From a virus: 64,000 bases of DNA. Of this stretch, positions 1 through 64,000 are shown piece after piece. The notes under the pieces are model-generated. The model saw only the letters and a program-made list of their open reading frames with translations, had not been told where the DNA came from and made no database searches. Within the stretch, counting starts at the first letter, position 1. Each line of letters opens with the position of its first letter. The stretch is from the IMG/VR virus record IMGVR_UViG_3300044695_002580, positions 32,882-96,881 of that record; one strand, 5' to 3'. Both the position numbers and the translations under genes were made by a program.

Positions 1-20
1 AATCCTGGGTCTTTGCTCAT
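1..20 (-). CDS. 5' end of a further minus-strand gene (partial)
   Basis: An ATG at 20..18 overlaps the TAA stop of the upstream gene as TAATG. A good ribosome-binding site (AGGAGGGT) lies about nine bases upstream. Only six codons (MSKDPG) are inside the window, so nothing can be said about function. The overlap shows that the operon continues past the left edge. Confidence 0.6.
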
Positions 21-400
21 TAGATTGACCCTCCTAATGTGTTTCGGCTTGTTGATTGGGTAGTGTTAGGGGTGTTGGAGTAATCAGACTCTACACGCTG
101 TTCTCTACCTGCAGGAAGACGTACGATATCTTCCAAACCTAACTCTACCTCAGTATAGCCGTAGCGGTCTGGGAATAGGTTAATTTGTGGCAAGTTGGGA
201 CGAACATACTCTTGTAGTTCTGCGCCGCTCATAGTCCAGGTAGCAAGCGCCTGATTAAGTAGGCGGTCTTGATTAGACTGGAATGGCCCTAAGTATTCCT
301 GTGGGGGAAACGCAGCCTCTTCAGGTGTGTGATAAGGCTTGCGACCATCATTAGTCCACGGTCTGCGACCGTAGGTACCGTCTGAATATTTACCTGGCAT
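20..400 (-). CDS. hypothetical protein, 126 aa
   Basis: I do not recognise this protein. It is soluble-looking, with no membrane segment, and is rich in Tyr, Pro, Asn and Arg near the N terminus (KYSDGTYGRRPW). The C-terminal 25 residues are Ser/Thr/Asn-rich and probably disordered. It starts three bases after the stop of the 179-residue gene, with GGAAG as Shine-Dalgarno, and is translationally coupled to the gene at the left edge. The composition resembles the 179-residue neighbour, so both may be small virion-associated or accessory proteins; that is a guess. Confidence 0.7.
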   Translation of the reverse strand: MPGKYSDGTYGRRPWTNDGRKPYHTPEEAAFPPQEYLGPFQSNQDRLLNQALATWTMSGAELQEYVRPNLPQINLFPDRYGYTEVELGLEDIVRLPAGREQRVESDYSNTPNTTQSTSRNTLGGSI

Positions 401-403
401 AGT

Positions 404-943
404 TTACTTCCACTGTGGTCTCATGCGTGCCATTTGGTCTTGGCGTGCGTTGTTAACATACATTGGTGAATCACTGCGTACAGTTGGGCCAGCCTTACCA
501 TCATTTGGCAAGTGTGGTGCTGGAGCAATGTCTGCCATAAATACATGGCGAGGACTTCTGTAAACGTTGCCTTCTTTAACAGCGTTCATTTGACGAACAA
601 TGCCAGAGTGTGGTTCAAGACCAGCTGGGTAGTAATAACCCTGTTGGTCAATTCGTTCACCACGGTGCACACCACGTTGGTATGAACGCTGGCCTATTCT
701 AACTTTAAGTGAGTCGAGCACATTTTCAGATTGTGAATTAGGGCGGCCGCGGTCATCACGACGTGTGCGGATAGTACCTAAGTATCCATCTGGATATTCT
801 GCTTGTGGTGCTCGACCTACACCTAATCGAAGTTCATCAAGCTCATTACGAGCAACAGGAACACCGCCGCCACCGTAGTTTGTATACGTACCGTATAAAC
901 CACTGGCGCCTAGGTTCTGTGTATTTTGATGTGGATTAGGCAT
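404..943 (-). CDS. hypothetical protein, 179 aa
   Basis: No family recognised. The protein is Gly/Asn/Tyr/Arg-rich, with a glycine run near residue 25 (NYGGGGVP) and many charged loops, and it has no signal peptide or membrane helix. A GAGG motif lies just before the ATG. It follows the metallophosphoesterase gene by 23 bases and so probably belongs to the same operon. The low complexity fits a disordered structural or scaffold-like protein, but there is no direct evidence for that. Confidence 0.7.
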   Translation of the reverse strand: MPNPHQNTQNLGASGLYGTYTNYGGGGVPVARNELDELRLGVGRAPQAEYPDGYLGTIRTRRDDRGRPNSQSENVLDSLKVRIGQRSYQRGVHRGERIDQQGYYYPAGLEPHSGIVRQMNAVKEGNVYRSPRHVFMADIAPAPHLPNDGKAGPTVRSDSPMYVNNARQDQMARMRPQWK

Positions 944-966
944 GCCTCAATGATACGCCTGTATGT

Positions 967-1986
967 TTAGACCGTAGCCTTAAACTCGTGGCCCTCGTAA
1001 AGGGTCCAGCCATCCATGATGTGAATTGGCTGCAAAGTAAAGGAATCGTCTGGTCTTACCCAGCCAATCATAACGCCCTGTTGCCAGTCTTCCCAGTGCT
1101 TTACTGGACGACCGTTGTCGTTTAACCCAGAACCGTAGGAAGGCACTGCGCCATCTACACGACATAGACATCCTGGTGAACCTGATACCGAACGGATAGG
1201 GCCGTCGCCATTGGCAACAGTCTTGTACTGAAGTTCCTGTCGGTGAGCGTGGCCAAATACTGTGGAAACGTGTGGGTTCTTATTTACATATGCCGAGGCT
1301 GTTGAGCCATTAGAACGCACAGTAGTTCCGTGGATAGCACGGAGCTGTGGGGTAATCCAGTACTCACCCGCTGGGTAAGCGCCTACATAATTAACATTTA
1401 ATTCGTCAAGGCGGAGTAAATATTGAATAGACATAACTGGCCAATCTTCAGGGGTAGCGTTGGCTCGCTTGATACCTTTTGACGCCATAGCGTTAGCGAC
1501 TACGTAGCGCTGCATACGGCAATCGTGGTTACCTTCTAGCAAAGTAATCTTTGCGTCTGGGCATGTGGCACGTTGCTTTGCTAATAGTTGATGTCCGTAA
1601 TCAAGTGCTGGTTGCACTGTGTGTGCAAACATTTCTTCTTGTGCGTACTTACCCATTGTTGGTAGGTCTAGGTAATCACCTAAATGAATAATCTCATCTA
1701 CACCGTACTTCTCTTCCAAATACGCTAGTAGTTGAAAATGAACCTCAATAGCTGCTTCATCATGGAATGGGTCTAGCGTACCGTCTTCATACTTACGGTA
1801 GCCAATCTGTGGGTCTGGAACGAACATAATTAATCGTCCGTCTTTTTTACCCTTGCGCTCTTTATAAGTAGCGGGCTTAATTACTGTTGGTTTTGCTGGT
1901 TGAACTGGTGGCCAAGACCAGTCAGTTTTATTACTGACAACAACCCTATCAAATATAGAAGATAGTGATTCTTTCATTTCTGGCAT
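967..1986 (-). CDS. calcineurin-like metallophosphoesterase
   Basis: A 339-residue protein with the full metallophosphoesterase signature in order: DPQIG (first metal Asp), GDYLD, GNHD, HGTT and GHAH. Such enzymes use two metal ions to cut phosphodiester or phosphomonoester bonds. Phage members are often annotated as DNA repair exonuclease-like (SbcD/Mre11 fold) or as phosphatases. I chose the ATG at 1986 because AAGGAG sits eight bases upstream; the in-frame TTG six bases earlier is too close to it. The start overlaps the end of the 85-residue gene by 13 bases. The substrate cannot be deduced. No SbcC-like ATPase is seen in the window, so it may act alone. Confidence 0.88.
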   Translation of the reverse strand: MPEMKESLSSIFDRVVVSNKTDWSWPPVQPAKPTVIKPATYKERKGKKDGRLIMFVPDPQIGYRKYEDGTLDPFHDEAAIEVHFQLLAYLEEKYGVDEIIHLGDYLDLPTMGKYAQEEMFAHTVQPALDYGHQLLAKQRATCPDAKITLLEGNHDCRMQRYVVANAMASKGIKRANATPEDWPVMSIQYLLRLDELNVNYVGAYPAGEYWITPQLRAIHGTTVRSNGSTASAYVNKNPHVSTVFGHAHRQELQYKTVANGDGPIRSVSGSPGCLCRVDGAVPSYGSGLNDNGRPVKHWEDWQQGVMIGWVRPDDSFTLQPIHIMDGWTLYEGHEFKATV

Positions 1987-2231
1987 GTGCAATACTCCTT
2001 AAAGTGTGAGCGAAAGGCAGTAAGTCCCATAGGTAAATTAACTCCAGCTTCTTGCAACGCTTCAAATAGGTTCTTAATATCTACGCTTCTGTTTTCATTT
2101 TTTAGGCTATTAAATTTTTCTTGGTCATCTTTAGATAATGTATTTACCCACTTCTGTGTTTTACACTTCTTTGGAAGTTTTGCATCAGCAATAAACACAT
2201 CTAATATAGACCCCAATGTATCCTTTGGCAT
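1974..2231 (-). CDS. small protein, possible helix-turn-helix
   Basis: An 85-residue, Lys-rich, helical protein. The C-terminal third has a pattern (LQEAGVNLP followed by LTAFRSHFKEYCTC) similar to short phage proteins in which a recognition-type helix ends in a Cys pair. That suggests DNA binding, but the match is weak and made by eye. It is the first gene after the terminator at 2301-2328 and has a GAGAGG ribosome-binding site, so it probably heads the operon that includes the metallophosphoesterase. Confidence 0.65.
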   Translation of the reverse strand: MPKDTLGSILDVFIADAKLPKKCKTQKWVNTLSKDDQEKFNSLKNENRSVDIKNLFEALQEAGVNLPMGLTAFRSHFKEYCTCQK

Positions 2232-2300
2232 ACGACCTCTCTCTGATTAAAGGATGATTCCGTACAATAGCCTATCACACATAAGGTGTTTGTATAGCAA

Positions 2301-2328
2301 AACACCCACGATTTTTATCGTGGGTGTT
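2301..2328 (-). terminator. hairpin terminator downstream of hsp20
   Basis: A perfect 12-bp stem (arms 2301-2312 and 2317-2328) with a four-base loop. Read on the minus strand, it is followed by TTTTGC. It lies about 75 bases beyond the Hsp20 stop and before the 85-residue gene, so it should end the hsp20 transcript. Confidence 0.8.
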
Positions 2329-2352
2329 TGACCTTGTTATCGTGATTGCAAG

Positions 2353-2401
2353 GTGGACGTCAGTGGACGTCAGTGGAGTCGTACTATAACCTGGTTATAG
2401 T
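2353..2401. repeat. tandem 10-mer plus inverted repeat (operator-like)
   Basis: GTGGACGTCA occurs twice in tandem (2353-2372), followed by a degenerate third copy. The palindrome GACGTC therefore recurs at exactly 10 bp, one helical turn. Next to it is an inverted repeat with 9-bp arms (2383-2391 and 2393-2401) around one base. The cluster sits between the hsp20 stop and its terminator. It may bind a dimeric protein or add an RNA hairpin; no function can be assigned from sequence alone. Confidence 0.5.
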
Positions 2402-2402
2402 G

Positions 2403-2924
2403 CTATTTAATTTTGATTGTCTTTTCTTTCTTTTCTTCAGGAAGGATTCGCTGCAATTCAATAGTCAGGAAGCCGTCCGCTAGCTTAGCGTCCAGCACTA
2501 CTACGTCATCTGCGATGGCAAACTTCTGAGTAAAGTTACGTGCAGCAATGCCTTTGTAGGCATACTCCCCGTCGTCTTCCCCTCTGTTGCCCTCTACAGT
2601 TAGTACGTTTTCCTTATATGTAATCTTAACATCATCCTTCTTGAACCCCGCAATAGCAAGCTCAATCTCCGCCTTATCATCTGGCAAGGTCTTGATATTG
2701 TAGGGAGGGTAATTAGATTTAATGCGTACGTCTTCTAACTCTTTAAATAGGTTTAGTTGACGGTCAAACCCAAAAGTCCACGGAGCAAGCATGTTTTGCA
2801 ATGCTGCAAAGGGGTCGGTTTGAGGGAGTGTCTGAAACTGTTGAATTACTTTTGGCTTTTCCCACTGTTCGTGAGGTGACCCCTTAGGGTATCCGCCAAT
2901 ATTATTGTTGTAGCCTGAAGCCAT
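2403..2924 (-). CDS. Hsp20/alpha-crystallin small heat-shock protein
   Basis: A 173-residue protein with an alpha-crystallin domain over roughly residues 65-165. Visible are a beta strand ending IAGFKKDDV, the ENVLTVEG strand, GIAARNF, and the signature ADGFLTIEL near the C terminus, followed by a short Lys-rich tail. Small heat-shock proteins hold unfolding proteins in a refoldable state, and phages of several groups carry them. I chose the ATG at 2924 because AAGGAG is eight bases upstream; a longer frame of 19 more codons has no good ribosome-binding site. It is probably monocistronic, bounded by terminators at 2301-2328 and 3022-3049. The N-terminal 45 residues are Gly/Asn/Pro-rich and disordered-looking. 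Confidence 0.93.
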   Translation of the reverse strand: MASGYNNNIGGYPKGSPHEQWEKPKVIQQFQTLPQTDPFAALQNMLAPWTFGFDRQLNLFKELEDVRIKSNYPPYNIKTLPDDKAEIELAIAGFKKDDVKITYKENVLTVEGNRGEDDGEYAYKGIAARNFTQKFAIADDVVVLDAKLADGFLTIELQRILPEEKKEKTIKIK

Positions 2925-3021
2925 AATATATCTCCTTAGACGATATAACTTTTTGTGACCCTCCGAGTGAGCGGTCAACACTATTGTAACGTAATCTAAA
3001 TTAGAATATTCCCATAAATGC

Positions 3022-3049
3022 CAAAGGCCCCCAGTTACGGGGGCCTTTG
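3022..3049 (-). terminator. hairpin terminator upstream of hsp20
   Basis: An 11-bp GC-rich stem (arms 3022-3032 and 3039-3049) with loop agttac, 13 bases after the stop of the 113-residue gene. The minus-strand T tract after the stem is weak (CCTTTGGCATTTA), so termination may be partial. Confidence 0.7.
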
Positions 3050-3061
3050 CGCTATTCAGTT

Positions 3062-3403
3062 TTAGTTGTGGTCAGCCGTACCATCAGAGAAGTTAGGCTT
3101 TACACGATTTACTGCAGGAGCAATGATACGCCCATTTGCCTGGGTGGATGTTGCTTCTGGTGCAGTTGTCTTCTGGAAGTTAACGCGAATGCCATAGCGA
3201 GCGCCACCTGTCGCAGATACGTTACTGCGAGAAGGCTTAGCCTGCTTGTATGGGTCGGTTGCTCCCTTGGCGTTACCAGTCTTCTTAACTAATGTGCCTT
3301 TCAAGGCTTTAGCTACTTTAGCTGGCTTTGCGCCCGTCGCATTAGATGCGGAGCTAGAAGTCGGAGCTAGGGGCGCCGAGTTCTTAGTTGAGTCTTTTGT
3401 CAT
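3062..3403 (-). CDS. low-complexity basic protein, 113 aa
   Basis: Unrecognised. The sequence is Ala/Lys/Thr/Ser-rich, with a stretch like KPAKVAKALKGTLVKK near residues 26-41, and looks largely disordered and basic. AAAGGA precedes the ATG at good distance. It follows the SpoVS-like gene by about 60 bases and is closed by the terminator at 3022-3049. The composition would suit a nucleic-acid-binding or virion-packed basic protein, but this is inference. Confidence 0.7.
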   Translation of the reverse strand: MTKDSTKNSAPLAPTSSSASNATGAKPAKVAKALKGTLVKKTGNAKGATDPYKQAKPSRSNVSATGGARYGIRVNFQKTTAPEATSTQANGRIIAPAVNRVKPNFSDGTADHN

Positions 3404-3462
3404 TTGTATTCCTTTGGCCGAAGGTATAAAAAGGGTAAGGTATTTACTTGGGAAATACAGGG

Positions 3463-3744
3463 TTAACGTGCACTGACGTCGAAGATGATGGCTGATATCT
3501 GGCCGTCATGGCTCTCAATGCTGGTAAATCCTGGGATACAGATTAAATCCATGCCTCTAGGGGCGGTATACCCGCGGGCAATGGCGATGGCCTTTACGGC
3601 CTGATTGATGGCACCAGCTCCTACAGCACGAATCTTGCAGGCTCGGGTCTCATAGATGCTATGAGCAATGGCTGATGCTACGGCTTGTGGATTAGAACCA
3701 GCGCTTACGCGTAGAACCTGGTCGTCTTTCTGTTCTTCTGACAT
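3463..3744 (-). CDS. spoVS: SpoVS-family protein
   Basis: A 93-residue protein that matches SpoVS along nearly its whole length. It opens with VLRVSAGSNPQAVASAIA, continues with the hallmark core AVGAGAINQAVKAIAIARG, and then PRGMDLICIPGF. SpoVS is a small Alba-like-fold protein known from sporulation control in Bacillus and present in other bacteria; in the family it is thought to act as a nucleic-acid-binding regulator. The family usually has 85-90 residues, so this copy is full length. Its ribosome-binding site lies inside an inverted repeat (3748-3781). A phage copy beside WhiB and Hsp20 suggests a role in controlling the host, which is inference. Family assignment is confident; function in the phage is unknown. 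Confidence 0.9.
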   Translation of the reverse strand: MSEEQKDDQVLRVSAGSNPQAVASAIAHSIYETRACKIRAVGAGAINQAVKAIAIARGYTAPRGMDLICIPGFTSIESHDGQISAIIFDVSAR

Positions 3745-3747
3745 TTA

Positions 3748-3781
3748 ATACTCCTATTAGTGATACTTGTTATTGGAGTAT
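3748..3781 (-). promoter_or_regulatory. inverted repeat covering the spoVS ribosome-binding site
   Basis: ATACTCC (3748-3754) pairs with GGAGTAT (3775-3781) across a 20-base loop. On the minus-strand RNA the downstream arm is the GGAG Shine-Dalgarno of the SpoVS-like gene, four bases before the ATG. Pairing would hide the ribosome-binding site. Compare similar arrangements at 12604-12623 and 20860-20875. Confidence 0.45.
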
Positions 3782-3793
3782 CTATTATGTATT

Positions 3794-4015
3794 TTAAATT
3801 AGATTTGGTCTGTCTAAAGGGGTGGGAGCCTTGGCGTAGGTCCCACATATTGAGCATTCCATATCCAGAAGATACTGGGATATCTCATAGTCCTGGAAGC
3901 TGGCTTTTATGTTCCAAAGGCTAGACTCACAGTTAGGGCACTCGTGGCAAACCGTGTGCTCGTAGGCCATAGTCCCCGTAAAATCGGGTTTTAGCTCTCT
4001 AATGCTCTTTGTCAT
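3794..4015 (-). CDS. small zinc-ribbon protein, 73 aa
   Basis: Two Cys pairs, CHECPNC near residues 23-29 and CSIC near 55-58, make a four-Cys zinc ribbon separated by about 25 residues. There is no catalytic domain. Its ATG overlaps the end of the upstream gene by 17 bases, so the two are coupled. Such ribbons bind nucleic acid or protein partners; the partner is unknown. Confidence 0.75.
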   Translation of the reverse strand: MTKSIRELKPDFTGTMAYEHTVCHECPNCESSLWNIKASFQDYEISQYLLDMECSICGTYAKAPTPLDRPNLI

Positions 4016-4190
4016 GTCTGCAATTTATAAAGTCTTGGGCAACGTGGCAGGCTACATCTATATAAACTGAAGCATTTGTAAACAGGTCTACGGGGTGGTG
4101 CAGCTCATCCCCACCTCGAACACCCCAATTGTTAGACAAATATTCCCTAAGACCTGGGACCAGGGTGTCAATAAACTGGTCTACAGTCAT
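3999..4190 (-). CDS. hypothetical protein, 63 aa
   Basis: The open frame extends upstream to 4304, but that part overlaps the neighbouring 82-residue gene by about 90 bases and has a poor start. I prefer the internal ATG at 4190 (MTVDQFIDTL), 22 bases after that gene ends. The protein is acidic to neutral with a His/Cys-rich C terminus (CHVAQDFINCRHDKEH) that could bind a metal. No family is recognised. Confidence 0.6.
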   Translation of the reverse strand: MTVDQFIDTLVPGLREYLSNNWGVRGGDELHHPVDLFTNASVYIDVACHVAQDFINCRHDKEH

Positions 4191-4212
4191 CCAACCATCT
4201 TGGATTAGGTCA

Positions 4213-4461
4213 TTATTCTTGTGGTTCTTCGGCAAGACCGTGCTCTTTCTTAAATTTAAATAAACTATCCATAAACTTCTGCTTCTCAGCTTCCATCTGC
4301 TCAATCTCCTCAGCAGATAGTTTTTCTTTATTCTTTTCGTATAACTCTAGGCCAAGATTAAACTGGGCCTCTAGAACTTTAAGTTCCTGTAAACGGCGTT
4401 GTTTAATAAAAGCCTTTTGCTCTGCAATACGTGCTGCTCGCTTATCTTGTGTCTTACTCAT
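4213..4461 (-). CDS. coiled-coil protein, 82 aa
   Basis: Almost entirely Lys/Glu/Gln/Leu-rich helix (for example EELYEKNKEK-type repeats around residues 37-70), predicted to form a coiled coil. It has no signal or membrane segment. The ATG overlaps the TGA of the FmdB-like gene as ATGA. Function unknown; the charge pattern suits a small oligomeric adaptor. Confidence 0.72.
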   Translation of the reverse strand: MSKTQDKRAARIAEQKAFIKQRRLQELKVLEAQFNLGLELYEKNKEKLSAEEIEQMEAEKQKFMDSLFKFKKEHGLAEEPQE

Positions 4462-4628
4462 CCCTGGCCTCCCCAGCCTCCACCTTTAAATTGAACAGCA
4501 GGTGGTGTGTAACTTTTAATCATAAACTCACCGCAACCTTCGCAAGTAGGGCGCTGTGTAGCGTCAAATGCAAAATGCATCTCTACTGTACGGTCGCACT
4601 TCATGCATGTGAAGTCGTACTTTGGCAT
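4458..4628 (-). CDS. FmdB-like zinc-ribbon protein, 56 aa
   Basis: A short gene read directly from the minus strand: it starts MPKYDFTCMKCDRTVE, has a second pair CEGCG, and ends FKGGGWGGQG. The layout Tyr-x-Phe-x-Cys-x2-Cys, then Cys-x2-Cys-Gly, then a Phe-Lys-Gly-Gly-Gly-Trp tail is that of the FmdB regulatory zinc-ribbon family, which is common in Actinobacteria and their phages. Its role is not established; a transcription or protein-assembly adaptor is likely. It sits one base from the end of the RuvC-like gene and shares ATGA with the coiled-coil gene. Confidence 0.8.
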   Translation of the reverse strand: MPKYDFTCMKCDRTVEMHFAFDATQRPTCEGCGEFMIKSYTPPAVQFKGGGWGGQG

Positions 4629-5174
4629 TTAAATCTCCCGATAATCTGGACTCTGTACCTGCTGGTAAATAGCCTTTTCATACGCAAGCGTACCATCCCC
4701 TGAGCATAGCCGCGCAAGCCCATACGCATCACAAGCGTTGTCATCAGTAAAGGTCTGCCCCCACTTTTTGTAGGTATGCAGAATCATCTGGTTCTTTTGG
4801 CCAGAGCCTGCGCCTGTTACATACTTCTTTAGCGTAGTTGGGGGGACTATCAGTGGGTACTTGTCAATATCTGCCAACTCCATCTTAACTAGGCCACCAA
4901 GCTCACCTAGATGGAATACCTTGCCTTTGGCTCCCATTGCGTAGCCTTCCATGGCTACATCAATAATCTCTACCCTAGATACCCAATCACGGATAAACGC
5001 ACGTATATCTAACATACGTGGCATCCCTTTGTTGGTGGATTTGTAAACTTCTGCGTAATACGTATTGTCTTTATACGCACACATCGCAAAGCCAGTAAAG
5101 GACTGGTCTATACCTAAGTAGATTGGGCTACTGTCGGTCAGGTCCAGACCTCCTTCAATTTTTTTAAGGGGCAT
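4629..5174 (-). CDS. RuvC-like Holliday junction resolvase
   Basis: A 181-residue RNase H-fold nuclease. The acidic residues expected of RuvC are in place: D23 in YLGIDQSFTGFA, E76 in VAMEGYAMG, and the D145/D149 pair in TDDNACDAYGLA. The helix FHLGELGGLVK and the PTTLKKYVTGAG segment are also typical. RuvC enzymes cut four-way DNA junctions as symmetric dimers, and in phages they resolve branched replication or recombination products before packaging. An upstream GTG at 5195 would add seven residues; I prefer the ATG at 5174, which overlaps the preceding gene by 11 bases. A second, unrelated resolvase-like nuclease is encoded at 6804-7145. Confidence 0.88.
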   Translation of the reverse strand: MPLKKIEGGLDLTDSSPIYLGIDQSFTGFAMCAYKDNTYYAEVYKSTNKGMPRMLDIRAFIRDWVSRVEIIDVAMEGYAMGAKGKVFHLGELGGLVKMELADIDKYPLIVPPTTLKKYVTGAGSGQKNQMILHTYKKWGQTFTDDNACDAYGLARLCSGDGTLAYEKAIYQQVQSPDYREI

Positions 5175-5658
5175 ACCTATTAAACCCAGTGACACGACCG
5201 CTAGAAGTTCTACGTGTTAACTCACGGCTAGTCAATGAGTAGTAGCGTTCGATGTTATCTAGGATAGTTCTAATCATCTTATGGTATGCGCGAGCATATG
5301 AGTAGGCATCTGATAGCTCTTTAACAAGAGGCTCTGCCTCTACCTGAGCTCTAAGTAAGGTTGCTTTCTCTGATGCTTTACCTGAGGTCTTGGATAGTAA
5401 ACCAGAGTTTACAGCCTCACTGTAGAAAGCCTCGGCCTCCATCTCAGCCAGTTCAGCGCAGGCAGCTTGAGTACGAAGGAAGTTCATGTTCTCGATGTAC
5501 TTGCTGGCCATACTCATGAGCTCTGTGTCATCTACTAATGTGATATCGCTAGGGAAGTCAGGCAACTCTAATTTAAGTGAGCGCTTTAGTGGCAACCCTT
5601 GTTCTTCTAATTGCTTTAGTACTTGTTCACTTACACCTGTGGCTACTAGGTCAGTCAT
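5164..5658 (-). CDS. hypothetical helical protein, 164 aa
   Basis: Unrecognised. From about residue 45 onward it is helical and Glu/Ala/Leu-rich, with a basic Arg-rich C terminus (TSRELTRRTSSGRV). I chose the ATG at 5658 because GGAGGA lies five bases upstream and it makes a short ATGACTGA overlap with the nuclease gene. Its place between a RecB/Cas4-like nuclease and a RuvC-like resolvase suggests a recombination or DNA-repair accessory role (inference). Confidence 0.75.
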   Translation of the reverse strand: MTDLVATGVSEQVLKQLEEQGLPLKRSLKLELPDFPSDITLVDDTELMSMASKYIENMNFLRTQAACAELAEMEAEAFYSEAVNSGLLSKTSGKASEKATLLRAQVEAEPLVKELSDAYSYARAYHKMIRTILDNIERYYSLTSRELTRRTSSGRVTGFNRYAP

Positions 5659-6508
5659 TGTATCCTCCGCATCGCTCGCAATTACCCCAACCATCGATAT
5701 TACACGGTGGTGGTGTCTGATTATTTACTGCTTCCACAATCTTAGCAGCAGCTTCGAACAAAGGTGCAATCGAGAAGTCGCTCTTTGGTATCACAAACTC
5801 TTTAGGTTCTTGTGACGCCTTGTTCTCATAAATAATTACAGCCTCTTGTGGAACTACCTCCATGTTAAGGAGTTCAGCAAGCTTCATGTATATCTGTACC
5901 TGATTAATATGGGATTCAAAAGGCTCTTTAATCGCTGCAAACATCTTATCTAGGTCACCATTGTGTTCCATAAATAATGATGGGTTTTCCCAACGGATGG
6001 TGCCTGCACCTATGGACTTAATCTCCAGCATCAATGGGTCACCAAGGTTTAGTAGGATGCCATCTGAGTGTCCATTGATTCGCAATGGCTCATAAAATAA
6101 CGGGACCTCTCGGTATTCCAACGGTCCCTCATGGCAGTCAGAACCACCAAAAAACATCTCGCCACACTCTATGCAGTACCACTTACCGTACAGCGTTCCC
6201 ATATCCTGAAACCAACCCTGCCACTTAGCGTGGATAGCGTGGCCTTCAGCAAATATGGATGCAGTTCGCAAAGTCATAGTGCGATTAGATACTGGGGCTT
6301 TACCCATTAGATGATAGTAGGAAGCTCTGTGGCACCACTCTTTTTTAACCATGTCAGAGGGATGTAGCACGTCTGTGCGACGGCTTAGGTCTTTTGGCTT
6401 TGCAATTAGGTGACGCTCAAGTGAGCCTAATACACGTGTTTTCTTTCTAGACACGTCTACAAATGCTTTCAGTGCCCCTGTTATTTCTTGTGGTTTCGAT
6501 GCTTTCAT
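5651..6508 (-). CDS. PD-(D/E)XK nuclease, Cas4/RecB-like
   Basis: A 285-residue protein with the PD-(D/E)XK core NGHSDGILL, then MLEIKS about 15 residues later, then the QVQIY helix (Gln-x3-Tyr motif) of RecB-type exonucleases. One early Cys (EWCHRASYY) and a C-terminal cluster (CNIDGWGNCERC) match the spacing of the 4Fe-4S site in Cas4 and AddB proteins. An extra CIECG...DCHE insert looks like a zinc ribbon. The expected role is DNA end processing for recombination. No Cas1, Cas2 or CRISPR array is near, so a CRISPR role is unlikely. Confidence 0.87.
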   Translation of the reverse strand: MKASKPQEITGALKAFVDVSRKKTRVLGSLERHLIAKPKDLSRRTDVLHPSDMVKKEWCHRASYYHLMGKAPVSNRTMTLRTASIFAEGHAIHAKWQGWFQDMGTLYGKWYCIECGEMFFGGSDCHEGPLEYREVPLFYEPLRINGHSDGILLNLGDPLMLEIKSIGAGTIRWENPSLFMEHNGDLDKMFAAIKEPFESHINQVQIYMKLAELLNMEVVPQEAVIIYENKASQEPKEFVIPKSDFSIAPLFEAAAKIVEAVNNQTPPPCNIDGWGNCERCGGYND

Positions 6509-6510
6509 GC

Positions 6511-6828
6511 CTAGACCTTATCATCAAATAGGTGTTCCTTTAAAGTGGTTCCATCTTTTTTTAATTTACGTTTTAGCGCGTTGCGTTCACGGTGGCTAAG
6601 GCCACCCCAGATACCGTGCTGTTCATCCATCTGTTCGGAGTACAGCAGGCATTCCTTGCGTACAGGGCACTCTGGTAAACCATCTTTACCAAAGCATACG
6701 CCCTTGGATACTTCTGCTATTTTTCTATATTTAGTTTTGTCACGTGGAGGAAACCAAAGCTCGGTATCCATGCCACGACACTTAGCGTTGTGTCGCCAGC
6801 CCTCTACGTGCCCTGCGTCGTTGAACAA
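6511..6828 (-). CDS. WhiB-family iron-sulfur transcription regulator
   Basis: A 105-residue protein. Cysteines at 17, 45, 54 and 60, with the GIWGGLSHRER turn and a basic tail, identify a Wbl (WhiB-like) protein. These bind a 4Fe-4S cluster and associate with the primary sigma factor; they are confined to Actinobacteria and their phages, so this gene is the best host clue. Oddly, the second and third Cys are eight residues apart (C-FGKDGLPE-C), whereas family members usually have two between them; the last gap of five is normal. The start is a TTG with AGGAG five bases upstream, overlapping the previous gene by 25 bases. Confidence 0.92.
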   Translation of the reverse strand: MFNDAGHVEGWRHNAKCRGMDTELWFPPRDKTKYRKIAEVSKGVCFGKDGLPECPVRKECLLYSEQMDEQHGIWGGLSHRERNALKRKLKKDGTTLKEHLFDDKV

Positions 6829-7145
6829 TTATGCTCCTGAAGATTCTGGCGCATTTCCAGAAAGTCATCTTCAGTAAGCAATACATAATTACTATTGTTT
6901 AGACTGAATCCGAGGACGGGTATCCGACTATCAACGATGGCTTCGTTAACAATCTTTTCTAGTACTGCTGCCTTGACAGTTACCTGAGCTTTGCCAGTCC
7001 ACTTGTGTTCTATTAACAAGTCCTTAGACCTAACATCACCCTTACGACTCCAAAACGCACCGCTGGCAGCATTACGCTTACCACCGACAAGTTTTGCCAA
7101 TCGCTCCTCGTGCTTCTTAGACTCCTTCTGGCCTTTACTCTTCAT
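6804..7145 (-). CDS. Holliday-junction-resolvase-like PD-(D/E)XK protein
   Basis: A 113-residue protein with the arrangement of small resolvase-fold nucleases: a Glu in the first helix (KHEERLAKLVGG), a Gly-Asp turn (KGDVRS, D37) and the I-E-x-K strand (LLIEHKWT, E46 and K48). The short N-terminal stretch is Lys-rich. It starts 11 bases inside the end of recA, so it is coupled to recombination. The likely role is cleavage of branched or mismatched DNA; direct evidence is limited to the motif pattern. Confidence 0.8.
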   Translation of the reverse strand: MKSKGQKESKKHEERLAKLVGGKRNAASGAFWSRKGDVRSKDLLIEHKWTGKAQVTVKAAVLEKIVNEAIVDSRIPVLGFSLNNSNYVLLTEDDFLEMRQNLQEHNCSTTQGT

Positions 7146-8184
7146 CGGCTACGAACTTAGAACCTGCCCGTATGGCATCTAGTACGTCGCGCTCAAGTAG
7201 TTCCTTAAGGTCAATCTCTTCCCGTATAGCGCTAAGCATACCATCTTGTCCCATCCACTTTCTATCCCCATAGTTGTAATAGGCGCCAGTGCGCTTGATT
7301 ACCTTATTAAGGATACCCATGGCCATAATCTCCTTGGCAAAATCAATCTCGCCAGCTGGGATATGCCCACCATCTGCAAAGTAGAAGTCAAAGGTAGAGA
7401 CCTGGGAAGGGGCTGCTGACTTGTTCTTTAGGACTCGGACCTTAATTGACTGTCCTACACGGCGCTTTTCTTGGCCTGTACCAACCTCAATCCACTCATC
7501 TCGACGGACCTCGCAGCGGGTAAAGAAGGCGTAATCCTTGCCTAGACCACCTGGGGTAGTGCGTGGGTCTCCATACATGACGCCAATCTTTGAGCGCCAC
7601 TGGTTAATAATAATTCCGATAAAGGGACGCTCCTCCTCTACAAGGGAGCGCTTAGATGCCTTGCCTACCTTACGGAAGAACTTGTTAGTAAGGAGGGCGC
7701 CGCGACCTACAGTAGATTCCTCCATCTCCTTATCGTCCTCTGCTGTAGGGACCAAGGCAGGTAGCGAATCAAGAACAATACAATCAACCGCTCTACTTTC
7801 TGTAAGTTGGATAACGGCTTCATACGCTTCCTCCATAATATTAGTTGACACTACGTAAACACGTGAGGTGTCTACGCCACACATAGTTGCGTAACTATCT
7901 ACCCACTGCTCAGCAGCAACCCATACAGTAGTGAAGTCTGGGTTTGCTTTTTGATTTGCTGCTACAGTCTTTAATGCAATAGCAGTCTTTCCGTTGCTGG
8001 CTTCTCCAATTAGTTCATGCCATTGGTTAGCAGGCCATCCGCCACCAAGAGACACGTCTAAGGCTAGAGAGCCTGAAGTAAAACGAGGAGGCTGTTCAAT
8101 AATTTCTGAACCTAATACAACAGTTCCGTCTCCATACTTTTTATTAATGCTGGCAATAGTTTTAATTAGTTCTGCGTTTTTCAT
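7135..8184 (-). CDS. recA: RecA-like recombinase
   Basis: A 349-residue RecA. Walker A is GEASNGKT at residues 60-67, preceded by TSGSLALDVSLGGGWP. Walker B is DCIVLDSLPAL, and the region IIINQWRSKIGVMYGDPRTTPGG matches the ATP/DNA-contact region of bacterial RecA. The C-terminal domain is present. It is a little shorter than typical bacterial RecA and lacks a long acidic tail. It catalyses strand exchange for recombination-dependent replication and repair. Start and upstream stop overlap as TAATG. The neighbours are two nucleases and the polymerase operon. Confidence 0.95.
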   Translation of the reverse strand: MKNAELIKTIASINKKYGDGTVVLGSEIIEQPPRFTSGSLALDVSLGGGWPANQWHELIGEASNGKTAIALKTVAANQKANPDFTTVWVAAEQWVDSYATMCGVDTSRVYVVSTNIMEEAYEAVIQLTESRAVDCIVLDSLPALVPTAEDDKEMEESTVGRGALLTNKFFRKVGKASKRSLVEEERPFIGIIINQWRSKIGVMYGDPRTTPGGLGKDYAFFTRCEVRRDEWIEVGTGQEKRRVGQSIKVRVLKNKSAAPSQVSTFDFYFADGGHIPAGEIDFAKEIMAMGILNKVIKRTGAYYNYGDRKWMGQDGMLSAIREEIDLKELLERDVLDAIRAGSKFVADEE

Positions 8185-8546
8185 TATTCAATCTTTCCGA
8201 TAATGACATTTGGATTCCATCCGCCTGCCTGGACTTGTCTTGATGGTTGCGGTGCACCTGCACTTTGTTGACCTGAAACGATACCTCTACCCATGCCACT
8301 ACCTGATTGGACTATTGGATATCCGCAATCGTAACATCGTTTTCTAGACTCTGGAGTAGCGCCACCATAGTTATTGCTACCACAGCCTGGACAACGCTCA
8401 GCTTGCGGTGTCATCTGCTGTGTTGGTGGATACTGTGGCTGTGGCGACTGTACATAGGTTGCTGGTTGTGGTTGTACAACACCTTGTCGTTGTGGCTGTT
8501 GAGGCGCTTGCGTACCTAACTTATTTGCCCACCAATTACTGCTCAT
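8184..8546 (-). CDS. Gln/Pro-rich zinc-ribbon protein, 120 aa
   Basis: The first 45 residues are Gln/Pro-rich and disordered (repeats like QPQPATY and SPQPQYPP). Then comes a zinc ribbon with CPGCGSNNY and, about 13 residues on, CYDCGYP. The C terminus is Gly/Gln-rich and ends NVIIGKIE. It is directly coupled to recA (TAATG) and overlaps the next upstream gene by 11 bases. A DNA-binding or RecA/polymerase adaptor role is plausible but not shown. Confidence 0.75.
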   Translation of the reverse strand: MSSNWWANKLGTQAPQQPQRQGVVQPQPATYVQSPQPQYPPTQQMTPQAERCPGCGSNNYGGATPESRKRCYDCGYPIVQSGSGMGRGIVSGQQSAGAPQPSRQVQAGGWNPNVIIGKIE

Positions 8547-9018
8547 CTAATATCCTTTTCTCCCATTCCGCTTCCTGTATTTCCCCTGGCTCAATTAAGC
8601 CAATCTCCATAGCAGAGGCGAAGGCCCCAATAATAGCGGATAAGCTAACAACTTTATATAGCACCTTCATGGTGTCTAGTTCACGCTCAATTTCTTCTTT
8701 GTCATCAGGGTTCCTTTTGACAATCTCATCTACCTGTACCCCAGTAATAACGTCGGCTGCGATATCAGCAATTGCGTGTAGGTAGGGAAGCAGGTACTCA
8801 ATGTTATCTAAACGCAGGTCGCTGTCTTCACGTTCCTTTTCATCACCCTCGGCGCTAGCCTTATTAAGACCAATGAACTCTACTACGTCGTTGGGCTCCC
8901 CTAGTTCCGTATCGTATACGTACCATCTAGCGATAGTGCTTAGGGGAATATCTTTTTTAAAATACTCAATGTCATAAGGCTCTTCGCGTTTGTTAAACCA
9001 CTTACGCATAAAACTCAT
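8536..9018 (-). CDS. hypothetical protein, 160 aa
   Basis: Unrecognised acidic helical protein with mid-region charge clusters (EGDEKEREDSDLR). The start at 9018 has GAGAGG upstream and overlaps the polymerase stop by four bases (ATGA). A moderately hydrophobic helix lies near residues 125-145 (SLSAIIGAFASAMEIGLI), too polar to call a sure membrane span. Position between polA and recA implies a DNA metabolism role by association only. Confidence 0.72.
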   Translation of the reverse strand: MSFMRKWFNKREEPYDIEYFKKDIPLSTIARWYVYDTELGEPNDVVEFIGLNKASAEGDEKEREDSDLRLDNIEYLLPYLHAIADIAADVITGVQVDEIVKRNPDDKEEIERELDTMKVLYKVVSLSAIIGAFASAMEIGLIEPGEIQEAEWEKRILDEQ

Positions 9019-10982
9019 TTTGCCTCTCCCCATCTCTGCACGACAGCAAGGTCTGCTATCAGTGGAATATCTAGTAGGTTGATGCCTTCCATAGCTTCTC
9101 TAATTGCCTCTCTAGTTTCATCAACTAAATTATCAGGAGCTATAGTCACCAACTCATCGTGAACGGTAAGGAGGAGGCTTGCACCTTCTGGTATTAACTC
9201 ATGCGCTCTAATCATAGCAAGTTTCATGATGTCAGCAGCAGACCCCTGGATACGGGTATTGAACGCTTGACGCTCAGCACCAGCACGCTCACCTGGGTTC
9301 CTGCTGTTTATTTCTGGTAAGTAACGCTTACGACCTAGTACGGTGGATACAAATCCAGCCTTTCTAGTAACCCCAATAACCTTGGCTCGATAGGCGCTAA
9401 CGTTCTGGAACTTATCACCGAAGCTACTTAGCAATCCTCTAGCCTCAGTTATCGAACAACCAATTGAACGGGCAATCTTGTCTGGCCCTACGCCGTAGGC
9501 CATAGAAAGAACAAGCACCTTACCTGCTGCACGGTTTACGCCCATGACATCACCTACAGTTGTATAGATATCCCCACCTTCTAGGTAGTTCTTCTTCATA
9601 ATAGGGTCGTTAGACATTGATGCAATAACACGTGGCTCAATCTGTGAGTAGTCAGCAACTACCAGCTTGTAACCTTCTGGAGCGTAGAAGAGGTTTCGGA
9701 TAGCTTTACCATGCGCGGTGGCTGGGTTGGGGACGTTCTGTAGATTAGGGTTACGACTTGAGAATCTTCCTGTCTCCGCTCCGTGCTGGATGAAGTCACC
9801 GTGTACTTTACCGTTGACGAGGAGACTATCTCTATACTCGACCTTTGATTTACCGCCTGTAGTTCTAACAACTTCTCCTCCTAGGTATGGGATTACGTAT
9901 GTGGTTAACAACTTATTAAGGTCTGCATACTCAAGCATTGCCTTAACAAGTGGGTCCTTATCTCTATACGGCTCAAGCGCCTCGGCTGATACGGAGTAGT
10001 CCTCTACGGTTAACTCCTTACCTTCGGCCTCTTTCTTAATACCTTTACCTGTATAAATCTTTGGTTTCAACCCACGACCTGAAGGCTGTGGGGAGTACAA
10101 GAGGTACTGCTTCTCTCTGTTGGAGTTAATATTAAATACAACACCAGCAGTTCTATAGATATCTTCTCTTGCCTTTTCAATGTCTGCTTCTAGTTGAACA
10201 TGTAAAGCAGCCAAAGCATCCTGGTCAATAGGTGCGCCAGCAAGTTTCATATCGCACAGCACTCGTAGAACATCCATCTCTAATGCCATGATGTTCTCTA
10301 CGCCAGCCTTTGCAATCTTTTCTTTAACAACCTTCCATAACATGAAGGTGTACTTAGCATCTAGGTAGGCATACTTAGCAACAATGCTAAATGGGTGAAC
10401 CTCTACCTGAGCACCAACACCCTTCTCCATCTCATAGCCCAACTCACGCTTTAAGCAGTCATCAAGGCCACACTTATTTTTATTACGGTTGTCGTATACA
10501 AAAGAGCCAACCATGGTGTCAAAGTATGGAGTAGCAGGGACCTGACCATCAAAGTATTTGGTGATGGAACAAAGGTCGAATACTAAGTTATGACCAATCT
10601 TTAGCATGTCGCTGAAGAACAGCGGACGCAGTGCAGTAAACACCTCTGCTGGATGTAACTGCTTAGGTGGCTCTGTAAAAACATGTGTGTGTAGCTTTTT
10701 ATTTTTTGAGTAGTCAACGTCATTAAGCTTTAGGCCTTTTTCAGCCTTCTTAGCACCTTGTCCAGTAAGCGGCTTAATAACTTCAGCCAGTTCACCATTT
10801 GGGTGACCTAAAGGAATAACATCACCACGACCATATGTAGCAAAGCTAAGCCACATAATCTCATTAACAACGGACACACCTCTACGTGGTCCAACAGTTT
10901 CGCAGTCAAAAGCAAAGGCATCTTGTTTCAAGTAATAGGCAACCATCTCATCGAGTTGCTCTTTAGTAGTTATTATGTTCAT
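9015..10982 (-). CDS. polA: DNA polymerase I family A with 3'-5' exonuclease
   Basis: A 655-residue replicative-type phage PolA. The N-terminal exonuclease has FAFDCETVGP (Exo I), IGHNLVFDL (Exo II) and the YLDAKYTFML region (Exo III). The polymerase domain has GRFSSRNPNLQN, motif A VVADYSQIEPRV, an O-helix RAAGKVLVLSMAYG and motif C LTVHDELV. The position equivalent to E. coli Phe762 is Leu (four residues after the O-helix Lys). There is no 5'-3' exonuclease domain. It is separated from the upstream 220-residue gene by a terminator, so it probably has its own promoter or depends on read-through. The stop overlaps the next start as ATGA. Confidence 0.96.
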   Translation of the reverse strand: MNIITTKEQLDEMVAYYLKQDAFAFDCETVGPRRGVSVVNEIMWLSFATYGRGDVIPLGHPNGELAEVIKPLTGQGAKKAEKGLKLNDVDYSKNKKLHTHVFTEPPKQLHPAEVFTALRPLFFSDMLKIGHNLVFDLCSITKYFDGQVPATPYFDTMVGSFVYDNRNKNKCGLDDCLKRELGYEMEKGVGAQVEVHPFSIVAKYAYLDAKYTFMLWKVVKEKIAKAGVENIMALEMDVLRVLCDMKLAGAPIDQDALAALHVQLEADIEKAREDIYRTAGVVFNINSNREKQYLLYSPQPSGRGLKPKIYTGKGIKKEAEGKELTVEDYSVSAEALEPYRDKDPLVKAMLEYADLNKLLTTYVIPYLGGEVVRTTGGKSKVEYRDSLLVNGKVHGDFIQHGAETGRFSSRNPNLQNVPNPATAHGKAIRNLFYAPEGYKLVVADYSQIEPRVIASMSNDPIMKKNYLEGGDIYTTVGDVMGVNRAAGKVLVLSMAYGVGPDKIARSIGCSITEARGLLSSFGDKFQNVSAYRAKVIGVTRKAGFVSTVLGRKRYLPEINSRNPGERAGAERQAFNTRIQGSAADIMKLAMIRAHELIPEGASLLLTVHDELVTIAPDNLVDETREAIREAMEGINLLDIPLIADLAVVQRWGEAK

Positions 10983-11002
10983 CGCATCCTAAAAATAAGT
11001 GA

Positions 11003-11036
11003 AGGCTGGGGGCGTTGCACGTGTTGCCCCCAGCCT
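11003..11036 (-). terminator. hairpin terminator upstream of polA
   Basis: An 11-bp stem (11003-11013 with 11026-11036) and a 12-base loop containing the palindrome CACGTG. On the minus strand a TTATTTTTAGG tract follows after a few bases. It closes the operon ending with the 220-residue gene, 12 bases after that gene's stop, and may allow partial read-through into polA. Confidence 0.75.
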
Positions 11037-11047
11037 AGCACTAGTGA

Positions 11048-11710
11048 TTAAAGAAGGGAATTAGCGATTTCTTCTAGCTCTTCCCATGTGTGCTCCTTAA
11101 TGATGGAGCGTGTGTAAGGCTCAATCTTTGCTACTTCAGCCTCAGCAAAAGCTGGGTCAATGCCCCAGTCCTCTGCAAGGTCGCGAGCCTTGATTGCTTG
11201 TAGGTGGTAGACAGTTTGCTGCATCTTTCCAGTGCGGCTAATAGCCCAGTAGTTCTTAGTCAAAGGTCCCTGTGGGGAGAACTCTGCTGAGTGTAGGGTC
11301 TTATAGAGACGTGGACTTGCAACCAACATCTGACGTACTACGCCTGACGGGGTGATAACTGCGATGGTGAAAGCACGCTTATCTTCAGGCTTGCTTCCGA
11401 GCTTTGTGCACAATGGGTCGTTAGGTCCAAGTGAGACGTAAGACTTCTTGCCAACAGTCTTCTGTTGTAGGAAGTGTTGCTTGTAGATAGCGAAAGGACC
11501 AGTTTGGTCAATGAACTTGATAACGGTGAACTCACCATCACTGAACTTAAACTCAGTTGGGAAGTCACCTGATGCGGTTGTCAGCTGTTCTGCTGCTGCC
11601 CAACCTGATTGAACTGCATTGCTGCTTGGTGTTGCTGGACGGTCATCAACAGCTGTTGTTGAAAACGCGTCTGTTGCTGGCATGTACTCGTCGGTACGGT
11701 CGATTGCCAT
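11048..11710 (-). CDS. putative single-stranded DNA-binding protein
   Basis: A 220-residue protein with a disordered Ala/Thr/Ser-rich first 45 residues, then a beta-rich core (FTVIKFIDQTGPFAIYKQHF and AFTIAVITPSGVVRQ) rich in aromatic and basic residues, and an acidic helical tail (EEHTWEELEEIA-type). It has no nuclease or ATPase motif. Size, layout and position next to polA in a genome with no other visible SSB make an OB-fold ssDNA-binding role reasonable, but no definitive signature is present. A terminator follows immediately, consistent with separate, abundant expression. Confidence 0.6.
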   Translation of the reverse strand: MAIDRTDEYMPATDAFSTTAVDDRPATPSSNAVQSGWAAAEQLTTASGDFPTEFKFSDGEFTVIKFIDQTGPFAIYKQHFLQQKTVGKKSYVSLGPNDPLCTKLGSKPEDKRAFTIAVITPSGVVRQMLVASPRLYKTLHSAEFSPQGPLTKNYWAISRTGKMQQTVYHLQAIKARDLAEDWGIDPAFAEAEVAKIEPYTRSIIKEHTWEELEEIANSLL

Positions 11711-11738
11711 AGGGCATTTCTCCTTAGTTTCGTTTGAT

Positions 11739-12203
11739 TCATAGATTAAGCTCGGCGGACTTTATGTTCTGCCAAGCCTCAGCGATTGCGTTAGTCAATT
11801 GCTGGTTAGGCCATTGTATCCTAGTTTTATCTAGGAGTCCAGCCTTTCCAAACAGTTCTACTATCGCATCAATTTGAGCACGTGAGTATAACCTACGCCC
11901 TCTCATCTTTTCGCCATTTTTTGTTTCTTTATCAGATAGGCGATATGGAGCCTGAGGTATGTACTCTTGTTTAATCCAGTAACGGATTGTTACAAGGGGC
12001 CTACCTAGTGCCTGTGCCAAAGCACCCACCTGATAAAACTCGTGTAGTTCTCCAGAAGGAAGTTTTCTAAACACAGCGTTGGATGTCCAGTCGGAATCAT
12101 CTTTTACTGCGCGTTTGTTTTTTGGTTTGGTCTCTCTACGCTTTTTCTTACTACCTGGATAGTAAGTATCTAGGTCAGAGAATAGGTTATCAATCTCGTC
12201 CAC
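11739..12203 (-). CDS. MerR-like DNA-binding protein
   Basis: A 154-residue protein. A basic N-terminal region (KKKRRETKPKNKR) precedes a winged-helix segment: YQVGALAQALGRPLVTIRYWIKQ, then RGRRLYSRAQIDAIVELF. The two-helix reading of AxALGR...TIRYW is that of MerR/excisionase-type domains. No effector domain follows, so it may be a phage transcription regulator or replication accessory. The start is GTG at 12203, overlapping the upstream gene by 14 bases. Confidence 0.8.
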   Translation of the reverse strand: MDEIDNLFSDLDTYYPGSKKKRRETKPKNKRAVKDDSDWTSNAVFRKLPSGELHEFYQVGALAQALGRPLVTIRYWIKQEYIPQAPYRLSDKETKNGEKMRGRRLYSRAQIDAIVELFGKAGLLDKTRIQWPNQQLTNAIAEAWQNIKSAELNL

Positions 12204-12597
12204 TACTCTTACCTACAATAAATGCGTAAGAAACTTTTGGTGGGAACATAGTATCGATATCTTCTTCAGTAAGGTGTCCGTTATAAAACGCAGCCATAAT
12301 TGCTGACTCATCTAATGTTGGAACCATCTTAATGCACGTATCTTTAATACCCTTTTTACTAAGGATAATCTCTGCTGCATTGATATCAAGGTTTTTAGTT
12401 ACGCGCTTCTGTTTCATAATCTGTTCTGCATCTTCTACTGCAAGAACGATATGTCCGCGCTCATCTTCAGTACCGAACTCGTCAATACTTTCTGTTAATC
12501 TTTTTTTAATCTCTGCTTGACGCTTTGTAAGCAGGTCGACATTATCTTTCAACGCCTTAAACTGGCGTATGTCTTCTTTGATGGCATCTGTGTTCAT
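12190..12597 (-). CDS. hypothetical protein, 135 aa
   Basis: Unrecognised. The N-terminal half is a charged helix (KALKDNVDLLTKRQAEIKKR), followed by a beta-rich part with HIVLAVEDAEQIM and a C-terminal EEDIDTMFPPKVSYAF. It resembles small phage proteins of unknown role that pair a coiled coil with a compact domain. It begins an operon with a promoter-like sequence and a ribosome-binding-site hairpin directly upstream, and is coupled to the MerR-like gene. Confidence 0.72.
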   Translation of the reverse strand: MNTDAIKEDIRQFKALKDNVDLLTKRQAEIKKRLTESIDEFGTEDERGHIVLAVEDAEQIMKQKRVTKNLDINAAEIILSKKGIKDTCIKMVPTLDESAIMAAFYNGHLTEEDIDTMFPPKVSYAFIVGKSSGRD

Positions 12598-12603
12598 AAG
12601 TTT

Positions 12604-12623
12604 CCTAACGTTTAGCTGTTAGG
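12604..12623 (-). promoter_or_regulatory. hairpin covering a ribosome-binding site
   Basis: CCTAAC (12604-12609) and GTTAGG (12618-12623) are inverted around eight bases. On the minus-strand RNA this puts the TAGG of the Shine-Dalgarno, six bases before the ATG of the 135-residue gene, into a stem at what would be the very 5' end of the transcript from the promoter at 12627-12655. Confidence 0.4.
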
Positions 12624-12626
12624 TAG

Positions 12627-12655
12627 AACTTAATGGATGACTAGACGGCTGTCAA
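12627..12655 (-). promoter_or_regulatory. sigma70-like promoter candidate
   Basis: On the minus strand a consensus -35 TTGACA (12655-12650) is followed 17 bases later by TAAGTT (12632-12627) as a weak -10. It starts within the intergenic gap after the 47-residue gene and would drive the 135-residue, MerR-like and SSB-like genes. Confidence 0.5.
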
Positions 12656-12656
12656 G

Positions 12657-12800
12657 TTACTTTGCGTTATTAGCCTTTACGCCACGGTAGCCAGTTTTTT
12701 TCTTATTCATAGAGCCTGGCTTTTTGTAACCTGAGCCGTTTGGCGCAGCTGCTTGACGTTGAGCTAGCGCCTTAGCAATCTTATCTAGGTGCTTTCCCAT
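12657..12800 (-). CDS. small basic protein, 47 aa
   Basis: Found by reading the minus strand: it starts MGKHLDKIAKALAQRQ and ends with a Lys/Gly-rich tail (NKKKTGYRGVKANNAK). It is strongly basic, with a short amphipathic N-terminal helix. The ATG follows directly after the stop of the RHH gene (TAA ATG), which supports coupling, but the ribosome-binding site is weak. Unknown role; nucleic-acid binding is plausible. Confidence 0.6.
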   Translation of the reverse strand: MGKHLDKIAKALAQRQAAAPNGSGYKKPGSMNKKKTGYRGVKANNAK

Positions 12801-12950
12801 TTAATTATCTACTTTAATATAATCTTCAAGGGCTTCGATAATAATGCTGGTCACTGTAACCTTTTCAGCTGCAGCTTTCTTCTGGACCGCTGTCCACAGC
12901 TGGTCTGATACGCGAATAGTACGCGTAGGAGTCTTAGGTGAGTTAGGCAT
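12801..12950 (-). CDS. ribbon-helix-helix (CopG/Arc-like) protein, 49 aa
   Basis: Read from the minus strand. The sequence has the RHH layout: a basic strand TRTIRVSDQLW, helix A TAVQKKAAAEK, a turn V-T-V-T-S, and helix B IIIEALEDYIK. RHH proteins bind operators as dimers through the N-terminal strand. At 49 residues it is a minimal single-domain repressor-like protein. It lies just past the tRNA genes and a hairpin, next to the 47-residue gene. Target unknown; it may repress its own operon. Confidence 0.8.
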   Translation of the reverse strand: MPNSPKTPTRTIRVSDQLWTAVQKKAAAEKVTVTSIIIEALEDYIKVDN

Positions 12951-12966
12951 CCTATAAGTGTACATG

Positions 12967-12985
12967 CCCAACGATTATCGTTGGG
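12967..12985 (-). terminator. short hairpin after the tRNA cluster
   Basis: CCCAACGA (12967-12974) and TCGTTGGG (12978-12985) form an 8-bp stem with a three-base loop, just downstream of tRNA-Gln on the minus strand. No T tract follows, so it may be a tRNA processing or weak termination signal. Confidence 0.5.
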
Positions 12986-12992
12986 TGTAAAG

Positions 12993-13063
12993 CTCCCCCC
13001 CATGGATTCGAACCACAATTAGAGCATCCAGAGTGCTCTGTCCTACCGTTAGACGAGAGGGGA
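12993..13063 (-). tRNA. tRNA-Gln (CTG anticodon)
   Basis: The minus strand folds into a full cloverleaf. The acceptor TCCCCTC pairs with GGGGGGA, the D-stem is GTCT/GGAC, and the anticodon stem GAGCA/TGCTC carries loop CTCTGGA with anticodon CTG. The T-loop is TTCGAAT. The 3' CCA is not encoded. It is the last of three tRNAs in transcription order. Confidence 0.92.
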
Positions 13064-13067
13064 ATGG

Positions 13068-13140
13068 AGCGGTTGACGAGGCTCGAACTCGCGACCTGCA
13101 CCTTGGCAAGGTGCCGCTCTACCAACTGAGCTACAACCGC
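13068..13140 (-). tRNA. tRNA-Gly (GCC anticodon)
   Basis: Acceptor GCGGTTG/CAACCGC, D-stem GCTC/GAGC, anticodon stem GCACC/GGTGC with loop TTGCCAA (anticodon GCC), and T-arm GCGAG-TTCGAGC-CTCGT. CCA is not encoded. It is separated from its neighbours by four bases on each side, so the three tRNAs are probably cut from one transcript. Glycine codons are in heavy demand for the collagen-like and Gly-rich fibres. Confidence 0.95.
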
Positions 13141-13144
13141 ATCG

Positions 13145-13217
13145 CTGCCCCACCTGGACTCGAACCAGGGACACTCGCATTAACAGTGCGATGCTCTGCC
13201 AACTGAGCTATGGGGCA
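13145..13217 (-). tRNA. tRNA-Asn (GTT anticodon)
   Basis: Acceptor TGCCCCA/TGGGGCA, D-stem GCTC/GAGC, anticodon stem TCGCA/TGCGA with loop CTGTTAA (anticodon GTT), and T-arm CCTGG-TTCGAGT-CCAGG. CCA is not encoded. Its 5' end begins at the base right after the stop codon of the SNF2-type helicase gene, so mRNA and tRNA must be separated by processing. Confidence 0.95.
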
Positions 13218-14807
13218 TTAAACGTTGGCGTTCGTCAGGTAGGACCTGAGGCTGTCAACGGTCATGGATATCTTATCACCATCTTCAATGCCCTCGCCGT
13301 CAATGATGGCGTTGGCTACAGAAGACTTTTGTTGAAGCATCTCGTGCTGGCGCTCTTCAATAGAGCCAGAGATAATTAAATCTTGAATTACGATTGAGGG
13401 CCAGGTAGAGGACGCTCTTTGGATTCGGCCATTCCTTTGCGTCGCACTGCCTGAAGACCAAGGGAGGTCATAATTGATAAGCAGATTAGCAGCAGGAAGG
13501 TCCACACCGTAGCCCCCAGCGTCAGAACTAATAAGTACGCGTACATCGGGATTAGTATTGAAGTCAATTTTGTTACGTTCTTTAGTTTTAGCATCTAACC
13601 TCCCAGAGTACTTGCGACAAATTTCAGGACCTAAAGCTTCTTCAACCATATCTAACATATCAACATAGGTAGCAAATATAACAACCTTGTTATCGTCGCT
13701 TTGGTCTAAGAACTCTTTAACATATTGCGTTAGGTAATCTAATTTAGGTGAGCGGTTGCACCCGTCTAAAGCACCAGTATCTACGAGCTCTGCAATGTAT
13801 GAAGAACCCTCTCCACTCATTAGTTTAAACTTTGTAGCACTAGTCTTTAATAAGTCTGGGTGAGAGCACAGCATCTTGAGTGCGCCAATCTTGGACATGA
13901 TGCGACCGCGCATCTCATCCTCAGGACCACCACGACGAGACTCCATACCGTAGTGAGCCATGATGTTGAAATTAGAACCAAAAAGCTCGTGCGCCTCATC
14001 AAGGTCAGATAGTAAGTCTTGACCTATGCGTGTGTATAACTTGGATGATGCCCTGTCAAAAACAATATGCATAGGGTCTTTGTGAATTGTATCTGGAAGA
14101 TACGGTGCAACATCTGGGTCCTTCTGTGCCTTACGTACAGAGGCTTCCTTCATCTTAGTGTGAAGAGTAGATAGGTTGCGGTAGTACTGGGGCGCTCCCC
14201 AAGAGTTTCTTACGATAAAAGCAGCGTCAAAGATATCAAACCTACCAAGTACGCTGGCGTCAACGAACTGCATAATGCTATACAGCTCTTCAGGCTTGCC
14301 ATTTTCAATCGGAGTACCAGTGAGTGCAAATCTATACGGCGCATTGATTAACTTCTTTACTGCTCGGGAACGTTTGGATTTGAAGGACTTAATGGCTGTG
14401 GCTTCATCGAGGACAACGAATCCTCTTGGTAGGTCTTTGATGGTATCCCAGTCATTAACAACCTGCTCGTAGTTAAGGATGATGTAATCAATCCCCGTAT
14501 TCCGCCAGTCCATAGCTTCGGCGTACTGCTCTGCTCTTTTCTTTGGCGTTCCATCAATAACCAAAGCGCGTGAAGTTCCACCTGTGAATTTCTCAATCTG
14601 TCCAGCCCATTGGTATTTCAATGAGGATAGACAAATTATAAGACCAGGCTCTTTTACTTTCTTGGTATCCATCAGCCTTTCTATAGCGGCGATGGTTAAC
14701 ACGGTCTTACCTAAACCCAGGTCGTAGGCAACTAGAACCCTCCCGCGCTCGCACATCTTGTCGACGGCTTCGGGTTGGTAAGGTAGAAGGGTGCCAGTAA
14801 ATGTCAC
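13218..14807 (-). CDS. SNF2-family DNA helicase/translocase
   Basis: A 529-residue superfamily 2 ATPase. Walker A is DLGLGKT (29-35), followed by LIICLSSLKYQW (motif Ia) and VVLDEATA (motif II as DEAT, residues 134-137, instead of DEAH). Then come ALTGTPIENG (motif III), VVIFATYVDMLDMVEEAL, LISSDAGGYGVDLPAANLLINYDLPW (motifs IV-V, given in part) and QRNGRIQR (motif VI). It probably remodels DNA-protein complexes during replication or repair. The GTG start overlaps the membrane-protein stop (GTGA) and the ribosome-binding site is weak. A tRNA follows the stop with no gap. Confidence 0.92.
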   Translation of the reverse strand: MTFTGTLLPYQPEAVDKMCERGRVLVAYDLGLGKTVLTIAAIERLMDTKKVKEPGLIICLSSLKYQWAGQIEKFTGGTSRALVIDGTPKKRAEQYAEAMDWRNTGIDYIILNYEQVVNDWDTIKDLPRGFVVLDEATAIKSFKSKRSRAVKKLINAPYRFALTGTPIENGKPEELYSIMQFVDASVLGRFDIFDAAFIVRNSWGAPQYYRNLSTLHTKMKEASVRKAQKDPDVAPYLPDTIHKDPMHIVFDRASSKLYTRIGQDLLSDLDEAHELFGSNFNIMAHYGMESRRGGPEDEMRGRIMSKIGALKMLCSHPDLLKTSATKFKLMSGEGSSYIAELVDTGALDGCNRSPKLDYLTQYVKEFLDQSDDNKVVIFATYVDMLDMVEEALGPEICRKYSGRLDAKTKERNKIDFNTNPDVRVLISSDAGGYGVDLPAANLLINYDLPWSSGSATQRNGRIQRASSTWPSIVIQDLIISGSIEERQHEMLQQKSSVANAIIDGEGIEDGDKISMTVDSLRSYLTNANV

Positions 14808-15040
14808 AGGGGTAGCTCGTTGACTCTATCTTTAGACCAATGAATGTAAGACCTAACGTATACAACAGCATAGGCAAGAGCAGCAACAATGAATCCGTAT
14901 TGCTCAGTTGTTACTGCATAGATAATCCATAGGCACTCATTAAAAAGAAGTAGAAGCCAACCCCAAATAGCCTTTCGTCCTACAAAAAATATACCTGTAA
15001 CACCAATTGTGGCTAATACCCAAGACCAATACTGCATCAT
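14804..15040 (-). CDS. small membrane protein, 78 aa
   Basis: Three hydrophobic segments (about residues 5-20, 25-45 and 48-66) with a charged C-terminal tail (HWSKDRVNELPL) indicate a three-helix inner-membrane protein. It has a GGATT ribosome-binding site and overlaps the dNMP kinase stop (ATGA). No family is certain; the Trp-rich helices recall PnuC-like or small transport-like proteins, but this is only a resemblance. Confidence 0.75.
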   Translation of the reverse strand: MMQYWSWVLATIGVTGIFFVGRKAIWGWLLLLFNECLWIIYAVTTEQYGFIVAALAYAVVYVRSYIHWSKDRVNELPL

Positions 15041-15573
15041 CTTAAATCCCGCATCCTTACAGCAATAGTTGTTTTTAGGTCCTCTATTGTACCTGCATTA
15101 AAGAAGGTCTGGTCATACTTCCAATTATCCATCTCGGTCTCTGACACATGCCCATTGACCGCCTCTACCCCAGGCCGAATAACACGCCATATCTGTGAGT
15201 TAGGAATTAGTTTAATAGCTTTAGCTTCGTTAATAAATCTAACATCAGTAACAACAAAATCTTTTTGAATACTATCTCTATTTAAATTTACAGTCTGTCG
15301 CACCCAGAAGTCCTCACCAAATAGGTCTCTAGCTCCCAAGCCTAAGTTCTGTAATAGAGTTCGTATCTCTGGAAATTCAACCTTTGCCCTGTCCCATCCG
15401 TAAGCATCTACAACACCTTTAACTCTGTAGCCTTCTTTAACAATAGGGTTCATCTGATACAAAAGCTTACGTATAGGGTCAGCAAACGCAAGACGAGTAA
15501 ACCCGTACTCGGATAGATAGTTAGCCACAGTGTCTTTTCCTGACTGTGCGTAGCCAGATAGTCCAATAATCAT
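15037..15573 (-). CDS. deoxynucleoside monophosphate kinase
   Basis: A 178-residue P-loop kinase starting MIIGLSGYAQSGKDTVANYL (P-loop GYAQSGKDT). LAFADPIRKLL and TLLQNLGLGARDLFGEDFWV follow the pattern of phage T4 gp1-type dNMP kinases, and DVRFINEAKAI supplies the Arg-containing lid. It phosphorylates dNMPs, including modified ones in some phages, to dNDPs for replication. The ATG at 15573 has GGAG upstream and forms ATGA with the preceding gene; a longer frame is less likely. Confidence 0.9.
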   Translation of the reverse strand: MIIGLSGYAQSGKDTVANYLSEYGFTRLAFADPIRKLLYQMNPIVKEGYRVKGVVDAYGWDRAKVEFPEIRTLLQNLGLGARDLFGEDFWVRQTVNLNRDSIQKDFVVTDVRFINEAKAIKLIPNSQIWRVIRPGVEAVNGHVSETEMDNWKYDQTFFNAGTIEDLKTTIAVRMRDLR

Positions 15574-15764
15574 TCGTGCTCCTCTGGGCAACACTCTTTG
15601 CATGCCCTAATTAAAGTGGGTGAACCTCTTAATGCTTCCCAATGGTCTGCAGTAGGCTTATCACAGAACGAGCAGTACTTAGCACGCTCTTTGTTATCTG
15701 CTGCGACCTTTTCTAGATAATCGCGCAGAGGACCTGCATCCATCCACTTAGCACTGCTGCTCAT
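15570..15764 (-). CDS. small zinc-binding protein, 64 aa
   Basis: A helical N terminus is followed by CSFCDKP and, 22 residues later, CKECC, a four-Cys zinc site. It is coupled on both sides through ATGA overlaps with primase (upstream) and dNMP kinase (downstream), so it is part of the replication operon. No enzyme motif. It may be a replisome accessory; that rests on position only. Confidence 0.75.
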   Translation of the reverse strand: MSSSAKWMDAGPLRDYLEKVAADNKERAKYCSFCDKPTADHWEALRGSPTLIRACKECCPEEHE

Positions 15765-16672
15765 GGCATGAATCCTAGTATGTGTCTAGCGTTTTGCAAA
15801 CCCCACTCTATTTCCTTACGAGACATGCCGCCCACATCTTTCTGGTCAGTCTGTGAGTAGTTAAAAAACCAAGACGATAGTCCAATATCCATGGCTTTAA
15901 ATCGTAAGTCTTCTGTACAAGCCCGACCAGCATCATCATTATCTAACGCAAAGATAGGTCTGGTTGCCCCTCTAATCATGCTCCACTGAGTATCAGAGAC
16001 AGCGCAACCATAAGTAGCCACCCCACCCTGGATGCCAACCGACGCTAAGCGGATAACATCTAGTGGAGACTCAACAACAATCATGTCTCCACCTTTGTAG
16101 TGCTCATACCCAAATAGGGCTTCACTCTTTTTAACTCCAGTGGTGTTCTTAAAGAACCTAGTCTTCTGACCCTTCTCTTGCCAACCTAACAACTTGTTAG
16201 TCATAGGGTCTCTGATGGGGATAATCCAGTTGCCTTGGTTAGAGTTCCATTTAACACCGTACTTAGCTACTGCCTCAGGTAATAGACCTCTACTCAAAGA
16301 AATGTCTTGTGGTACCTCTTTGAAAGCGTGAAGCATTGACTCATGGATTGGGGCGTACTCTTCTTTCTTAGGTTTATCGCCTTCAATCAGTTGCTTGATA
16401 CGGGCGGTAAGCCTGTCAACAGTTAAATCTATATCTGTTATAGCATCAGTGCTACCACCTAAGTATCTAACTAAAGTTTGTAGGCCACCTTTCCAGTGAC
16501 AAGAAAAACAAATAAATAAACCATTCTCACCATTAATCCAAAATGATGGGTTATTGTCTTCTTTTCCTGTACGTTCCTTGTGAGCAGGGCAGTGCAGTTG
16601 TATCTCGCTGTTTCTTATTGATACAACCTTTAGACCTAGAACTTCTAGAGTGTCCTCAATGCTAGATGTCAT
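15761..16672 (-). CDS. DnaG-type primase
   Basis: A 303-residue primase. The CHC2-type zinc finger is C28, H31, C55 and C58 (HCPAHKERTG then FICFSCHWKGG). The TOPRIM part has MIVVESPLDVIRLAS and, further on, FALDNDDAGRA, which carry the acidic metal ligands. It is shorter than cellular DnaG (about 600 residues) and lacks a helicase-binding C-terminal domain. It lays RNA primers for the replisome with the DnaB-like helicase encoded just upstream, whose gene it overlaps by 11 bases. I chose the ATG at 16672 over a TTG at 16681 from Shine-Dalgarno spacing. Confidence 0.92.
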   Translation of the reverse strand: MTSSIEDTLEVLGLKVVSIRNSEIQLHCPAHKERTGKEDNNPSFWINGENGLFICFSCHWKGGLQTLVRYLGGSTDAITDIDLTVDRLTARIKQLIEGDKPKKEEYAPIHESMLHAFKEVPQDISLSRGLLPEAVAKYGVKWNSNQGNWIIPIRDPMTNKLLGWQEKGQKTRFFKNTTGVKKSEALFGYEHYKGGDMIVVESPLDVIRLASVGIQGGVATYGCAVSDTQWSMIRGATRPIFALDNDDAGRACTEDLRFKAMDIGLSSWFFNYSQTDQKDVGGMSRKEIEWGLQNARHILGFMP

Positions 16673-17888
16673 TTGAGTCAATCTCCCTAAAGGTACCTGT
16701 GCTCCAATCCCAGATAAGCGATATCTCCATACGTCCAGAGTTACGGCTTTCTAGCACCTTCAAGATACGAGTGTCGTCTACGTTTTCGTCTTCACGCTGT
16801 AGACCAAAGATAACGTCAGCATCCTGATGGAAGGAAGATGAATAACCGATTGAGTCAGCAGTTACTTGACCCTTACGCATCTTCCAGTTAAGTACCTGAG
16901 TTGTAATAACTACAGGAACTTTGTACTTCTGTGCCATGCGCTTTAGGGAACGAGTGATATTAGTAATGGCCTGCGGAGTATTGGCTTCACCAGTCTGCTC
17001 ATCAATCATCAAGTACACACCGTCGATAAATACAATCTCTGGGTGCAACACTGATAACTTGCTAGAAATACCAGAGACTGTTGAACCATTAGCGGAGTCA
17101 ACCAACCAAAACGGTTTACGCATGTTCTCCATAGAACGTAGCTTTGCTTGGTATCTTGCTTCTTCTTCTTGGTCAAGCAAACCATTGATAAGACGTGTGT
17201 GAGAGATGCGTGCTCGCATAGCATCGTAACGAGTCTGCTGTTCGTGGTTACTCATTTCAAATGATTGGAACATAACAGACTTATCTTGTAGGTGAACGTT
17301 CTGTGCAAACTGTAATGCAACTGTTGACTTACCAGTTTTAGGTGGAGCAACAATCACAATCAACTGACCAGGTTGTAGACCACCAGTAACTTGGTCAACG
17401 CTAGGGAACCCTGTTGCTGTTCCAAGTAGACCTGGGTTGTTCTTACGGAAGGTGTACTCATCCCAACGCTTCTGTGGTTCATCAATAAGGTTTACATCGC
17501 TGGTCTTACCTAGGCCGTCCTCTTCTAAACCAATGATGCCAGCCTGAACTATACGCAGTCCCTCTTCGTGGTCTTTAGTAGCACCAAATGTAGTAGCTGC
17601 AGACTCAATCATCTTTAAGAATGAAGAGGAACGTCGTGCAGCAACAACGCTGTCAATTAAATACTCTAGGGCGTCAGGAGACTCATGCTGTTTCCATGAT
17701 GGGAAGTTCTGCGTTACTACATCAAGGCTTGGGCACTCTGCATACTTAGAAAAATGGTCGCGTACAAAAACCCATACACGTCTTACTTCACCATCTACAA
17801 ACCATGCGTCTTTAACACCACGGTCAAATAATGGGGCGAGGTCGCGGCTCTCTAATACTTTACTTAATAGTCGTAGTTCGTTGTTCAT
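16662..17888 (-). CDS. dnaB: DnaB-type replicative helicase
   Basis: A 408-residue protein with a helical N-terminal domain (about 1-130) and a RecA-fold motor. It has GFPSVDQVTGGLQPGQL, Walker A APPKTGKST (181-189), IVFIDGVYLM as Walker B, VVITTQVLNWKMRKGQ with sensor residues, and LESRNSGR near the end. It unwinds duplex DNA 5'-3' at the fork as a hexameric ring. The AAA+ loader is two genes upstream, primase directly downstream. ATGA overlap with the preceding gene. Confidence 0.93.
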   Translation of the reverse strand: MNNELRLLSKVLESRDLAPLFDRGVKDAWFVDGEVRRVWVFVRDHFSKYAECPSLDVVTQNFPSWKQHESPDALEYLIDSVVAARRSSSFLKMIESAATTFGATKDHEEGLRIVQAGIIGLEEDGLGKTSDVNLIDEPQKRWDEYTFRKNNPGLLGTATGFPSVDQVTGGLQPGQLIVIVAPPKTGKSTVALQFAQNVHLQDKSVMFQSFEMSNHEQQTRYDAMRARISHTRLINGLLDQEEEARYQAKLRSMENMRKPFWLVDSANGSTVSGISSKLSVLHPEIVFIDGVYLMIDEQTGEANTPQAITNITRSLKRMAQKYKVPVVITTQVLNWKMRKGQVTADSIGYSSSFHQDADVIFGLQREDENVDDTRILKVLESRNSGRMEISLIWDWSTGTFREIDSNDI

Positions 17889-18295
17889 TGTAAGTCAGCG
17901 AATGTCCTTCCCCAGTGTCCGTAACGTAGGAGGCGAGAGTCTACATCAACAACGCCAACTACTTCAGGTCGATAGGGAAGTTCGCTGAGCAAGTGTTTGT
18001 CCGATTCATACGCCGTGTAGTATCTAAATGGGTTAGTACCCATGTTGTCAAGTGCATCCATAGTTTCAGATAACGTATCGTTATCATATTCAAATGATAC
18101 TAATTCAAGCGTGAAACCTGCCCTAGTTGTAAAAACATACAAATAGGACAAAGCATCACGTTTAAACTTTTTATTTACTTTTACGGATGGGATTACTAAA
18201 AGCTTACGCTTTACTGTCATCTCCACATCCATAATAATGTCTGTGGTAACTAATATCCTTCTGGGGAGTTCGTTACTGATATCCCCATTCTTCAT
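17885..18295 (-). CDS. hypothetical protein, 136 aa
   Basis: Not recognised. Alternating beta and helix segments (RKLLVIPSVKV, LSYLYVFTTRAGF, EVVGVVDVDSRLLRYG) suggest a compact alpha/beta fold, perhaps HAD- or nuclease-like, but no full catalytic motif is visible. It is coupled to the SWIM gene (TAATG) and to dnaB (ATGA), and so belongs to the replication operon. Confidence 0.72.
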   Translation of the reverse strand: MKNGDISNELPRRILVTTDIIMDVEMTVKRKLLVIPSVKVNKKFKRDALSYLYVFTTRAGFTLELVSFEYDNDTLSETMDALDNMGTNPFRYYTAYESDKHLLSELPYRPEVVGVVDVDSRLLRYGHWGRTFADLQ

Positions 18296-18603
18296 TAAAA
18301 GACTTCTATCTTACCGAAGTTTATTACAAACTCCCTGAAGGCTTCTTTTGATGAACGGGCATTACTGATGTCGTCTTTAGACGCACGACTAGAAAACTCT
18401 AGTGGGTAGTTGTCGCCACCGTTTGCTTTGATACGTGCGCTTACAAACTTAACATGCTTACAGGTGCTACGACCTTGATAACCAGGGCAGGTGCAGTACA
18501 ACTTGTTGTTGTCGTCTACTGATACTTCATAGATACCAGGACCAGGCGACTGTGTTTGACTAAGAAACACTTGTACTAGTTTAGTTTCCATTACCTTGCT
18601 CAT
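18295..18603 (-). CDS. SWIM zinc-finger protein, 102 aa
   Basis: The motif LYCTCPGYQGRSTCKHVKFV has the SWIM pattern Cys-x-Cys-x(n)-Cys-x-His. SWIM domains bind DNA or proteins and occur in recombination mediators and helicase partners. Here the domain is almost the whole protein, with strands before it (KLVQVFLSQTQ) and a short helical tail. It sits between the helicase loader and helicase genes, with ATGA and TAATG overlaps, so a replication or recombination adaptor role is likely. Confidence 0.82.
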   Translation of the reverse strand: MSKVMETKLVQVFLSQTQSPGPGIYEVSVDDNNKLYCTCPGYQGRSTCKHVKFVSARIKANGGDNYPLEFSSRASKDDISNARSSKEAFREFVINFGKIEVF

Positions 18604-19286
18604 TCTCGTAGGTCTCCTTTGTTAGTAACCATAGGCAAATACATAAACGCTTCCTTAGCAAAACTTTCAGTAGCATCTCCGTAAAGACTACCCCAGTCGT
18701 CAAGACTGACGTTAGTGGTTACTATGGTTGGCAGTCCAAGGTTGAACCGTGTACGTAGTACATGATGCAGAACGTTCTTCTGCCACCCACTTAGGCTGGC
18801 GTGCTCCTTACCTACATCGTCAATCACTAGGACTCTGACGTTATAGGAGTCGTGCGCTTCACCTAAGAGACCATAGTAGAGGACCTCCTCCCAGTCTGTC
18901 GGGCTATCCATCATCTGACCTGATAATGCAAGCAGGTCATTGAAGGTCATAAAGTAGCAAGGACGGATAAGTGTTAGGCCGTCCTCTACATCAAAGGCAG
19001 ACGGAGGGGAAAGCCGCATGATATCTTGGATGGTTGCAACAGCCACCGTTGATTTACCACGTCCTGGCTTACCTGCAAGCATTAATCCTTTGCCACAGTG
19101 TCTGCTACCAGAGGCTCTTACATTAACGCCTTGGTCTAGCAAACTAATCCAACCACGTATCTGTTCGATGTCTTCGGGGTCAGTATCAACGCAGTCATCT
19201 AGTGTCCAACCAAGTCGTGCTTTAGGGATGTTGGAAGATTTAATCCACATCTTGCGACGAACTTTTTGCTCTTCTACTTTGTACAT
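18600..19286 (-). CDS. DnaC-like AAA+ helicase loader
   Basis: A 228-residue ATPase. Walker A is GKPGRGKST (residues 72-80), Walker B is RVLVIDDVGKEH, and sensor I sits around LPTIVTTNVS. The size and the N-terminal Trp/Lys-rich segment fit DnaC/DnaI-type loaders, which open and place the DnaB ring on DNA. It is coupled to the putative initiator (TAATG) upstream and the SWIM protein downstream, an arrangement like lambda O-P or DnaD-DnaI systems. Confidence 0.88.
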   Translation of the reverse strand: MYKVEEQKVRRKMWIKSSNIPKARLGWTLDDCVDTDPEDIEQIRGWISLLDQGVNVRASGSRHCGKGLMLAGKPGRGKSTVAVATIQDIMRLSPPSAFDVEDGLTLIRPCYFMTFNDLLALSGQMMDSPTDWEEVLYYGLLGEAHDSYNVRVLVIDDVGKEHASLSGWQKNVLHHVLRTRFNLGLPTIVTTNVSLDDWGSLYGDATESFAKEAFMYLPMVTNKGDLRE

Positions 19287-20215
19287 TAGTTCAACCCTAA
19301 CAGCTTTCGGTTCTTTGCTCGTGCAATGGCAACAGCATCTAGGTCTTCTTCCTTTACAGAGCGCTTGGCTTCGCCAACCTTTGACGGAGCCCAGTTGATA
19401 AAGCCCCAGAAGATTTCTTCTGGGTTATATAACTTAGTCTTATCAAACTTTTTTGTCGATATGTAAGCATCAATAAGATACTTATCAATCTCGCCGTTGG
19501 TGTCGTTGTCTATACGGAACAGGTCCATAGCCTTAACCAACTTAGGTCGTTGGGATAACGCTACATCCTCCACGTTCCAAATCTGTTTTACCTGTTCGGC
19601 AAAGTGGTTAACGACGTCGGCAGGCGACCAGTCAACTACAGCACGGCTGGCGCGGATGCGCTGGCGGTTCTTGTAGTGTGCCTCTGACTGCTCCTTGCGC
19701 TCCTGCTTCTTGCGCTCTTTGTCTTTCCGCATCTCATCAGCTAAATCGTCTGGGTCTATTGGCGTTGAGCCTAAGCTCATGATTCCTCCTATTTTTTCGT
19801 TTCCTTCTAGTGCGGAACTCTGTTCCGCACCTTGGTTAACTGAATAAGGATATAAGCCATACTGCTCATTGCTATATGGAATATCTGCTTTATAGGTATC
19901 TGCTATATTGCTATTCAGTGATATGGAGATTCGGGTTTTACCGTTCGGTAAAACCCTTAACGGTTTCTTACCAGTCATCCAGTTATGGGCATACTCTACG
20001 CCCTCTGGGGTCATCTCCACTTTGTACCAGAATGTCCCTTTTGCCGTTTTTCCGTTAGAAAGCCGTACAAGGCCAATAGAGGCTAGTTCTGCCAGGGCAG
20101 AATCAATCTGCCCACGACCTACCTCAAAGTCCCTAGAAAGGCCTTTAACGCCCTCTGGAGCCCCATAAACGGCTATATGTAGGAGTACAGCTAAGGTCTT
20201 AGGGTTTAGGGCCAC
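19286..20215 (-). CDS. putative replication initiator with N-terminal winged helix
   Basis: A 309-residue protein. Residues 1-80 form a winged helix (LAVLLHIAVYG, then GRGQIDSALAELASIGLVRL, then a beta wing). Residues about 80-170 are a variable linker, then a very basic helix (KDKERKKQERKEQSEAH) and a C-terminal domain with EEIFWGFINWAPSK. This N-wHTH plus C-terminal domain layout, directly upstream of a helicase loader, is typical of phage replication initiators or DnaD-like proteins. The gene contains hairpins and direct repeats in its linker-coding part (separate entry), as expected if the origin lies inside it. GTG start with AAGG upstream. Confidence 0.75.
   Translation of the reverse strand: MALNPKTLAVLLHIAVYGAPEGVKGLSRDFEVGRGQIDSALAELASIGLVRLSNGKTAKGTFWYKVEMTPEGVEYAHNWMTGKKPLRVLPNGKTRISISLNSNIADTYKADIPYSNEQYGLYPYSVNQGAEQSSALEGNEKIGGIMSLGSTPIDPDDLADEMRKDKERKKQERKEQSEAHYKNRQRIRASRAVVDWSPADVVNHFAEQVKQIWNVEDVALSQRPKLVKAMDLFRIDNDTNGEIDKYLIDAYISTKKFDKTKLYNPEEIFWGFINWAPSKVGEAKRSVKEEDLDAVAIARAKNRKLLGLN
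19810..19956. other. possible replication origin inside the initiator gene
   Basis: Two perfect inverted repeats flank an AT-rich stretch: GTGCGGAAC/GTTCCGCAC (19810-19818 and 19822-19830) and GGGTTTTACC/GGTAAAACCC (19933-19942 and 19947-19956). Between them TATCTGCT occurs at 19882 and 19897, and TGCTATAT at 19870 and 19901, giving overlapping direct repeats. This part encodes the loosely constrained linker of the putative initiator. Phage lambda places its origin inside the O gene in the same way. No experimental signal can be seen here. Confidence 0.45.
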
Positions 20216-20858
20216 TCTGGGCCTTCCACTCCTCGATGAATACCTTGGCGAATACCCGAGCTATCGCTTCGATTCCCGCATAGATATCTTCAATGTCTTC
20301 GTCGTCTTCGTACTCTTCGTCGTCGTCTTCTTCGGTGGCTTCTTCCTCGTCGACTTCTTCTTCCTCCTCATCGGTCTCCTCGCTTTCTGTGACCATCTCA
20401 GCTTGGGGGAATAGGGTTGGCTCTGGCTCCTTAAGAGTTTCAGATGGTGTTATCTCTGACAGCCCGTTAATCAAGTCATAGCAAGGGATGCCCGCTTTCT
20501 TACAAGACGCCAATACTGCAAGCGATGCTTCATCCCCGTCATCCCAAAGAAGGAACGCAGATGTGTCCGCGCCAGCAACTATCTCTACAGATTTTTTAAT
20601 TGGCTCATCATCATGAACTACTGATGCGGCAGGCATGTTGCCTAAGTCAGCGTCTGGCTTTGCAACCAGAACTATCTCTTTGTTTTTATCTTTAGCAAAC
20701 TGTGCAACAAATACCTGTGATGGTGTTGCCATTTTTTCAATAGCGATTACAACAGTTCCGCCATCGCCTTTTGCGTAGTAATGGTCTTCCATTAACGCTT
20801 CAACGTTTTGTCTACTGGTGGCTCCTTTACCAGCCACTAGAACATAATATTTGCTCAT
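20199..20858 (-). CDS. acidic-tailed protein with nucleotide-binding-like N terminus
   Basis: A 219-residue protein. The N-terminal part (YYVLVAGKGATSRQNVEAL, later VFVAQFAKDKNKEIVLVAKP and AFLLWDDGDEASLAVL) has a Rossmann-like strand-helix rhythm. From about residue 155 to 195 it is almost pure Glu/Asp (a 40-residue acidic run), then a short amphipathic helix ends it. Acidic tails often recruit DNA-binding proteins or mimic DNA. It heads the replication operon, with its ribosome-binding site inside a perfect hairpin. No catalytic motif is evident. Confidence 0.75.
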   Translation of the reverse strand: MSKYYVLVAGKGATSRQNVEALMEDHYYAKGDGGTVVIAIEKMATPSQVFVAQFAKDKNKEIVLVAKPDADLGNMPAASVVHDDEPIKKSVEIVAGADTSAFLLWDDGDEASLAVLASCKKAGIPCYDLINGLSEITPSETLKEPEPTLFPQAEMVTESEETDEEEEEVDEEEATEEDDDEEYEDDEDIEDIYAGIEAIARVFAKVFIEEWKAQSGPKP

Positions 20859-20859
20859 A

Positions 20860-20875
20860 GGACCTCCTTAGGTCC
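20860..20875 (-). promoter_or_regulatory. perfect hairpin around a Shine-Dalgarno
   Basis: GGACCT (20860-20865) and AGGTCC (20870-20875) form a 6-bp stem with a four-base loop. On the RNA the Shine-Dalgarno AAGGAGG is split between the loop and the stem, two bases before the ATG of the acidic protein. Folding would block ribosome access and could couple expression to a ligand protein or temperature. Confidence 0.45.
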
Positions 20876-20889
20876 CTTGTACCCTATCA

Positions 20890-21168
20890 CTAATCTCTGG
20901 CAGTGTTAACAACTGCTGGCCTGTAGGTGGACACGCGCTCAACTATGGCAAGGAGGGCAGCGCCTAGGAAAGCTCCAGCGACTGTCCACAGGATGAACTG
21001 TTTAGTAGTTGAAATTTCAACTAAATACACGGCTACGCCTGCAAATATAATTGAAAGTACAGCATTAATTACGGAAGTAGGTATAAAAATACTTAATACG
21101 TCTACTAGATTCCGCACTGTAGCTAGGAAGAACCCAGTAAAACAACCAACGAGTATCAGCTCCAACAT
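20890..21168 (-). CDS. small membrane protein, 92 aa
   Basis: Three strongly hydrophobic segments (about residues 2-20, 28-52 and 60-82) with a polar C-terminal tail. It lies between the tail-fibre-like gene and the replication operon, so it may be the last gene of the late tail operon. The ribosome-binding site is poor. No family recognised; holin-like topology is possible, but better holin candidates lie next to the lysin. Confidence 0.7.
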   Translation of the reverse strand: MLELILVGCFTGFFLATVRNLVDVLSIFIPTSVINAVLSIIFAGVAVYLVEISTTKQFILWTVAGAFLGAALLAIVERVSTYRPAVVNTARD

Positions 21169-21180
21169 GGGAGCATCATA

Positions 21181-23994
21181 CTACGTCTTTGGCTGAGCTA
21201 GGTATAGGGCGTAGGTAGAGCCGCTAACAAGCCACTCGTCTAAGGCACCTTTTGCAAGGCGGTCAGAGATAGCGACGCGGTTTCTGTAGTAGTGGCTGCG
21301 GGCTAGGTTAGGGGTCTGGCCTTCCCAGAACAGTTCAGCAGTAGAACCAAAGCCCTGGCTTCCATCAAAGTACTGGAGTACAAACGGACTGTTTTCAAAC
21401 AAGGCGTTGTCCAATGCGATTGAGTCATTGGCTGCCCCATTAGTCCAGATAACAGACACGCTTGCATAGGCGGCGTTCTCAGGGGCTACCGAGGTTGCAT
21501 TGATTCTTGACCATTCCGTAGAACTACTAATTGTTACAAGGTCAGCCAAATTACTAGAGATGGCGGTCTTAGTGCTGTCATACCAATAGATAACTGGTCG
21601 CACAGTTGGGGCAGCAGTTCCAGTAACTCGTCTTACATACACACTAAAAGTGTAGTTAGTAGATGGGTAATGAATATCCATGTAGGTTGCAGAAGATGAC
21701 GCAGCATTAATTTCTGTGTTTCCAGTTGCAGGCTTAGTTACTAAGCAAGAGTTTCCAGACTTAGCGATAGTTCCCGCATCAGCGGTGAACGCCACGGTTG
21801 CGCTTGGGCTAACGGTGTAGCTGACTGTAAAGTCGGTAACTGCAGTAATTGTCTTTACTCCGTTATATGCAGCAGGCAAACCTTCTACTACAACAATATC
21901 GTTAGCTTTATACGCATGAACTGTTGATAGAGATATTTCTGCTGTTGTACCCGCCTGTTGATAACCTTCAATAATTAACAGGTCATCAATAGGGTCAGTT
22001 TGAGCGCTTGAGGCTGTTGGTGTTCCGTTTGTAAAACCCCAAGGTGCAAAGCTGTTTGCACTATTAAAGGTTGGGTTTTTAATTTCGTTAATGCGGCTAG
22101 CCTTCATAGTAATATGTACTTGACGAGCCTCATCAAAATCTGTAACAGCTCCAGCTTTTTCAAACTGTGCTGCATCAAAGTAGTGACGCTCACCGCTTGC
22201 GGCGTTGGCTACGCTAGAGATAGAGATAGTAGGGGCTGCGTAGTAAGACTCCTGCACGCGGTTAACGGTGGCTAGGAAGCCAGAGCCTGTTGCGCTACCG
22301 ATGGAAGCTTTATCAAAAGAGAAGATGGTTGTTGTATCTGAGCCTTTACCACCATTTGTAATAGATAGAGATGACACTGACCCACCAGAGATAGCAATGT
22401 TTGCTCTTGGTGCAATAGTAAATGCTTTGCCACTAACTCTAGTTAGTGGAACGTTTGTATAAACGCCATCTGCGTACCCAGTTCCTGCGGTAGCAAAGAA
22501 TGGGTTTAGAGTGATATTACAAGGACCTGCTGCAGTTACAACCGCTCTTGTTGAAAAGGCACCAGTTGCATTTGTTACAGGGTTACCTGTAGTAGTTGAC
22601 ATAAATGTTCCAAAACGGTCATACCAACTGATTCCCGCTGTAAGGCTTCGAGCAGTCGAGAGTGCCGCGGTATAGATGCTAAATGTGTAAGTATCTCCAG
22701 AGTTAATGGGGATTCCTAAAGTTTTTGGCGAGGCGCTTCCGCAAGATAACGTGACAACCTGAGGCGATGCTGTTGAGTTTGCTACAGATAAAACTCCACC
22801 TTGTTTATTTGGGTAAAGTGCGGGGGCAGTCGGTTCTGAGTATGGGGTTGGGTACGGAGTAACCTTTGGGTAAGCGTCTGCTTCTTTGTTAAAGGCATCT
22901 ACCAAAGCAATATCTGGGCTAGAAACAATAACTTCAATGTAACTAAGTGGGTCAACTCCAGTGATAGATACAGGAGAGCTAGAGTTATATGCAGGGGATT
23001 TAAATCCACTGATAGTAATCTTGTCGCCAACCTTATAACCGTTAGCGCCAATAATCATGCGAAGGTTGTTGTTATTAGTTTGATACTTGGTAACAGACTT
23101 GACACCCATTTGAGATAAAGAAGCTGTGCTGTCTGGGGTTGTCCAGTGTCCAATACCTTCTTCAAATGAAGAGTCGTTGTAGTCCAACATTAGGTTGTGG
23201 CTTACTTGTAGGCCGTCAATTGTTGGGTTAGGTGTTCCAGCAATCGGTGCTGGACATGCCCATCCTGTAAATCCTTTTATATATTCCCGTAGACCTTGGG
23301 CTGAGCCTTTTTCTTTTGTTAGCTGAACAGAGTCTCTTACAAGGATACGCGACTGTTGAAACCCAATTTCTGGTTCATACCTAAGACCAAACTGATTTAA
23401 CAAAAGTGGGATAGAGCTGGCTGTAACTCTTTCAAAGTTATAGCGGTCTGTAATAATTTCTGCTAGTGCTCTTGTGTGGTCTAGCTCGTAAGCAAATAGG
23501 GATAGGAAGTTACGCAAATCATTATTGTCTGTAGCTTCTGACGCTACATACGGGGTTGTTAACTTATAAACCTGTGGCAGATAGTTGTACATCTTGTCAG
23601 CGGTTCCGTAGTCTTTTACGGACATACCAGACATTCGTCCAGCTAATACCCAAGTGAGCTGTACAGAGTCAAATACAAAAATAGAGTAGAAGTAAACTTT
23701 TGAGTCTGCATTTATAAGAGATGTCTTATCTATGTAGAACTGAGGGTCTGCTCGTCTAGTAGTTTCAAATACTTTATCACCGTCAGTTACGTTTACAGGA
23801 AATCCGTATGGGCTTCTTACTAGGCGTAATTTAACCCATGCACCCACTGGGCTTGTCCAAAATAGGGTTAGCTGGTTGTACCCAGAGGACAGCGCAAAAA
23901 CAGGGTTAGCATCGTAATTAAGGGCGTTATCGTTTCCGTAGTAACTTAACGGAAAACTGGACGCGCTATAGTAATCAAGACCATACCGTGCCAT
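21181..23994 (-). CDS. tail protein I-like baseplate/fibre protein, 937 aa
   Basis: Residues about 110-260 (YNYLPQVYKL, FLSLFAYELDHTRALAEII, GLRYEPEIGF, KGSAQGLREYIKGFTGW) match the P2 gpI-like tail protein that links the baseplate wedge to the fibres. The rest is beta-rich: jelly-roll, carbohydrate-binding-like domains (YTFSIYTAA..., YTFSVYVRRV...VIYWYDS) and one copy of a recurring module near VHAYKANDIVVVEGLPAAYNG. It follows the J-like gene with a TAATG overlap, as I follows J in P2-type phages. It probably carries the host-surface binding function at the tail periphery. Confidence 0.85.
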   Translation of the reverse strand: MARYGLDYYSASSFPLSYYGNDNALNYDANPVFALSSGYNQLTLFWTSPVGAWVKLRLVRSPYGFPVNVTDGDKVFETTRRADPQFYIDKTSLINADSKVYFYSIFVFDSVQLTWVLAGRMSGMSVKDYGTADKMYNYLPQVYKLTTPYVASEATDNNDLRNFLSLFAYELDHTRALAEIITDRYNFERVTASSIPLLLNQFGLRYEPEIGFQQSRILVRDSVQLTKEKGSAQGLREYIKGFTGWACPAPIAGTPNPTIDGLQVSHNLMLDYNDSSFEEGIGHWTTPDSTASLSQMGVKSVTKYQTNNNNLRMIIGANGYKVGDKITISGFKSPAYNSSSPVSITGVDPLSYIEVIVSSPDIALVDAFNKEADAYPKVTPYPTPYSEPTAPALYPNKQGGVLSVANSTASPQVVTLSCGSASPKTLGIPINSGDTYTFSIYTAALSTARSLTAGISWYDRFGTFMSTTTGNPVTNATGAFSTRAVVTAAGPCNITLNPFFATAGTGYADGVYTNVPLTRVSGKAFTIAPRANIAISGGSVSSLSITNGGKGSDTTTIFSFDKASIGSATGSGFLATVNRVQESYYAAPTISISSVANAASGERHYFDAAQFEKAGAVTDFDEARQVHITMKASRINEIKNPTFNSANSFAPWGFTNGTPTASSAQTDPIDDLLIIEGYQQAGTTAEISLSTVHAYKANDIVVVEGLPAAYNGVKTITAVTDFTVSYTVSPSATVAFTADAGTIAKSGNSCLVTKPATGNTEINAASSSATYMDIHYPSTNYTFSVYVRRVTGTAAPTVRPVIYWYDSTKTAISSNLADLVTISSSTEWSRINATSVAPENAAYASVSVIWTNGAANDSIALDNALFENSPFVLQYFDGSQGFGSTAELFWEGQTPNLARSHYYRNRVAISDRLAKGALDEWLVSGSTYALYLAQPKT

Positions 23995-25766
23995 TAACTA
24001 ATTCCTCCACTTGTTGTCAAGTCGATTCCCGCCACAGTTGTTACCCCAGCAACCTTGGTTACCTCTAGTTGAGGTAGTTCGTTCTCTAAACAAATGATGT
24101 CTTTTACAGCTAACAACGCAACCTTTCCAACAGGGGATACGGCTGCTGTAGAAACGTTTGTACTAATAACAGAGTAACTAAATGTAGTAGGAGCTACAGC
24201 TGTAACAACAAAGGCGCCATCAAAAGGGGCGTTAACACCGCTTACCAACACAGTCTCTCCAACTTGAAGGTTGTGAGTTGCTGTAGTTGTAAGCGTGGCT
24301 ACGCTATTTGATAGAACCTTGTTATTGATGCTCCATACCTTATCTTCGTCTTTTCTAATCATCTTGCTCATAGAGACGCGGGCAACCCCGTCTACCTCTC
24401 TAATGACGCTTAGTACGTCGGCTGTAGTGATACGGTCATTAAAAGACACGTTATCAAAATCAAACAGTTCAGTAATAGCTTCTCTGATTGAGGCTGTTAC
24501 TTGGTCAGCTCTAAACTGCGGTAGTACTACACAGTCTAACTTAAGTCGTACGTCTACATAAGCAGGCGGCTGAAGCGTGATTGAAGTTCCTGGTGGAGTC
24601 TTGTCCTCAAAGAACTTACCAATATTAACGGCTAGGTTGTTAAAGATATCAGAGGCTGTTTGCCCATCTGACTGAAGACCCGAGTCACCGAACGGTGCAA
24701 TATAGATAGTTACACTGCTATACACATCTGCAATAGAGTTAGCTTTGGCTACACCAGGTACCTGAATAGCAATGTTAGAGTAGTCAGATAGTGATACAGC
24801 ACGGTTAAGTGCTCTCACGCTCTTAGGGGCATTGATACGAATAGAGTCTGTTGCCTCTGGGTCAGCTCCGCCTGTAGCAGCCCCAGAGGTTTGCCCAACG
24901 TCTTGGTTATTTACAGTAAGGCCAATTGTCGCATTTGTTTTAACAAACTTAATAGTGTTAGCTGCAACGTTACCCAGCTTGCCTCCACCAATACGGTAGG
25001 TAGCTTTAATAGTTGCCTGGTTTGCTGGGATACGTCCGCTGATTCCGTCACCAAACTGAACGTATGTAGTGCCTTCAGCATCTGTGTAGGTTGTAAACAC
25101 TGGGTCGTAATCTTGGTAGTCAATTAGGAATGGGACATAAGAATACTTAACTCCAGATACATCTATCTCAATGCTTCCACCAATAACTGGGGAGTCTGGG
25201 ATTGGGTAGAATTGATTGGCTGCACCGTTAGATACCCCTAGCTCTCCATCTGTAGGGCGTGTGATTGCGTCATACCCAAGTGTCTCGCCTTGAGTTGCCG
25301 TTACTGTAATAGAACCATTAGTTGTTCCTACCTTTGCAGGCACAGTTACCGCACTGTCAGTTTCAAAAATAATCTGGGTTGTTGAACCGCTGTTTACAAC
25401 AGTAGTTGATACCTGAGTTCTTTTTGGTACGGTGATAGTGCTTCCAGTTGAGTTCTGAAAGGTCAGCGTAACCTTGGCAGCTGTAGATTCTGTGGGTGTG
25501 TACCCCAGAAGGCGTGCAATTTTTAAAACGTTATCTCTTTGGCTGGAGGTAGTAATGAAAGCCTCGTTCAAAGAACGGTCGATATAGTAGTTAAGCTGGT
25601 CACCCATGTATGCAAACAACTCAATTAAGGTCATGCCAAAGTCTGCTGGGTCGCGGTTAGTCCAGTTGGGAGCAAAGTACGGGATGAGAGCTGCCATCTC
25701 TTCTTTGAGAGATAGGTAGTCACGAGAGGTGTAATCTACTTGCGGAACATAGTTTTCATTTGCCAT
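23994..25766 (-). CDS. baseplate J-like wedge protein, 590 aa
   Basis: The N terminus (YTSRDYLSLKEEMAAL, NWTNRDPADFGMTLIELFAYMGD) is the conserved baseplate J/gp6 signature, and the region VPGVAKANSI with QPPAYVDVRLKLDC is the core wedge fold. J-like proteins form the baseplate ring that triggers sheath contraction. An insertion around residues 470-530 (HNLQVGETVLVSGVNAPFDGA) is one of the recurring beta modules, which is unusual in J. It is coupled to the gp25-like gene (TAATG with AGGAGG). Confidence 0.92.
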   Translation of the reverse strand: MANENYVPQVDYTSRDYLSLKEEMAALIPYFAPNWTNRDPADFGMTLIELFAYMGDQLNYYIDRSLNEAFITTSSQRDNVLKIARLLGYTPTESTAAKVTLTFQNSTGSTITVPKRTQVSTTVVNSGSTTQIIFETDSAVTVPAKVGTTNGSITVTATQGETLGYDAITRPTDGELGVSNGAANQFYPIPDSPVIGGSIEIDVSGVKYSYVPFLIDYQDYDPVFTTYTDAEGTTYVQFGDGISGRIPANQATIKATYRIGGGKLGNVAANTIKFVKTNATIGLTVNNQDVGQTSGAATGGADPEATDSIRINAPKSVRALNRAVSLSDYSNIAIQVPGVAKANSIADVYSSVTIYIAPFGDSGLQSDGQTASDIFNNLAVNIGKFFEDKTPPGTSITLQPPAYVDVRLKLDCVVLPQFRADQVTASIREAITELFDFDNVSFNDRITTADVLSVIREVDGVARVSMSKMIRKDEDKVWSINNKVLSNSVATLTTTATHNLQVGETVLVSGVNAPFDGAFVVTAVAPTTFSYSVISTNVSTAAVSPVGKVALLAVKDIICLENELPQLEVTKVAGVTTVAGIDLTTSGGIS

Positions 25767-26167
25767 TATCGGACCTCCTGTAGTACCTCTCCAGCTCTGG
25801 AGAACGTCTTAGTCTTTATACTTAAAGACTCTGTTAATGTCTGTTGGGACTTTCTATATCTAACCTCTAGCTCTAGTGTGCCCTCTCCGTCTACGTCTGG
25901 AAGGACCTCTATAAACTCTAGGTAAGGAAAGAACTCTGTAAAGCATGCGGCTACTGCCTCAGTTGCAATTGCTATGGCAGTATTTTCGTCTTCAAACATG
26001 GTCTCATAAATTGCGCTACCAAAGCTTGGTCGCATAACTCGTTCGCCTGGACGACTCATGATTGCTAGCACAAGTCTATCTTGGATAATCTTGGCCTCGT
26101 CTGTTGTATAGGAGACTTCTCCCGCAGAGTTAAAAGAAAAAGGTAGAGCTATGGCTCGTTGTGTCAC
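25766..26167 (-). CDS. gp25/gpW-like baseplate wedge protein
   Basis: A 133-residue protein. It contains IIQDRLVLAIMSRPGERVMRP and FGSAIYETMFEDEN, the hallmark of the T4 gp25 / P2 gpW family. It joins the J-like protein and the sheath in the inner baseplate. GTG start with GGAG six bases upstream; the start overlaps the spike gene stop as GTGA. Length is typical for the family. Confidence 0.93.
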   Translation of the reverse strand: MTQRAIALPFSFNSAGEVSYTTDEAKIIQDRLVLAIMSRPGERVMRPSFGSAIYETMFEDENTAIAIATEAVAACFTEFFPYLEFIEVLPDVDGEGTLELEVRYRKSQQTLTESLSIKTKTFSRAGEVLQEVR

Positions 26168-26682
26168 AGTTCAACTCCCATCCATACTGGAAAATTAGGG
26201 TCTCCGCCCTCAAACATAACCCAGACCTTTTGACCTAGCTTAGGTACTAGTCTATGCGGTGTATGCTCAGGTGTCAGGTTTGTCTCTTGGTCATCATTCC
26301 ATTTGTTGTCTGTATCAGCGTCGGTTTCGTGCTCATGGTCTAACGTCAATGAGTTTCCCGTATGGTTATTGGTGTGGGGAGTCGTAAAACTGAAGGAGTG
26401 TGTATGAGACCCAAAGGTAGAAACTGTCGCCCCTCCCGTTGTGCCCGACACTGAGTGGTCCGCGTGAGCTTCTAAAAGTGCGGCTACCTCAGCAGCTAAA
26501 TGTTTCTTGTGGTCAGGGTGGTTGCTGTTAGATGTAACAGGCAAGCATGCTCTAGCCCAACCAGTCTCTGATTGACCTAGTACCTGAGGTACTTGTAAGC
26601 GGATGCGGTTATCGTTTTGGTCGTCCTCTACATCCACGCAGATGCCTAGGTAGAGTCCATAGAATCTTTTCTCGTCTATCAT
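26164..26682 (-). CDS. baseplate spike protein (gpV/gp5 OB-fold)
   Basis: A 172-residue protein. The N-terminal half of an OB fold (FYGLYLGICVDVEDDQNDNRIRLQVPQVLG, in part) and the C-terminal half (LVPKLGQKVWVMFEGGDPNFPVWMG) match gpV/gp5 N-terminal domains. Between them is an inserted His-rich segment (GSHTHSFSFTTPHTNNHTG) that could bind iron or zinc, as in spike tips. There is no lysozyme domain, unlike T4 gp5. It should close the tail tube at the centre of the baseplate. ATGA overlap with the hub gene. Confidence 0.87.
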   Translation of the reverse strand: MIDEKRFYGLYLGICVDVEDDQNDNRIRLQVPQVLGQSETGWARACLPVTSNSNHPDHKKHLAAEVAALLEAHADHSVSGTTGGATVSTFGSHTHSFSFTTPHTNNHTGNSLTLDHEHETDADTDNKWNDDQETNLTPEHTPHRLVPKLGQKVWVMFEGGDPNFPVWMGVEL

Positions 26683-28013
26683 AGGGCTGCTCTGCTCCTT
26701 ACCCTGTTAGCCACGGTAGGTGACTTAATCTTTTTAGGAGTAAAGGTTACCCTAGTAGTTTTTTTATCAGCAACCCAGGTAGAAGGCTGCTTAGTTTTTG
26801 CAGTGACCTTCTGTCTGTTACCAATCTTTCCAAAGCTTCCTTTGTTTTGATTGCTACTTCTACGGGCTGAACTCTTTATAAGAGGCTTGCTAGTCTTTGG
26901 TCTACCAGAAGCTACTCCAGGTTTAATTAATCTTTTTGGGCTGCCAGGGACTGCAACTTCTAGTCCAGCTACTCCATTTACAGAACCTAAAGAGTCAGTT
27001 CCTACAACAATATTAGTAACGTAAGTAGGGACGTTTCTTTCGGTCTCAACCATTACGTGTTCCGCAGACAGGACAGTCCAATATCCAGAGTACGTAGGAC
27101 CGAGCCCAGATAGATAAACTGGCATATTAGGTCTAAGGGTTGGGTCACCAATCACACTAGCTGTTCCTCTATATGGGAACGAGTTTCTAGCTTCAGCCGC
27201 ATCTGCTTCGTAGGTTGCAATCTCTGCATTAGGGGCTACAACTAAAGAGTTAAAACGGTCAAAGAACTCGTCTTGACGTTTTGCCTTTGTAGTCTTATTT
27301 CTCTTTTGCTTGGTCTGAGCCATAGCAGCTTTAGAGAATCTGTCTACACCGCTAATAGCTACAGCAGACTTCATCTCTCCGTCGTACTCTATTGACTCTC
27401 CAATAGATGGCTGAAATGAGTACAACGTAGAGCCAGTAACATCGCTGGCGTCTTTCATTACAAATACCTTAGCGGTGTCTTTGTATAGCTCATAGTCATT
27501 AAGGATGGGCTCAAAATAGATATCGGTGTTTTCCCCACGCAGGGTGTAACCAATCTGCTTTGCCAAACGGACAGCAAGCTGCCAGTCGGTATATCCCGCT
27601 TGAGATATCATTTCGTAAACTCTAGGGTGCGGCTTTCCAATAAAACGTAGGCTGTGTTTGATACAGATTTCTTTTATTACTTGGTCTGCCGTACAGTCTC
27701 TGTAAGTTGTTTGAGAAGCCTGCTTAAGGGGAAACGAGCCTCCTATGCATACAACTTCTGTAAACATCTTTCCTGGGGTAGCAGAAGGTGTGATGTGGTG
27801 AATGTAGCCGAAGAAGTTTCTAGGTGTAGTGTTCGCTGACAAGGTAACTTCAATAGGAGTGCCTGGTCTAATCGATTCGTAATTAGGGTTCCAGTCTTTA
27901 AACGTTAAAATTAAAAGCTCATGCTCATAGGTTTTTTGCATGAGTACGGCCTTATACACAGCTCTAGGACCTTCAGGCGCGTCTGGAAAAGAAACACTTA
28001 CAAATTTAAACAC
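26679..28013 (-). CDS. baseplate hub protein (gpD/gp27-like)
   Basis: A 444-residue protein. Its start pattern (VLMQKTYEHELLILTFKD, PIEVTLS, FFGYIHHITP) and central part (TADQVIKEICIKH, WQLAVRLAKQIGYTLRGEN, then IYFEP) follow the late control gpD / gp27 hub fold, with the two tube-like barrels. The last 90 residues are a basic Lys/Arg/Ser-rich extension not typical of the family. It forms the trimeric ring joining tube and spike. The GTG start overlaps the LysM gene by eight bases. Confidence 0.85.
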   Translation of the reverse strand: MFKFVSVSFPDAPEGPRAVYKAVLMQKTYEHELLILTFKDWNPNYESIRPGTPIEVTLSANTTPRNFFGYIHHITPSATPGKMFTEVVCIGGSFPLKQASQTTYRDCTADQVIKEICIKHSLRFIGKPHPRVYEMISQAGYTDWQLAVRLAKQIGYTLRGENTDIYFEPILNDYELYKDTAKVFVMKDASDVTGSTLYSFQPSIGESIEYDGEMKSAVAISGVDRFSKAAMAQTKQKRNKTTKAKRQDEFFDRFNSLVVAPNAEIATYEADAAEARNSFPYRGTASVIGDPTLRPNMPVYLSGLGPTYSGYWTVLSAEHVMVETERNVPTYVTNIVVGTDSLGSVNGVAGLEVAVPGSPKRLIKPGVASGRPKTSKPLIKSSARRSSNQNKGSFGKIGNRQKVTAKTKQPSTWVADKKTTRVTFTPKKIKSPTVANRVRSRAAL

Positions 28014-28287
28014 GTGGAATCCTGAGCACTGTTCCAGCTGGAATACTAAGGATGTCTTTAATTTCAGGGTTATGGTCTAATATAATCCACCACATGCTGG
28101 AGCGGTTATAGTACTTATTACCCAGCTGGTCTAGTCGCTCTCCCTCTTTAAAGGTATGCTCGTAGTAGCTAAGGGTCCCAATGTCAGGGAAGTTGTAGAA
28201 CACAATAGGATTCTCATCCCCATTAGGGACTGTAGAAACAAAGTCAATAAAAGATGGCTCGTACCTAGAACCTAGATAAATAGTCAT
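28006..28287 (-). CDS. LysM-domain tail protein, 93 aa
   Basis: The C-terminal 55 residues (YYEHTFKEGERLDQLGNKYY, then WWIILDHNPEIKDILSIPAGTVLRIP) form a LysM motif like that of P2 gpX and T4 gp53. In contractile tails this small protein stabilises the hub-wedge junction. A GGAGT ribosome-binding site precedes the ATG. Position between the hub and the 447-residue protein is standard. Confidence 0.87.
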   Translation of the reverse strand: MTIYLGSRYEPSFIDFVSTVPNGDENPIVFYNFPDIGTLSYYEHTFKEGERLDQLGNKYYNRSSMWWIILDHNPEIKDILSIPAGTVLRIPRV

Positions 28288-28295
28288 GACTACTC

Positions 28296-29639
28296 CTAAA
28301 CCACTGTGGAGCCAGCGAAGGCATCACAGCTAAACGAAACGGTTGTGCGTAAAGGAATCATATCTTCTGTAAAGAAGGTGTGATTGATAGACATATTTGT
28401 TATCCATCCAACAAAAGATAGCTGCTGTTGAGCGTTAGGTCCGAACCTAAAGCCCAAGAGGCTAGGGGATAGGAACCCAATGTTCGCTGTCTTTTTAAGC
28501 ATCAGTGTTGCCCACTCACCAGAGCCTTGGTTAGCTCCGTTTCCATTTAGGGCCTTAAACAGATACTCAAGGTCAGCCATTGTTCCAAACTTCATTAGGT
28601 CATTAATCTTTTGTAAATTTACAGACCCAAGTCCAGATGGGTAGTAGTCCACAGCGTTACTTGGTATCTTGGCGTACTTACTTTCTCTAACCTGTGGGCT
28701 GTTTGCATTTACCTCTACAGCTTTTGGATGCTTCATTGAGTTTGCATACGTATCTCCAGCCATAGACCTTAGAGCTGCAAAGTCATTTACACGGTCTAAC
28801 ATAATCTGGAATTGGTATGTCTCTTGTCCAGGGAAGGCGCCTGCAACTGAACGGAAACGGTCAGCTGATGATGGGGTAACATCCATGTTTCTTGCAATAG
28901 AAGATGAGATAGTTTCTGGGTTCCATAGGAATTGAAAACCGTAGTTGTAGTTGTTCTCTTTTCCAGAGCCCTGCTTTAATATCTCATTCTTTTTATCTGC
29001 TTCTTTTGTTGCTGCCTGTAGTTGAGCTGCAGATGTAATTACTGTTGCGCCGTTTTCTTCTTTGCTAGCAGAGATGTCGCTTCCGTTACTCCAGTGCCAA
29101 ATAACACCTCTACGTAGTCTGTGGAAGTCGCCCTCGTGGTTGTTCTGTGCAACATTTCCTTTACCACTAGTACCGTCTACCGCGTGCGGTCTTACAGGTA
29201 GGCTCCACTTATGTGGCGGTAGGTTGTAGTCATAGTTTCTTGGTGGAAATGACTTAGTACTCTTATTGTCTGGAGGGGTACTCCCCACCAGATTGTTGTA
29301 ATCTTTTATCGCTGAGTTTTCCAAAGCTTTTCCAATAAGGGTTAGACCTAACCCAACACCTAGTCCAGGTAATCCACCAACTCTTACTATTTTGCCTGCT
29401 CTAGATAAAGCAACACCTACTGCTTGACGGTTGAGACCAGAGCCAACTACCGTTGAGGCCGCAGCAGCTGCAGCAACTGTAGGGGCCGCTGATGATGCAA
29501 TGCTTCCAGCAGTTGTTGATACTACGCTAGCTGTAGCTAGGTTGTTAATTCTTTTTAAAGCTTCAGCTTTTTTTACTGTTTCTTTTTTTACAGCAGCTTT
29601 CTTTTTTTGAAGTAATCCTGGAGGAACGATGAATGGCAT
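28296..29639 (-). CDS. baseplate/tube-initiator protein, 447 aa
   Basis: N-terminal 100 residues are Ala/Lys-rich with two weakly hydrophobic helices (low complexity). The C-terminal 250 residues contain YGFQFLWNPETISSSIARNM, FPGQETYQFQIMLDR and TFFTEDMIPLRTTVSF, a pattern found in proteins between tape measure and hub genes of contractile phages (T4 gp48/gp54-like or XkdP-like role, initiating the tail tube). Assignment is by position and weak similarity. Its ATG overlaps the tape-measure stop as TAATG. Confidence 0.72.
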   Translation of the reverse strand: MPFIVPPGLLQKKKAAVKKETVKKAEALKRINNLATASVVSTTAGSIASSAAPTVAAAAAASTVVGSGLNRQAVGVALSRAGKIVRVGGLPGLGVGLGLTLIGKALENSAIKDYNNLVGSTPPDNKSTKSFPPRNYDYNLPPHKWSLPVRPHAVDGTSGKGNVAQNNHEGDFHRLRRGVIWHWSNGSDISASKEENGATVITSAAQLQAATKEADKKNEILKQGSGKENNYNYGFQFLWNPETISSSIARNMDVTPSSADRFRSVAGAFPGQETYQFQIMLDRVNDFAALRSMAGDTYANSMKHPKAVEVNANSPQVRESKYAKIPSNAVDYYPSGLGSVNLQKINDLMKFGTMADLEYLFKALNGNGANQGSGEWATLMLKKTANIGFLSPSLLGFRFGPNAQQQLSFVGWITNMSINHTFFTEDMIPLRTTVSFSCDAFAGSTVV

Positions 29640-31909
29640 TAGTTTTTAGCCGCCTTATCTAGAGTCTCTGAGTTTGATAGAGCCGCCTTTAGGGCTGCAA
29701 TATTGTCTTGTGCGCTTCCTCCACCAGATAGGTTTACTGTAACGCCGCCATAGTTATACGTTGTAGCGCCTACCTGAGATGTTGTTTTTAGTGCAGGGCT
29801 TGACATAGAGGTAAAGCCTTTTAGTAAATCTGATACTAGATTTCTATTGTTGGTTCCTTCAGTGCTGAACAACTTAGACCAACTAAACTTGCCATCTTCT
29901 TTGCCGTTATTTTTAGCTGAAGCAGAGGAGAAGGTAGACCTATCTGAGCCACCATCACCTGAAGAGTTGTTGTTACCAAGCACAGATTTAGTAGACCAAG
30001 AGCTCCAGTTATATCCTTTTTGAGACATGTGGTATGCAACACGTGCATTAGTCTCTGCATCAAAAAGGTCGTTAACTGAATTTAACTTAAATGACTTACC
30101 GCCTGCCATGTTCCAAGACTTATTTAGACGTTCGTCCATAAGGTCGCCAAGCATGTTAATTTGGAATAGGCCATAGGAGAGGTCCCCACCATGTGGATTA
30201 AATGCGTATGGGCGTCCACCAGACTCAGCACCAGCAATCTTTAATGCGTTTGCTAATCCCTGTCCTTCAAAGCCCGCTCTTTCCAATACCTTCTTTAATT
30301 CATCTGGGCTCAACTTAATTCCGCTTGAGCCCTTAGGGCCTGTAAAGTTTCCATTGTGGCTGTGTCCTGGGTACGCAGCGCCACCCTCATGTCGGAATGG
30401 GTGGTTCTTTAACTCATGGTTAGGAACAATAATTCCTGGCTGTTCAGGGACGAATAGTTCTGGGCCCTGCTCACCTACAACGTAAGGCATCTTTCCACCA
30501 ACAGGTCCACCTTCTGCTCTAAACATATTACCAAGAAGACCACCTAGTAGTGGGCCAGCAGCAAAGTTAAACGCTCCAGACAATACATTGCCAAGACCGC
30601 TTTGCCCTAGTGTTCCTATACCGCTTTTAATTGCCCCAATTCCAGAGAACAGACCAGTAAATCTATCAATTAAGTTCATGAAACCTGTAAAGTAGCTAAG
30701 CACGCGGTTTGCATACGTGAAGGCGTCAGCCATAGCAGGTGCTGCTTGCTGTAGGGTTCTAGTAGATTCTGTAATTCTTTGGCTTAAAGAACTAACTGCA
30801 GGTGTAGTAGCGCCATACTTCTCACCAAGTTTTTTAAGGTCTCTTCCAGCAAAGGCCTGTCCACCACTTCGCGCTTTAAGCATAAGACCATCTTCTACCT
30901 GCTTACGAAGTAGGGGGTCATTTCCAAAGTATTGGTCAAGCATAGATGCCAGAGCATTACCAGGCTGTAAAGAGATAGCTACATCTTGAGCAGTTACGGG
31001 TTCATTGCCCATCTTTTCTCTCATTAACTTAGCCCAGATTTCATCAATAATCTGTGGCATAGGTTTCATAGAACCATCTTCACCACGGATACGGATACCA
31101 ATACCGCGAAGCATGTTGACGTTACGACCCTGTTGTATAGCGCCGTATGCTCTCATTGAGCCTTCAACACCAATACCAGGGGTAAGGTTAGACATCTGTG
31201 CTGCGCCAAGGGCTACGTTTGAAAAGTTAGGTCCACCAATACCAAGCTGTCTTGCAGCTTCCATTGCTTGTACAGTATCAAACTTACCTGTAGTAGTTCC
31301 CTGTCGACCCAACTGTTGCAACAAAGCAGTCGCTCTTGCATAGTCGCTGTTAGGGTCTGGATTACCTGGAATTAAATTAGAGAACGGTCTAATTCTTCCA
31401 CCAGGTTGATAAGAGGCCTGCTGCTGGTAGAACACCATTCTTTGAGTAGCTAGTTCATATTCAACAGCTTCTTTTGCTGTAGGCATTCCAGCAATTCCAC
31501 CAACAGCACCGCCCATTAAACCACGCTGCATTGCAGGCGACATACCTCCGCCACCGCCAGCGCCTGTTGGTGCGCCTGTGTAGTATGAAGGTAGAGGGCG
31601 GTAAGGTTCTATGCCAGGGGCATTAAATACTGTGTTATGCCCAGACTGACGGTACATGTACTCTTGGGATGTTTCACCCGCGCTTGTTACATTAAATACT
31701 GGAACAGGGGCAATTAAATTTGAACCAGGCTGTCCGTAGTTTCCGCGCCCATTGAGGCGTCCCATGGCCCCACCTAATAGGTTTGACCAATCACCTGTGC
31801 CTTGCTTTAGGAGGTTCATCTCCTGTCGCAGTGAAGACAGGCCAGTTCTTAGGGATGAGATGAATGCGGCAGCGTTAGAGCTACCCATGTTAAGGTCTTC
31901 TCTTGCCAT
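29639..31909 (-). CDS. tape measure protein with lytic transglycosylase domain
   Basis: A 756-residue protein: Gly/Pro/Gln-rich N terminus, helical middle, a hydrophobic segment near residues 390-440 (FTGFMNLIDRFTGLFSGIGAIKSGIG-type, shown in part), then an SLT domain at about 533-641. That domain has the catalytic Glu in KIAGAESGGRP (about residue 562) and SYGLFQINML. It sets tail length and probably cuts host peptidoglycan during DNA entry. The domain is closely related to the plus-strand lysin at 61619-62164. It is short for a myovirus tape measure, implying a short tail. I chose the ATG at 31909 (GAGGA five bases upstream). Confidence 0.9.
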   Translation of the reverse strand: MAREDLNMGSSNAAAFISSLRTGLSSLRQEMNLLKQGTGDWSNLLGGAMGRLNGRGNYGQPGSNLIAPVPVFNVTSAGETSQEYMYRQSGHNTVFNAPGIEPYRPLPSYYTGAPTGAGGGGGMSPAMQRGLMGGAVGGIAGMPTAKEAVEYELATQRMVFYQQQASYQPGGRIRPFSNLIPGNPDPNSDYARATALLQQLGRQGTTTGKFDTVQAMEAARQLGIGGPNFSNVALGAAQMSNLTPGIGVEGSMRAYGAIQQGRNVNMLRGIGIRIRGEDGSMKPMPQIIDEIWAKLMREKMGNEPVTAQDVAISLQPGNALASMLDQYFGNDPLLRKQVEDGLMLKARSGGQAFAGRDLKKLGEKYGATTPAVSSLSQRITESTRTLQQAAPAMADAFTYANRVLSYFTGFMNLIDRFTGLFSGIGAIKSGIGTLGQSGLGNVLSGAFNFAAGPLLGGLLGNMFRAEGGPVGGKMPYVVGEQGPELFVPEQPGIIVPNHELKNHPFRHEGGAAYPGHSHNGNFTGPKGSSGIKLSPDELKKVLERAGFEGQGLANALKIAGAESGGRPYAFNPHGGDLSYGLFQINMLGDLMDERLNKSWNMAGGKSFKLNSVNDLFDAETNARVAYHMSQKGYNWSSWSTKSVLGNNNSSGDGGSDRSTFSSASAKNNGKEDGKFSWSKLFSTEGTNNRNLVSDLLKGFTSMSSPALKTTSQVGATTYNYGGVTVNLSGGGSAQDNIAALKAALSNSETLDKAAKN

Positions 31910-31911
31910 CA

Positions 31912-32076
31912 CTATCCTCTAGGTTGGTATCGTTGGGAACGTTCTAACCAGTTCTGTCTTTCACGAACTGATAAGGCGCGTATATCTTTTAGTGTCCATC
32001 CAGTAAAAGACCTTGTTAGGACTTCATACTGGTCAAGTAGCTCTTCGTAATCTGCTTCGCTATATACGAAACAAAT
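31912..32076 (-). CDS. frameshift extension of the tail assembly chaperone
   Basis: An open frame of 54 codons that overlaps the end of the 264-residue gene in another frame and stops just before the tape-measure start. It has no ATG, GTG or TTG codon upstream of its conserved part. The sequence includes ADYEELLDQYEVLTRSFTGW and DIRALSVRERQNWLERS, a charged helical pattern usual for gpT-like extensions. In the 15-base overlap the 0 frame reads TTG TTT CGT ATA TAG. A +1 slip of the Phe tRNA from UUU to UUC before CGU joins the frames, giving a fusion of about 313 residues; a -2 slip reaches the same frame. Confidence 0.75.
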   Translation of the reverse strand: MCFVYSEADYEELLDQYEVLTRSFTGWTLKDIRALSVRERQNWLERSQRYQPRG

Positions 32077-32854
32077 CTAGCAAGCTCAGCGGTAGAGAGA
32101 TATCTTCACCGCATGCCTTGCAAGCTTTCTTCACCTCCCCAAGGCGAGGGCCTGGGTTGCGCTTGATAATCTCGTCGATTACGCGGGTGCGGTCTGCCAT
32201 ACCAAGTGATAGTGCAGTACCAGCTCCAACAGATGGTTCACCGTTTATTGAAACAATACATCCAGATAGTAAGAGTGTATTAATCTCGGCTGATGTCTTG
32301 TCGTAGTTTTCCATCAACCTTTTTTGTGTTATGCCGTTTGGAAGAGCCACAGTTACCTGGCCTTGCTTAGTATCCATAACCCATACGCGGTCTCCCACTG
32401 GGTCCTTCAACCTAACAACAGGAACATCTTCCACTAGGTCAATAGTTGTCTCATGCTCATCTTGGCAAGAGAAACACTTAACCATTAGGGTTGATGTCTG
32501 TCCAAATGTAACCCTTCTAATACCTAGAAGGATTGCGTCACGGTCTCCCGATAGCAACATATCTAGGTCGTCGGCTGTGGCTTCCTTGTCTCCAAGTTTC
32601 ACCAAGCCTCTGGCTAGTAGAACGTTGAGGGCCTTACCTGAAGAACCTGATTTAGCTACAGCTTCTTCGTCTGCTCCTGTTAGTTCTCTAACCTCTGCCG
32701 AGGTATGTAGTTCACCCTTAAGGTCAACAAAACCACCTGGCAGGTCTACCTCAGACTCAGAAGGCGCCCGCGTCTTAATCTTAGGCGCGGGCTCCTCTGA
32801 AATCTTTTCAGCAAACTGTTGTAGTAATTGTGCATCGGTAATAATGTCTGACAT
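32060..32854 (-). CDS. tail assembly chaperone (gpG-like), 264 aa
   Basis: Lies between the tube and tape-measure genes, where tail assembly chaperones are found. A disordered Pro/Glu-rich N terminus (1-35) precedes a folded part with LLSGDRDAILLGIRRVTFGQ, common in T4-type baseplate/chaperone proteins. Two Cys pairs (KCFSCQDEHE near 125 and ACKACGED near 246) probably make a zinc ribbon. Its TAG stop at 32062-32060 is preceded by the candidate slip site UUU-CGU (32071-32066). AGGAG ribosome-binding site upstream of the ATG. Confidence 0.8.
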   Translation of the reverse strand: MSDIITDAQLLQQFAEKISEEPAPKIKTRAPSESEVDLPGGFVDLKGELHTSAEVRELTGADEEAVAKSGSSGKALNVLLARGLVKLGDKEATADDLDMLLSGDRDAILLGIRRVTFGQTSTLMVKCFSCQDEHETTIDLVEDVPVVRLKDPVGDRVWVMDTKQGQVTVALPNGITQKRLMENYDKTSAEINTLLLSGCIVSINGEPSVGAGTALSLGMADRTRVIDEIIKRNPGPRLGEVKKACKACGEDISLPLSLLDLFRI

Positions 32855-32875
32855 TTTATACTCCTATTGGTTGGT

Positions 32876-33541
32876 TTAAAGCTTTCCAGTATCCTTACGG
32901 ATGTAGTTTGCATCAGTAAAGAACACTGACAAACCTTCGTGAACTAATGACATTGACTCATAAAGAATCGCTCCGTCAGCAGCATTTAGGTCTGTATAGT
33001 TTAGCGTAGTAATCCAAGCGTTATGAATCTTGAATCCCATACGTGGGGTGTTGTCGTTTACAGTGGTGGTTGCTGCGTTTGTAGCAGTGTTTGGGTGGTC
33101 CATGACATAGACGTTAATGTCTACGCGGAAGTTCTTGTCCACTCCACCTTGACGCATTGCAATACCTTCACCTGAAGCTGTAGCAAACAATCCACGCATC
33201 CAGGTAATAGCCTGGTCGTTTCCGTAGAGAACTCCACGCTGGAAGGTTACTGGTGAGAAGGTAGTCATACCAGGTACCTGGTGTACAGTGGTGTTGTAGC
33301 CACCTTCACGGTACTGGATTGACTGTGTGTTAATGCTTAGACCAGAGATTTGCGAGAAACCACCAATCCAGCTAGATGAGATACCAGATGTTGCTGGGTC
33401 TGCGCTTGAGCCAGTTAGGATTTTATCAGTGAACGGTGCGCCACCTTGAGCGGGTGTAAACTGTGCATAAAATCGGAACGAGCGTAGTGGGTCAGTCGCT
33501 AGCTTTGAGAAGCGATTGATGATACTTGAAGGGGTTGTCAT
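32876..33541 (-). CDS. tail tube protein (gp19-like)
   Basis: A 221-residue protein. The opening FRFYAQFTP, the GGFSQISGLSINTQSIQYREGG-type segment (in part) and the late NAWITTLNYTDLNAADGAILYESMSLVHEGL-type segment (in part) match the T4 gp19 / Hcp tail tube family. It stacks as hexamers to form the inner tube. It follows the sheath gene by 15 bases and carries a good GGAGAG ribosome-binding site, as expected for an abundant product. Confidence 0.93.
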   Translation of the reverse strand: MTTPSSIINRFSKLATDPLRSFRFYAQFTPAQGGAPFTDKILTGSSADPATSGISSSWIGGFSQISGLSINTQSIQYREGGYNTTVHQVPGMTTFSPVTFQRGVLYGNDQAITWMRGLFATASGEGIAMRQGGVDKNFRVDINVYVMDHPNTATNAATTTVNDNTPRMGFKIHNAWITTLNYTDLNAADGAILYESMSLVHEGLSVFFTDANYIRKDTGKL

Positions 33542-33556
33542 TTATTTGGCTCTCCT

Positions 33557-35059
33557 TTACGCAACAGTAACGGTGGTTCCACCGTCAAACTGGCCAATTT
33601 TGATGATTACGAATTCAGCTGGACGCTGTAGTGCAACGCCAACTTCAATGTTTACTTGGCCTTGGTCGATTAGGTACTGAGGGTTGTTCTCAGCATCGAC
33701 CTTGACAAAGAATGCCTGGTCAGGAGTAGCGCCACGTAGGCCTCCCTGTGACCAGAACTGTGTGAGGAATGAAGAGACTGTTGCATCTAGACGACGCCAT
33801 AGTCCTTCGTTGTTTGGCTCAAAGATTGCAAACTGTGTAAGGTCAGTAAGAGACTTGCGTAAGTAGATAAGTGAACGACGTACTGGTACGTACTTGTCGA
33901 TGTAACCTGCCTTAAGAGTTCTTGCTCCCATTACAACATAGCCTGAGCCTGGGATAAAGCGGATAGCGTTTACAGGGGCTGCTGCTGAGTTAAGAGAATC
34001 AAGGTTTGCATTTGTAAGCTGACGTGTAGAAACCACACCAGCAAGACGAGCCTGCAAACCAGCAGGTGCCTTGTAAACTCCACGAGAGTTGTCAGTAGTA
34101 GCGATAAGACCTGCCACAGCTGCTCCAGCACCTACAGTTACAGTTCTACCAGTGGTAGCACCTAGTGCAACAGTTGGGTCTGCAATAACTAGAGGTGGGT
34201 AGTAAACAGCTGCTAGAGAGCTTGCTGTGTACTGAGCAGAACGAGTTAGCTGGTCTGCTGGAGTGTTGTCAATTCCATCAATAACTACGAATACGTCATC
34301 GCGTGATTCAGCGTAGCTAATGGCAGCGTTTACAACGTTTACAGCTGTCTGACCTGGCAAGTTAAGAACCAAAGACTGAAGTACTGTATCAAATGCTGCA
34401 AGACCCGCTGAGTACTCTGTAACTGAGACTGCGTTTCCGACTGAACCGCCAGCAAGTGTTTGGTTAGCAACCACAGCTGGGTTTCTTGTAGTTCCAGTGT
34501 TTGAAGAGTTTAGGTCTGTCAATGTTACGTAGTTAGATGAAACATTAACCACGTTTAGTGCATAGCGTGTGTCAGTAGTTGTCATAGATAGCTGACTAAA
34601 TGTCTCTACAACATTTGAGTCTGTCTGACCACCGCTGTAGACGATAAGGTCAAAGTAGCCAGTTTCAATAGAGTTAGCAATAGAAATGTTTAGGTCATTT
34701 CCCCAGCGACCAGGGTTCTTAGCAGCTACTTGGAGAGTTGCTGAAGCGCTAACAGCTCGGTCATTGAGTGAACGAGTAGCAAGACCTGGGGCTGCTGCAA
34801 TACGTGTTACGTAAAGCTGGCTGCCACCATTTGAGAAAAACATGTAAACTGCAAGTGGCAATGAGTTGTTTGTATAAGAGTTCCAAGAACCAAACAATGT
34901 TACATACTGGTTCCAAGATGTTACGAGTGAAGGGGTGTTGATAGGACCGCGGTCGTTTTCACCAACTAAAGCTGTAACAAACTCTGAGTTAGTTCCAGCG
35001 ATTGGCTGTACAGGGTTCAACGTTTCTTGAACGTATACCCCAGGGCGTTGAAATGCCAT
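33557..35059 (-). CDS. contractile tail sheath protein
   Basis: A 500-residue protein. The start FQRPGVYVQETL, then FVTALVGENDRGP, YMFFSNGGSQLYVTRI, and the C-terminal YVPVRRSLIYLRKSLTDLTQFAIFEPN-type and FVKVDAENN segments are characteristic of gp18/FI-like sheath proteins. It proves a contractile (myovirus) tail. A strong AAGGAG precedes the ATG. Length is near the small end of the family, so the exposed insertion domain is modest. Confidence 0.96.
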   Translation of the reverse strand: MAFQRPGVYVQETLNPVQPIAGTNSEFVTALVGENDRGPINTPSLVTSWNQYVTLFGSWNSYTNNSLPLAVYMFFSNGGSQLYVTRIAAAPGLATRSLNDRAVSASATLQVAAKNPGRWGNDLNISIANSIETGYFDLIVYSGGQTDSNVVETFSQLSMTTTDTRYALNVVNVSSNYVTLTDLNSSNTGTTRNPAVVANQTLAGGSVGNAVSVTEYSAGLAAFDTVLQSLVLNLPGQTAVNVVNAAISYAESRDDVFVVIDGIDNTPADQLTRSAQYTASSLAAVYYPPLVIADPTVALGATTGRTVTVGAGAAVAGLIATTDNSRGVYKAPAGLQARLAGVVSTRQLTNANLDSLNSAAAPVNAIRFIPGSGYVVMGARTLKAGYIDKYVPVRRSLIYLRKSLTDLTQFAIFEPNNEGLWRRLDATVSSFLTQFWSQGGLRGATPDQAFFVKVDAENNPQYLIDQGQVNIEVGVALQRPAEFVIIKIGQFDGGTTVTVA

Positions 35060-35101
35060 TTAGATTATCTCCTTAGATAGATTTTACGTGGTTGCCGTTT
35101 A

Positions 35102-35770
35102 TTACAAGATTTCGTAGACCGAAGGGATAGACGTCTGGTTGTTTACTGGTAGGTTAATAGTGACAGAAGTAATAGCAGCAAATGCTGTAGCTGCTACTGC
35201 TGGGGTCATCTCACTAACCACCCTTAATGTAAAGACGTTACGTAGGAGGCGTCGGTTTCCACTTTCCGCATCCTCAAACGTATCTCGCTTTGCATATCCA
35301 TCTACGAACATAGACCGCTTGCTGTACTCAGTTCCTAACTGATTACTTACAGGCAGTACGCCGTACTTAGATGGAAACTTATTCCACATTTGAAACAGGA
35401 TGGCCCTGTCATGTCGTGGGTGTCTTGCATAGGTTGTAAGCTGATAGATAAGGTCGTAAGCAATAGGGTAGTCGTATTCGTAGACTAAACCTGGCACAGC
35501 TGTGATAGTTCCACGATAGTCCCCGTCGTGTAGCTTTCCTTGAACCTGACGGTCGTTAGCTGGAACAACATCAATTAAATCTATAGTTACAAAAGGAAAC
35601 TCCTGTGCACGGATTTCTACATCAGGGTATCCGAACCATACCTTTACTGGTCTAGTTTTAATTGTCTCAGTAGGGCCGTTGTTTGCGGCCGACTTCTCAT
35701 CAGCAACCACCATACCTTGTAGGTAGGCTTTGATTGCTTCATCCTCTGCAATAATAAATGGGCTACCCAT
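35102..35770 (-). CDS. putative tail terminator / completion protein, 222 aa
   Basis: Beta-rich protein with VKVWFGYPDVEIRAQEFPFVTIDLIDV and YEYDYPIAYDLIYQLTTYARH (in part), a pattern of neck or tail-terminator proteins that cap the sheath and tube. Position just before the sheath in transcription order agrees. The ATG at 35770 with GAGGT upstream is preferred; it overlaps the previous gene by eight bases. Confidence 0.7.
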   Translation of the reverse strand: MGSPFIIAEDEAIKAYLQGMVVADEKSAANNGPTETIKTRPVKVWFGYPDVEIRAQEFPFVTIDLIDVVPANDRQVQGKLHDGDYRGTITAVPGLVYEYDYPIAYDLIYQLTTYARHPRHDRAILFQMWNKFPSKYGVLPVSNQLGTEYSKRSMFVDGYAKRDTFEDAESGNRRLLRNVFTLRVVSEMTPAVAATAFAAITSVTINLPVNNQTSIPSVYEIL

Positions 35771-36104
35771 GGAACACCTCGTCTTCCATAACCATACGGT
35801 CAAGGAGCTCGTTGTCTATGATTTCATCCATAAACCCATGTAGTCGGTAGTTCAAACCGCGCATGACAGAAGTTGGGGCGGACTTATTAGGCTCACCGTA
35901 TTCTAGGTCCCACGCTTTATCAGGTACGTTGTAGTTTAAATTAGAACCGTCAAAGTTAACTGACATCTGGGGGATTACATCAGCTGGCCAGCCAGCAGCT
36001 ACTGCACGCTCACGAAGAGCTGCAGTCATTTCTAATGAGCCCTCGGAGGCTTTAGCCTCTACGAGATTTTCTACGTTTAGCAACGTGTCTCCCCAGTAGT
36101 ACAT
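35763..36104 (-). CDS. hypothetical virion protein, 113 aa
   Basis: Contains LEMTAALRERAVAAGWPADVIPQ, YNVPDKAWDLEYGEPN and an acidic C terminus. It could be a neck protein by position. The start at 36104 has no good ribosome-binding site and lies 53 bases inside the previous small gene; an internal ATG before TAALRERAV, with GAGGG upstream, would give an 88-residue product. No family recognised. Confidence 0.68.
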   Translation of the reverse strand: MYYWGDTLLNVENLVEAKASEGSLEMTAALRERAVAAGWPADVIPQMSVNFDGSNLNYNVPDKAWDLEYGEPNKSAPTSVMRGLNYRLHGFMDEIIDNELLDRMVMEDEVFHG

Positions 36105-36213
36105 TTGCGACAGTCAAAGCTCCTAAAGCTGCAGTGACAGCATTACCAGGAATGGCCTTATTAATCTCGCGTCTGAAGTCTGTGTCAGATGCTGATGATA
36201 CTTTTTTAGGCAT
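36052..36213 (-). CDS. small protein with one hydrophobic helix, 53 aa
   Basis: Starts MPKKVSSASD with AGGAT five bases upstream. A hydrophobic stretch (AVTAALGALTVANVLLG) is followed by an arginine/lysine-rich end (KRRKSRRG). This could be a membrane-inserted or capsid-interior peptide. It overlaps the next gene by 53 bases in another frame, so reality is less certain. Confidence 0.5.
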   Translation of the reverse strand: MPKKVSSASDTDFRREINKAIPGNAVTAALGALTVANVLLGRHVAKRRKSRRG

Positions 36214-36293
36214 GTCCATCCTAGATTTCGCAAGGTACAACGCAGGGGGTGAAGCTTTGAATCCCGCATGGATTCACTATAAGGATAAAGCAA

Positions 36294-36313
36294 AGGGGCC
36301 CTTTTGGGCCCCT
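36294..36313 (-). terminator. hairpin terminator after the Lys-rich cassette
   Basis: An 8-bp stem AGGGGCCC/GGGCCCCT with a TTTT loop, eight bases after the stop of the 66-residue gene; on the minus strand it is followed by TTGCTTTATCC. The next gene downstream starts about 80 bases further. Confidence 0.75.
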
Positions 36314-36320
36314 AAGCGTC

Positions 36321-36521
36321 TTACTTCTTTTTAATCTTCTTAATGATTTTGGCGTCAATCTTCTTATCTTCAGCCATTGTCTTTGGCTTCTTCTTGGCTC
36401 CGTGAGCCTTGTCAGCCTTCTCAAACTTAGCCTTCTGAGCTGGGGTCATACCCTTGGTCATCTTGGCGTCCTTCTTCTTATCCTTGGCCTCTGTGTATTT
36501 GCCGAAGTTAAAGGTAGCCAT
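36321..36521 (-). CDS. Lys-rich small protein, 66 aa
   Basis: About a third of the residues are Lys, with Ala and Asp (for example KDKKKDAKMTKGMTPAQKAK). It ends KIIKKIKKK. AAAGG precedes the ATG and the start overlaps the preceding stop (TAATG). Last of four tiny basic genes in tandem; likely packed in the virion or nucleic-acid bound, by composition only. Confidence 0.75.
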   Translation of the reverse strand: MATFNFGKYTEAKDKKKDAKMTKGMTPAQKAKFEKADKAHGAKKKPKTMAEDKKIDAKIIKKIKKK

Positions 36522-36661
36522 TACATGCCTTTCTTTCTAGGCATAGATGCCTTCTTAGCCTTAGACGGGGCAGCCTTCTTAGCAAACTTTTTGTTAGCAG
36601 CAGCTAGGGTCTTCATACCATGCTTGTCTTTTGGCTTACCGCAGCCACAGGTGGCGCACAT
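36521..36661 (-). CDS. Cys-motif Lys-rich protein, 46 aa
   Basis: Read from the minus strand. It opens MCATCGCGKPKDK and continues with Lys/Ala repeats to a PRKKGM end. The MCATCGC start is repeated in the 54-residue neighbour, showing a tandem duplication. The three Cys in six residues could hold zinc or form crosslinks. TAATG overlaps on both sides. Confidence 0.72.
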   Translation of the reverse strand: MCATCGCGKPKDKHGMKTLAAANKKFAKKAAPSKAKKASMPRKKGM

Positions 36662-36825
36662 TACTTCTTCTTCTTTCGTAGGGCGGCGAAGTCTGAGCCT
36701 TCTAGCTTGCCGTCTTTGTCCATATCAAGCTTCTTTTGCTTAGATGACATGCCCTTTGGAGCCGCCTTCTTAGCGACCTTCTTAGCAGCCTTCTTCTTTC
36801 CCATACATCCACATGTAGCACACAT
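36661..36825 (-). CDS. Cys-motif protein with EF-hand loop, 54 aa
   Basis: Starts MCATCGCMGKKK, then Lys/Ala repeats, then DMDKDGKLEGSDF, which has the Asp/Gly spacing of an EF-hand or dockerin calcium loop (D1, D3, D5, G6, D12), then LRKKKK. An upstream extension to 36906 would add 27 basic residues but overlaps the 46-residue gene upstream. Calcium binding is inferred from the loop. Confidence 0.7.
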   Translation of the reverse strand: MCATCGCMGKKKAAKKVAKKAAPKGMSSKQKKLDMDKDGKLEGSDFAALRKKKK

Positions 36826-36826
36826 A

Positions 36827-36967
36827 TTACTTACTCGCTTTCTTAGGTTTGGAGACTTTCTTTTTGCCAGAACCTGCGGGGACGCAGTTCGGAACTTTCT
36901 TGCCACCCTTAGTCTTCATGCCTACTTGGACGTAGCCGTCCCAACAAGGGTTCGTATCTTTAGCCAT
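36827..36967 (-). CDS. conserved phage mini-protein (CWDGYVQVGMK), 46 aa
   Basis: Read from the minus strand: begins MAKDTNPCWDGYVQVGMKTK, with VPNCVPAG further on and a Lys-rich tail. The pattern Cys-Trp-x-Gly-Tyr...Gly-Met-Lys...Val-Pro-Asn-Cys-Val-Pro occurs as a short module in many marine and freshwater phages. Two Cys about 24 apart may pair. Its function is unknown. GTAA spacing and a weak ribosome-binding site precede the ATG. Confidence 0.72.
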   Translation of the reverse strand: MAKDTNPCWDGYVQVGMKTKGGKKVPNCVPAGSGKKKVSKPKKASK

Positions 36968-36979
36968 TACTTATATTCC

Positions 36980-38203
36980 TTATCTTTGCTCTAACCAGTT
37001 AACTGAACATACAACTTTTTTGTTACCATTAGTAGTGGCAGCTGCAATAGTAAAGATATCTGAAACGGTTCCTAGAGATGTTCTTCCTAGCTGAGCGTTT
37101 ACTCCTGGGTCAAACACAATTTGAGGCGCTCCGCTTCCAGCAACTTGGAACCCACCGTAGATTTCTACCCCACCACTTAAAGCAGTGGCTGTGTAGTTGT
37201 ATTGGGTAATAGGTTCTGGGTTAAGGGTGTCTACCCAAGTACCTCCAGTAAGCGTGGAGTTTATAAAAACCTTATAGTGTAAAGAGGTGTTATCAAGGGT
37301 TGCTATCTGGAAAGATAGAGGAACAACCACAGCCTGAAGAGCTGTTGACTTTAGTCTTCCGCTGATAATGGGGTAGAAGGTGTCGGCTGCAGTTGTTGTA
37401 ACTCCCGCAATCGGTGTAGTCATATTATTTACTGCGCCTTGATAGGCAGAGTTACCCTCTACCGCATATGAGATAGAGCCTACGTGAAGCTTTCCTCCAC
37501 CAGTAACGCCAGTAGTGTTCTTTACTTCCATTCTGATTGGAAGAAAGGGGGTAGCAGACCATACAGTTGAAATGTGGTTAGCGTGGCTAGTTGTGTGGAT
37601 TAAACGCTTTCTACCATCAATAACAAAGTAGTACTTTACTTCACCCGCGCCATACCACTCATACTCAATATAAAGAAGTTGTTGTTTTGTGAGGTCAATG
37701 TTAAGTCCGCTGCGACCATCTCCGTTAAGCTTGTCGCCATTCCACAAACTTCTTGGGATACGGTTCTCAACTATAGTTCCAGTAGTCTTAGTCCTAACTA
37801 CGCAGTACATCTCTGTACCATCTACTTCAAAGTACGCCCCGTTTTCCTCGTTAAACAACCCCCAACGATAGCGCATACCAGCTTTCATTTCTGAAAGACG
37901 ATAGGCGCCAGCTACAGCAGAGGCTCTACCAGGGATATACCGCATAACGTTTTTAGATTGATATAGAACCTGCGAGTTTAAAGTTCCTGTTGCTGTAAGG
38001 TCTACAACGGCAGCAGCTGGGTCCCACACTGCAGCCCCATTATTAGATACGGCTTCATCCCATAGGACGTCTTTTCCAAACTGGAAGCTGCTATAAAAAG
38101 TAGTCTCGATGTTAGAGACTTTAAGTCGGTCTTTGCTTGTAAAAGTTTCGGCGTTAATTACTGACTCTACTGGGGCAGAGTGCAGGTTACCTGAGTGCGG
38201 CAT
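36980..38203 (-). CDS. virion structural protein, 407 aa
   Basis: Beta-rich protein. Residues about 100-230 (MRYRWGLFNEENGAYFEVDG, LLYIEYEWYGAGEVKYYFV, LPIRMEVKN) are related to a stretch of the 1096-residue protein (44960-48250) with YIDYTWYGAGTIRFGM and ARYEVSN, so the two share a module. Likely a head- or fibre-associated decoration protein. A GGAG motif lies six bases before the ATG. Confidence 0.75.
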   Translation of the reverse strand: MPHSGNLHSAPVESVINAETFTSKDRLKVSNIETTFYSSFQFGKDVLWDEAVSNNGAAVWDPAAAVVDLTATGTLNSQVLYQSKNVMRYIPGRASAVAGAYRLSEMKAGMRYRWGLFNEENGAYFEVDGTEMYCVVRTKTTGTIVENRIPRSLWNGDKLNGDGRSGLNIDLTKQQLLYIEYEWYGAGEVKYYFVIDGRKRLIHTTSHANHISTVWSATPFLPIRMEVKNTTGVTGGGKLHVGSISYAVEGNSAYQGAVNNMTTPIAGVTTTAADTFYPIISGRLKSTALQAVVVPLSFQIATLDNTSLHYKVFINSTLTGGTWVDTLNPEPITQYNYTATALSGGVEIYGGFQVAGSGAPQIVFDPGVNAQLGRTSLGTVSDIFTIAAATTNGNKKVVCSVNWLEQR

Positions 38204-38211
38204 TAGAACTC

Positions 38212-38742
38212 CTACTTAATATACCCAGCGAGTGCCAGGAACTGTGGGTCGTTGACCATTTCATCTGCCATTACCTGCATACATTCTACAACCAAGAGTG
38301 TGAATCTTTCAGCAACAATGCCAGCCTGTTGGATGTAATAAGGGCGATAGACCTGGCCCTTCCATAAGATACGACCACGAGCTTGTAGGTCTGGGTTACC
38401 AATTACGCCTGGTGCAATCTTCTCTACGTCCTCAGCGTTAAGGGTGAGGTGTAGGGAGTCTGCGCCGTAGTAACCGCGTTGACTGTTCTTTACGCCACCT
38501 TGTTTAATGACGGCTCTTACTACTGGTAAATCAAATGGGCCTTTCCAGATACGACCACCAGTTGCAGTAGATAGGTCTTGTCCTACATCATAGATAGGGT
38601 CAACCACAGTAGCTACGGGGTCCCAGATAAACCACTTGGCTGTAGTTCCTACAGGCCTCTTAAGGTCTGCGTCTACGCCTTCTAATACTTTATTGGTTTC
38701 AAAGTCTGCATCAAAGCGACCACCTGGTGCGTGAGCTCTCAA
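38212..38742 (-). CDS. virion/neck protein, 176 aa
   Basis: Contains WFIWDPVATVVDPIYDVG, GGRIWKGPFDLPVVRAVI and ARGRILWKGQVYRPYYIQ. This looks like a head-tail connector or neck-whisker type structural protein; the call is by composition and position. The start is a TTG that forms TTGA with the glycosyltransferase stop. Confidence 0.65.
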   Translation of the reverse strand: MRAHAPGGRFDADFETNKVLEGVDADLKRPVGTTAKWFIWDPVATVVDPIYDVGQDLSTATGGRIWKGPFDLPVVRAVIKQGGVKNSQRGYYGADSLHLTLNAEDVEKIAPGVIGNPDLQARGRILWKGQVYRPYYIQQAGIVAERFTLLVVECMQVMADEMVNDPQFLALAGYIK

Positions 38743-39800
38743 TCTTCTACCGCCTTCTTGTAGAGTTCTAGGTTACCGACTATTCGCTCATCTGTAGGGC
38801 TCAACTCTGCGGCTATGGTTCCATATTCAAGGGCCATCTTCTTTTCACCTAACCAAAACGCACATACAGCAGCTAGGTCGTAGGGCTGTGCTCCCCAGGC
38901 AAATGCCTCATTTAAATAGTCCATACTTTTGTTTTTAATATTAACTGCCTTCTTAGCCCACATGTAGCACTCTTCAATACGGCCCTTGTCATAGTGATAC
39001 TGTGCCAGCTCTACATACGCCTCTCGTTTAGCGGGCTCTTCTTGAACAGCAAGCTTCCACCACTTAAGCTTCTCTGCTTCATCTGTAGAGCACTTGGCTA
39101 TGTAGCGCATAGAAGATGCTCGTTCAGCTTTCCATACCGCTTTAGGCAAAGATAGATGGCGTTTGAACTGAACCAACGCTTCCTCAATCTGTCCGTGAAA
39201 GAAAAGCTCACGAGCATAGTAGTAAGCATTACGGTCGTTGTGTGGGTCTTCTTCTATAGATAACTTAAGCAATGGAAGGTACTGTCCGCGAGACTTAGTG
39301 TCATCTGCCTTGTGCCATAGGCCTAGCTTTGACCAGTACTCTTTCTCAACAAGGCGGTCTGTATAGAGGCACTCGTGTACAGGATGTAGCCAGCGATACC
39401 CATGACGTGCATGAATCTTGTCACCAGCAAATGTAAGACCAGGGCTACCATCTGGATTAAAGTTCCACGTGTAGTCATACCGTATACGTGTAGTTCCTTT
39501 GGGCGCCTTTTCAATCTCATCACGCCAACCAGGCGCTAGCACTTCATCCATATCTAGTGAAATGCAATAGTCAATGTCGTCTGGCAATAGGGCGAGGGCT
39601 GCATTGCGAGCATCATCAAAGCGCCATGGTCGTACGCTTATTACGTGAACGTTAATGCCAAGCGCCAAGGCTTTCTCTACGGTTCCATCCGCAGAACCAG
39701 TATCAGCAATCATTAGGTAGTCCGCGTCTTTTGCGGATTCATACCAGCGTTCTACAAACTGTGCTTCATTTAATGCGATGGTGTATACGGCTATTTTCAT
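38739..39800 (-). CDS. family 2 glycosyltransferase with C-terminal TPR
   Basis: A 353-residue enzyme. Residues 1-110 are a GT-A fold: IAVYTIALNEAQFVERW, DTGSADGTVEKAL, then the DxD motif in YCISLDMDEVL, and PGWRDEI. Residues about 190-350 are helical pairs typical of tetratricopeptide repeats (AYVELAQYHYDKGRIEECY). It transfers a sugar from a nucleotide donor; the target is unknown, possibly a virion protein or host surface glycan. It lies among structural genes and begins after the terminator at 39825-39856, so it may have its own promoter. Confidence 0.9.
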   Translation of the reverse strand: MKIAVYTIALNEAQFVERWYESAKDADYLMIADTGSADGTVEKALALGINVHVISVRPWRFDDARNAALALLPDDIDYCISLDMDEVLAPGWRDEIEKAPKGTTRIRYDYTWNFNPDGSPGLTFAGDKIHARHGYRWLHPVHECLYTDRLVEKEYWSKLGLWHKADDTKSRGQYLPLLKLSIEEDPHNDRNAYYYARELFFHGQIEEALVQFKRHLSLPKAVWKAERASSMRYIAKCSTDEAEKLKWWKLAVQEEPAKREAYVELAQYHYDKGRIEECYMWAKKAVNIKNKSMDYLNEAFAWGAQPYDLAAVCAFWLGEKKMALEYGTIAAELSPTDERIVGNLELYKKAVED

Positions 39801-39824
39801 AGATAAATTGTATCCTTAAATAGA

Positions 39825-39856
39825 AAAGCCCCGCCAGTCCCGTAGGACGGCGGGGA
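39825..39856 (-). terminator. rho-independent terminator after the fibre module
   Basis: CCCCGCC (39830-39836) pairs with GGCGGGG (39850-39856), with one bulged A, then GTCC/GGAC around a CGTA loop. On the minus strand the stem is followed by TTTTCTATTT. It lies 17 bases after the stop of the 127-residue gene. Confidence 0.88.
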
Positions 39857-39873
39857 GCTATTTCTAATCTATA

Positions 39874-40257
39874 TTAAGCTACTGTTGCAAACTCAAGACG
39901 TCCGAAGATAGTAACTCCGCCGTCTGGTGAGTAGAAGTTTAGAACTGAAGCTGCAGTGCCAGATGCGATGCTAGGGGCTGAACCGCCGTCCCATGTCACA
40001 CCGTTAAAAGCTACTGCGTTAGCGCCACGGTTGCGGACTTCTACCTGCCAGCGAGTTCCATAACCTGATGGAACACCTGTCCAGTTTACAGTTACTGCAC
40101 CAACCAAGTTAGTGATTCGGATGAACGAACCGTTAGTTGGGTTGATGCTGAGTGTACCTGTTGCAGCTGAGAAGTTCTGAAGACGTCCTGTGACACCTAC
40201 GTTGATGTAAGCGTCGTTAGACTGAGCCAATACTGTTGGCTGTGAAGAAATGGCCAT
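39874..40257 (-). CDS. beta-rich virion protein, 127 aa
   Basis: Begins MAISSQPTVLAQSND, is all beta by pattern (GSFIRITNLVGAVTVNWTG, TRWQVEVRNRGANAVAF) and ends GRLEFATVA. Probably a small trimeric fibre or head-decoration domain. TAATG-type overlap with the preceding gene. No precise family. Confidence 0.7.
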   Translation of the reverse strand: MAISSQPTVLAQSNDAYINVGVTGRLQNFSAATGTLSINPTNGSFIRITNLVGAVTVNWTGVPSGYGTRWQVEVRNRGANAVAFNGVTWDGGSAPSIASGTAASVLNFYSPDGGVTIFGRLEFATVA

Positions 40258-40538
40258 TATTTATCGTCCTCTTCTTCCTCTTCGTCTTCTTCTGCAGGAG
40301 CTTCAAGCTCTGCTGTTCCTTCGAATCCAGTTCCGTTCCAAAGAGCTTTAGCAGCTTCTGGAACCCCAGGAGGGCACCAAAAACCATTTACTCGCTCCCA
40401 GCCACGTGCTGGTTCTGGGTTAAGGCCGTCAATCTGAACTACTTCAAAAAGCAGTGCCAGAGGACCTAGAGCGTCTTCGCTCTCTGCAACCTGAACCTGA
40501 GTGATTAGGTTGTCATCTACTAGTGCGTATTTAGCCAT
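40257..40538 (-). CDS. acid-tailed protein, 93 aa
   Basis: MAKYALVDDNLITQVQVAE opens a small beta domain with RGWERVNGFWCPPG, a type seen near phage tail-fibre genes. It ends in a 20-residue Glu/Asp tail. It may be a fibre assembly chaperone or a virion protein. Between the giant adhesin and the 127-residue gene. Confidence 0.68.
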   Translation of the reverse strand: MAKYALVDDNLITQVQVAESEDALGPLALLFEVVQIDGLNPEPARGWERVNGFWCPPGVPEAAKALWNGTGFEGTAELEAPAEEDEEEEEDDK

Positions 40539-40548
40539 TCATTTCCTC

Positions 40549-43500
40549 CTAGAGTACTGCCTTGTCGAACCAACGAACCATAGCGTAGCCATCTGCGCCG
40601 TTTCCGCCAAATGACTGGTAGCCGTAGTACTGGCAACCACCGAAGTCAACGTCAACAACGTCGCCAGCATCCATGTATAGGAACTCCCATGTTACATCAA
40701 AGTAAGCAGCGTTTTCTGGAGCTGCAAGAGTCTGCCAGTAGCCAGATGTAGCACCTGAAGCACCTAGGAAGGTAACAGTGTTAGTTCCTGAGAACTGGAT
40801 ATCAAATGTAGGACGGTCTTCACGAATGATGACGTTCTTGTCATTCTTCCAACGAACTGTTGGACGTACACGCTTTGGTAGACCTGTGAACTGTGCAGAT
40901 GTAACACCGCCAGGAGCAGTTGTTAGACGCGCAGCAACACCAGGGAATACTAGTGCGATACGTGGAAGAATTGGGAAGGACTGCCATGAAGTTGTAATCT
41001 TTGCATTACCTGTATCCTGGATGGTTGTACGTAGAACGTTTGAACCATAGAATCCAGCCTGTGCTGAGATGATAATGTTTGCGTTATACACTGGGTTCCA
41101 CTTAAAGAACTCAGATGTAATAGCTTCGTAGTTAACCGCTGCGTTAGCAGAGTTGTGTGTAATAAGAGTGTTAGGTGAGTTAGTCCAGTTAGAACCACCA
41201 CCACCGCCACCTGCACCAGTGTTAGCAATCGCGTCTAGACCACGTGCGTAGTAATCAGCTGTGGTTGATGCTTGAGTTGCCAACCATGTTGGAGCACCCT
41301 TACCTCCACCGTTCTGACCCATGCCAGGAATTGTCTGCTGAATTGAGTTGCTTGCTGACCACCCAGCACCGCCACCGCCACCAGCAACTGGTAGACCAAG
41401 TGGAGAGCCTGAGTTCAAACCGTTTAGGAGAACACCAGGTCCACCCTTACCAGCTGCACCCATTGGGTGGGAGTTGTTTGTACCAGAGTTCCAAACTGCG
41501 TATCCACCTTGGTGACCGCGCATTGGCCAAATCTGTTGTGAACCGCCACCAGTTGTACGGAAGCCGTCAATTGAGGCACCGCTAGAAACACCGACGCCGT
41601 ATACGTGAGCCATCTCACCAGCACCACCAGCACCTGCGCCACCACCTGCAAGGGTAGTAGTAGTGCTTGAGTTGTTAGCTGCGTGTCCACCGTTGTTGCC
41701 ACCGATGAGGCCGTACTGCCAATGTGTAGAGTTAGTGTTAAATGTTCCACCACCTCCACCGCCTTCTGCAGCAAGGGTTCCAAGAGATGAAACGATTGGT
41801 GTCATACCTGCTTGACCAGCATAGAAGTAGTTGACGTTATCAACCTTCTTGTATGTAGTAGCTACTGCTGCAGGCTCTAGCTGTGGAGCAATAATGTGGT
41901 GTTCAATTGCTGTACCTGTGGCGCTCTGTGCACCTTCAAGAACCATAACACCAAACTTAGCCCAACGTGCGTTGACAGGTGAGGTTGCACCGTTTACAAC
42001 TACACGTACTGGGTATGTAACTGCTGGCATCTGCTGTGTTGAAGTTGCAGCACCAGAGATTGGCAAGAATACGTTGTTACCTTCAGTACGAAGAACTGAG
42101 TTGAAGTCAGCATCGAAGTACTCGATGAAACCACGAACTGGGCGGTATGAGTTAGAAGTACCAGTTGCTACAACGAATGCAGAACCTGAGTACTGAGTAC
42201 CTGAGTTAACACGTACAAAGCGGTGTGAAGTTTCAAGGTTTGCACCAGCCGCGGAGTTAGTCTGCATAAGCATTGACTGAGATTCACGGTATACAGGTGG
42301 GCGCCATGTAGTGGTTGCGTTACCAACTTCAAGCTGTAGGTTATCAATCCAGTAGTTTACAGAACCCTGCTGGAAGAGAATAACTGGGTGGATAAACTGA
42401 GGTGTTGAACCGAACGCGTATGTACCGTTAGCAAGAGCAGACGCAATTGTAGGTGTAGTGAATGTCGCTGAAAGACGGCGCCATCCAGTCTGACCTGTTG
42501 TTACGTTTGAACCAAGCATCTGAACACCAGCTGGGTTAGCAAAGTTAACTGTGCTATCAGTAAGTGTTGCGTTAGTTGTCTTGTTGATGCTTACAGTAGT
42601 TCCGACTACGTTAGATACGATAGTGTCTGACTGAATACCAGAACCAGTAATAGCCATACCAATCAAAATACCTGTTGCATCAGCAACTGTGATTGTGGTA
42701 GCGCCGTTAGCAGCGTTAGCAGTAGTTGTGTACGCTCCACCGTAGTTGGTTAGAGTTGCTGGGATACCTTGACGTACGAAGAATCCGTTAGCTGTACCAG
42801 CATCGATAGAATCAGTTGTACCTGAGTTAGAGCCGTTCAAGTAGTTAGTGCTTGAAACTGCGTTACGTGAAGCACCAGAAGAACGTAGCTGGAATAGGAT
42901 TGGTGTAGATGTGCTGATGTTTACGTTTGTAGAAATGTAAGCAGAGAAGGTATAGGTAGCACCTGGGATGTAAGGAACACCCTGTGTACCAGCAGCTGTC
43001 TGGGTACCGTTAGATGTTGTTGTTGAGTTCATTGTTGAGAACTGAACCCATGTAGGTGCACCGCCTGATGTTGAAGAGCTTGTGCCGCAGATTAGGCCGT
43101 TAATACCAAATGCTCCTGAGTAAGAGACAGTAGCTGTAACGGTTCCAGCAGCAGTTGCTGCCTGAGAAATCGTGATGGTAGTTGGGCTGTCAACGCTTAG
43201 AACAACAGTTCCTGAAGCAAAACCAGTACCTGTAATGTACATATTTGGGTATACATCGTTAGTGCTGTTTAAGGTTACAGTTGTAGAGCTTAGTACAGTA
43301 GTTGCAGTCTTAGTGTACCCGCCAACCATTTCTGGAAGCTTGGTAGGAACACCTGCGTTGTTGATAGCAAATGTTGAAAGAGCTGTACCGTACTGACGAA
43401 TCAAGTTACTAGACAATACCGCAGCATCTTCTAGCTGAGACACGTTAGGCTGCAAGATGTTGTTAGATAGGTTTCTAAAGTATGGTGAACCTGCAGTGTT

Positions 43501-44214
43501 ACCTGTCTGTGGGTTAGTAAAGATGTCAGAGGCTGCAGATGAGATGTTGTTGAAGAATACGTTAGAAGGACGTACTACAGACTCACCCTGTGAGAAGCCC
43601 ACTACAGTTGCAACTGTTGCAGTGTTTGCTACTGTCAAGCTAACTACGTTTCCAGAGATACCTGCAATACGTGTGTTAACACCAAGGTTAGTACCTGTTA
43701 CACGCTGACCAACTGTTAGGCCTGCAGCGTTTGGATATACAGTAATAGAAGACTGACCAGAGATACCAGTTGCTGAACGGTAGTATGTTGCTGAATCCCA
43801 TGACTGAACGCTGTAGTCGAAGTCTGAGTTAACAAGAAGGTTAGCAATTGTGATGTTACCAAAAATGGTTGCTGAGCCGTTACCGCCAGGAAGAGTGTTT
43901 ACTGTGTCAGTTGCGCCGTTAATTGCGCCCTGACCACCCTTACCACCTGCACCAACTGTTACGTTGTATGTTGTGCCTGGTGTTACTTGAATGTTCTTAA
44001 CGATTACCTGACCACCAGCGCCACCACCGCCAGCCACGTTCTGTGAACCGCCGCCACCGCCGCCGCCTGCGCCAACAAGGACGACTTGGGCATAGGTCAC
44101 ACCAGCAGGAGCAGTCCAGGTACCACTGGCTGTAAAGGTGGCCTCATTGACAAACAAACGACCCGAATTGTCATTCGGGAAGACGATAAAGTCTTTACTT
44201 GAGGATATTGCCAT
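40549..44214 (-). CDS. glycine-rich tail fibre adhesin, 1221 aa
   Basis: Begins with a TVTVP-like beta region containing a seven-glycine run and AGGGGAGG near residues 50-70. A long carbohydrate-binding-like middle follows (FSAYISTNVN, GWRRLSATFTTP, WIDNLQLEVG). Many glycine clusters near residues 830-970 (GGGGGTFN, GGGAGAGGAG, GGGGGAGW, GAGGGGGGSN) could form polyglycine-II sandwiches as in T4-type gp38 adhesins. Probable receptor-binding protein. The glycine-cluster layout is a good sign of fast-evolving host recognition. Confidence 0.82.
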   Translation of the reverse strand: MAISSSKDFIVFPNDNSGRLFVNEATFTASGTWTAPAGVTYAQVVLVGAGGGGGGGSQNVAGGGGAGGQVIVKNIQVTPGTTYNVTVGAGGKGGQGAINGATDTVNTLPGGNGSATIFGNITIANLLVNSDFDYSVQSWDSATYYRSATGISGQSSITVYPNAAGLTVGQRVTGTNLGVNTRIAGISGNVVSLTVANTATVATVVGFSQGESVVRPSNVFFNNISSAASDIFTNPQTGNTAGSPYFRNLSNNILQPNVSQLEDAAVLSSNLIRQYGTALSTFAINNAGVPTKLPEMVGGYTKTATTVLSSTTVTLNSTNDVYPNMYITGTGFASGTVVLSVDSPTTITISQAATAAGTVTATVSYSGAFGINGLICGTSSSTSGGAPTWVQFSTMNSTTTSNGTQTAAGTQGVPYIPGATYTFSAYISTNVNISTSTPILFQLRSSGASRNAVSSTNYLNGSNSGTTDSIDAGTANGFFVRQGIPATLTNYGGAYTTTANAANGATTITVADATGILIGMAITGSGIQSDTIVSNVVGTTVSINKTTNATLTDSTVNFANPAGVQMLGSNVTTGQTGWRRLSATFTTPTIASALANGTYAFGSTPQFIHPVILFQQGSVNYWIDNLQLEVGNATTTWRPPVYRESQSMLMQTNSAAGANLETSHRFVRVNSGTQYSGSAFVVATGTSNSYRPVRGFIEYFDADFNSVLRTEGNNVFLPISGAATSTQQMPAVTYPVRVVVNGATSPVNARWAKFGVMVLEGAQSATGTAIEHHIIAPQLEPAAVATTYKKVDNVNYFYAGQAGMTPIVSSLGTLAAEGGGGGGTFNTNSTHWQYGLIGGNNGGHAANNSSTTTTLAGGGAGAGGAGEMAHVYGVGVSSGASIDGFRTTGGGSQQIWPMRGHQGGYAVWNSGTNNSHPMGAAGKGGPGVLLNGLNSGSPLGLPVAGGGGGAGWSASNSIQQTIPGMGQNGGGKGAPTWLATQASTTADYYARGLDAIANTGAGGGGGGSNWTNSPNTLITHNSANAAVNYEAITSEFFKWNPVYNANIIISAQAGFYGSNVLRTTIQDTGNAKITTSWQSFPILPRIALVFPGVAARLTTAPGGVTSAQFTGLPKRVRPTVRWKNDKNVIIREDRPTFDIQFSGTNTVTFLGASGATSGYWQTLAAPENAAYFDVTWEFLYMDAGDVVDVDFGGCQYYGYQSFGGNGADGYAMVRWFDKAVL

Positions 44215-44241
44215 TTATAGTTACCTGTCCTTTTCCTTTTA

Positions 44242-44547
44242 TTAAGAAATCAATACGCCTGAAATCAACACGTCTACAGCAGAACCAGCGTCTGCGGTAA
44301 CGGAGATTGTTTCAGCTGCGTTTAAAACTACGCGGGCATCAAAATTTACAGTTCCATTTGCAGGAACTTGAAGACCTGAGCAGAACGCAAAACCACCAGT
44401 TGTTACTGTGACGGTTCGGGTTGCTGCAGTCTTATTAGCAAGAACTACATTTGTTACAATTGCAGTGTTACTTGAAGGAACCGCATACGCAGAAGCATCC
44501 GTGGTTCCAGCAGTAAGTGCTCTAAAACGTGTTACTGTTGTTGGCAT
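44242..44547 (-). CDS. beta-sandwich virion protein, 101 aa
   Basis: Short Thr/Val/Ala-rich protein with NTAIVTNVVLANKTAATRTVTV and FDARVVLNAAETISVTADAGSAV (in part). It resembles the small fibre-associated or stalk-binding domains seen next to phage fibres. Overlaps the upstream gene end by one base (TAATG type). Confidence 0.7.
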   Translation of the reverse strand: MPTTVTRFRALTAGTTDASAYAVPSSNTAIVTNVVLANKTAATRTVTVTTGGFAFCSGLQVPANGTVNFDARVVLNAAETISVTADAGSAVDVLISGVLIS

Positions 44548-44885
44548 TAGTCGAGTACTCCCATATACGCTAGTACGGTTAGGTTGGAGGCCTCTGCCGC
44601 GATAGCAGCGACCTTATTATTTCCCGCAGTGTTTACCGCAGAAACTTGTGTTGTGCCTGCGGTGTTAACAGCAGTAACCTGTGTTGTACCAGCAGTAGTG
44701 ATTGCTGTTACGCGGTCAGCGGTTGCAGCAACAATATCATTGACGCCCAGAAGGGAGCCCATAGTCTCAAGTGCTTTAGCAACATAGATTAGGTCTTGAG
44801 CAGTATACGTACTCGCATTAAGCGACTGCGTAATTTCCGTCTTAACCGCATCAATCTGCGTACTAAGCGATGTATAGTCTGGCAT
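44547..44885 (-). CDS. repeat-containing fibre or coiled-coil protein, 112 aa
   Basis: The first half is helical (QIDAVKTEITQSL). Residues about 62-95 hold 11-residue repeats such as AVNTAGTTQVS, three copies, which look like a right-handed coiled coil of a fibre shaft. The short C terminus ends VLAYMGVLD. Coupled to the 101-residue gene. Confidence 0.7.
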   Translation of the reverse strand: MPDYTSLSTQIDAVKTEITQSLNASTYTAQDLIYVAKALETMGSLLGVNDIVAATADRVTAITTAGTTQVTAVNTAGTTQVSAVNTAGNNKVAAIAAEASNLTVLAYMGVLD

Positions 44886-44959
44886 GGGGTTCTACCTACC
44901 TTCCGAGGTTATTAAAAGTATAGCGTCTTTAAAAATATGGACATCGTAAACAAGGGACA

Positions 44960-47900
44960 TTATGCTTGAGCCTCAATCCATGAGATACGAGCTGAGATGT
45001 TACCTATGGCGGTACCGATATTTGTAGCCGTAAGGACGATAACATCGGGACCATTAGGGTAGCTAGGGCTAGAGACGTTGCCGTCGCCAGAGATAATTGA
45101 GTTACCAAGGTCTCGGGTAGAGCTGAGGTCGTAGTTAGAGACGTTGTAGTTAGAAGCTCCACCACCGTTTTCTGAGTAGAAGGAGGCAACGGAGTCTCCA
45201 CCAGCGATACGTCCAGAGGCAGGTCGAACTGTTCCAGCGCCAGGGCCTGTATTATCAAAGTAGATAATTTGAGCCAAAGAACCAGAACCTACTAGGTCAC
45301 GGCTCCAGTCATCTGGTAAACCGACGTATCCTGTACGAGGCGTAAAGCTGATACCGCCAGATACAGCGCCTGTGTTAGGAACCGATAGCGTAACAAGGTT
45401 AGCGGTAACAGTTGCCACTTGAGCGCCTACACCGATGTTTCCTCCCGTAACAATCATGCCTGGAACGATACCGTTAGTACCCGCGGCGTCAGTAACTGTT
45501 AGCTGAATGCTTCCTGAGGCACCTGTGCAAGTACGGGTGGCTACTAAAGTAGCTGGGGCGTAATTGTCGTAGAAGATTTGGTTAGGGTTAAGGAGCGCAT
45601 CAATACGGAACTGTCCGTTAGTGGTAACACCGATAGAGTTTAACTGCAACTGCATGCGGTTAGTCAACTCGCGGATACCAAAGTTACGGGCAATACCGTT
45701 ATCTACAGATGGTGCAAGACGAAGCGCAAGAAGCGGACGAGTAACACCCGCTGCTACAGGTAGAAGCTTTGTCATACCACCAGTAAAGATGAAGTTCTCA
45801 TCGTTATCGAATCGACCATCCATGATGACCGATGAACCCCAGTGGCTGATGATAGGTGCACAGTTCTGAGTAATAGACTGAACTGCAACCTGAGCATCAT
45901 TACCAACACCAGTGATAGATGAATCTGGTGTAAAGGTTATAGGTGTGGTTGTTCCGCTAAATGTGAACGGTGTGTCAGGGTATACGTTTGTAATAGACGC
46001 ACGACGTTGAGCAATTGTGATTGGGTAACCACGCTTAACTGGGTCAAATGCACCTACAGATGTGTAGCGCATAATTTCACAGTTAACAGCGTCACGAACA
46101 TAGATGAATCCTGCAGATGGGAAGTTGCGACCATCTTCTACGTACAACGTTGTGTCGTTTGGTCCCAACTGAGAGCCCAATACTCCTGTAGGTCCAGCCA
46201 CCATCTTTGTAAAGATTGATGGGTCGTTAGATACTTCGTAACGAGCTGGCAAGTTACCTGAACGCTGGTAGGCGCCGTTGTTAACGTTGTTCTGTGGGAT
46301 TCTGTGGCAGAAGAAAATCTTTCCATCAGGTCCGCGCATACCAAATCGAATGGTTCCTGCACCGTACCATGTGTAGTCGATGTAGACCATCTGCATACGA
46401 CCAACATCTAGCTTGTAACCAGATGGGCCTTCTCCATCAAACTTGTCAACATTCCACTCATCTTGAGAGTAGCGGTCACTTTGTGTGATGAGGTAGCGAG
46501 TACGGTTACCTGTAGCTCCGCGGTATGCTGGAGCAACGTTGATTGAGGTAGCGCTGTTAATTGCAATTACTTTGTAAGATGAGCCCTTAATAACAATGCT
46601 CTGTCCTACAGTCAGTTGCTTACGGAACTGTGTATTTAAACCAGTTACAAAGCTTGAGTTCTTGACTACGTTTACGCGACCAATACCTTCTTTTTCAGAG
46701 TGGCGACGGCATACGAACATCTTCTGTCCATCGTACTCAAAGTAGAAACCGTTCTGGTCATCAAACATACCTGTGCGTGTAACAGCACCAAACCACTTAC
46801 GAGCGTGTACGTATACGTTAGTTCCACCAGGGTTTTGGTCTACTAGCGGTAGGGCTTCTGTAAGAACTACTTCATACTCAAAGGTGTTAACGTCGATAAC
46901 ACGCTTAACAATGAAGTCATTTCCATTAAACGGATTGTAGTTAAAACGTGTCTTAACGCCTTCAATGTCAACTGTAACGCCTGCTTGCATACCGTGGTCT
47001 TGTACTGTTTTTACTGTAACAACGTTAGTGCCAATAGAGCCGCCGTTAATAAACAACTGTTCTACGTCGTACACAGGCGTTAGCTGAGCACCTGTAGAGA
47101 ACTGCATACCCTTACCTGACTGGTAACGGAAGTAGCGGCGTGTCTGACGGATAGTCGTAGAGCCCATTGAGTTGGTAGCAGTTGATAGTGAAACACCACC
47201 ATCATAAGGGCGCTGAATAACGTAGCCGTCTCCCTTAGCAAAGATAAGAGCAGTTGTAGGAACTGATACAGCTGACTGTTGGCGGTCTAGAGCGAACTCA
47301 AGAGTAGTCTGTGTAGCAACCTTAGTTACCTGCCAGTTACCATCAAAGCTGTTAGTACCAGAAACTACAATAAGGTTTCCTGGATAGATTCCGTGTGGCT
47401 GGTCAAAGATAGCAGTTACAGTTGAGATAGGGGCTGCACCATCAACTGTTGCTCTCCAACGGTTGAGGGTGTTAATACCTCCGATTGGGAAGTTACCGCC
47501 AGGGATGTGAGCACCATCAAAGATATCTCCACCATATACTGATGTAAGAGTTCCAGACGCTACGTCTCCAGCGATAGCTCCACGAGCAGTGTATGTAAAG
47601 GTAGTAGTCGTAGGGACTGAAGTTACTAGAGCAGTTCCTTCTGCAAGGTAGTTAAGAGTTTCTTGTACAGAAACAATCTGACCTGGGACTAAACCATGAG
47701 GGAGTGCGGTAGTGACAGTCATTGATGAACGAGGGCGTACGCCGTTTCCAATAATAGAAACAACATCAAAAGAGTTACCGCCAGATGCTTTAGCGAAGAA
47801 CGATGGGTAACCATTAGATAGGAAAAGGCCTTCCCACTTAGATGGCTGTACTGAGTATTCAAAGTCAGTATCCATAAGTGACTGAGGCTCTGAGGTACGA

Positions 47901-48250
47901 AGCTTCTGTGCACCGTCAATAAAGGTGTCATCAAATGTAACCTTCTGGTGCTCATCATCTACAACAATTTGTAAAGTATCTGTTGACAACATGCCTGTTG
48001 TGTCAACTGAAGAGTTTAGTTGGATTATTGTTCGGTAAGCTGTCTCTCCTGCTGTATTAGCAATGCTGTAGTCAGGGTATAGGTAGCTAACAGAGATTGT
48101 TTGGGTAGGGTCGCTAAAATTAAATAGAATCTTATTGCGTGTTGAGTTAACAATAAGGAACATGTGGATACGCTTGATGTAGCGGTCAATGGTGATTTGT
48201 TTAGTGGTCGGGTTCCACTCGTAATATTCAGGCGCAATATTGCGTGCCAT
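44960..48250 (-). CDS. large beta-rich virion protein, 1096 aa
   Basis: Contains at least three copies of a recurring module (ALPHGLVPGQIVSVQ, QPHGIYPGNLIVVSGTNSFDG, QDHGMQAGVTVDIEG) and a region shared with the 407-residue protein (FYFEYDGQKMFV, YIDYTWYGAGTIRFG, ARYEVSN). Near residues 730-760 is GRNFPSAGFIYVRDAVNCEIM, a pattern of virion-bound sheets. Such long proteins form head fibres, whiskers or long tail fibres. GGAAGGT ribosome-binding site. Its exact location in the particle is unknown. Confidence 0.75.
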   Translation of the reverse strand: MARNIAPEYYEWNPTTKQITIDRYIKRIHMFLIVNSTRNKILFNFSDPTQTISVSYLYPDYSIANTAGETAYRTIIQLNSSVDTTGMLSTDTLQIVVDDEHQKVTFDDTFIDGAQKLRTSEPQSLMDTDFEYSVQPSKWEGLFLSNGYPSFFAKASGGNSFDVVSIIGNGVRPRSSMTVTTALPHGLVPGQIVSVQETLNYLAEGTALVTSVPTTTTFTYTARGAIAGDVASGTLTSVYGGDIFDGAHIPGGNFPIGGINTLNRWRATVDGAAPISTVTAIFDQPHGIYPGNLIVVSGTNSFDGNWQVTKVATQTTLEFALDRQQSAVSVPTTALIFAKGDGYVIQRPYDGGVSLSTATNSMGSTTIRQTRRYFRYQSGKGMQFSTGAQLTPVYDVEQLFINGGSIGTNVVTVKTVQDHGMQAGVTVDIEGVKTRFNYNPFNGNDFIVKRVIDVNTFEYEVVLTEALPLVDQNPGGTNVYVHARKWFGAVTRTGMFDDQNGFYFEYDGQKMFVCRRHSEKEGIGRVNVVKNSSFVTGLNTQFRKQLTVGQSIVIKGSSYKVIAINSATSINVAPAYRGATGNRTRYLITQSDRYSQDEWNVDKFDGEGPSGYKLDVGRMQMVYIDYTWYGAGTIRFGMRGPDGKIFFCHRIPQNNVNNGAYQRSGNLPARYEVSNDPSIFTKMVAGPTGVLGSQLGPNDTTLYVEDGRNFPSAGFIYVRDAVNCEIMRYTSVGAFDPVKRGYPITIAQRRASITNVYPDTPFTFSGTTTPITFTPDSSITGVGNDAQVAVQSITQNCAPIISHWGSSVIMDGRFDNDENFIFTGGMTKLLPVAAGVTRPLLALRLAPSVDNGIARNFGIRELTNRMQLQLNSIGVTTNGQFRIDALLNPNQIFYDNYAPATLVATRTCTGASGSIQLTVTDAAGTNGIVPGMIVTGGNIGVGAQVATVTANLVTLSVPNTGAVSGGISFTPRTGYVGLPDDWSRDLVGSGSLAQIIYFDNTGPGAGTVRPASGRIAGGDSVASFYSENGGGASNYNVSNYDLSSTRDLGNSIISGDGNVSSPSYPNGPDVIVLTATNIGTAIGNISARISWIEAQA

Positions 48251-48262
48251 TCATTTACCTTC

Positions 48263-48676
48263 CTATATCAACGTAATCGGTGGTATCACGGTTTGTACCA
48301 CGTTAGTAAATCTAGTAACTGCTCCAACTGGGAAGTAAATTCCAGTTTGTAACAGCGCATCGTTAAGAAGCAGTTGTCCTACTCCACCATCGCCAGCTGG
48401 GCCCGCGACACCTGTTGGTCCGCGTTCACCTGTTGGTCCTGCGACACCATTAACACCAGCAGGTCCAGTGGCGCCATTGGCACCAGCAACTCCTGCAGGT
48501 CCAGTTGGGCCTTGAATACCTGAGGCATATACTAGCGCATTCCAGTTTTGTGTACCATTACCAATCTTAAACTTTCCAGTGTCAAGTTCAAGACCTAGTT
48601 CACCTTCTGAAAGTAGCGGGTTAGTGGTTGTCCACTGTGACGCCGTACCACGACGTAATTGTAATTTAATTGCCAT
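48263..48676 (-). CDS. collagen-like protein with Mtd-N-type head, 137 aa
   Basis: The first 50 residues (IKLQLRRGTASQWTTTNPLL, EGELGLELDTGKFKIGNGTQ) match the N-terminal domain of Mtd/fibre proteins that anchors them to the tail. Then Gly-x-y repeats (GPTGPAGVAGANGATGPAG) follow for about 40 residues, and a C-terminal beta tail. It is a short version of the 934-residue neighbour and starts by TAATG overlap with it. A collagen-like trimer is likely. The Mtd link does not imply a diversity-generating retroelement; none is seen. Confidence 0.8.
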   Translation of the reverse strand: MAIKLQLRRGTASQWTTTNPLLSEGELGLELDTGKFKIGNGTQNWNALVYASGIQGPTGPAGVAGANGATGPAGVNGVAGPTGERGPTGVAGPAGDGGVGQLLLNDALLQTGIYFPVGAVTRFTNVVQTVIPPITLI

Positions 48677-51480
48677 TAGTTACCGCTCACGTCTCCTCCG
48701 TTGATAGTTATAACTCCGCCATAGTTAGTATCGGGGCCGCCACCATCTACGTTCAATAGTGTAGTGCCTGTAGGGCCTGTTGGACCTAGTAAACCTTGGT
48801 TTCCTGTAGGACCTGTAGGACCTTGAATACCTGTAGGTCCTTGAATACCTTGTAATCCTGTAGGACCAGTTGCTCCAGTAGGACCCGTATTACCAATTGC
48901 AGCAGCAACAACGATTAACCAGTTTGCTGGGTCATCAACAGGTGTTATTCCTGCAGTAGAGGCGTTATTTCTACGGACGTATGTACCTTTAAGTGTTGGA
49001 GTGTCGTAGAAAACTGCCTGACCTGGTGAGTAACTAATTCCTGCTTGCCAAGTTCCAACAATTGTAAATGGCTGAGGACCAGTTGCACCTGTGGCACCTG
49101 TAGGACCAGTGATTGAAAGTCCTTGAATACCCGTAGGTCCTGTTGGACCTGCAACACCAGTTGCACCTGTAGGTCCCTGAACCTGACCAGCATTAATCCA
49201 CTGGTCGCCATCCCAAATAAATAGGTTTCCAGCTACTAAGTATGGGTCACCAGTTGTTGGAGTTGGGACAGCTGCAGTAAGTTCTTGGAATGTAGCAAAT
49301 GCATTAAGGATGTTTAAGCCACGGCCTTGTGGACCTGTAGGACCAAGTGGACCTGTAGGACCTAGAGGTCCTTGAACACCTGTAGGACCTATTGGTCCAG
49401 GTGTTGTTGATACGGGACCAGTATTACCTGTTGGACCAATAGGACCTTGGATACCCTGGATACCTTGAGGACCAGTGTCACCTTGAGCACCTGTAGGTCC
49501 TAGTAAACCTTGTGGACCTTGTGCTCCAGTCGCACCAGTAGGTCCTTGGATAGCGCCAGCGCTAATCCATTGTGAACCGCCCCATACAAATAGGACACCA
49601 TTAATTAAGTAACCGTCACCAGTTGCACCAACAGGTTGAGCAGCTTGAAGTTCTGCTAATGAGTTATAAGTTCCAAGAACATAAATAGATGCACCAGCAG
49701 GACCAACAGCACCTGTTGGACCTTGTGGACCTGTTGCACCAGCGGTACCTGCAGCACCTGGGGTACCAGCAGAACCTTGAACACCTTGAGGTCCTTGTGC
49801 ACCTGTAGCACCTTGTGGACCAGGAGCACCGATTGCACCAGTTGCTCCTGTTGCACCAGTTAGACCTTGCGGACCTGTAGGTCCAACAATACCTTGCGGA
49901 CCAGTAGGGCCTTCTACTGTGCTAGCCGCACCAGTTGCACCAGTTGGACCAGTTGCTCCCTGTGGACCAGCGGCTGTTAGACTAAATGAACCGTTAAGCG
50001 CAGAGTCTTCTTCTGAGACAAAGTAAAGAGTTGCAGGACCAGTAAATGGGACGTCCCAGAAAACAGTTCCACTTGCTACACCAGCAACAAAGTTACTGCT
50101 AAATCCTGTTGTGTATTGTGCACCTGAACTGTAGGCACCTGCTGTGGTTTGTACTCTAAATGTATAACCAGGGGTGTTGATATCAAGACGGTAACGAAGA
50201 CCACGGATAACAGTAATAGTTGGATTGTTTAATCCGTTAATAACGTACTGGCTAGCAGAACGAGTAACTGATAAATCAATACCACCAGAGATACCCTGCG
50301 GACCTGTAGGTCCTGGAACTGTAGAGGCGGCACCTGTTGCACCCGTAGGTCCTGTAGGACCTTGAGCGCCAGTAAAGCCGACTTCACCAGCAATAGTAAA
50401 TTGCCAAGAACTGAAGATGTCTCCACCAGGACCTTGGAAAATGTTTACATCTAGAGTTATTTGAGCGCCGTTTACCGCTGTAACAATTCCATCTAAAAAT
50501 ACGTTGTTATTTGCTACAGCTCTAACAATAGAGTTAACAATAAATGGGTGATTAGCAACGCTAAGAGTAAATGTTTTAAGACCAGTTCCTAAAGTAATTG
50601 GGCTTACAGATGTGATGCCAGCAAAACCTTGACCAACGGCACCAGTCGCACCTGTTGCACCAGTAGCACCAGTTGGACCTACGTTACCTTGAAGACCTGA
50701 GAAGCCTCGTTCACCTTGAGCACCTGTAGGTCCCTGCGGTCCTGCAAAACCTGTTGGACCTGTTGGACCTGTTGGGCCCGTATCACCTTGTGGACCTTGA
50801 GCACCTTGGAAACCTTGTGTACCACGTGGACCTGTTGCACCTGTTGGACCTGCGGTTCCTGAAGGACCTGTTGGACCTTCAAGGTTACCTACGTTCTTCC
50901 ATGCGGAAGTAACAGTGTCCCAAATAATTAAGTTACCGTTTGCAAGTAACCATGCTTCACCAGCTACGCCTGTTGGGCGGTCAGCTTGTAGTGCAGCAAG
51001 CGTTGCGTACTCTCCAAGAAGGTTTAATCCTTGACCAGGAGCACCAGTAGGACCTGTTGCACCAGCTAAACCAGAAACACCCTGAGCACCAGTGGCACCA
51101 GTAGGGCCTGCGTTTCCTTGATTACCTTGAGGTCCTGTAGCACCAGTTCGACCTGTTGGTCCTGTTGCTCCAGTTGCACCTGCAGGAATATTTAAAGTAT
51201 CAAATACCCAAGCGTTATTGCTGCGACGGTATAGACGTAGCTGTGTAGCGTTTCCAGTAATGCGGACAAAGGCCCAGTTAGTTGGAACTGGACTTGGGTT
51301 AGCAGCTTGAAGGTCAGCTAAGGTGTCATAAATACCAAGGTAACGAGAGTAATCTCCCTGAGGACCTGTAGGGCCAGTAGGACCTGTAGGTCCAGTCGGC
51401 CCATTTAAAGGGCCCGTTGGGCCTGTAGGCTGTGGGTACCAGTTACCGTTATCTGGCGGAACTATAATAATGTCTGGCAT
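48676..51480 (-). CDS. collagen-like fibre protein, 934 aa
   Basis: Long runs of Gly-Pro-Thr, Gly-Ala-Thr and Gly-Pro-Gln triplets form a collagen-like triple helix. Four short beta modules interrupt it, recognisable as LGxYxTLAxLQAxxP ... WDxxxxxWxNxG (near residues 48, 150, 605 and 720 by eye). A non-collagen beta region lies near residues 285-480, and [18 protein letters not shown], a carbohydrate-binding-like motif, near 810. Phage collagen-like fibres are known in several genera; bacterial GPT collagens such as BclA are O-glycosylated on Thr. Starts 2 bases after the connector gene with GGAG. Confidence 0.87.
48740..51440 (-). repeat. Gly-Pro-Thr coding repeats
   Basis: The collagen-like gene is made of many imperfect copies of a nine-base unit encoding Gly-Pro-Thr (plus-strand look: ggacctgtt, ggacctgta, ggtcctgtt). 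Copies are concentrated in six blocks separated by unique sequence. Synonymous third bases vary between copies, so the tract is old and maintained for protein, not recently expanded. It should be prone to slippage and recombination, changing fibre length. Confidence 0.85.
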
Positions 51481-51481
51481 A

Positions 51482-52543
51482 TCACTCCACCGTTGTCACT
51501 TGCTGGGTCACGAATGTCTGTCCTCTTAAGAAGGTTCTTTGGAAGTTGTTGTCCACAGATGATGTGGCTTGTAGGTCCCAAAAACCTCTGACTGGTAGAT
51601 AGCGTGTGTCCTGTTGTGGTAGCGAAATTCTGATACGTCCAGTCTGAACGTCCACAATTGTAACATTGAAGGCTACCCACCGAGTAGGTGAATTTGGATA
51701 AGTTCTAATCTCTGCAGAAAACTCTAAATTGGTAACAGGAGCGCCTAGGATAAAGTCCTGTGAATAACTATCTCCCTGATTCATAACAAGGTCTTGAACC
51801 TGGATAGTAGATGGGAAGGTCTGTCGACCAATCATGTCATTCTGTATATACACACGCTCTGGTTTACGGCCGTCATCAAACTCTTGTGGCATATAGATAG
51901 GAACAAGCTTATTAGTACGCTTAGAGGAGCGGCGCAGGTTACCTACCTGAATACGCCATAGTCCTATATTTAACTGGGCACATAGAGAGCGGTACTGCTC
52001 TTGACGCTGTGCAATCATGCCTGTTAATTGAGCGTAGCGTTCGCTTCGTGGGATTACCACACCATCTGGAGCGGTGATGTTAATGTCAAATGCTGCATCT
52101 GTAGCTAAAACCCAGAGTGCTTCAATAGTAGCTAGGATAGCAATTGGATACTCTTCTACCGCAGGAAGGGTTGCCATAGTAACGCGGCTACCGTATGCAT
52201 CTGTTCTTTCATAGGTATGCTGCTCAATAGCTGTATTAATAAAGCGGGTGATATCCGCATCAGAGAAGTAGCGGAAAGCTGTGCCATTAACAGTCAGGAC
52301 TTCGCCTGCTGATATTGGGTTTAAAAATCTAACAATCCCTGTATCAACCTCTAGCTTATAGCCAGTAGGGGCAGGGATAAAGTTTTGAGAAACTCTAACT
52401 AAAAGAGTGAAAGGGTCTACAGGCTTATTATTTAAATAGTAGGCGGTAGTAGCTCCATCACTTGTTGCAGTGAATTGGAATTCCTTTGGCTGGTCACCCA
52501 ACTCCAAGCGAGTCCGAGAAATCAGGTCTGACAACAGGGCCAC
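51482..52543 (-). CDS. head-tail connector or neck protein, 353 aa
   Basis: N-terminal helical part ([60 protein letters not shown]) resembles connector proteins that dock to the portal. A beta part with [22 protein letters not shown] follows (decoration-like). GTG start with AGGAG upstream. Position after the capsid genes agrees with a neck role. The call is by fold pattern. Confidence 0.72.
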
Positions 52544-52566
52544 TAACTACTCCTAACGATAGTAAC

Positions 52567-52597
52567 GAAAAAGCGGGCAAACCTAAGTGTGCCCGCT
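52567..52597 (-). terminator. terminator after the capsid operon
   Basis: AGCGGGCA (52572-52579) and TGCCCGCT (52590-52597) make an 8-bp stem with a 10-base loop. On the minus strand it is followed by TTTTTCGTTACT. It lies 18 bases after the stop of the 121-residue gene and ends the MCP transcript. Confidence 0.85.
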
Positions 52598-52614
52598 GAT
52601 TCGCCCATTAAATG

Positions 52615-52980
52615 CTAGATAACTCCAGCGAGGTAACCCTTTTCCTGTAGGTGTTGGGCTACGTGCTTGGACACTTTGTACTTCTGTCCAGCCTTAAAGC
52701 TATAGAAGTTTCCTACTCCTAGAGTCATGTTCTCGATGTCTTCTACGACACGGATTACAACTGAGTCTTCTTCTTTATTAGCGACTACAGTTACAGAATC
52801 CTCAATAACAGTTGCTCTATTTGGAATAGTAGCGTCTACAACTTCATCAAGTTTAATCTGGGCTTCAGCGGACGCCATAGACATCTCTGCTGCGCGAGCT
52901 TGAAGAGCATCTGCATTATCTGCAATCTGCTGTGCACGAGCGCGGCCAGTAACGTCTTGAGGCTTTACTTGTCTTGCCAT
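52615..52980 (-). CDS. virion-associated protein, 121 aa
   Basis: The first 50 residues are a helical Ala/Gln/Glu-rich segment (RAQQIADNADALQARAAEMS). The rest is beta with FYSFKAGQKYKVSKHVAQHLQEKGYL, a motif common in small genes next to phage capsid genes. It may be a head-completion or decoration protein. Unassigned family. Confidence 0.68.
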   Translation of the reverse strand: MARQVKPQDVTGRARAQQIADNADALQARAAEMSMASAEAQIKLDEVVDATIPNRATVIEDSVTVVANKEEDSVVIRVVEDIENMTLGVGNFYSFKAGQKYKVSKHVAQHLQEKGYLAGVI

Positions 52981-53042
52981 TTATATTCTCCTAATTAGTA
53001 TCTGTTGAGTGGGCAGTTTTTAGACGTACCCAGGTCTGTGGA

Positions 53043-54113
53043 TTAGTTGGTTTCTGCAATAACAACAGACTGGTCAGTAATAAGACCAAGACCGAAGATT
53101 GAGTACCAAGCAAGTGCGTGCTCACGACCGAAGTCAAGAATACCACCGTCACGGAGTTCAACTGGAAGAGAGATTGCGTGACCGAATGCGTTATCTCCAA
53201 TGAAGATAGCGTCATAGCGGTCTGAACCACCATTACCTGTGAACTGTGCTGGAGTAATGTAACCTCCACCAGGTGTAACAGTTGGGTTAGCAACTGCTGA
53301 GTCAGCGGTGTAGTTAGTACCAGCACCACCAGCTACCTTACGTACCTGTGTTGTTTCGATGAATACGCAGTCGTACAAACGACCAACTTCACCGAGCATG
53401 AAGTTACCAGGAGCAGCGTACTTAGTTACTTCGATAAACTCTGGGTTATCACGAAGCTGACGGCTCTGGTGTGGGTGGATAAACGCAACGTAAGTTTCGC
53501 CCAAACGTGGGATGTTCTTGGTTGCGAGTGTCTCAACAACGTCCTTAACTGTGTGTGGTGTAAGGTAGTTAGCGCCAGTCATGCTTGCGCGGTTTGTACC
53601 CTTAGTACCATATGCATACCAGTTGTTGACTGCTGAAAGGTTAGAGCGGTCTTCACCGTAGATGGTTGAAGTCGCTGCATAAAGTGTGTCGCGTGATAGC
53701 TGGTCTAGGTAGATAGCCATGTTACGACCGAGAAGACGTGAAGCAGAAGCCATTACGTCATCGAATGAAGCGTTAAGCAAGAGCTCTGATACAGCAAGAG
53801 CATAACCATGCTCTGTTACTGTGATTGAGAACTGCTGTGCTGTAAGCGCGTTTGTCTGCATACGAACACCTTCGACAAGTGCGTTAGCAAAGCCGAGGTT
53901 GTTGTAGCGGAGGAAGTTAATCTGTAGACCAGGTGCAACACCAAGTTCAGTCTTCTTGACTGCGAACTGCTCGAAGCGAAGGATAGGCATTGCCTGGAAA
54001 AGGATTTCCTTAGACCAGATAACCTGAATCGCCTGAGTCAACTGTGTGTTTGTACCTGAGTACGCTGTTGGGGCTGCGGCTAGATTGCCAGTACCCGTAA
54101 TACCAGATGCCAT
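53043..54113 (-). CDS. major capsid protein (N4-gp56-like, HK97 fold)
   Basis: A 356-residue protein. Pattern includes IQVIWSKEILFQAMPILRFEQF, then HGYALAVSELLLNASFDDVM, ETYVAFIHPHQSRQLRDNPEF and FIGDNAFGHAISLPVELRDGG (in part). This matches the N4-gp56/HK97-fold capsid family found in many phages. It follows a scaffold gene, as expected, and is preceded by AAGGAG. Moderate to high confidence from signature and order. Confidence 0.9.
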   Translation of the reverse strand: MASGITGTGNLAAAPTAYSGTNTQLTQAIQVIWSKEILFQAMPILRFEQFAVKKTELGVAPGLQINFLRYNNLGFANALVEGVRMQTNALTAQQFSITVTEHGYALAVSELLLNASFDDVMASASRLLGRNMAIYLDQLSRDTLYAATSTIYGEDRSNLSAVNNWYAYGTKGTNRASMTGANYLTPHTVKDVVETLATKNIPRLGETYVAFIHPHQSRQLRDNPEFIEVTKYAAPGNFMLGEVGRLYDCVFIETTQVRKVAGGAGTNYTADSAVANPTVTPGGGYITPAQFTGNGGSDRYDAIFIGDNAFGHAISLPVELRDGGILDFGREHALAWYSIFGLGLITDQSVVIAETN

Positions 54114-54157
54114 TTTAGTTGTTTACTCCTTGTAGGTTGGATTTGGGATTGTGGGAT

Positions 54158-54937
54158 TTACCCGAACAAGCCGCGAGACTTACCACGAGCCGAAGCGCTC
54201 ATGATACGTTCTCTGTATTTTGCATAGTCATTCATCGACATTGACTGAATATCTTCAGCCGTTAACGCACGTTGTTCCGAATTGTCGTCCATTGGTCCGA
54301 GCGGGGGCGTGGTTACCCTGGTCCCCGTCATTTCTTTACGCGCATTCTGCATTGCAAACTGCGCCGATTCAAGAATCTTGTTTGAACGTTCCTTCAAGCT
54401 CTCAATACTTGCTTCTACTTCTTCGCGGGTATTGCCGCTAATCAGGTCTACAAGTTCTGGGATAATGTTTTCACGTTCTGCGTCTACACGTTGTGAACGG
54501 TAGTTCTGTAGGTCAGCAAAAGTTCTTTCGCGTTCCAGAAGAGCGAAGGCACGTTCACGTTCTTGACGCTCACGCTCCAACTGCTCCTGCCACTCTGCTT
54601 CCTTAGTCTTAAGCAAAGTACGAACATCCATATCACCTTCAAGAGCTTCCTGCTGAGCCTTAGCCTTAGCCTCTGCTTCTGCAGCACGTGCAGCAAGTTC
54701 TGCTTCACGCTCTTTCTTAATGCTATCGAGTTCTTCCTTCAGCTTATCAATCTGAGGATAGAGTTTTTCTTTCTCCTGGCTACGAACTTTAACCAGGTCT
54801 TCTTCCGTATAAAATTTGGAAGTCGCCTTAGTAGTAGGTGCGTCAGCAACAACAGCGTTGTTTGACGACTCAGCTACGACTGGAACGGTTCCTGCTTCAG
54901 CTGCAAAAGCTTCTGCATTTAGTCCTGCTGTTTCCAT
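54158..54937 (-). CDS. scaffolding protein
   Basis: Nearly all helical, with a long Glu/Lys/Arg/Ala-rich coiled coil from residue 40 to 210 (KEKLYPQIDKLKEELDSIKKE, ELAARAAEAEAKAKAQQEAL in part). The C-terminal end has MNDYAKYRERIMSASARGKSRG, a basic tail suited to binding capsid. Typical 259-residue scaffold between portal and capsid genes. No protease domain is seen here. Confidence 0.85.
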   Translation of the reverse strand: METAGLNAEAFAAEAGTVPVVAESSNNAVVADAPTTKATSKFYTEEDLVKVRSQEKEKLYPQIDKLKEELDSIKKEREAELAARAAEAEAKAKAQQEALEGDMDVRTLLKTKEAEWQEQLERERQERERAFALLERERTFADLQNYRSQRVDAERENIIPELVDLISGNTREEVEASIESLKERSNKILESAQFAMQNARKEMTGTRVTTPPLGPMDDNSEQRALTAEDIQSMSMNDYAKYRERIMSASARGKSRGLFG

Positions 54938-55053
54938 ACAAGATTCCTTTTTCTCCTAGGGGTCGTTTTCCGAATGCCCTTACGGGCGTAACACATATGA
55001 CCAAACGTTGTATCTATTGTCTTTCTTAATACAAAAAATGTCAGGGTAAACCT

Positions 55054-56760
55054 TTATTTTTCGTACTCTTCTGGTACTCGCCTCTGTGGGAGGACAGTGC
55101 CATAAGCTTCTGTTACCAGCTTGTTGCGAAGGTCGGCCTCGCCCATATCGGCGGCCATTAGCGCTTCGTCTATAGTTGCTGGCATTACTGCTGGGGCTCC
55201 TGCGGCGCCTGGTTCTAGAGGCTGACCTGGTTTGCCACCAGTTTCTGGGTTAGGCATAGTGCCTGTAAGTTCTGCGATTTCCTGCTCAATCTGCGTCTGT
55301 AGAAGTCGTAACGCACCATCAGCCACAGCGTCATCCATAAGTTCCTGACGAATTTCATTGAGCTTATCGCTTGGGAAAGACTCGCCAAGTGAACGAAGGG
55401 CCCCCTCCTTAGACTCTAGCCCTAGAGACAACATAGATTGAACTTCGTTAAGTGCAATCAACTTATCTAATGGCAGAGGCTGTGGGAAATGTACATATGT
55501 TTGATAGGTAAGTGGGTCGTTAGGGTCTAAACGGTCAACCTGACCTGTCTTAAGTTTTACGTTGCGGGTAGGGTCCCAGATAAGCATCTCTGGTTCCTTA
55601 ACAGCAAGGCTGCGGATAATAAGCTCATTAATAAGTTCTAGTCCGCGTGCATACTGAATAATCTTCTGGTGGTAGCGGTTCATCAAAGGCTGGAACATGA
55701 TGGATAGGGCTACGCCTGATGTATTAGAGATTGGCTGTGCCTGACCAAGAGCGGTCTCAGGTACACCAACCATTTCATGCATAGACTTCTTTAGCATAGC
55801 TAGGAAGTCCATAGCACCCTTAAGACCTTGTGAGCCGCCTTCTAGGTTTTCTACCTTCGCGTCTTTTGGTAGTCCGCCCCAGACCTTGTTAGCGCCCTTT
55901 TCCAATTGTGAAGCTTTGGCACCAATGATGACTGTGACGGGAGCAGCATGATAATTAACGATGTCAGCGATGTCAGTAGCAGTCTCGTTATAAGTACGGT
56001 TAATATTAATAATATCGAAACAGTCAGCAAGGCCCCAAGGGCTACCGCTAATACGAATATTTGGAATATGAACAACGGGAATAGTACCAAGCGGGTTAGG
56101 GCGAGAATCAATAAGTTCATCGTTGATGTACTCCTCGATGATGTCGTCTGTGAGGATTTCGGTGTAAGTAAACACCTGACGTGTTCCTTCTAGTGATGTG
56201 CCCCAGAAACGATACTTTAATTTAAAACGAATTAAGCGCTCGCGGTCATGTGGGTGGAACTCTGGAAACGCAAACGATGCGTTAAGTGGAAGGATACGAA
56301 CACGTCCTGGGTGTTTCATACCAGATGAATCTTCCCACGGTTCTTCGTAAGCAATCTTTACAAAGCAGTCACCTGATACGGTTCCCTGCTGTCCCATTTC
56401 CCATAGGACTGTTGCCTTGTTGTTATCTACTTCCCAAACACGTTCTAGTAGGTCAGGGATAATAGCTTCGGTTTCACGAGGGCTTCTAAAATCTACGCCC
56501 TTACCAAAAGCAAAGTTAATAATAAAATCTGAGAAGGCACGGTAGTAATTAAGTACTAGCTGGCTATCGCCAATCTGACGACGGTATGAATAGTGGTGGC
56601 CAAGATACATCGCCCAGTTAAGTGAATAACGGTTTAGGCGTGGGCCATGAACTTCAAACTCCTCATCTGCCAACTCGACAAGGCCGAGTGGAGAAATGGA
56701 GATGGTTAAGTCGCTGGATGCCGCCCTATACGATGGGGGCGAAAAGTCAATGCCGCTCAT
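55054..56760 (-). CDS. portal protein
   Basis: A 568-residue protein with the portal layout: FEVHGPRLNRYSLNWAMYLGHHYSY at the start, WEMGQQGTVSGDCFVKIAYEEP (in part), PVVHIPNIRISGSPWG and VPETALGQAQPISNTSGVALSIMF. These match the stem and wing of phage dodecameric portals. C-terminal residues are Pro/Gly-rich. It lies between TerL and scaffold genes. Confidence 0.9.
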   Translation of the reverse strand: MSGIDFSPPSYRAASSDLTISISPLGLVELADEEFEVHGPRLNRYSLNWAMYLGHHYSYRRQIGDSQLVLNYYRAFSDFIINFAFGKGVDFRSPRETEAIIPDLLERVWEVDNNKATVLWEMGQQGTVSGDCFVKIAYEEPWEDSSGMKHPGRVRILPLNASFAFPEFHPHDRERLIRFKLKYRFWGTSLEGTRQVFTYTEILTDDIIEEYINDELIDSRPNPLGTIPVVHIPNIRISGSPWGLADCFDIININRTYNETATDIADIVNYHAAPVTVIIGAKASQLEKGANKVWGGLPKDAKVENLEGGSQGLKGAMDFLAMLKKSMHEMVGVPETALGQAQPISNTSGVALSIMFQPLMNRYHQKIIQYARGLELINELIIRSLAVKEPEMLIWDPTRNVKLKTGQVDRLDPNDPLTYQTYVHFPQPLPLDKLIALNEVQSMLSLGLESKEGALRSLGESFPSDKLNEIRQELMDDAVADGALRLLQTQIEQEIAELTGTMPNPETGGKPGQPLEPGAAGAPAVMPATIDEALMAADMGEADLRNKLVTEAYGTVLPQRRVPEEYEK

Positions 56761-56805
56761 TTCACCTTCTCTAAACTAGAGTTAAAGGGTACCACTAAAT
56801 CTATA

Positions 56806-57102
56806 TTAGCGAAACCGCGTTACCTTCTTAGTTACTGGCTTGGTAACTTTTTTCTTCTGGTCTTTTTCTTTTTTCTCTTTGGCCTCTTCCGCGTAGTCTC
56901 GCATACGAGGGTCTACTTCGCGCTTAGAGTTAACATACTGACCACCCATTGCGTTGTATCTAGAGTGAATCCAGTGTCCGCGGGCAGGAGAGTTTTTAGA
57001 GAACTTTGAATTCGCCTGTGCGGTAATCATGTTCCAAAGTTTAGGATTAGCGGGTTCCCGCTCTTCCGTTTCCTTTGCTTCTTTTCCTCTAATCAGTGCC
57101 AT
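56806..57102 (-). CDS. basic hypothetical protein, 98 aa
   Basis: N-terminal EEREPANPKLWNMITAQANSKF, then HWIHSRYNAMGGQYV, and a Lys-rich C terminus (KEKKEKDQKKKVTKPVTKK). A tail this basic may bind DNA or act in packaging; small terminase subunits are sometimes of this size, but there is no HTH pattern, so I do not call one. ATG preceded by AAAG. Confidence 0.68.
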   Translation of the reverse strand: MALIRGKEAKETEEREPANPKLWNMITAQANSKFSKNSPARGHWIHSRYNAMGGQYVNSKREVDPRMRDYAEEAKEKKEKDQKKKVTKPVTKKVTRFR

Positions 57103-57126
57103 CTTTAATCCTTATAAAATGGGAAG

Positions 57127-57166
57127 CCCACCCCTGTGACGTATTCGCCGTACAAACAGGGGTGGG
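57127..57166 (-). terminator. hairpin terminator
   Basis: CCCACCCCTGT (57127-57137) and ACAGGGGTGGG (57156-57166) form an 11-bp stem with an 18-base loop. On the minus strand it is followed by CTTCCCATTTTAT, a modest T tract. Located eight bases after the stop of the 132-residue gene. Confidence 0.72.
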
Positions 57167-57174
57167 AAACCTAA

Positions 57175-57573
57175 CTAGTCGTTTACTACAGCTGGGTTGC
57201 CAGACTTCTGTGGACCGCCGCTACGATTAACTTCTTCGAAACGGTTGTCGCCATGGTCAGCAAACGCACCAGATGAAAAGTCGTTAAGACTTGCTGGTGC
57301 TGAAACCCATGCAGCAGAACCTACGTGAGCACGCTCACGCATTGTTTCTTCTGCAGTCTTTGTGTGAACAGCCTTATTACGATTTGGACGACCTGCAGCT
57401 GGTTCGTATCCCTGCATAGCACCAGTGGTGAACTGTGTTGGGATGTCTGTGTCTGTTGCAAGACCTTCTTCAAAGCGTAGTGGGCCACGCTGTCCTGGTG
57501 CAGCAGGTGACATCTTACGGTCGTAAGTGGTACCTGGATTCTCAGGGAACTTAGGTGTTGGGGCAATTGCCAT
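57175..57573 (-). CDS. hypothetical protein, 132 aa
   Basis: Pro/Gly/Thr/Asn-rich and mostly disordered, with motifs like PKFPENPGTTYDRK, GYEPAAGRPNRNK and FADHGDNRFEEVN. AAGGAGTATAA precedes the ATG. Such proteins next to terminase are often virion-bound. Unrecognised. Confidence 0.68.
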   Translation of the reverse strand: MAIAPTPKFPENPGTTYDRKMSPAAPGQRGPLRFEEGLATDTDIPTQFTTGAMQGYEPAAGRPNRNKAVHTKTAEETMRERAHVGSAAWVSAPASLNDFSSGAFADHGDNRFEEVNRSGGPQKSGNPAVVND

Positions 57574-57656
57574 TTTTTATACTCCTTATTAAAGGGTTGA
57601 GGACCTCGTGTAAAAGTGTCCTACTTATTGGTCGTAAAGTCAGGCTAAACGGGTAA

Positions 57657-59243
57657 TTACCTGCTGAAGAACGGGGACGTAGAAACCTCTACCGAAGGCA
57701 TTGTCATGTCTAAGGTTAGAGCGCAGGCTATTGCCAAAGAGTCTGCATAGTCATCATGAGCATGGGCCTCGTCTGGAGCATGGGCTAAGAAGTTAGGTCC
57801 AGTGAACTTGGTCTCCAAATCCACCATTTGTTGGTAAAAACGTTTCCATCTACGCAACTGGCGAGTCTTAGCATGGGCAGGCCAACCGACCATACGACGG
57901 TCAATGAGGGCCTTGAGGTGTTTCCAACGCTTTGATTGCTCTGGCTGGCTACTGCCTATGGAATGTACTTCTGCTCTTGGGATGAGGAGTCGGAGTCTTT
58001 GTGCAACCGCATCACCCACGCCGTTAGCGTCAACCCCAACAGCAAGTACGTCGTAACTAGATAAGAAGTTAACGATTTGAAAATATTGGTCTTCCCAGTC
58101 ATCACCTTGTAGCTCCAGCCAATCTAGGACACGATGGTCAAAGTAACCAAACTCATCTGGACGGTCCCAGTCTACCCAGACTACTGTTACAACTGTAGAG
58201 TCTAACTTACGTGCAGGGTCAATACCAACTACCACAGGGGAACGGTGCCATGCCTTTACAACTTGTTGAGAGGTATCTCCAAGCTCATCCATGATGGCTG
58301 AGGTTACAAACATACCTCTTTCCAACAGCCACTTACAGCAGTATGACATCTGAAATTCATCGGAGTCTTCACCAATACGCAGTTTTTCTTTTTTGATGAA
58401 CTTCTCGTAGTTAGCATTGCACTTGGATACGTCGCGGTAGTCCCACTCAAAGTGATTCTGTCTACGCCCTCTTCCCGTCTGTCTACGCTTGTTGATTTGG
58501 ATAGAGCGATAGAAGTTGTTTTTGTGCGTAGTAGGTGTGCCTGTCTTAACCATTGTGCCTGAGTAGTACGCAAGCATAGGAGAGATAGACTTGGTAACAA
58601 CAAAGTCATCTGCTTCTTGACACTCGTCAATAACAATGAGGTGGAAGGATTTAGATTCAATCTTTGCACGTGGGTTAGCGGTCATCATCATAAGGCTACT
58701 GCCTGAGTTTTTTAATTTAATCTGTCGTGTAACCCCAGGCACTTTGCCTAGGCTATCGTCAATCTCAGGGTCGCCAAGAATCTCTTGTGCACGTTCACTA
58801 GTAAGCCTATTAACAGTACGACCAAAGAGTGTTTCTACCTGACCTTCAACTGGTGCAAACATACCAATCCAAACACCATTTGAGAACTTACCAAGAAGGT
58901 CTGGATACATCTTTGCAAGGCGTGGCAGAAGCACCATTAGCGTTGCTACGGTATTAGCAATTGTTTCAGACTTACCTGACTGACGTGCAGCTAACGCAGT
59001 AATTTCTTCACCATCATTAATCAGTACAGATTCAATAATGCGACGTGCAAGCGGCATCTGATAAGGGTGTAGCTCATGCCCAACTAGGGCGTTCATAAAC
59101 TCAATGCAACGGTCTATTAGTTTTTTTACAAACTCTTTAGACAGCTCATCTAGTTCCAGCTCCTCATCTTCGGGAATCTCTTCCTCTGGAGTCTCGGGTA
59201 GGAACTCGTCGTCATCTTCTTCTAACACAATGTTGTTGTCCAT
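57657..59243 (-). CDS. terL: large terminase subunit (TerL)
   Basis: A 528-residue packaging motor. After an acidic start comes the adenine-binding Gln region (HPYQMPLARRIIES), then Walker A ALAARQSGKSE (83-93), Walker B FHLIVIDECQEAD, and the coupling motif region TPTTH. The nuclease has VVGIDPARKLDST (first Asp), LAVGVDANGVGDAVAQ (second Asp) and HDDYADSLAIA (third Asp). It cuts concatemers and pumps DNA through the portal. No separate small terminase is identified. Confidence 0.95.
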   Translation of the reverse strand: MDNNIVLEEDDDEFLPETPEEEIPEDEELELDELSKEFVKKLIDRCIEFMNALVGHELHPYQMPLARRIIESVLINDGEEITALAARQSGKSETIANTVATLMVLLPRLAKMYPDLLGKFSNGVWIGMFAPVEGQVETLFGRTVNRLTSERAQEILGDPEIDDSLGKVPGVTRQIKLKNSGSSLMMMTANPRAKIESKSFHLIVIDECQEADDFVVTKSISPMLAYYSGTMVKTGTPTTHKNNFYRSIQINKRRQTGRGRRQNHFEWDYRDVSKCNANYEKFIKKEKLRIGEDSDEFQMSYCCKWLLERGMFVTSAIMDELGDTSQQVVKAWHRSPVVVGIDPARKLDSTVVTVVWVDWDRPDEFGYFDHRVLDWLELQGDDWEDQYFQIVNFLSSYDVLAVGVDANGVGDAVAQRLRLLIPRAEVHSIGSSQPEQSKRWKHLKALIDRRMVGWPAHAKTRQLRRWKRFYQQMVDLETKFTGPNFLAHAPDEAHAHDDYADSLAIACALTLDMTMPSVEVSTSPFFSR

Positions 59244-59263
59244 AATAACCTTAGTCTAGAGTA

Positions 59264-59295
59264 AAACAAAAACCCTGTGCTGGTAAGCACAGGGT
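59264..59295 (-). terminator. strong terminator upstream of terL
   Basis: ACCCTGTGC (59272-59280) and GCACAGGGT (59287-59295) form a 9-bp stem with a TGGTAA loop. On the minus strand it is followed by TTTTGTTTTACT. It closes the 59.3-60.9 kb group, so terL needs its own promoter or read-through. Confidence 0.88.
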
Positions 59296-59342
59296 CTTCG
59301 CACCATCACACGGAAGTAGAAGAGAGAGGTGACATTAGTGTA

Positions 59343-59588
59343 TCAGTTGGTCATGCGGGAGTGCAACTCCGCAACCACGGCGTGCAGAGCCTCGGCGCCC
59401 TTTACAGCCTCATCTAGATAGATTGGGTCTCTAGATTTTGCGTACTTTGATAGGCACTTGCCTATCTCTGTTAAAGCTTGTTCTGACCAGTTTTCAAGTT
59501 CCCCAGTTGGGATTCTTGATACCCGTCTTGCCACCTTCTCTGGGAAGGGCTTAGTCCACGCGGCCTTCTTCTTAAAAAAACTCATCAT
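59343..59588 (-). CDS. small helical protein, 81 aa
   Basis: Begins MMSFFKKKAAW and continues in helices (LENWSEQALTEIGKCLSKYA, DEAVKGAEALHAVVAELHSR). Starts at two ATGs nine to twelve bases after GAGG, overlapping the previous gene by 17 bases. Could be a small packaging or assembly protein next to terL, by location only. Confidence 0.65.
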   Translation of the reverse strand: MMSFFKKKAAWTKPFPEKVARRVSRIPTGELENWSEQALTEIGKCLSKYAKSRDPIYLDEAVKGAEALHAVVAELHSRMTN

Positions 59589-59862
59589 ATTTACCATCCT
59601 CTGGAACCCAGGCTTTTCTTCCCTTCATAGCTCCCAAGACTATCCTATCGATAGCCTCGTCGTCATCAGGGGATATTAACGGCTTCTTGTAAAAAACGCC
59701 AACATAGTAGCCAGGTTCAGTAAAGGGAAGCCTAAAGACTAAGCACTTACCTTTTCTAAACGGGTAATCAGTTTCTTGGGTAGAGCCAACCTCTACTACA
59801 GGCAATAGTTTTTTATGCCAGTATCGTAGTTTTCCGCCGTATAGTGGTCCGATAGTTTGCAT
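59572..59862 (-). CDS. hypothetical protein, 96 aa
   Basis: A small mixed-fold protein with GPLYGGKLRYWHKKLLPVVE and FTEPGYYVGVFYKKP; many aromatic and basic residues, acidic end. No family recognised. TAATG overlap with the KTSC-like gene. Confidence 0.65.
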   Translation of the reverse strand: MQTIGPLYGGKLRYWHKKLLPVVEVGSTQETDYPFRKGKCLVFRLPFTEPGYYVGVFYKKPLISPDDDEAIDRIVLGAMKGRKAWVPEDGKYDEFF

Positions 59863-60365
59863 TAGTTGCCTTGTTGTCGTCTTTCGTCTAAGCCTTCTTC
59901 TAATATTAAAGTCTGCTGAAGTCTAGCAGAAGACTCCGCAGCGTACTCAAACCTTGTTCTTTGTTCTTCTGTCATCTCTAACGGGTCAGCTGGTCCCATA
60001 GTAGGCCACCTATCTAGACCACTAGATGCTAGATACTTACCAGTAGAATCTGTGTTCTTTAAGTTTTCAAAGTGAGAGACAGGGCAGTCCTCGTATTCCC
60101 ACCATGCGCCGTCCCTAAATACAACATATAAAGAACGCTTATCAAAATCATAAGCAATTGCTTTTGCTCTTGGACGTATTGGGTTTGTAGTATTAGCAGC
60201 TAACTGCTTAAAACCTTCGGATGGAACAGCGACCTGAAATCTTTGGTCTACTGGGGTATCTACGCCAATCTTGTCAGCCATGCCTTGGGCAAGGTTTAGT
60301 ATTCGATTAGATTGCTCTTCTCGGTTTTCAAAGTACCTATCGTAGTTATTTTTCTTTTTAGCCAC
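59862..60365 (-). CDS. KTSC-domain-like protein, 167 aa
   Basis: Residues about 70-130 (AIAYDFDKRSLYVVFRDGAWWEYEDCP then SHFENL and STGKYLASSG, in part) match the KTSC fold, whose name comes from a conserved Lys-Thr-Ser-Cys patch; the strand with Y-D-x(n)-L-x-V-x-F-x-x-G is clear, although the name-giving residues are only partly kept. Function of KTSC is not known. GTG start with GAGGAC upstream. Confidence 0.72.
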   Translation of the reverse strand: MAKKKNNYDRYFENREEQSNRILNLAQGMADKIGVDTPVDQRFQVAVPSEGFKQLAANTTNPIRPRAKAIAYDFDKRSLYVVFRDGAWWEYEDCPVSHFENLKNTDSTGKYLASSGLDRWPTMGPADPLEMTEEQRTRFEYAAESSARLQQTLILEEGLDERRQQGN

Positions 60366-60624
60366 AGATATGGTCCTCAGTTTCAGACTCTTTAACTCTT
60401 ACCAGACAACGGGCACAGCGAAGGTACTTCTCTGGTTTAAAGTTGTTCTGTGCGGTAGCGCCAGGCTCAAACTCTACTGCCTCGGATGCGCTAACAATTT
60501 CAGGTTCAGCGAACATCTCATCAGGAAACGGCCCCCTAGGGGCAGTCACCTTTTTAGGAACTGGGTGTGTTTGAACGGCCTGTCGTCTATCTACGCGTAC
60601 TGCGAAGATTGGCTCATCAAACAT
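60358..60624 (-). CDS. zinc-finger-like protein, 88 aa
   Basis: Disordered Pro/Glu-rich stretch, then a C-terminal CARCLVRVKESETEDHIC that looks like a Cys-x2-Cys...His-x-Cys knuckle. Overlaps the KTSC gene by eight bases. Likely part of the same early-late regulated group. No clear role. Confidence 0.68.
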   Translation of the reverse strand: MFDEPIFAVRVDRRQAVQTHPVPKKVTAPRGPFPDEMFAEPEIVSASEAVEFEPGATAQNNFKPEKYLRCARCLVRVKESETEDHICG

Positions 60625-60863
60625 TACTCGGCCTTAGGTTCCTCTACAGGCTCTTCTTCTTTTACAGGTTCTTCTTCTTTTGTAGCCTTCTTCTTAGATG
60701 GCTTCTCTTCAATAAATTCTACGAGCGGGAAATGGCCGCTATCAGCACGTTCTTGTAACCAGTGTGGTAAACAAGGTGCACAGTAATTAACTGGGTTTAC
60801 TCCAGGGTCTGCACATGTATACAGAGCGTCTTTATCACAGTTATCGCACTTTACTTTTGCCAT
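60624..60863 (-). CDS. zinc-binding protein with acidic tail, 79 aa
   Basis: VKCDNCDKDALYTCADPG and NYCAPCLPHWL hold five Cys that can bind zinc, a B-box-like knuckle common in actinophages. The C-terminal 28 residues are a Lys/Glu repeat (EEPVKEEEPVEEP). GGAGG ribosome-binding site. Possibly interacts with host or phage proteins through the tail. Confidence 0.74.
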   Translation of the reverse strand: MAKVKCDNCDKDALYTCADPGVNPVNYCAPCLPHWLQERADSGHFPLVEFIEEKPSKKKATKEEEPVKEEEPVEEPKAE

Positions 60864-60882
60864 CAGGTCCTCCTAGTAATAA

Positions 60883-60908
60883 TGGGAGGGCAGTTGCCTG
60901 CCCTCCCA
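60883..60908 (-). terminator. hairpin terminator after the holin-like gene
   Basis: TGGGAGGGCAG (60883-60893) and CTGCCCTCCCA (60898-60908) form a perfect 11-bp stem with a TTGC loop, six bases after the stop of the 64-residue gene. The T tract is weak (ATTATTA). Confidence 0.8.
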
Positions 60909-60913
60909 CTAGT

Positions 60914-61108
60914 TTACTTGGAAGCTCCGATTCCGTAAGCCTTATCCTTAGGATTTAAGGCCTTGGCTAGAGGACCGACTAGACCAGCAACAAACGCGTT
61001 AACGAGTACTGATGGGTCTGTCTGACCTGCCATATAGAGTGCTACAACGGAAGCGAGCGCTGCGCGGATATATGACCCTGCAGCTGCTACTAATTGTTCC
61101 TTGTTCAT
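60914..61108 (-). CDS. holin-like small membrane protein, 64 aa
   Basis: Two hydrophobic segments (about residues 14-28 and 35-50) with polar ends and a short turn. It sits close to the lysin and a second membrane protein, a position and size common for phage holins or holin partners. AAAGGAG ribosome-binding site. The function is inferred from topology and location. Confidence 0.7.
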   Translation of the reverse strand: MNKEQLVAAAGSYIRAALASVVALYMAGQTDPSVLVNAFVAGLVGPLAKALNPKDKAYGIGASK

Positions 61109-61150
61109 CTTGCTCCTTTTACCCCTTGTGATAGTGGGGGTAGGAAAATA

Positions 61151-61402
61151 CTACTCGTTCTTTCCAATTTCCGCTAGGTGCTGGGTAAACTGACCTTCCA
61201 GCTTAGCGACGCTAATACGCAGCTCGGTTATTTCTGAGTGGATTTGGTTAACGGTATCTTTCATCGAACCGCCACCGTTCGGCTTCAGTTCGTGAACAAA
61301 ATTCTTTAGGTATGATTTGAGTACCCATGAAGTTGCTGCGATGATAGCAGCTCCGAAAGCTGCAAATCCTGAGAGGACCCCAGCCCATTCAACTAATGAC
61401 AT
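61151..61402 (-). CDS. membrane protein with coiled-coil tail, 83 aa
   Basis: One transmembrane helix (residues about 8-30, GVLSGFAAFGAAIIAATSWVL) followed by a linker and a coiled coil (VNQIHSEITELRISVAKLEGQF). Similar proteins accompany lysis genes in actinophages. A strong promoter candidate lies just upstream (61419-61454), and AAAGGATG precedes the ATG. It might be the holin, an antiholin or a second lysis protein. Confidence 0.72.
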   Translation of the reverse strand: MSLVEWAGVLSGFAAFGAAIIAATSWVLKSYLKNFVHELKPNGGGSMKDTVNQIHSEITELRISVAKLEGQFTQHLAEIGKNE

Positions 61403-61418
61403 AACACATCCTTTTTCT

Positions 61419-61454
61419 AATATAGAATATAGGTGTGTGTTGTCCGATACGCAA
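61419..61454 (-). promoter_or_regulatory. sigma70-like promoter for minus-strand lysis genes
   Basis: On the minus strand, -35 TTGCGT (61454-61449), a 17-base spacer and -10 TATATT (61431-61426); a second TATATT follows seven bases later. The start of transcription would fall near 61419. It points into the 83-residue gene. Confidence 0.65.
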
Positions 61455-61473
61455 ATAAAATGCGGAAATACGT

Positions 61474-61516
61474 ACATATATTAAATATGTAAATATGTTA
61501 TTTGTCTCAGTATAAA
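61474..61516 (+). promoter_or_regulatory. AT-rich divergent region with plus-strand -10 candidate
   Basis: ACATAT (61474-61479) and ATATGT (61485-61490) are inverted, with ATATGT again at 61493-61498; an operator-like cluster. TATAAA at 61511-61516 could be the -10 of the plus-strand lysin promoter, but no good -35 lies at 17 bases. TTGACT downstream at about 61535 has no matching -10. Confidence 0.4.
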
Positions 61517-61572
61517 AAATATATCTACTTCGGCTTGACTCCCGCTGTAACACTGTGGCACTCTAGTTCTTG

Positions 61573-61597
61573 AAAGGCTCCAGTAATGGAGCCTTTT
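61573..61597 (+). terminator. hairpin with T tract in the lysin leader
   Basis: AAAGGCTCCA (61573-61582) and TGGAGCCTTT (61587-61596) make a 10-bp stem with a GTAA loop, followed by TTGC on the plus strand. It lies 22 bases before the lysin ATG. It might be an attenuator of the lysin leader or guard against read-through. Confidence 0.55.
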
Positions 61598-61618
61598 GCT
61601 ACTGAGAGGAGCAATTAA

Positions 61619-62164
61619 ATGCTTAATATCAGAAAAGATACGATGGATAAGGTGGCTGTATTTGCAATGTACACGCTGTTGATAGGAGGACTCCCGCACG
61701 CAATTGCTAACGCAAATGAAGCGGGTGGGACGCCTGAGACAGCTGTGACAGTACAAGTAGATACTGTGGACCCACTTGACCAATACAGAGGAGCAAAAAA
61801 ACTGTCAGATACAGAATTAGTTGAACTGCTTAGCGCGGTTGGTTTTGAGGGAAAAGCTCTCAAGGTCGCCTACGCGGTTGCTAAGAAAGAGTCTAACGGT
61901 CGCCCTTTAGCCCATAACGGAGACGTTTCTACAGGAGACAACTCCTACGGGATGTTCCAGATTAATATGCTGGGAAGTCTCGGAGAAGATAGACGGGAGA
62001 AATTTGACCTCAAAACTAATAAAGACCTCTTTGAGCCCGTGACTAACGCACAAATTGCGTATCACATGTCAAACGGTGGAAAAGACTGGTCTGCCTGGAA
62101 AGTATACCCAGGCCAGAAAAATGGAGAAAGATACGAGAGCTTCCTAAGGGAGTTCCCAAACTAA
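61619..62164 (+). CDS. exported lytic transglycosylase (lysin), SLT domain
   Basis: The only plus-strand gene, 181 residues. An N-terminal signal peptide is likely: basic start, hydrophobic VAVFAMYTLLIGGL, then AIANA-N as cleavage site. The SLT domain covers residues about 60-165 with the catalytic Glu in AVAKKESNGRP and SYGMFQINMLG, closely related to the tape-measure SLT domain. It cuts peptidoglycan glycan chains. Strong AGGAG ribosome-binding site. Hairpins lie on both sides (61573-61597 and 62180-62212). A signal peptide means export by the host Sec system, less common for endolysins; a moron-type or accessory role is possible. Confidence 0.85.
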   Translation: MLNIRKDTMDKVAVFAMYTLLIGGLPHAIANANEAGGTPETAVTVQVDTVDPLDQYRGAKKLSDTELVELLSAVGFEGKALKVAYAVAKKESNGRPLAHNGDVSTGDNSYGMFQINMLGSLGEDRREKFDLKTNKDLFEPVTNAQIAYHMSNGGKDWSAWKVYPGQKNGERYESFLREFPN

Positions 62165-62179
62165 TAAACCTTTAACATA

Positions 62180-62212
62180 AAAAAGCCCCCAGCCAATGGC
62201 TGGGGGCTTTTT
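62180..62212. terminator. bidirectional terminator between convergent genes
   Basis: AAAAAGCCCCCAGCC (62180-62194) and GGCTGGGGGCTTTTT (62198-62212) form a 15-bp stem with a three-base loop and T tracts on both strands. It separates the plus-strand lysin from the convergent minus-strand gene at 62225-63154. Confidence 0.95.
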
Positions 62213-62224
62213 GCTTGGGGGAGC

Positions 62225-63154
62225 TTAAGAAGCTGCTGCCCAAGGGGTGATTGTAATTGTTGCTGTTGTAGCGATTGAAGATGCTCCAGCTGCTGTGCTC
62301 TGAGCCTTGATTGTTCCAGCAACTGCCACAACTGCTCCAGTAAGGCCTGTAAGAGCCAATACTGTGGTTGCTGTGGTTGTAACTGTGAATGTGTTGTCTG
62401 TAAGGCGTGTGACTGTGTATGTGCCGTTAACAGAGGCGTCAACAGATGAAAGGGTAACGCGGTTACCTGTAACAAATCCATGTGATGCGTCTGTAATTGT
62501 TGTAACGCCTGAGCCTGCTGTACGTGAAGCTGCTGTAACAACTCCAGCTGCGTTTGTAGCTGCTGTAGCTGTTGTAATGTTAGCCAACTCGTAGCCTGCA
62601 TCCTGTAGGGCATCAAGTGCCAACGCTGTGGTTAGACCAAGAACGTTAGGAACGATGATGTTTCCGCTGCCTGCTCCGTCGTACGCAGTTACTGCGTTTG
62701 TAGCCTCAACGCGACCACGTTGACCTGTGATAAGGCCACCATTAGCTGCGTTTGTAACAGTGAACTGCTGCTGGTTAGCAGAGGCTACTGTTGCGCTTGT
62801 TAGGTTGTAAGAACCTACTGAAAGACCTGTAATGTTTACAACATCTCCTGGTGAGAGGAAATTAAAAGACTTGTAAGTTACAGTTGTGCCGTTACCTGAA
62901 GCCTCAGTAACGATAAAGTTACCAATAGCTGGGGTGTAAGCAGGGTATCCTGCCCAACCTGATTCTACGTTTACGTGGTTATCAAGTGCTGGGTTAAGAC
63001 GAGCGCTGGCTACCTTAGTGGTCTGTGACCAACCGTAGTCGCCTGTAGAGCCGCCTGTGTTTGTAACTGTGGCCGCACGGTCGTCGTTTGGATGCATAGG
63101 GACGTTACCCCATACAAAATCGACCGCCTGTCGACCTGAAGAGTCTACTGACAT
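62225..63154 (-). CDS. PASTA-domain virion-type protein, 309 aa
   Basis: The start VDFVWGNVPMHPNDDR resembles a virion-associated N terminus of actinophages. Residues about 166-200 (NIIVPNVLGLTTALALDALQDAGYEL, in part) match a PASTA domain, which in host kinases and PBPs binds peptidoglycan. Two recurring beta modules flank it (FLSPGDVVNITGLSVGSYN at 99-117 and GFVTGNRVTLSSVDASVNG at 226-244). Possibly a capsid or tail decoration that binds the cell wall. AGG ribosome-binding site. Confidence 0.8.
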   Translation of the reverse strand: MSVDSSGRQAVDFVWGNVPMHPNDDRAATVTNTGGSTGDYGWSQTTKVASARLNPALDNHVNVESGWAGYPAYTPAIGNFIVTEASGNGTTVTYKSFNFLSPGDVVNITGLSVGSYNLTSATVASANQQQFTVTNAANGGLITGQRGRVEATNAVTAYDGAGSGNIIVPNVLGLTTALALDALQDAGYELANITTATAATNAAGVVTAASRTAGSGVTTITDASHGFVTGNRVTLSSVDASVNGTYTVTRLTDNTFTVTTTATTVLALTGLTGAVVAVAGTIKAQSTAAGASSIATTATITITPWAAAS

Positions 63155-63270
63155 TTTGTACCTATTCTCTAGAGTGGTATGTGACGCCTGATATCGGGGG
63201 CGCTGGTACTAGTATCTAAGAGAACGGGATGCCTGTCAGGCTGAATATCCAGAGTTATTCTGTACTGACG

Positions 63271-64000
63271 TTACTTGTACACGTTCTTTACAAAATCTTT
63301 ATCATCAAAATTTAAACCCATCTCTTTTTGTAACTTGGCAAAGCCCTCCATGTGGTCCTGTATGCCGTATACCCCAAGGTCCTCGCCACGGAATAGCTGA
63401 GCTAACCTAACTCTTGACTGAGCATCTCTAACACCCCACAGCTGATTATCAATCCAGTGAAAGTTTCTTCGACCGTTATCTCTATCAAAGTTAGTCCACA
63501 GTACGTTTACTGGTGGGGCTATCAAGGTAACCCCGTTGAGGATTAGTCGGATTCCTAAACTGATTTCCTCTCCCAAAAAATAAATATAGGGGTCATAGGG
63601 AGCTCTCATAAAAGCCTCAGAACTTCCAAAAGCAAAATTAGCGCAGAAAGCATACGCCTTATCACCATTGACTTTATCCTCTAGAGGTTCCCACTCAAGT
63701 AGATATAGCTGCTCTGCCTCTCTCCATATGGGCCCTGCTTTATAAAAATCTTCATCTGTTGAAAACTTCTCTACACCACCGTTATCCCAATCAAACGTGA
63801 ATCCGTGAGGGTACTTAGTGAGTATAAGAAGGTCTCCCCATACGCATGAAAGCCTGTTGTAGGTGTCTATTAAGGTTTCGTCCCACCCATCCGCAACCCT
63901 GGAGTGAGAATCAGTGTGTAGAAAGTACTTGTATTGTTTAGAAAGCAACGAGTTTGCCAAATGACGGCCAGAACAAGCACCGTCAGCCAATCTATAGTCT
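63271..64000 (-). CDS. GlcNAc-transferase-like glycosyltransferase (5' truncated)
   Basis: Runs off the right edge: the frame stays open upstream of the TTG at 63990. Visible are YKYFLHTDSHSRVADGWDETL (donor-binding Asp region, in part) and FLGEEISLGIRLILNGVTLIAPP, which match the GlcNAc-transferase family (pfam11397-like, Skp1-type). Those enzymes attach GlcNAc to hydroxyproline or other acceptors. In this phage the target may be a virion or cell-wall component. The N-terminal part is missing, so start and first residues are unknown. Confidence 0.82.
   Translation of the reverse strand, partial: DYRLADGACSGRHLANSLLSKQYKYFLHTDSHSRVADGWDETLIDTYNRLSCVWGDLLILTKYPHGFTFDWDNGGVEKFSTDEDFYKAGPIWREAEQLYLLEWEPLEDKVNGDKAYAFCANFAFGSSEAFMRAPYDPYIYFLGEEISLGIRLILNGVTLIAPPVNVLWTNFDRDNGRRNFHWIDNQLWGVRDAQSRVRLAQLFRGEDLGVYGIQDHMEGFAKLQKEMGLNFDDKDFVKNVYK

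Follow-up and report, generated by a model that had tools for sequence, protein, structure and literature searches.

In phage lambda, a gene between those of the tail tube and the tape measure protein gives a short product, gpG, and a frameshift-extended product, gpGT; equivalent pairs are E/E' of P2, gp41/gp42 of Mu and gp13/gp14 of HK97, and in all of these the shift is -1 or -2. To our knowledge, T4 is listed as an exception that has no G/GT frameshift. Shifts of +1 in phage structural genes are known from Listeria phage PSA and SPP1, and one has been predicted in the tail chaperone of HSTV-2 (PMC5009743, PMC3498833). A match to the site considered here comes from a eukaryotic RNA virus: influenza A PA-X is made by a +1 shift at UCC_UUU_CGU, and the study describing it foresaw further UUU_C sites of this kind, limited in the codons that they have in the E and A sites (PMC3498833). 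An earlier note on the phage DNA studied here had proposed, from the sequence, that a tail chaperone gene ends in such a site.

The DNA analysed, referred to below as the window, is a stretch of 64,000 nucleotides (IMG/VR record IMGVR_UViG_3300044695_002580, positions 32,882 to 96,881). The gene in question lies between tail tube and tape measure genes, inside a cluster whose upstream sheath gene makes the tail a contractile one:

33557-35059, minus strand: tail sheath gene (phrog_23 tail sheath, E=1.7e-48)
32876-33541, minus strand: tail tube protein gene of the gp19 family (PF06841, E=1.7e-23), directly upstream of the putative chaperone gene
32060-32854, minus strand: zero-frame gene of 264 aa, T4 gp26 family (PF12322), from the ORF list and Pfam
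32131-32158, minus strand: near-invariant nucleotide block AACCCAGGCCCWCGCCTNGGGGAGGTGA, which precedes the slip site by about 60-90 nt
32066-32074, minus strand: putative slip site UUG_UUU_CGU, with UUG in the E site (32074-32072), UUU in the P site (32071-32069), the skipped C at 32068 and the +1-frame A-site codon GUA at 32067-32065
32060-32062, minus strand: zero-frame stop TAG
31912-32067, minus strand: +1-frame extension, 51 codons past the slip and a stop; a putative GT-like tail, predicted to be helical
31915-32854, minus strand: predicted 313-aa fusion product (262 + 51 residues), with TTTC translated as one step and aligned with relatives
29639-31912, minus strand: tape measure protein gene, 757 aa, with a lysozyme-like domain (SLT_3, E=3.9e-15; phrog_10574 tail length tape measure, E=1.2e-6)

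The 264-codon frame ends CTG AGC TTG CTA GAT TTG TTT CGT ATA TAG. The +1 frame that overlaps it is closed upstream by a TAG at 32079-32077, opens at 32076 with ATT and continues for 54 codons to 31915; its own stop, TAG at 31914-31912, overlaps the start of the tape measure gene (GTG at 31912 or ATG at 31909). This is the arrangement that the earlier note had described, without naming the strand, and it is present in all 71 distinct loci of the window's clade, where relatives differ within the extension in the way expected of codons read in the +1 frame; chance does not account for it. The 264-aa protein matches PF12322 (E=1.2e-8; 35.3 bits against a Pfam gathering score of 24.5) and also phrog_150, which carries the label 'baseplate hub'. 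It contains two Cys pairs, C127/C130 and C245/C248, both invariant. The extension has the motif Y..L...Y..L.R.F.GW(T/S)L.(D/E)I..LS.RER.NWLER, recognisable as far as Streptomyces phages at about 35% overall identity, and a low-confidence single-sequence model (pLDDT 37) places helices at 269-284, 288-292 and 296-308. Elsewhere in the window we noted a glycosyltransferase-like ORF inside the tail gene cluster (38739-39800, minus strand; recognised by eye), a collagen-like GPTG-repeat protein of 934 aa among the structural genes (48676-51480, minus strand) and a separate, secreted-looking lysozyme-like ORF (61619-62164, plus strand) that resembles the lysozyme-like domain of the tape measure protein.

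Relatives were collected with the 264-aa protein, which gave 80 viral contigs, then with a deeper alignment and then with a Streptomyces phage homologue. Counts refer to distinct loci after removal of identical junctions; since many of the loci are closely related to one another, the counts do not equal numbers of independent events. UUU_C was invariant in 71/71 loci of the window's clade and in 18/18 actinophage or actinobacterial loci, and in every fetched relative with a complete junction the gene ends in UUU_C, with a +1-frame extension after it that is comparable in both length and sequence. The two frames are adjacent in every relative. Beyond its first base the A-site codon is free: CGU, CGC, CGA and CAA occur in the window's clade, and CGU, CGC, CGA, CGG, CAA, CAG, CUC or CCG in the two clades together. 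UUU_C and the extension are conserved, a check that the earlier note had proposed, and the remainder of its UUU-CGU is not. The zero-frame stop is not part of the signal, since TAG, TGA and TAA all occur among the relatives.

The isolated Streptomyces phages BRock, LuckySocke, GiJojo and pSt2308 illustrate the distant end of this range. Their gene ends CUG UUU CGC GAA CUC UGA/UAA (LuckySocke has CAG in place of CGC after UUU), with a homologous extension continuing in the +1 frame; UUU_CGC, UUU_CUC or UUU_CCG versions are found in Streptomyces, Saccharothrix and Terracoccus genome contigs. Because Streptomyces phages and actinobacterial contigs carry the UUU_C versions, the comparison suggests that the window belongs to a contractile-tailed phage with a host in the Actinobacteria.

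Selection on the extension is seen at two levels, in its retained motif and in its pattern of divergence. In pairwise comparisons of 63 loci, divergence at codon positions 1/2/3 of the +1 frame was 0.326/0.194/0.531, against 0.309/0.187/0.550 for the upstream zero-frame gene; by this measure both look like ordinary proteins, equally constrained. Codon use at the junction, compared over the same number of loci, departs from that of the gene. UUG encodes the E-site Leu in 62/63 loci, when it makes up 11% of the gene's Leu codons and other conserved Leu columns of the gene use 3-6 codons each; in the full set of the window's clade the E site is UUG in 70/71 and UUA in 1/71. The Phe at the slip site is UUU in 63/63, against 80% of the gene's Phe codons, and AGA or AGG, which supply 34% of the gene's Arg codons, never encode the Arg that follows.

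Taken together, the conserved slippery codon, the ease with which a P-site tRNA can re-pair after a +1 move (UUU to UUC) and the selected downstream frame provide very strong comparative support for the predicted +1 frameshifting on UUU_C. Most ribosomes would terminate at the TAG and release the 264-residue protein. In a minority, tRNA-Phe on the P-site UUU would move forward by one base and re-pair with UUC, the better match for its GAA anticodon, so that wobble pairing would be improved; 51 more codons would then be read to give a protein of 313 residues, the size that the earlier note had calculated for the fusion. We are highly confident that a minority slip of this type produces a long form, that the two products would make up a short/long pair like lambda G/GT, and that pairs of this kind in the gp26 family can arise either by slippage or from paralogues.

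The same extension could be expressed as a small gene in its own right, from a non-standard start or by re-initiation past the upstream stop, and GenBank does annotate small ORFs at this place in Streptomyces phages, SP-15, immuto and cyanophages. In three of the four Streptomyces phages named above the annotated ORF starts inside the conserved part (pSt2308 has none annotated); the LuckySocke start, MTIRERRHW, falls within the conserved domain. ATG, GTG and TTG are absent from all 54 codons of the window's +1 frame, which bears out the earlier argument against a separate gene; the list of starts is likewise empty in near-identical loci, and across relatives there is usually no usable start; in the window's clade, 41/71 loci have none of the three codons near the junction. 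Nor is the opening ATT of the +1 frame conserved, being replaced by ACT, TAT or other codons. A separate gene would also leave the invariant UUU_C and the selected E-site codon unexplained. Start codons do lie within the -1 frame of S-PM2, 121Q, C48C1 and LR756511, three of which have an ATG a few bases from the upstream stop, and re-initiation is possible for some loci of that -1 group, which is described below. As an account of the extension in general, we regard a separate gene as improbable.

A -2 slip, which the earlier note had offered beside +1 and which has been reported for Mu (PMC5009743, PMC3498833), would reach the same final frame with one extra residue (LF-F-VYSE). It would require UUU to re-pair with UGU or UAU, a mismatch, and would give the invariant C after UUU no role. 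The pattern of a fixed UUU and a fixed C in an otherwise free A site fits the +1 half of that proposal, and we consider the -2 half very improbable. Still less credible is a frame change produced by transcriptional slippage or mimicked by a sequencing or assembly indel. Some relatives do have a run of seven U (UUU_UUU_U); nothing of this sort is specific to the window, whose site is U3 only, and the two nearest clades together show the arrangement at 89 distinct loci whose flanking bases differ, as do finished isolate genomes. A ribosomal +1 slip on UUU_C thus remains the preferred reading.

Stimulators of +1 frameshifting (a stop or rare codon in the A site, an internal Shine-Dalgarno sequence, 3' structure) are common and not obligatory. 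No conserved 3' structure emerged from RNAalifold on 18 diverse loci (-16.5 kcal/mol, with a covariation term of -1.8 and one compensatory pair); with covariation nearly absent, a downstream pseudoknot or hairpin was rejected, and codons past the site vary at background level. Stimulation by a rare codon was also rejected: a pause is unlikely because CGU is the commonest Arg codon of the window (17.8 per 1000). With neither a 3' stimulator nor a rare CGU, slip efficiency may be low, possibly very low, which would be enough for a GT-like product. Upstream, a Shine-Dalgarno-like GGAGGTGA lies within the near-invariant block, and nothing resembling a Shine-Dalgarno sequence lies closer to the slip site. 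In that block the codons CGC, GGG, GAG and GTG are fixed in 63/63 loci, and the consensus fold contains a short hairpin, without covariation.

Two compositional features of the window bear on the choice of codons at the site. GATC occurs 0 times in the 64 kb, against 186 expected, and CCGG 0 times against 82 expected from trinucleotides, a pattern suggesting that two sites of restriction type are avoided completely. GATC is absent as well from ten relatives (L002, L007, L012, L022, L027, L031, L050, L060, L072 and L154) and present in six (L043, L044, L063, L128, L133 and L162). Avoidance of GATC could explain part of the E-site bias, as GAT CTN would create this sequence; it leaves the use of UUG over UUA unaccounted for, and the relatives that contain GATC also keep UUG or UUA. 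Across the ORFs of the window, the share of UUU among Phe codons is 71-82% before purines against 27-33% before pyrimidines (p=7e-35). Genome-wide avoidance of slippery sites was rejected as the cause, the bias not being specific to UUU: Ile AUU is similarly biased, and a general context effect may underlie both.

The likeness to PA-X that the earlier note had drawn holds for the tetramer, UUU_C with a CGN codon in the A site, and extends to a selected E-site codon and to the want of a known 3' stimulator (PMC3498833). The two differ in that CGU is rare in the hosts of influenza virus and the commonest Arg codon in the window phage, and in that the E-site codon here is UUG. The site also differs from PSA, in which the genes for capsid and tail shaft shift on a codon for proline; CCC_A appears in our comparison only in one distant subclade. 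The earlier note considered a +1 UUU-C site unusual for a phage tail gene; here the site is not a one-off, being conserved over several phage clades.

More distant PF12322 proteins were reached by tblastn and contig scans. A clade resembling Flavobacterium phages has a +1-frame extension in 79/79 loci, at UUU_C in 21 and at UUU_UUU_U in 58. In L180 and L205-L284 of this clade the sequence is mostly UUU_UUU_UGG, and such a run of seven U could permit slippage in transcription besides slippage of the ribosome. In an SP-15-like clade the +1-frame extension is present in 26/26 loci: 19 have UUU_C (mostly UUU_CGU), 2 UUU_U, 4 no candidate but CCC_A and 1 another sequence. The extension is kept in L304, L307, L309 and L313, where UUU_C is replaced and the common candidate is CCC_A in AAT CCC AGT. 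The E site in other clades is CUG/CUA or UUU/UUC. In a further group the extension lies in the -1 frame, and canonical U_UUU_UUY sites mark the junction in the cyanophages S-PM2 and C48C1, and likewise in the jumbo T4-like phages Atu_ph07, XacN1, PA5oct, 121Q, Phosso, Vibrio 2.275.O and RAS14; U_UUU_UUN is present in 9/10 T4-like phages with a single gene. The predicted slippage is thus wider than the earlier note proposed.

This family includes both gp26 and gp51 of T4, which match PF12322 with E=9e-64 and 4e-52. In T4 these are two separate genes, with no frameshift, whereas a single gene with a +1-frame tail is present in the window. T4 gp26 ends just past the Cys-rich end (...EFFELL), and gp51 continues in frame for about 45 residues. 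In profile comparisons this gp51 tail matched the -1 tails of cyanophages, Aeh1 and Vi01 with a probability of 97.1 (E 8e-11; 0.0 for the reversed control) and the tails of jumbo phages with a probability of 84.5 (control 1.1), which points to homology between the gp51 C-terminus and the -1 tails of single-gene relatives. The cyanophage tail and the C-terminus of T4 gp51 also match the same PHROG, 634, 'baseplate hub assembly catalyst'. For the window's clade the direct comparison of extension and gp51 tail is weak (probability 1.2), that with the cyanophage, Aeh1 and Vi01 tails is moderate (probability 50.8, E 1.6e-4), and a whole-protein profile of the fusion family aligned with gp51 in its middle part alone (probability 12). 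In this clade it is gene position, family and motif that carry the proposed link to gp51.

Gene copy numbers follow the same division. Two PF12322 genes are present in 5/5 straboviruses tested that encode gp51 (T4, JSE, KP15, Konradin and VP8), one for a gp26 that lacks the tail and one for a gp51 whose tail is in frame. Every PF12322-positive phage tested that has an out-of-frame tail has one such gene, and the phages with one gene all have a tail of this type. The cyanophage gp51 had been described as about 20% of the length of other gp51 proteins and without their first ~200 residues, and Aeh1 had been reported to have no gp51 (Sullivan et al. 2010, PMC3037559). For Aeh1 we predicted beforehand a single PF12322 gene followed by a -1 tail; this is what its genome contains (...EGWTIEELETTTPFERAIYRTLF... 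at GA U_UUU_UUC). Vi01 agrees, having a lone PF12322 gene followed by a -1 tail, with no canonical heptamer. With about 200 relatives compared, these results suggest that T4 has this short/long pair too, as genes 26 and 51, and that it arose there through duplication of a gene and not by slippage. It seems likely to us that both proteins go back to a single tail assembly chaperone with a frameshift, gp26 being its short, G-like form and gp51 its long, GT-like form, and that T4 lost the frameshift through the duplication. On this view the 'gp51' of cyanophages is an out-of-frame gp26 tail, as is the gp51 'missing' from Aeh1, and +1 slippage, -1 slippage and duplication are interchangeable in this family.

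What the two products do is suggested by gene position and the short/long arrangement, with weak support from the fold. An AlphaFold model of the 264-aa part alone (pLDDT 87), compared by Foldseek with 350,542 PDB chains, placed the HK97 tail assembly chaperone 2ob9 at ranks 1 and 3 (prob 0.92 and 0.77; target-normalised TM 0.52 and 0.58), with E=0.32, which is not significant; fold matches to viral gp26-like proteins reached E=6e-21. In Pfam the 264-aa protein has no match to a TAC family, and a sequence search of the PDB gave no match. The three lines of evidence favour the tail chaperone assignment made in the earlier note, with the family now specified as that of T4 gp26/gp51. As with lambda gpG/gpGT, the gene lies between tube and tape measure, would give a short and a frameshift-extended product, and would be expected to shift at a low level; it differs in that the protein is larger, belongs to PF12322 and has two Cys pairs, and in that the shift would be +1 at UUU_C with no stimulatory structure seen. 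The best reading, we infer, is a short/long chaperone pair equivalent to gpG and gpGT: the tape measure protein would be covered by many short and few long chains, and recruitment of tail tube subunits would fall to the extension as the GT-like part. The idea of a chaperone is not new, given that the submitters of the Acinetobacter phage Konradin call its gp26 and gp51 'tape measure protein assembly chaperone'. Our literature search, mostly outside subscription journals, found no report of this frameshift or of gp26 and gp51 as short and long equivalents.

The frameshift could be real and the protein a component of the baseplate hub, or a hub-assembly factor, and not a chaperone of the tape measure. 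The family label 'baseplate hub' agrees with this, and T4 gp26 and gp51 are classically termed hub-assembly chaperones (PMC3004832). The same source reports that gp51 is absent from the finished T4 particle; moreover, the gene shares with G/GT its place next to the tail tube and tape measure genes, between the two, and the top fold match in the PDB is a tail assembly chaperone. We find a hub role rather unlikely. Since the T4 hub contains the tape measure protein gp29, the hub and chaperone roles overlap in any case. The tail assembly chaperone pair is the reading we retain.

Frameshifting of G/GT type in tail chaperones is well known; what appears to be new here is a +1 shift, on UUU_C, with no evident stimulator, in the gp26 family. 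Slip site, out-of-frame extension, gene order and copy numbers can be read directly in the sequences; slippage, its frequency and the roles of the products are inferred. The loci make up a bacterial data set of well over 100 for putative +1 slippage at UUU_C, and they bear on which codons it prefers in the E and A sites, a point that the work on influenza PA-X had not settled (PMC3498833). They also correct the annotation of this family, in that the 'hypothetical' small ORFs and the short gp51 of cyanophages would be frameshift tails of the gp26 gene.
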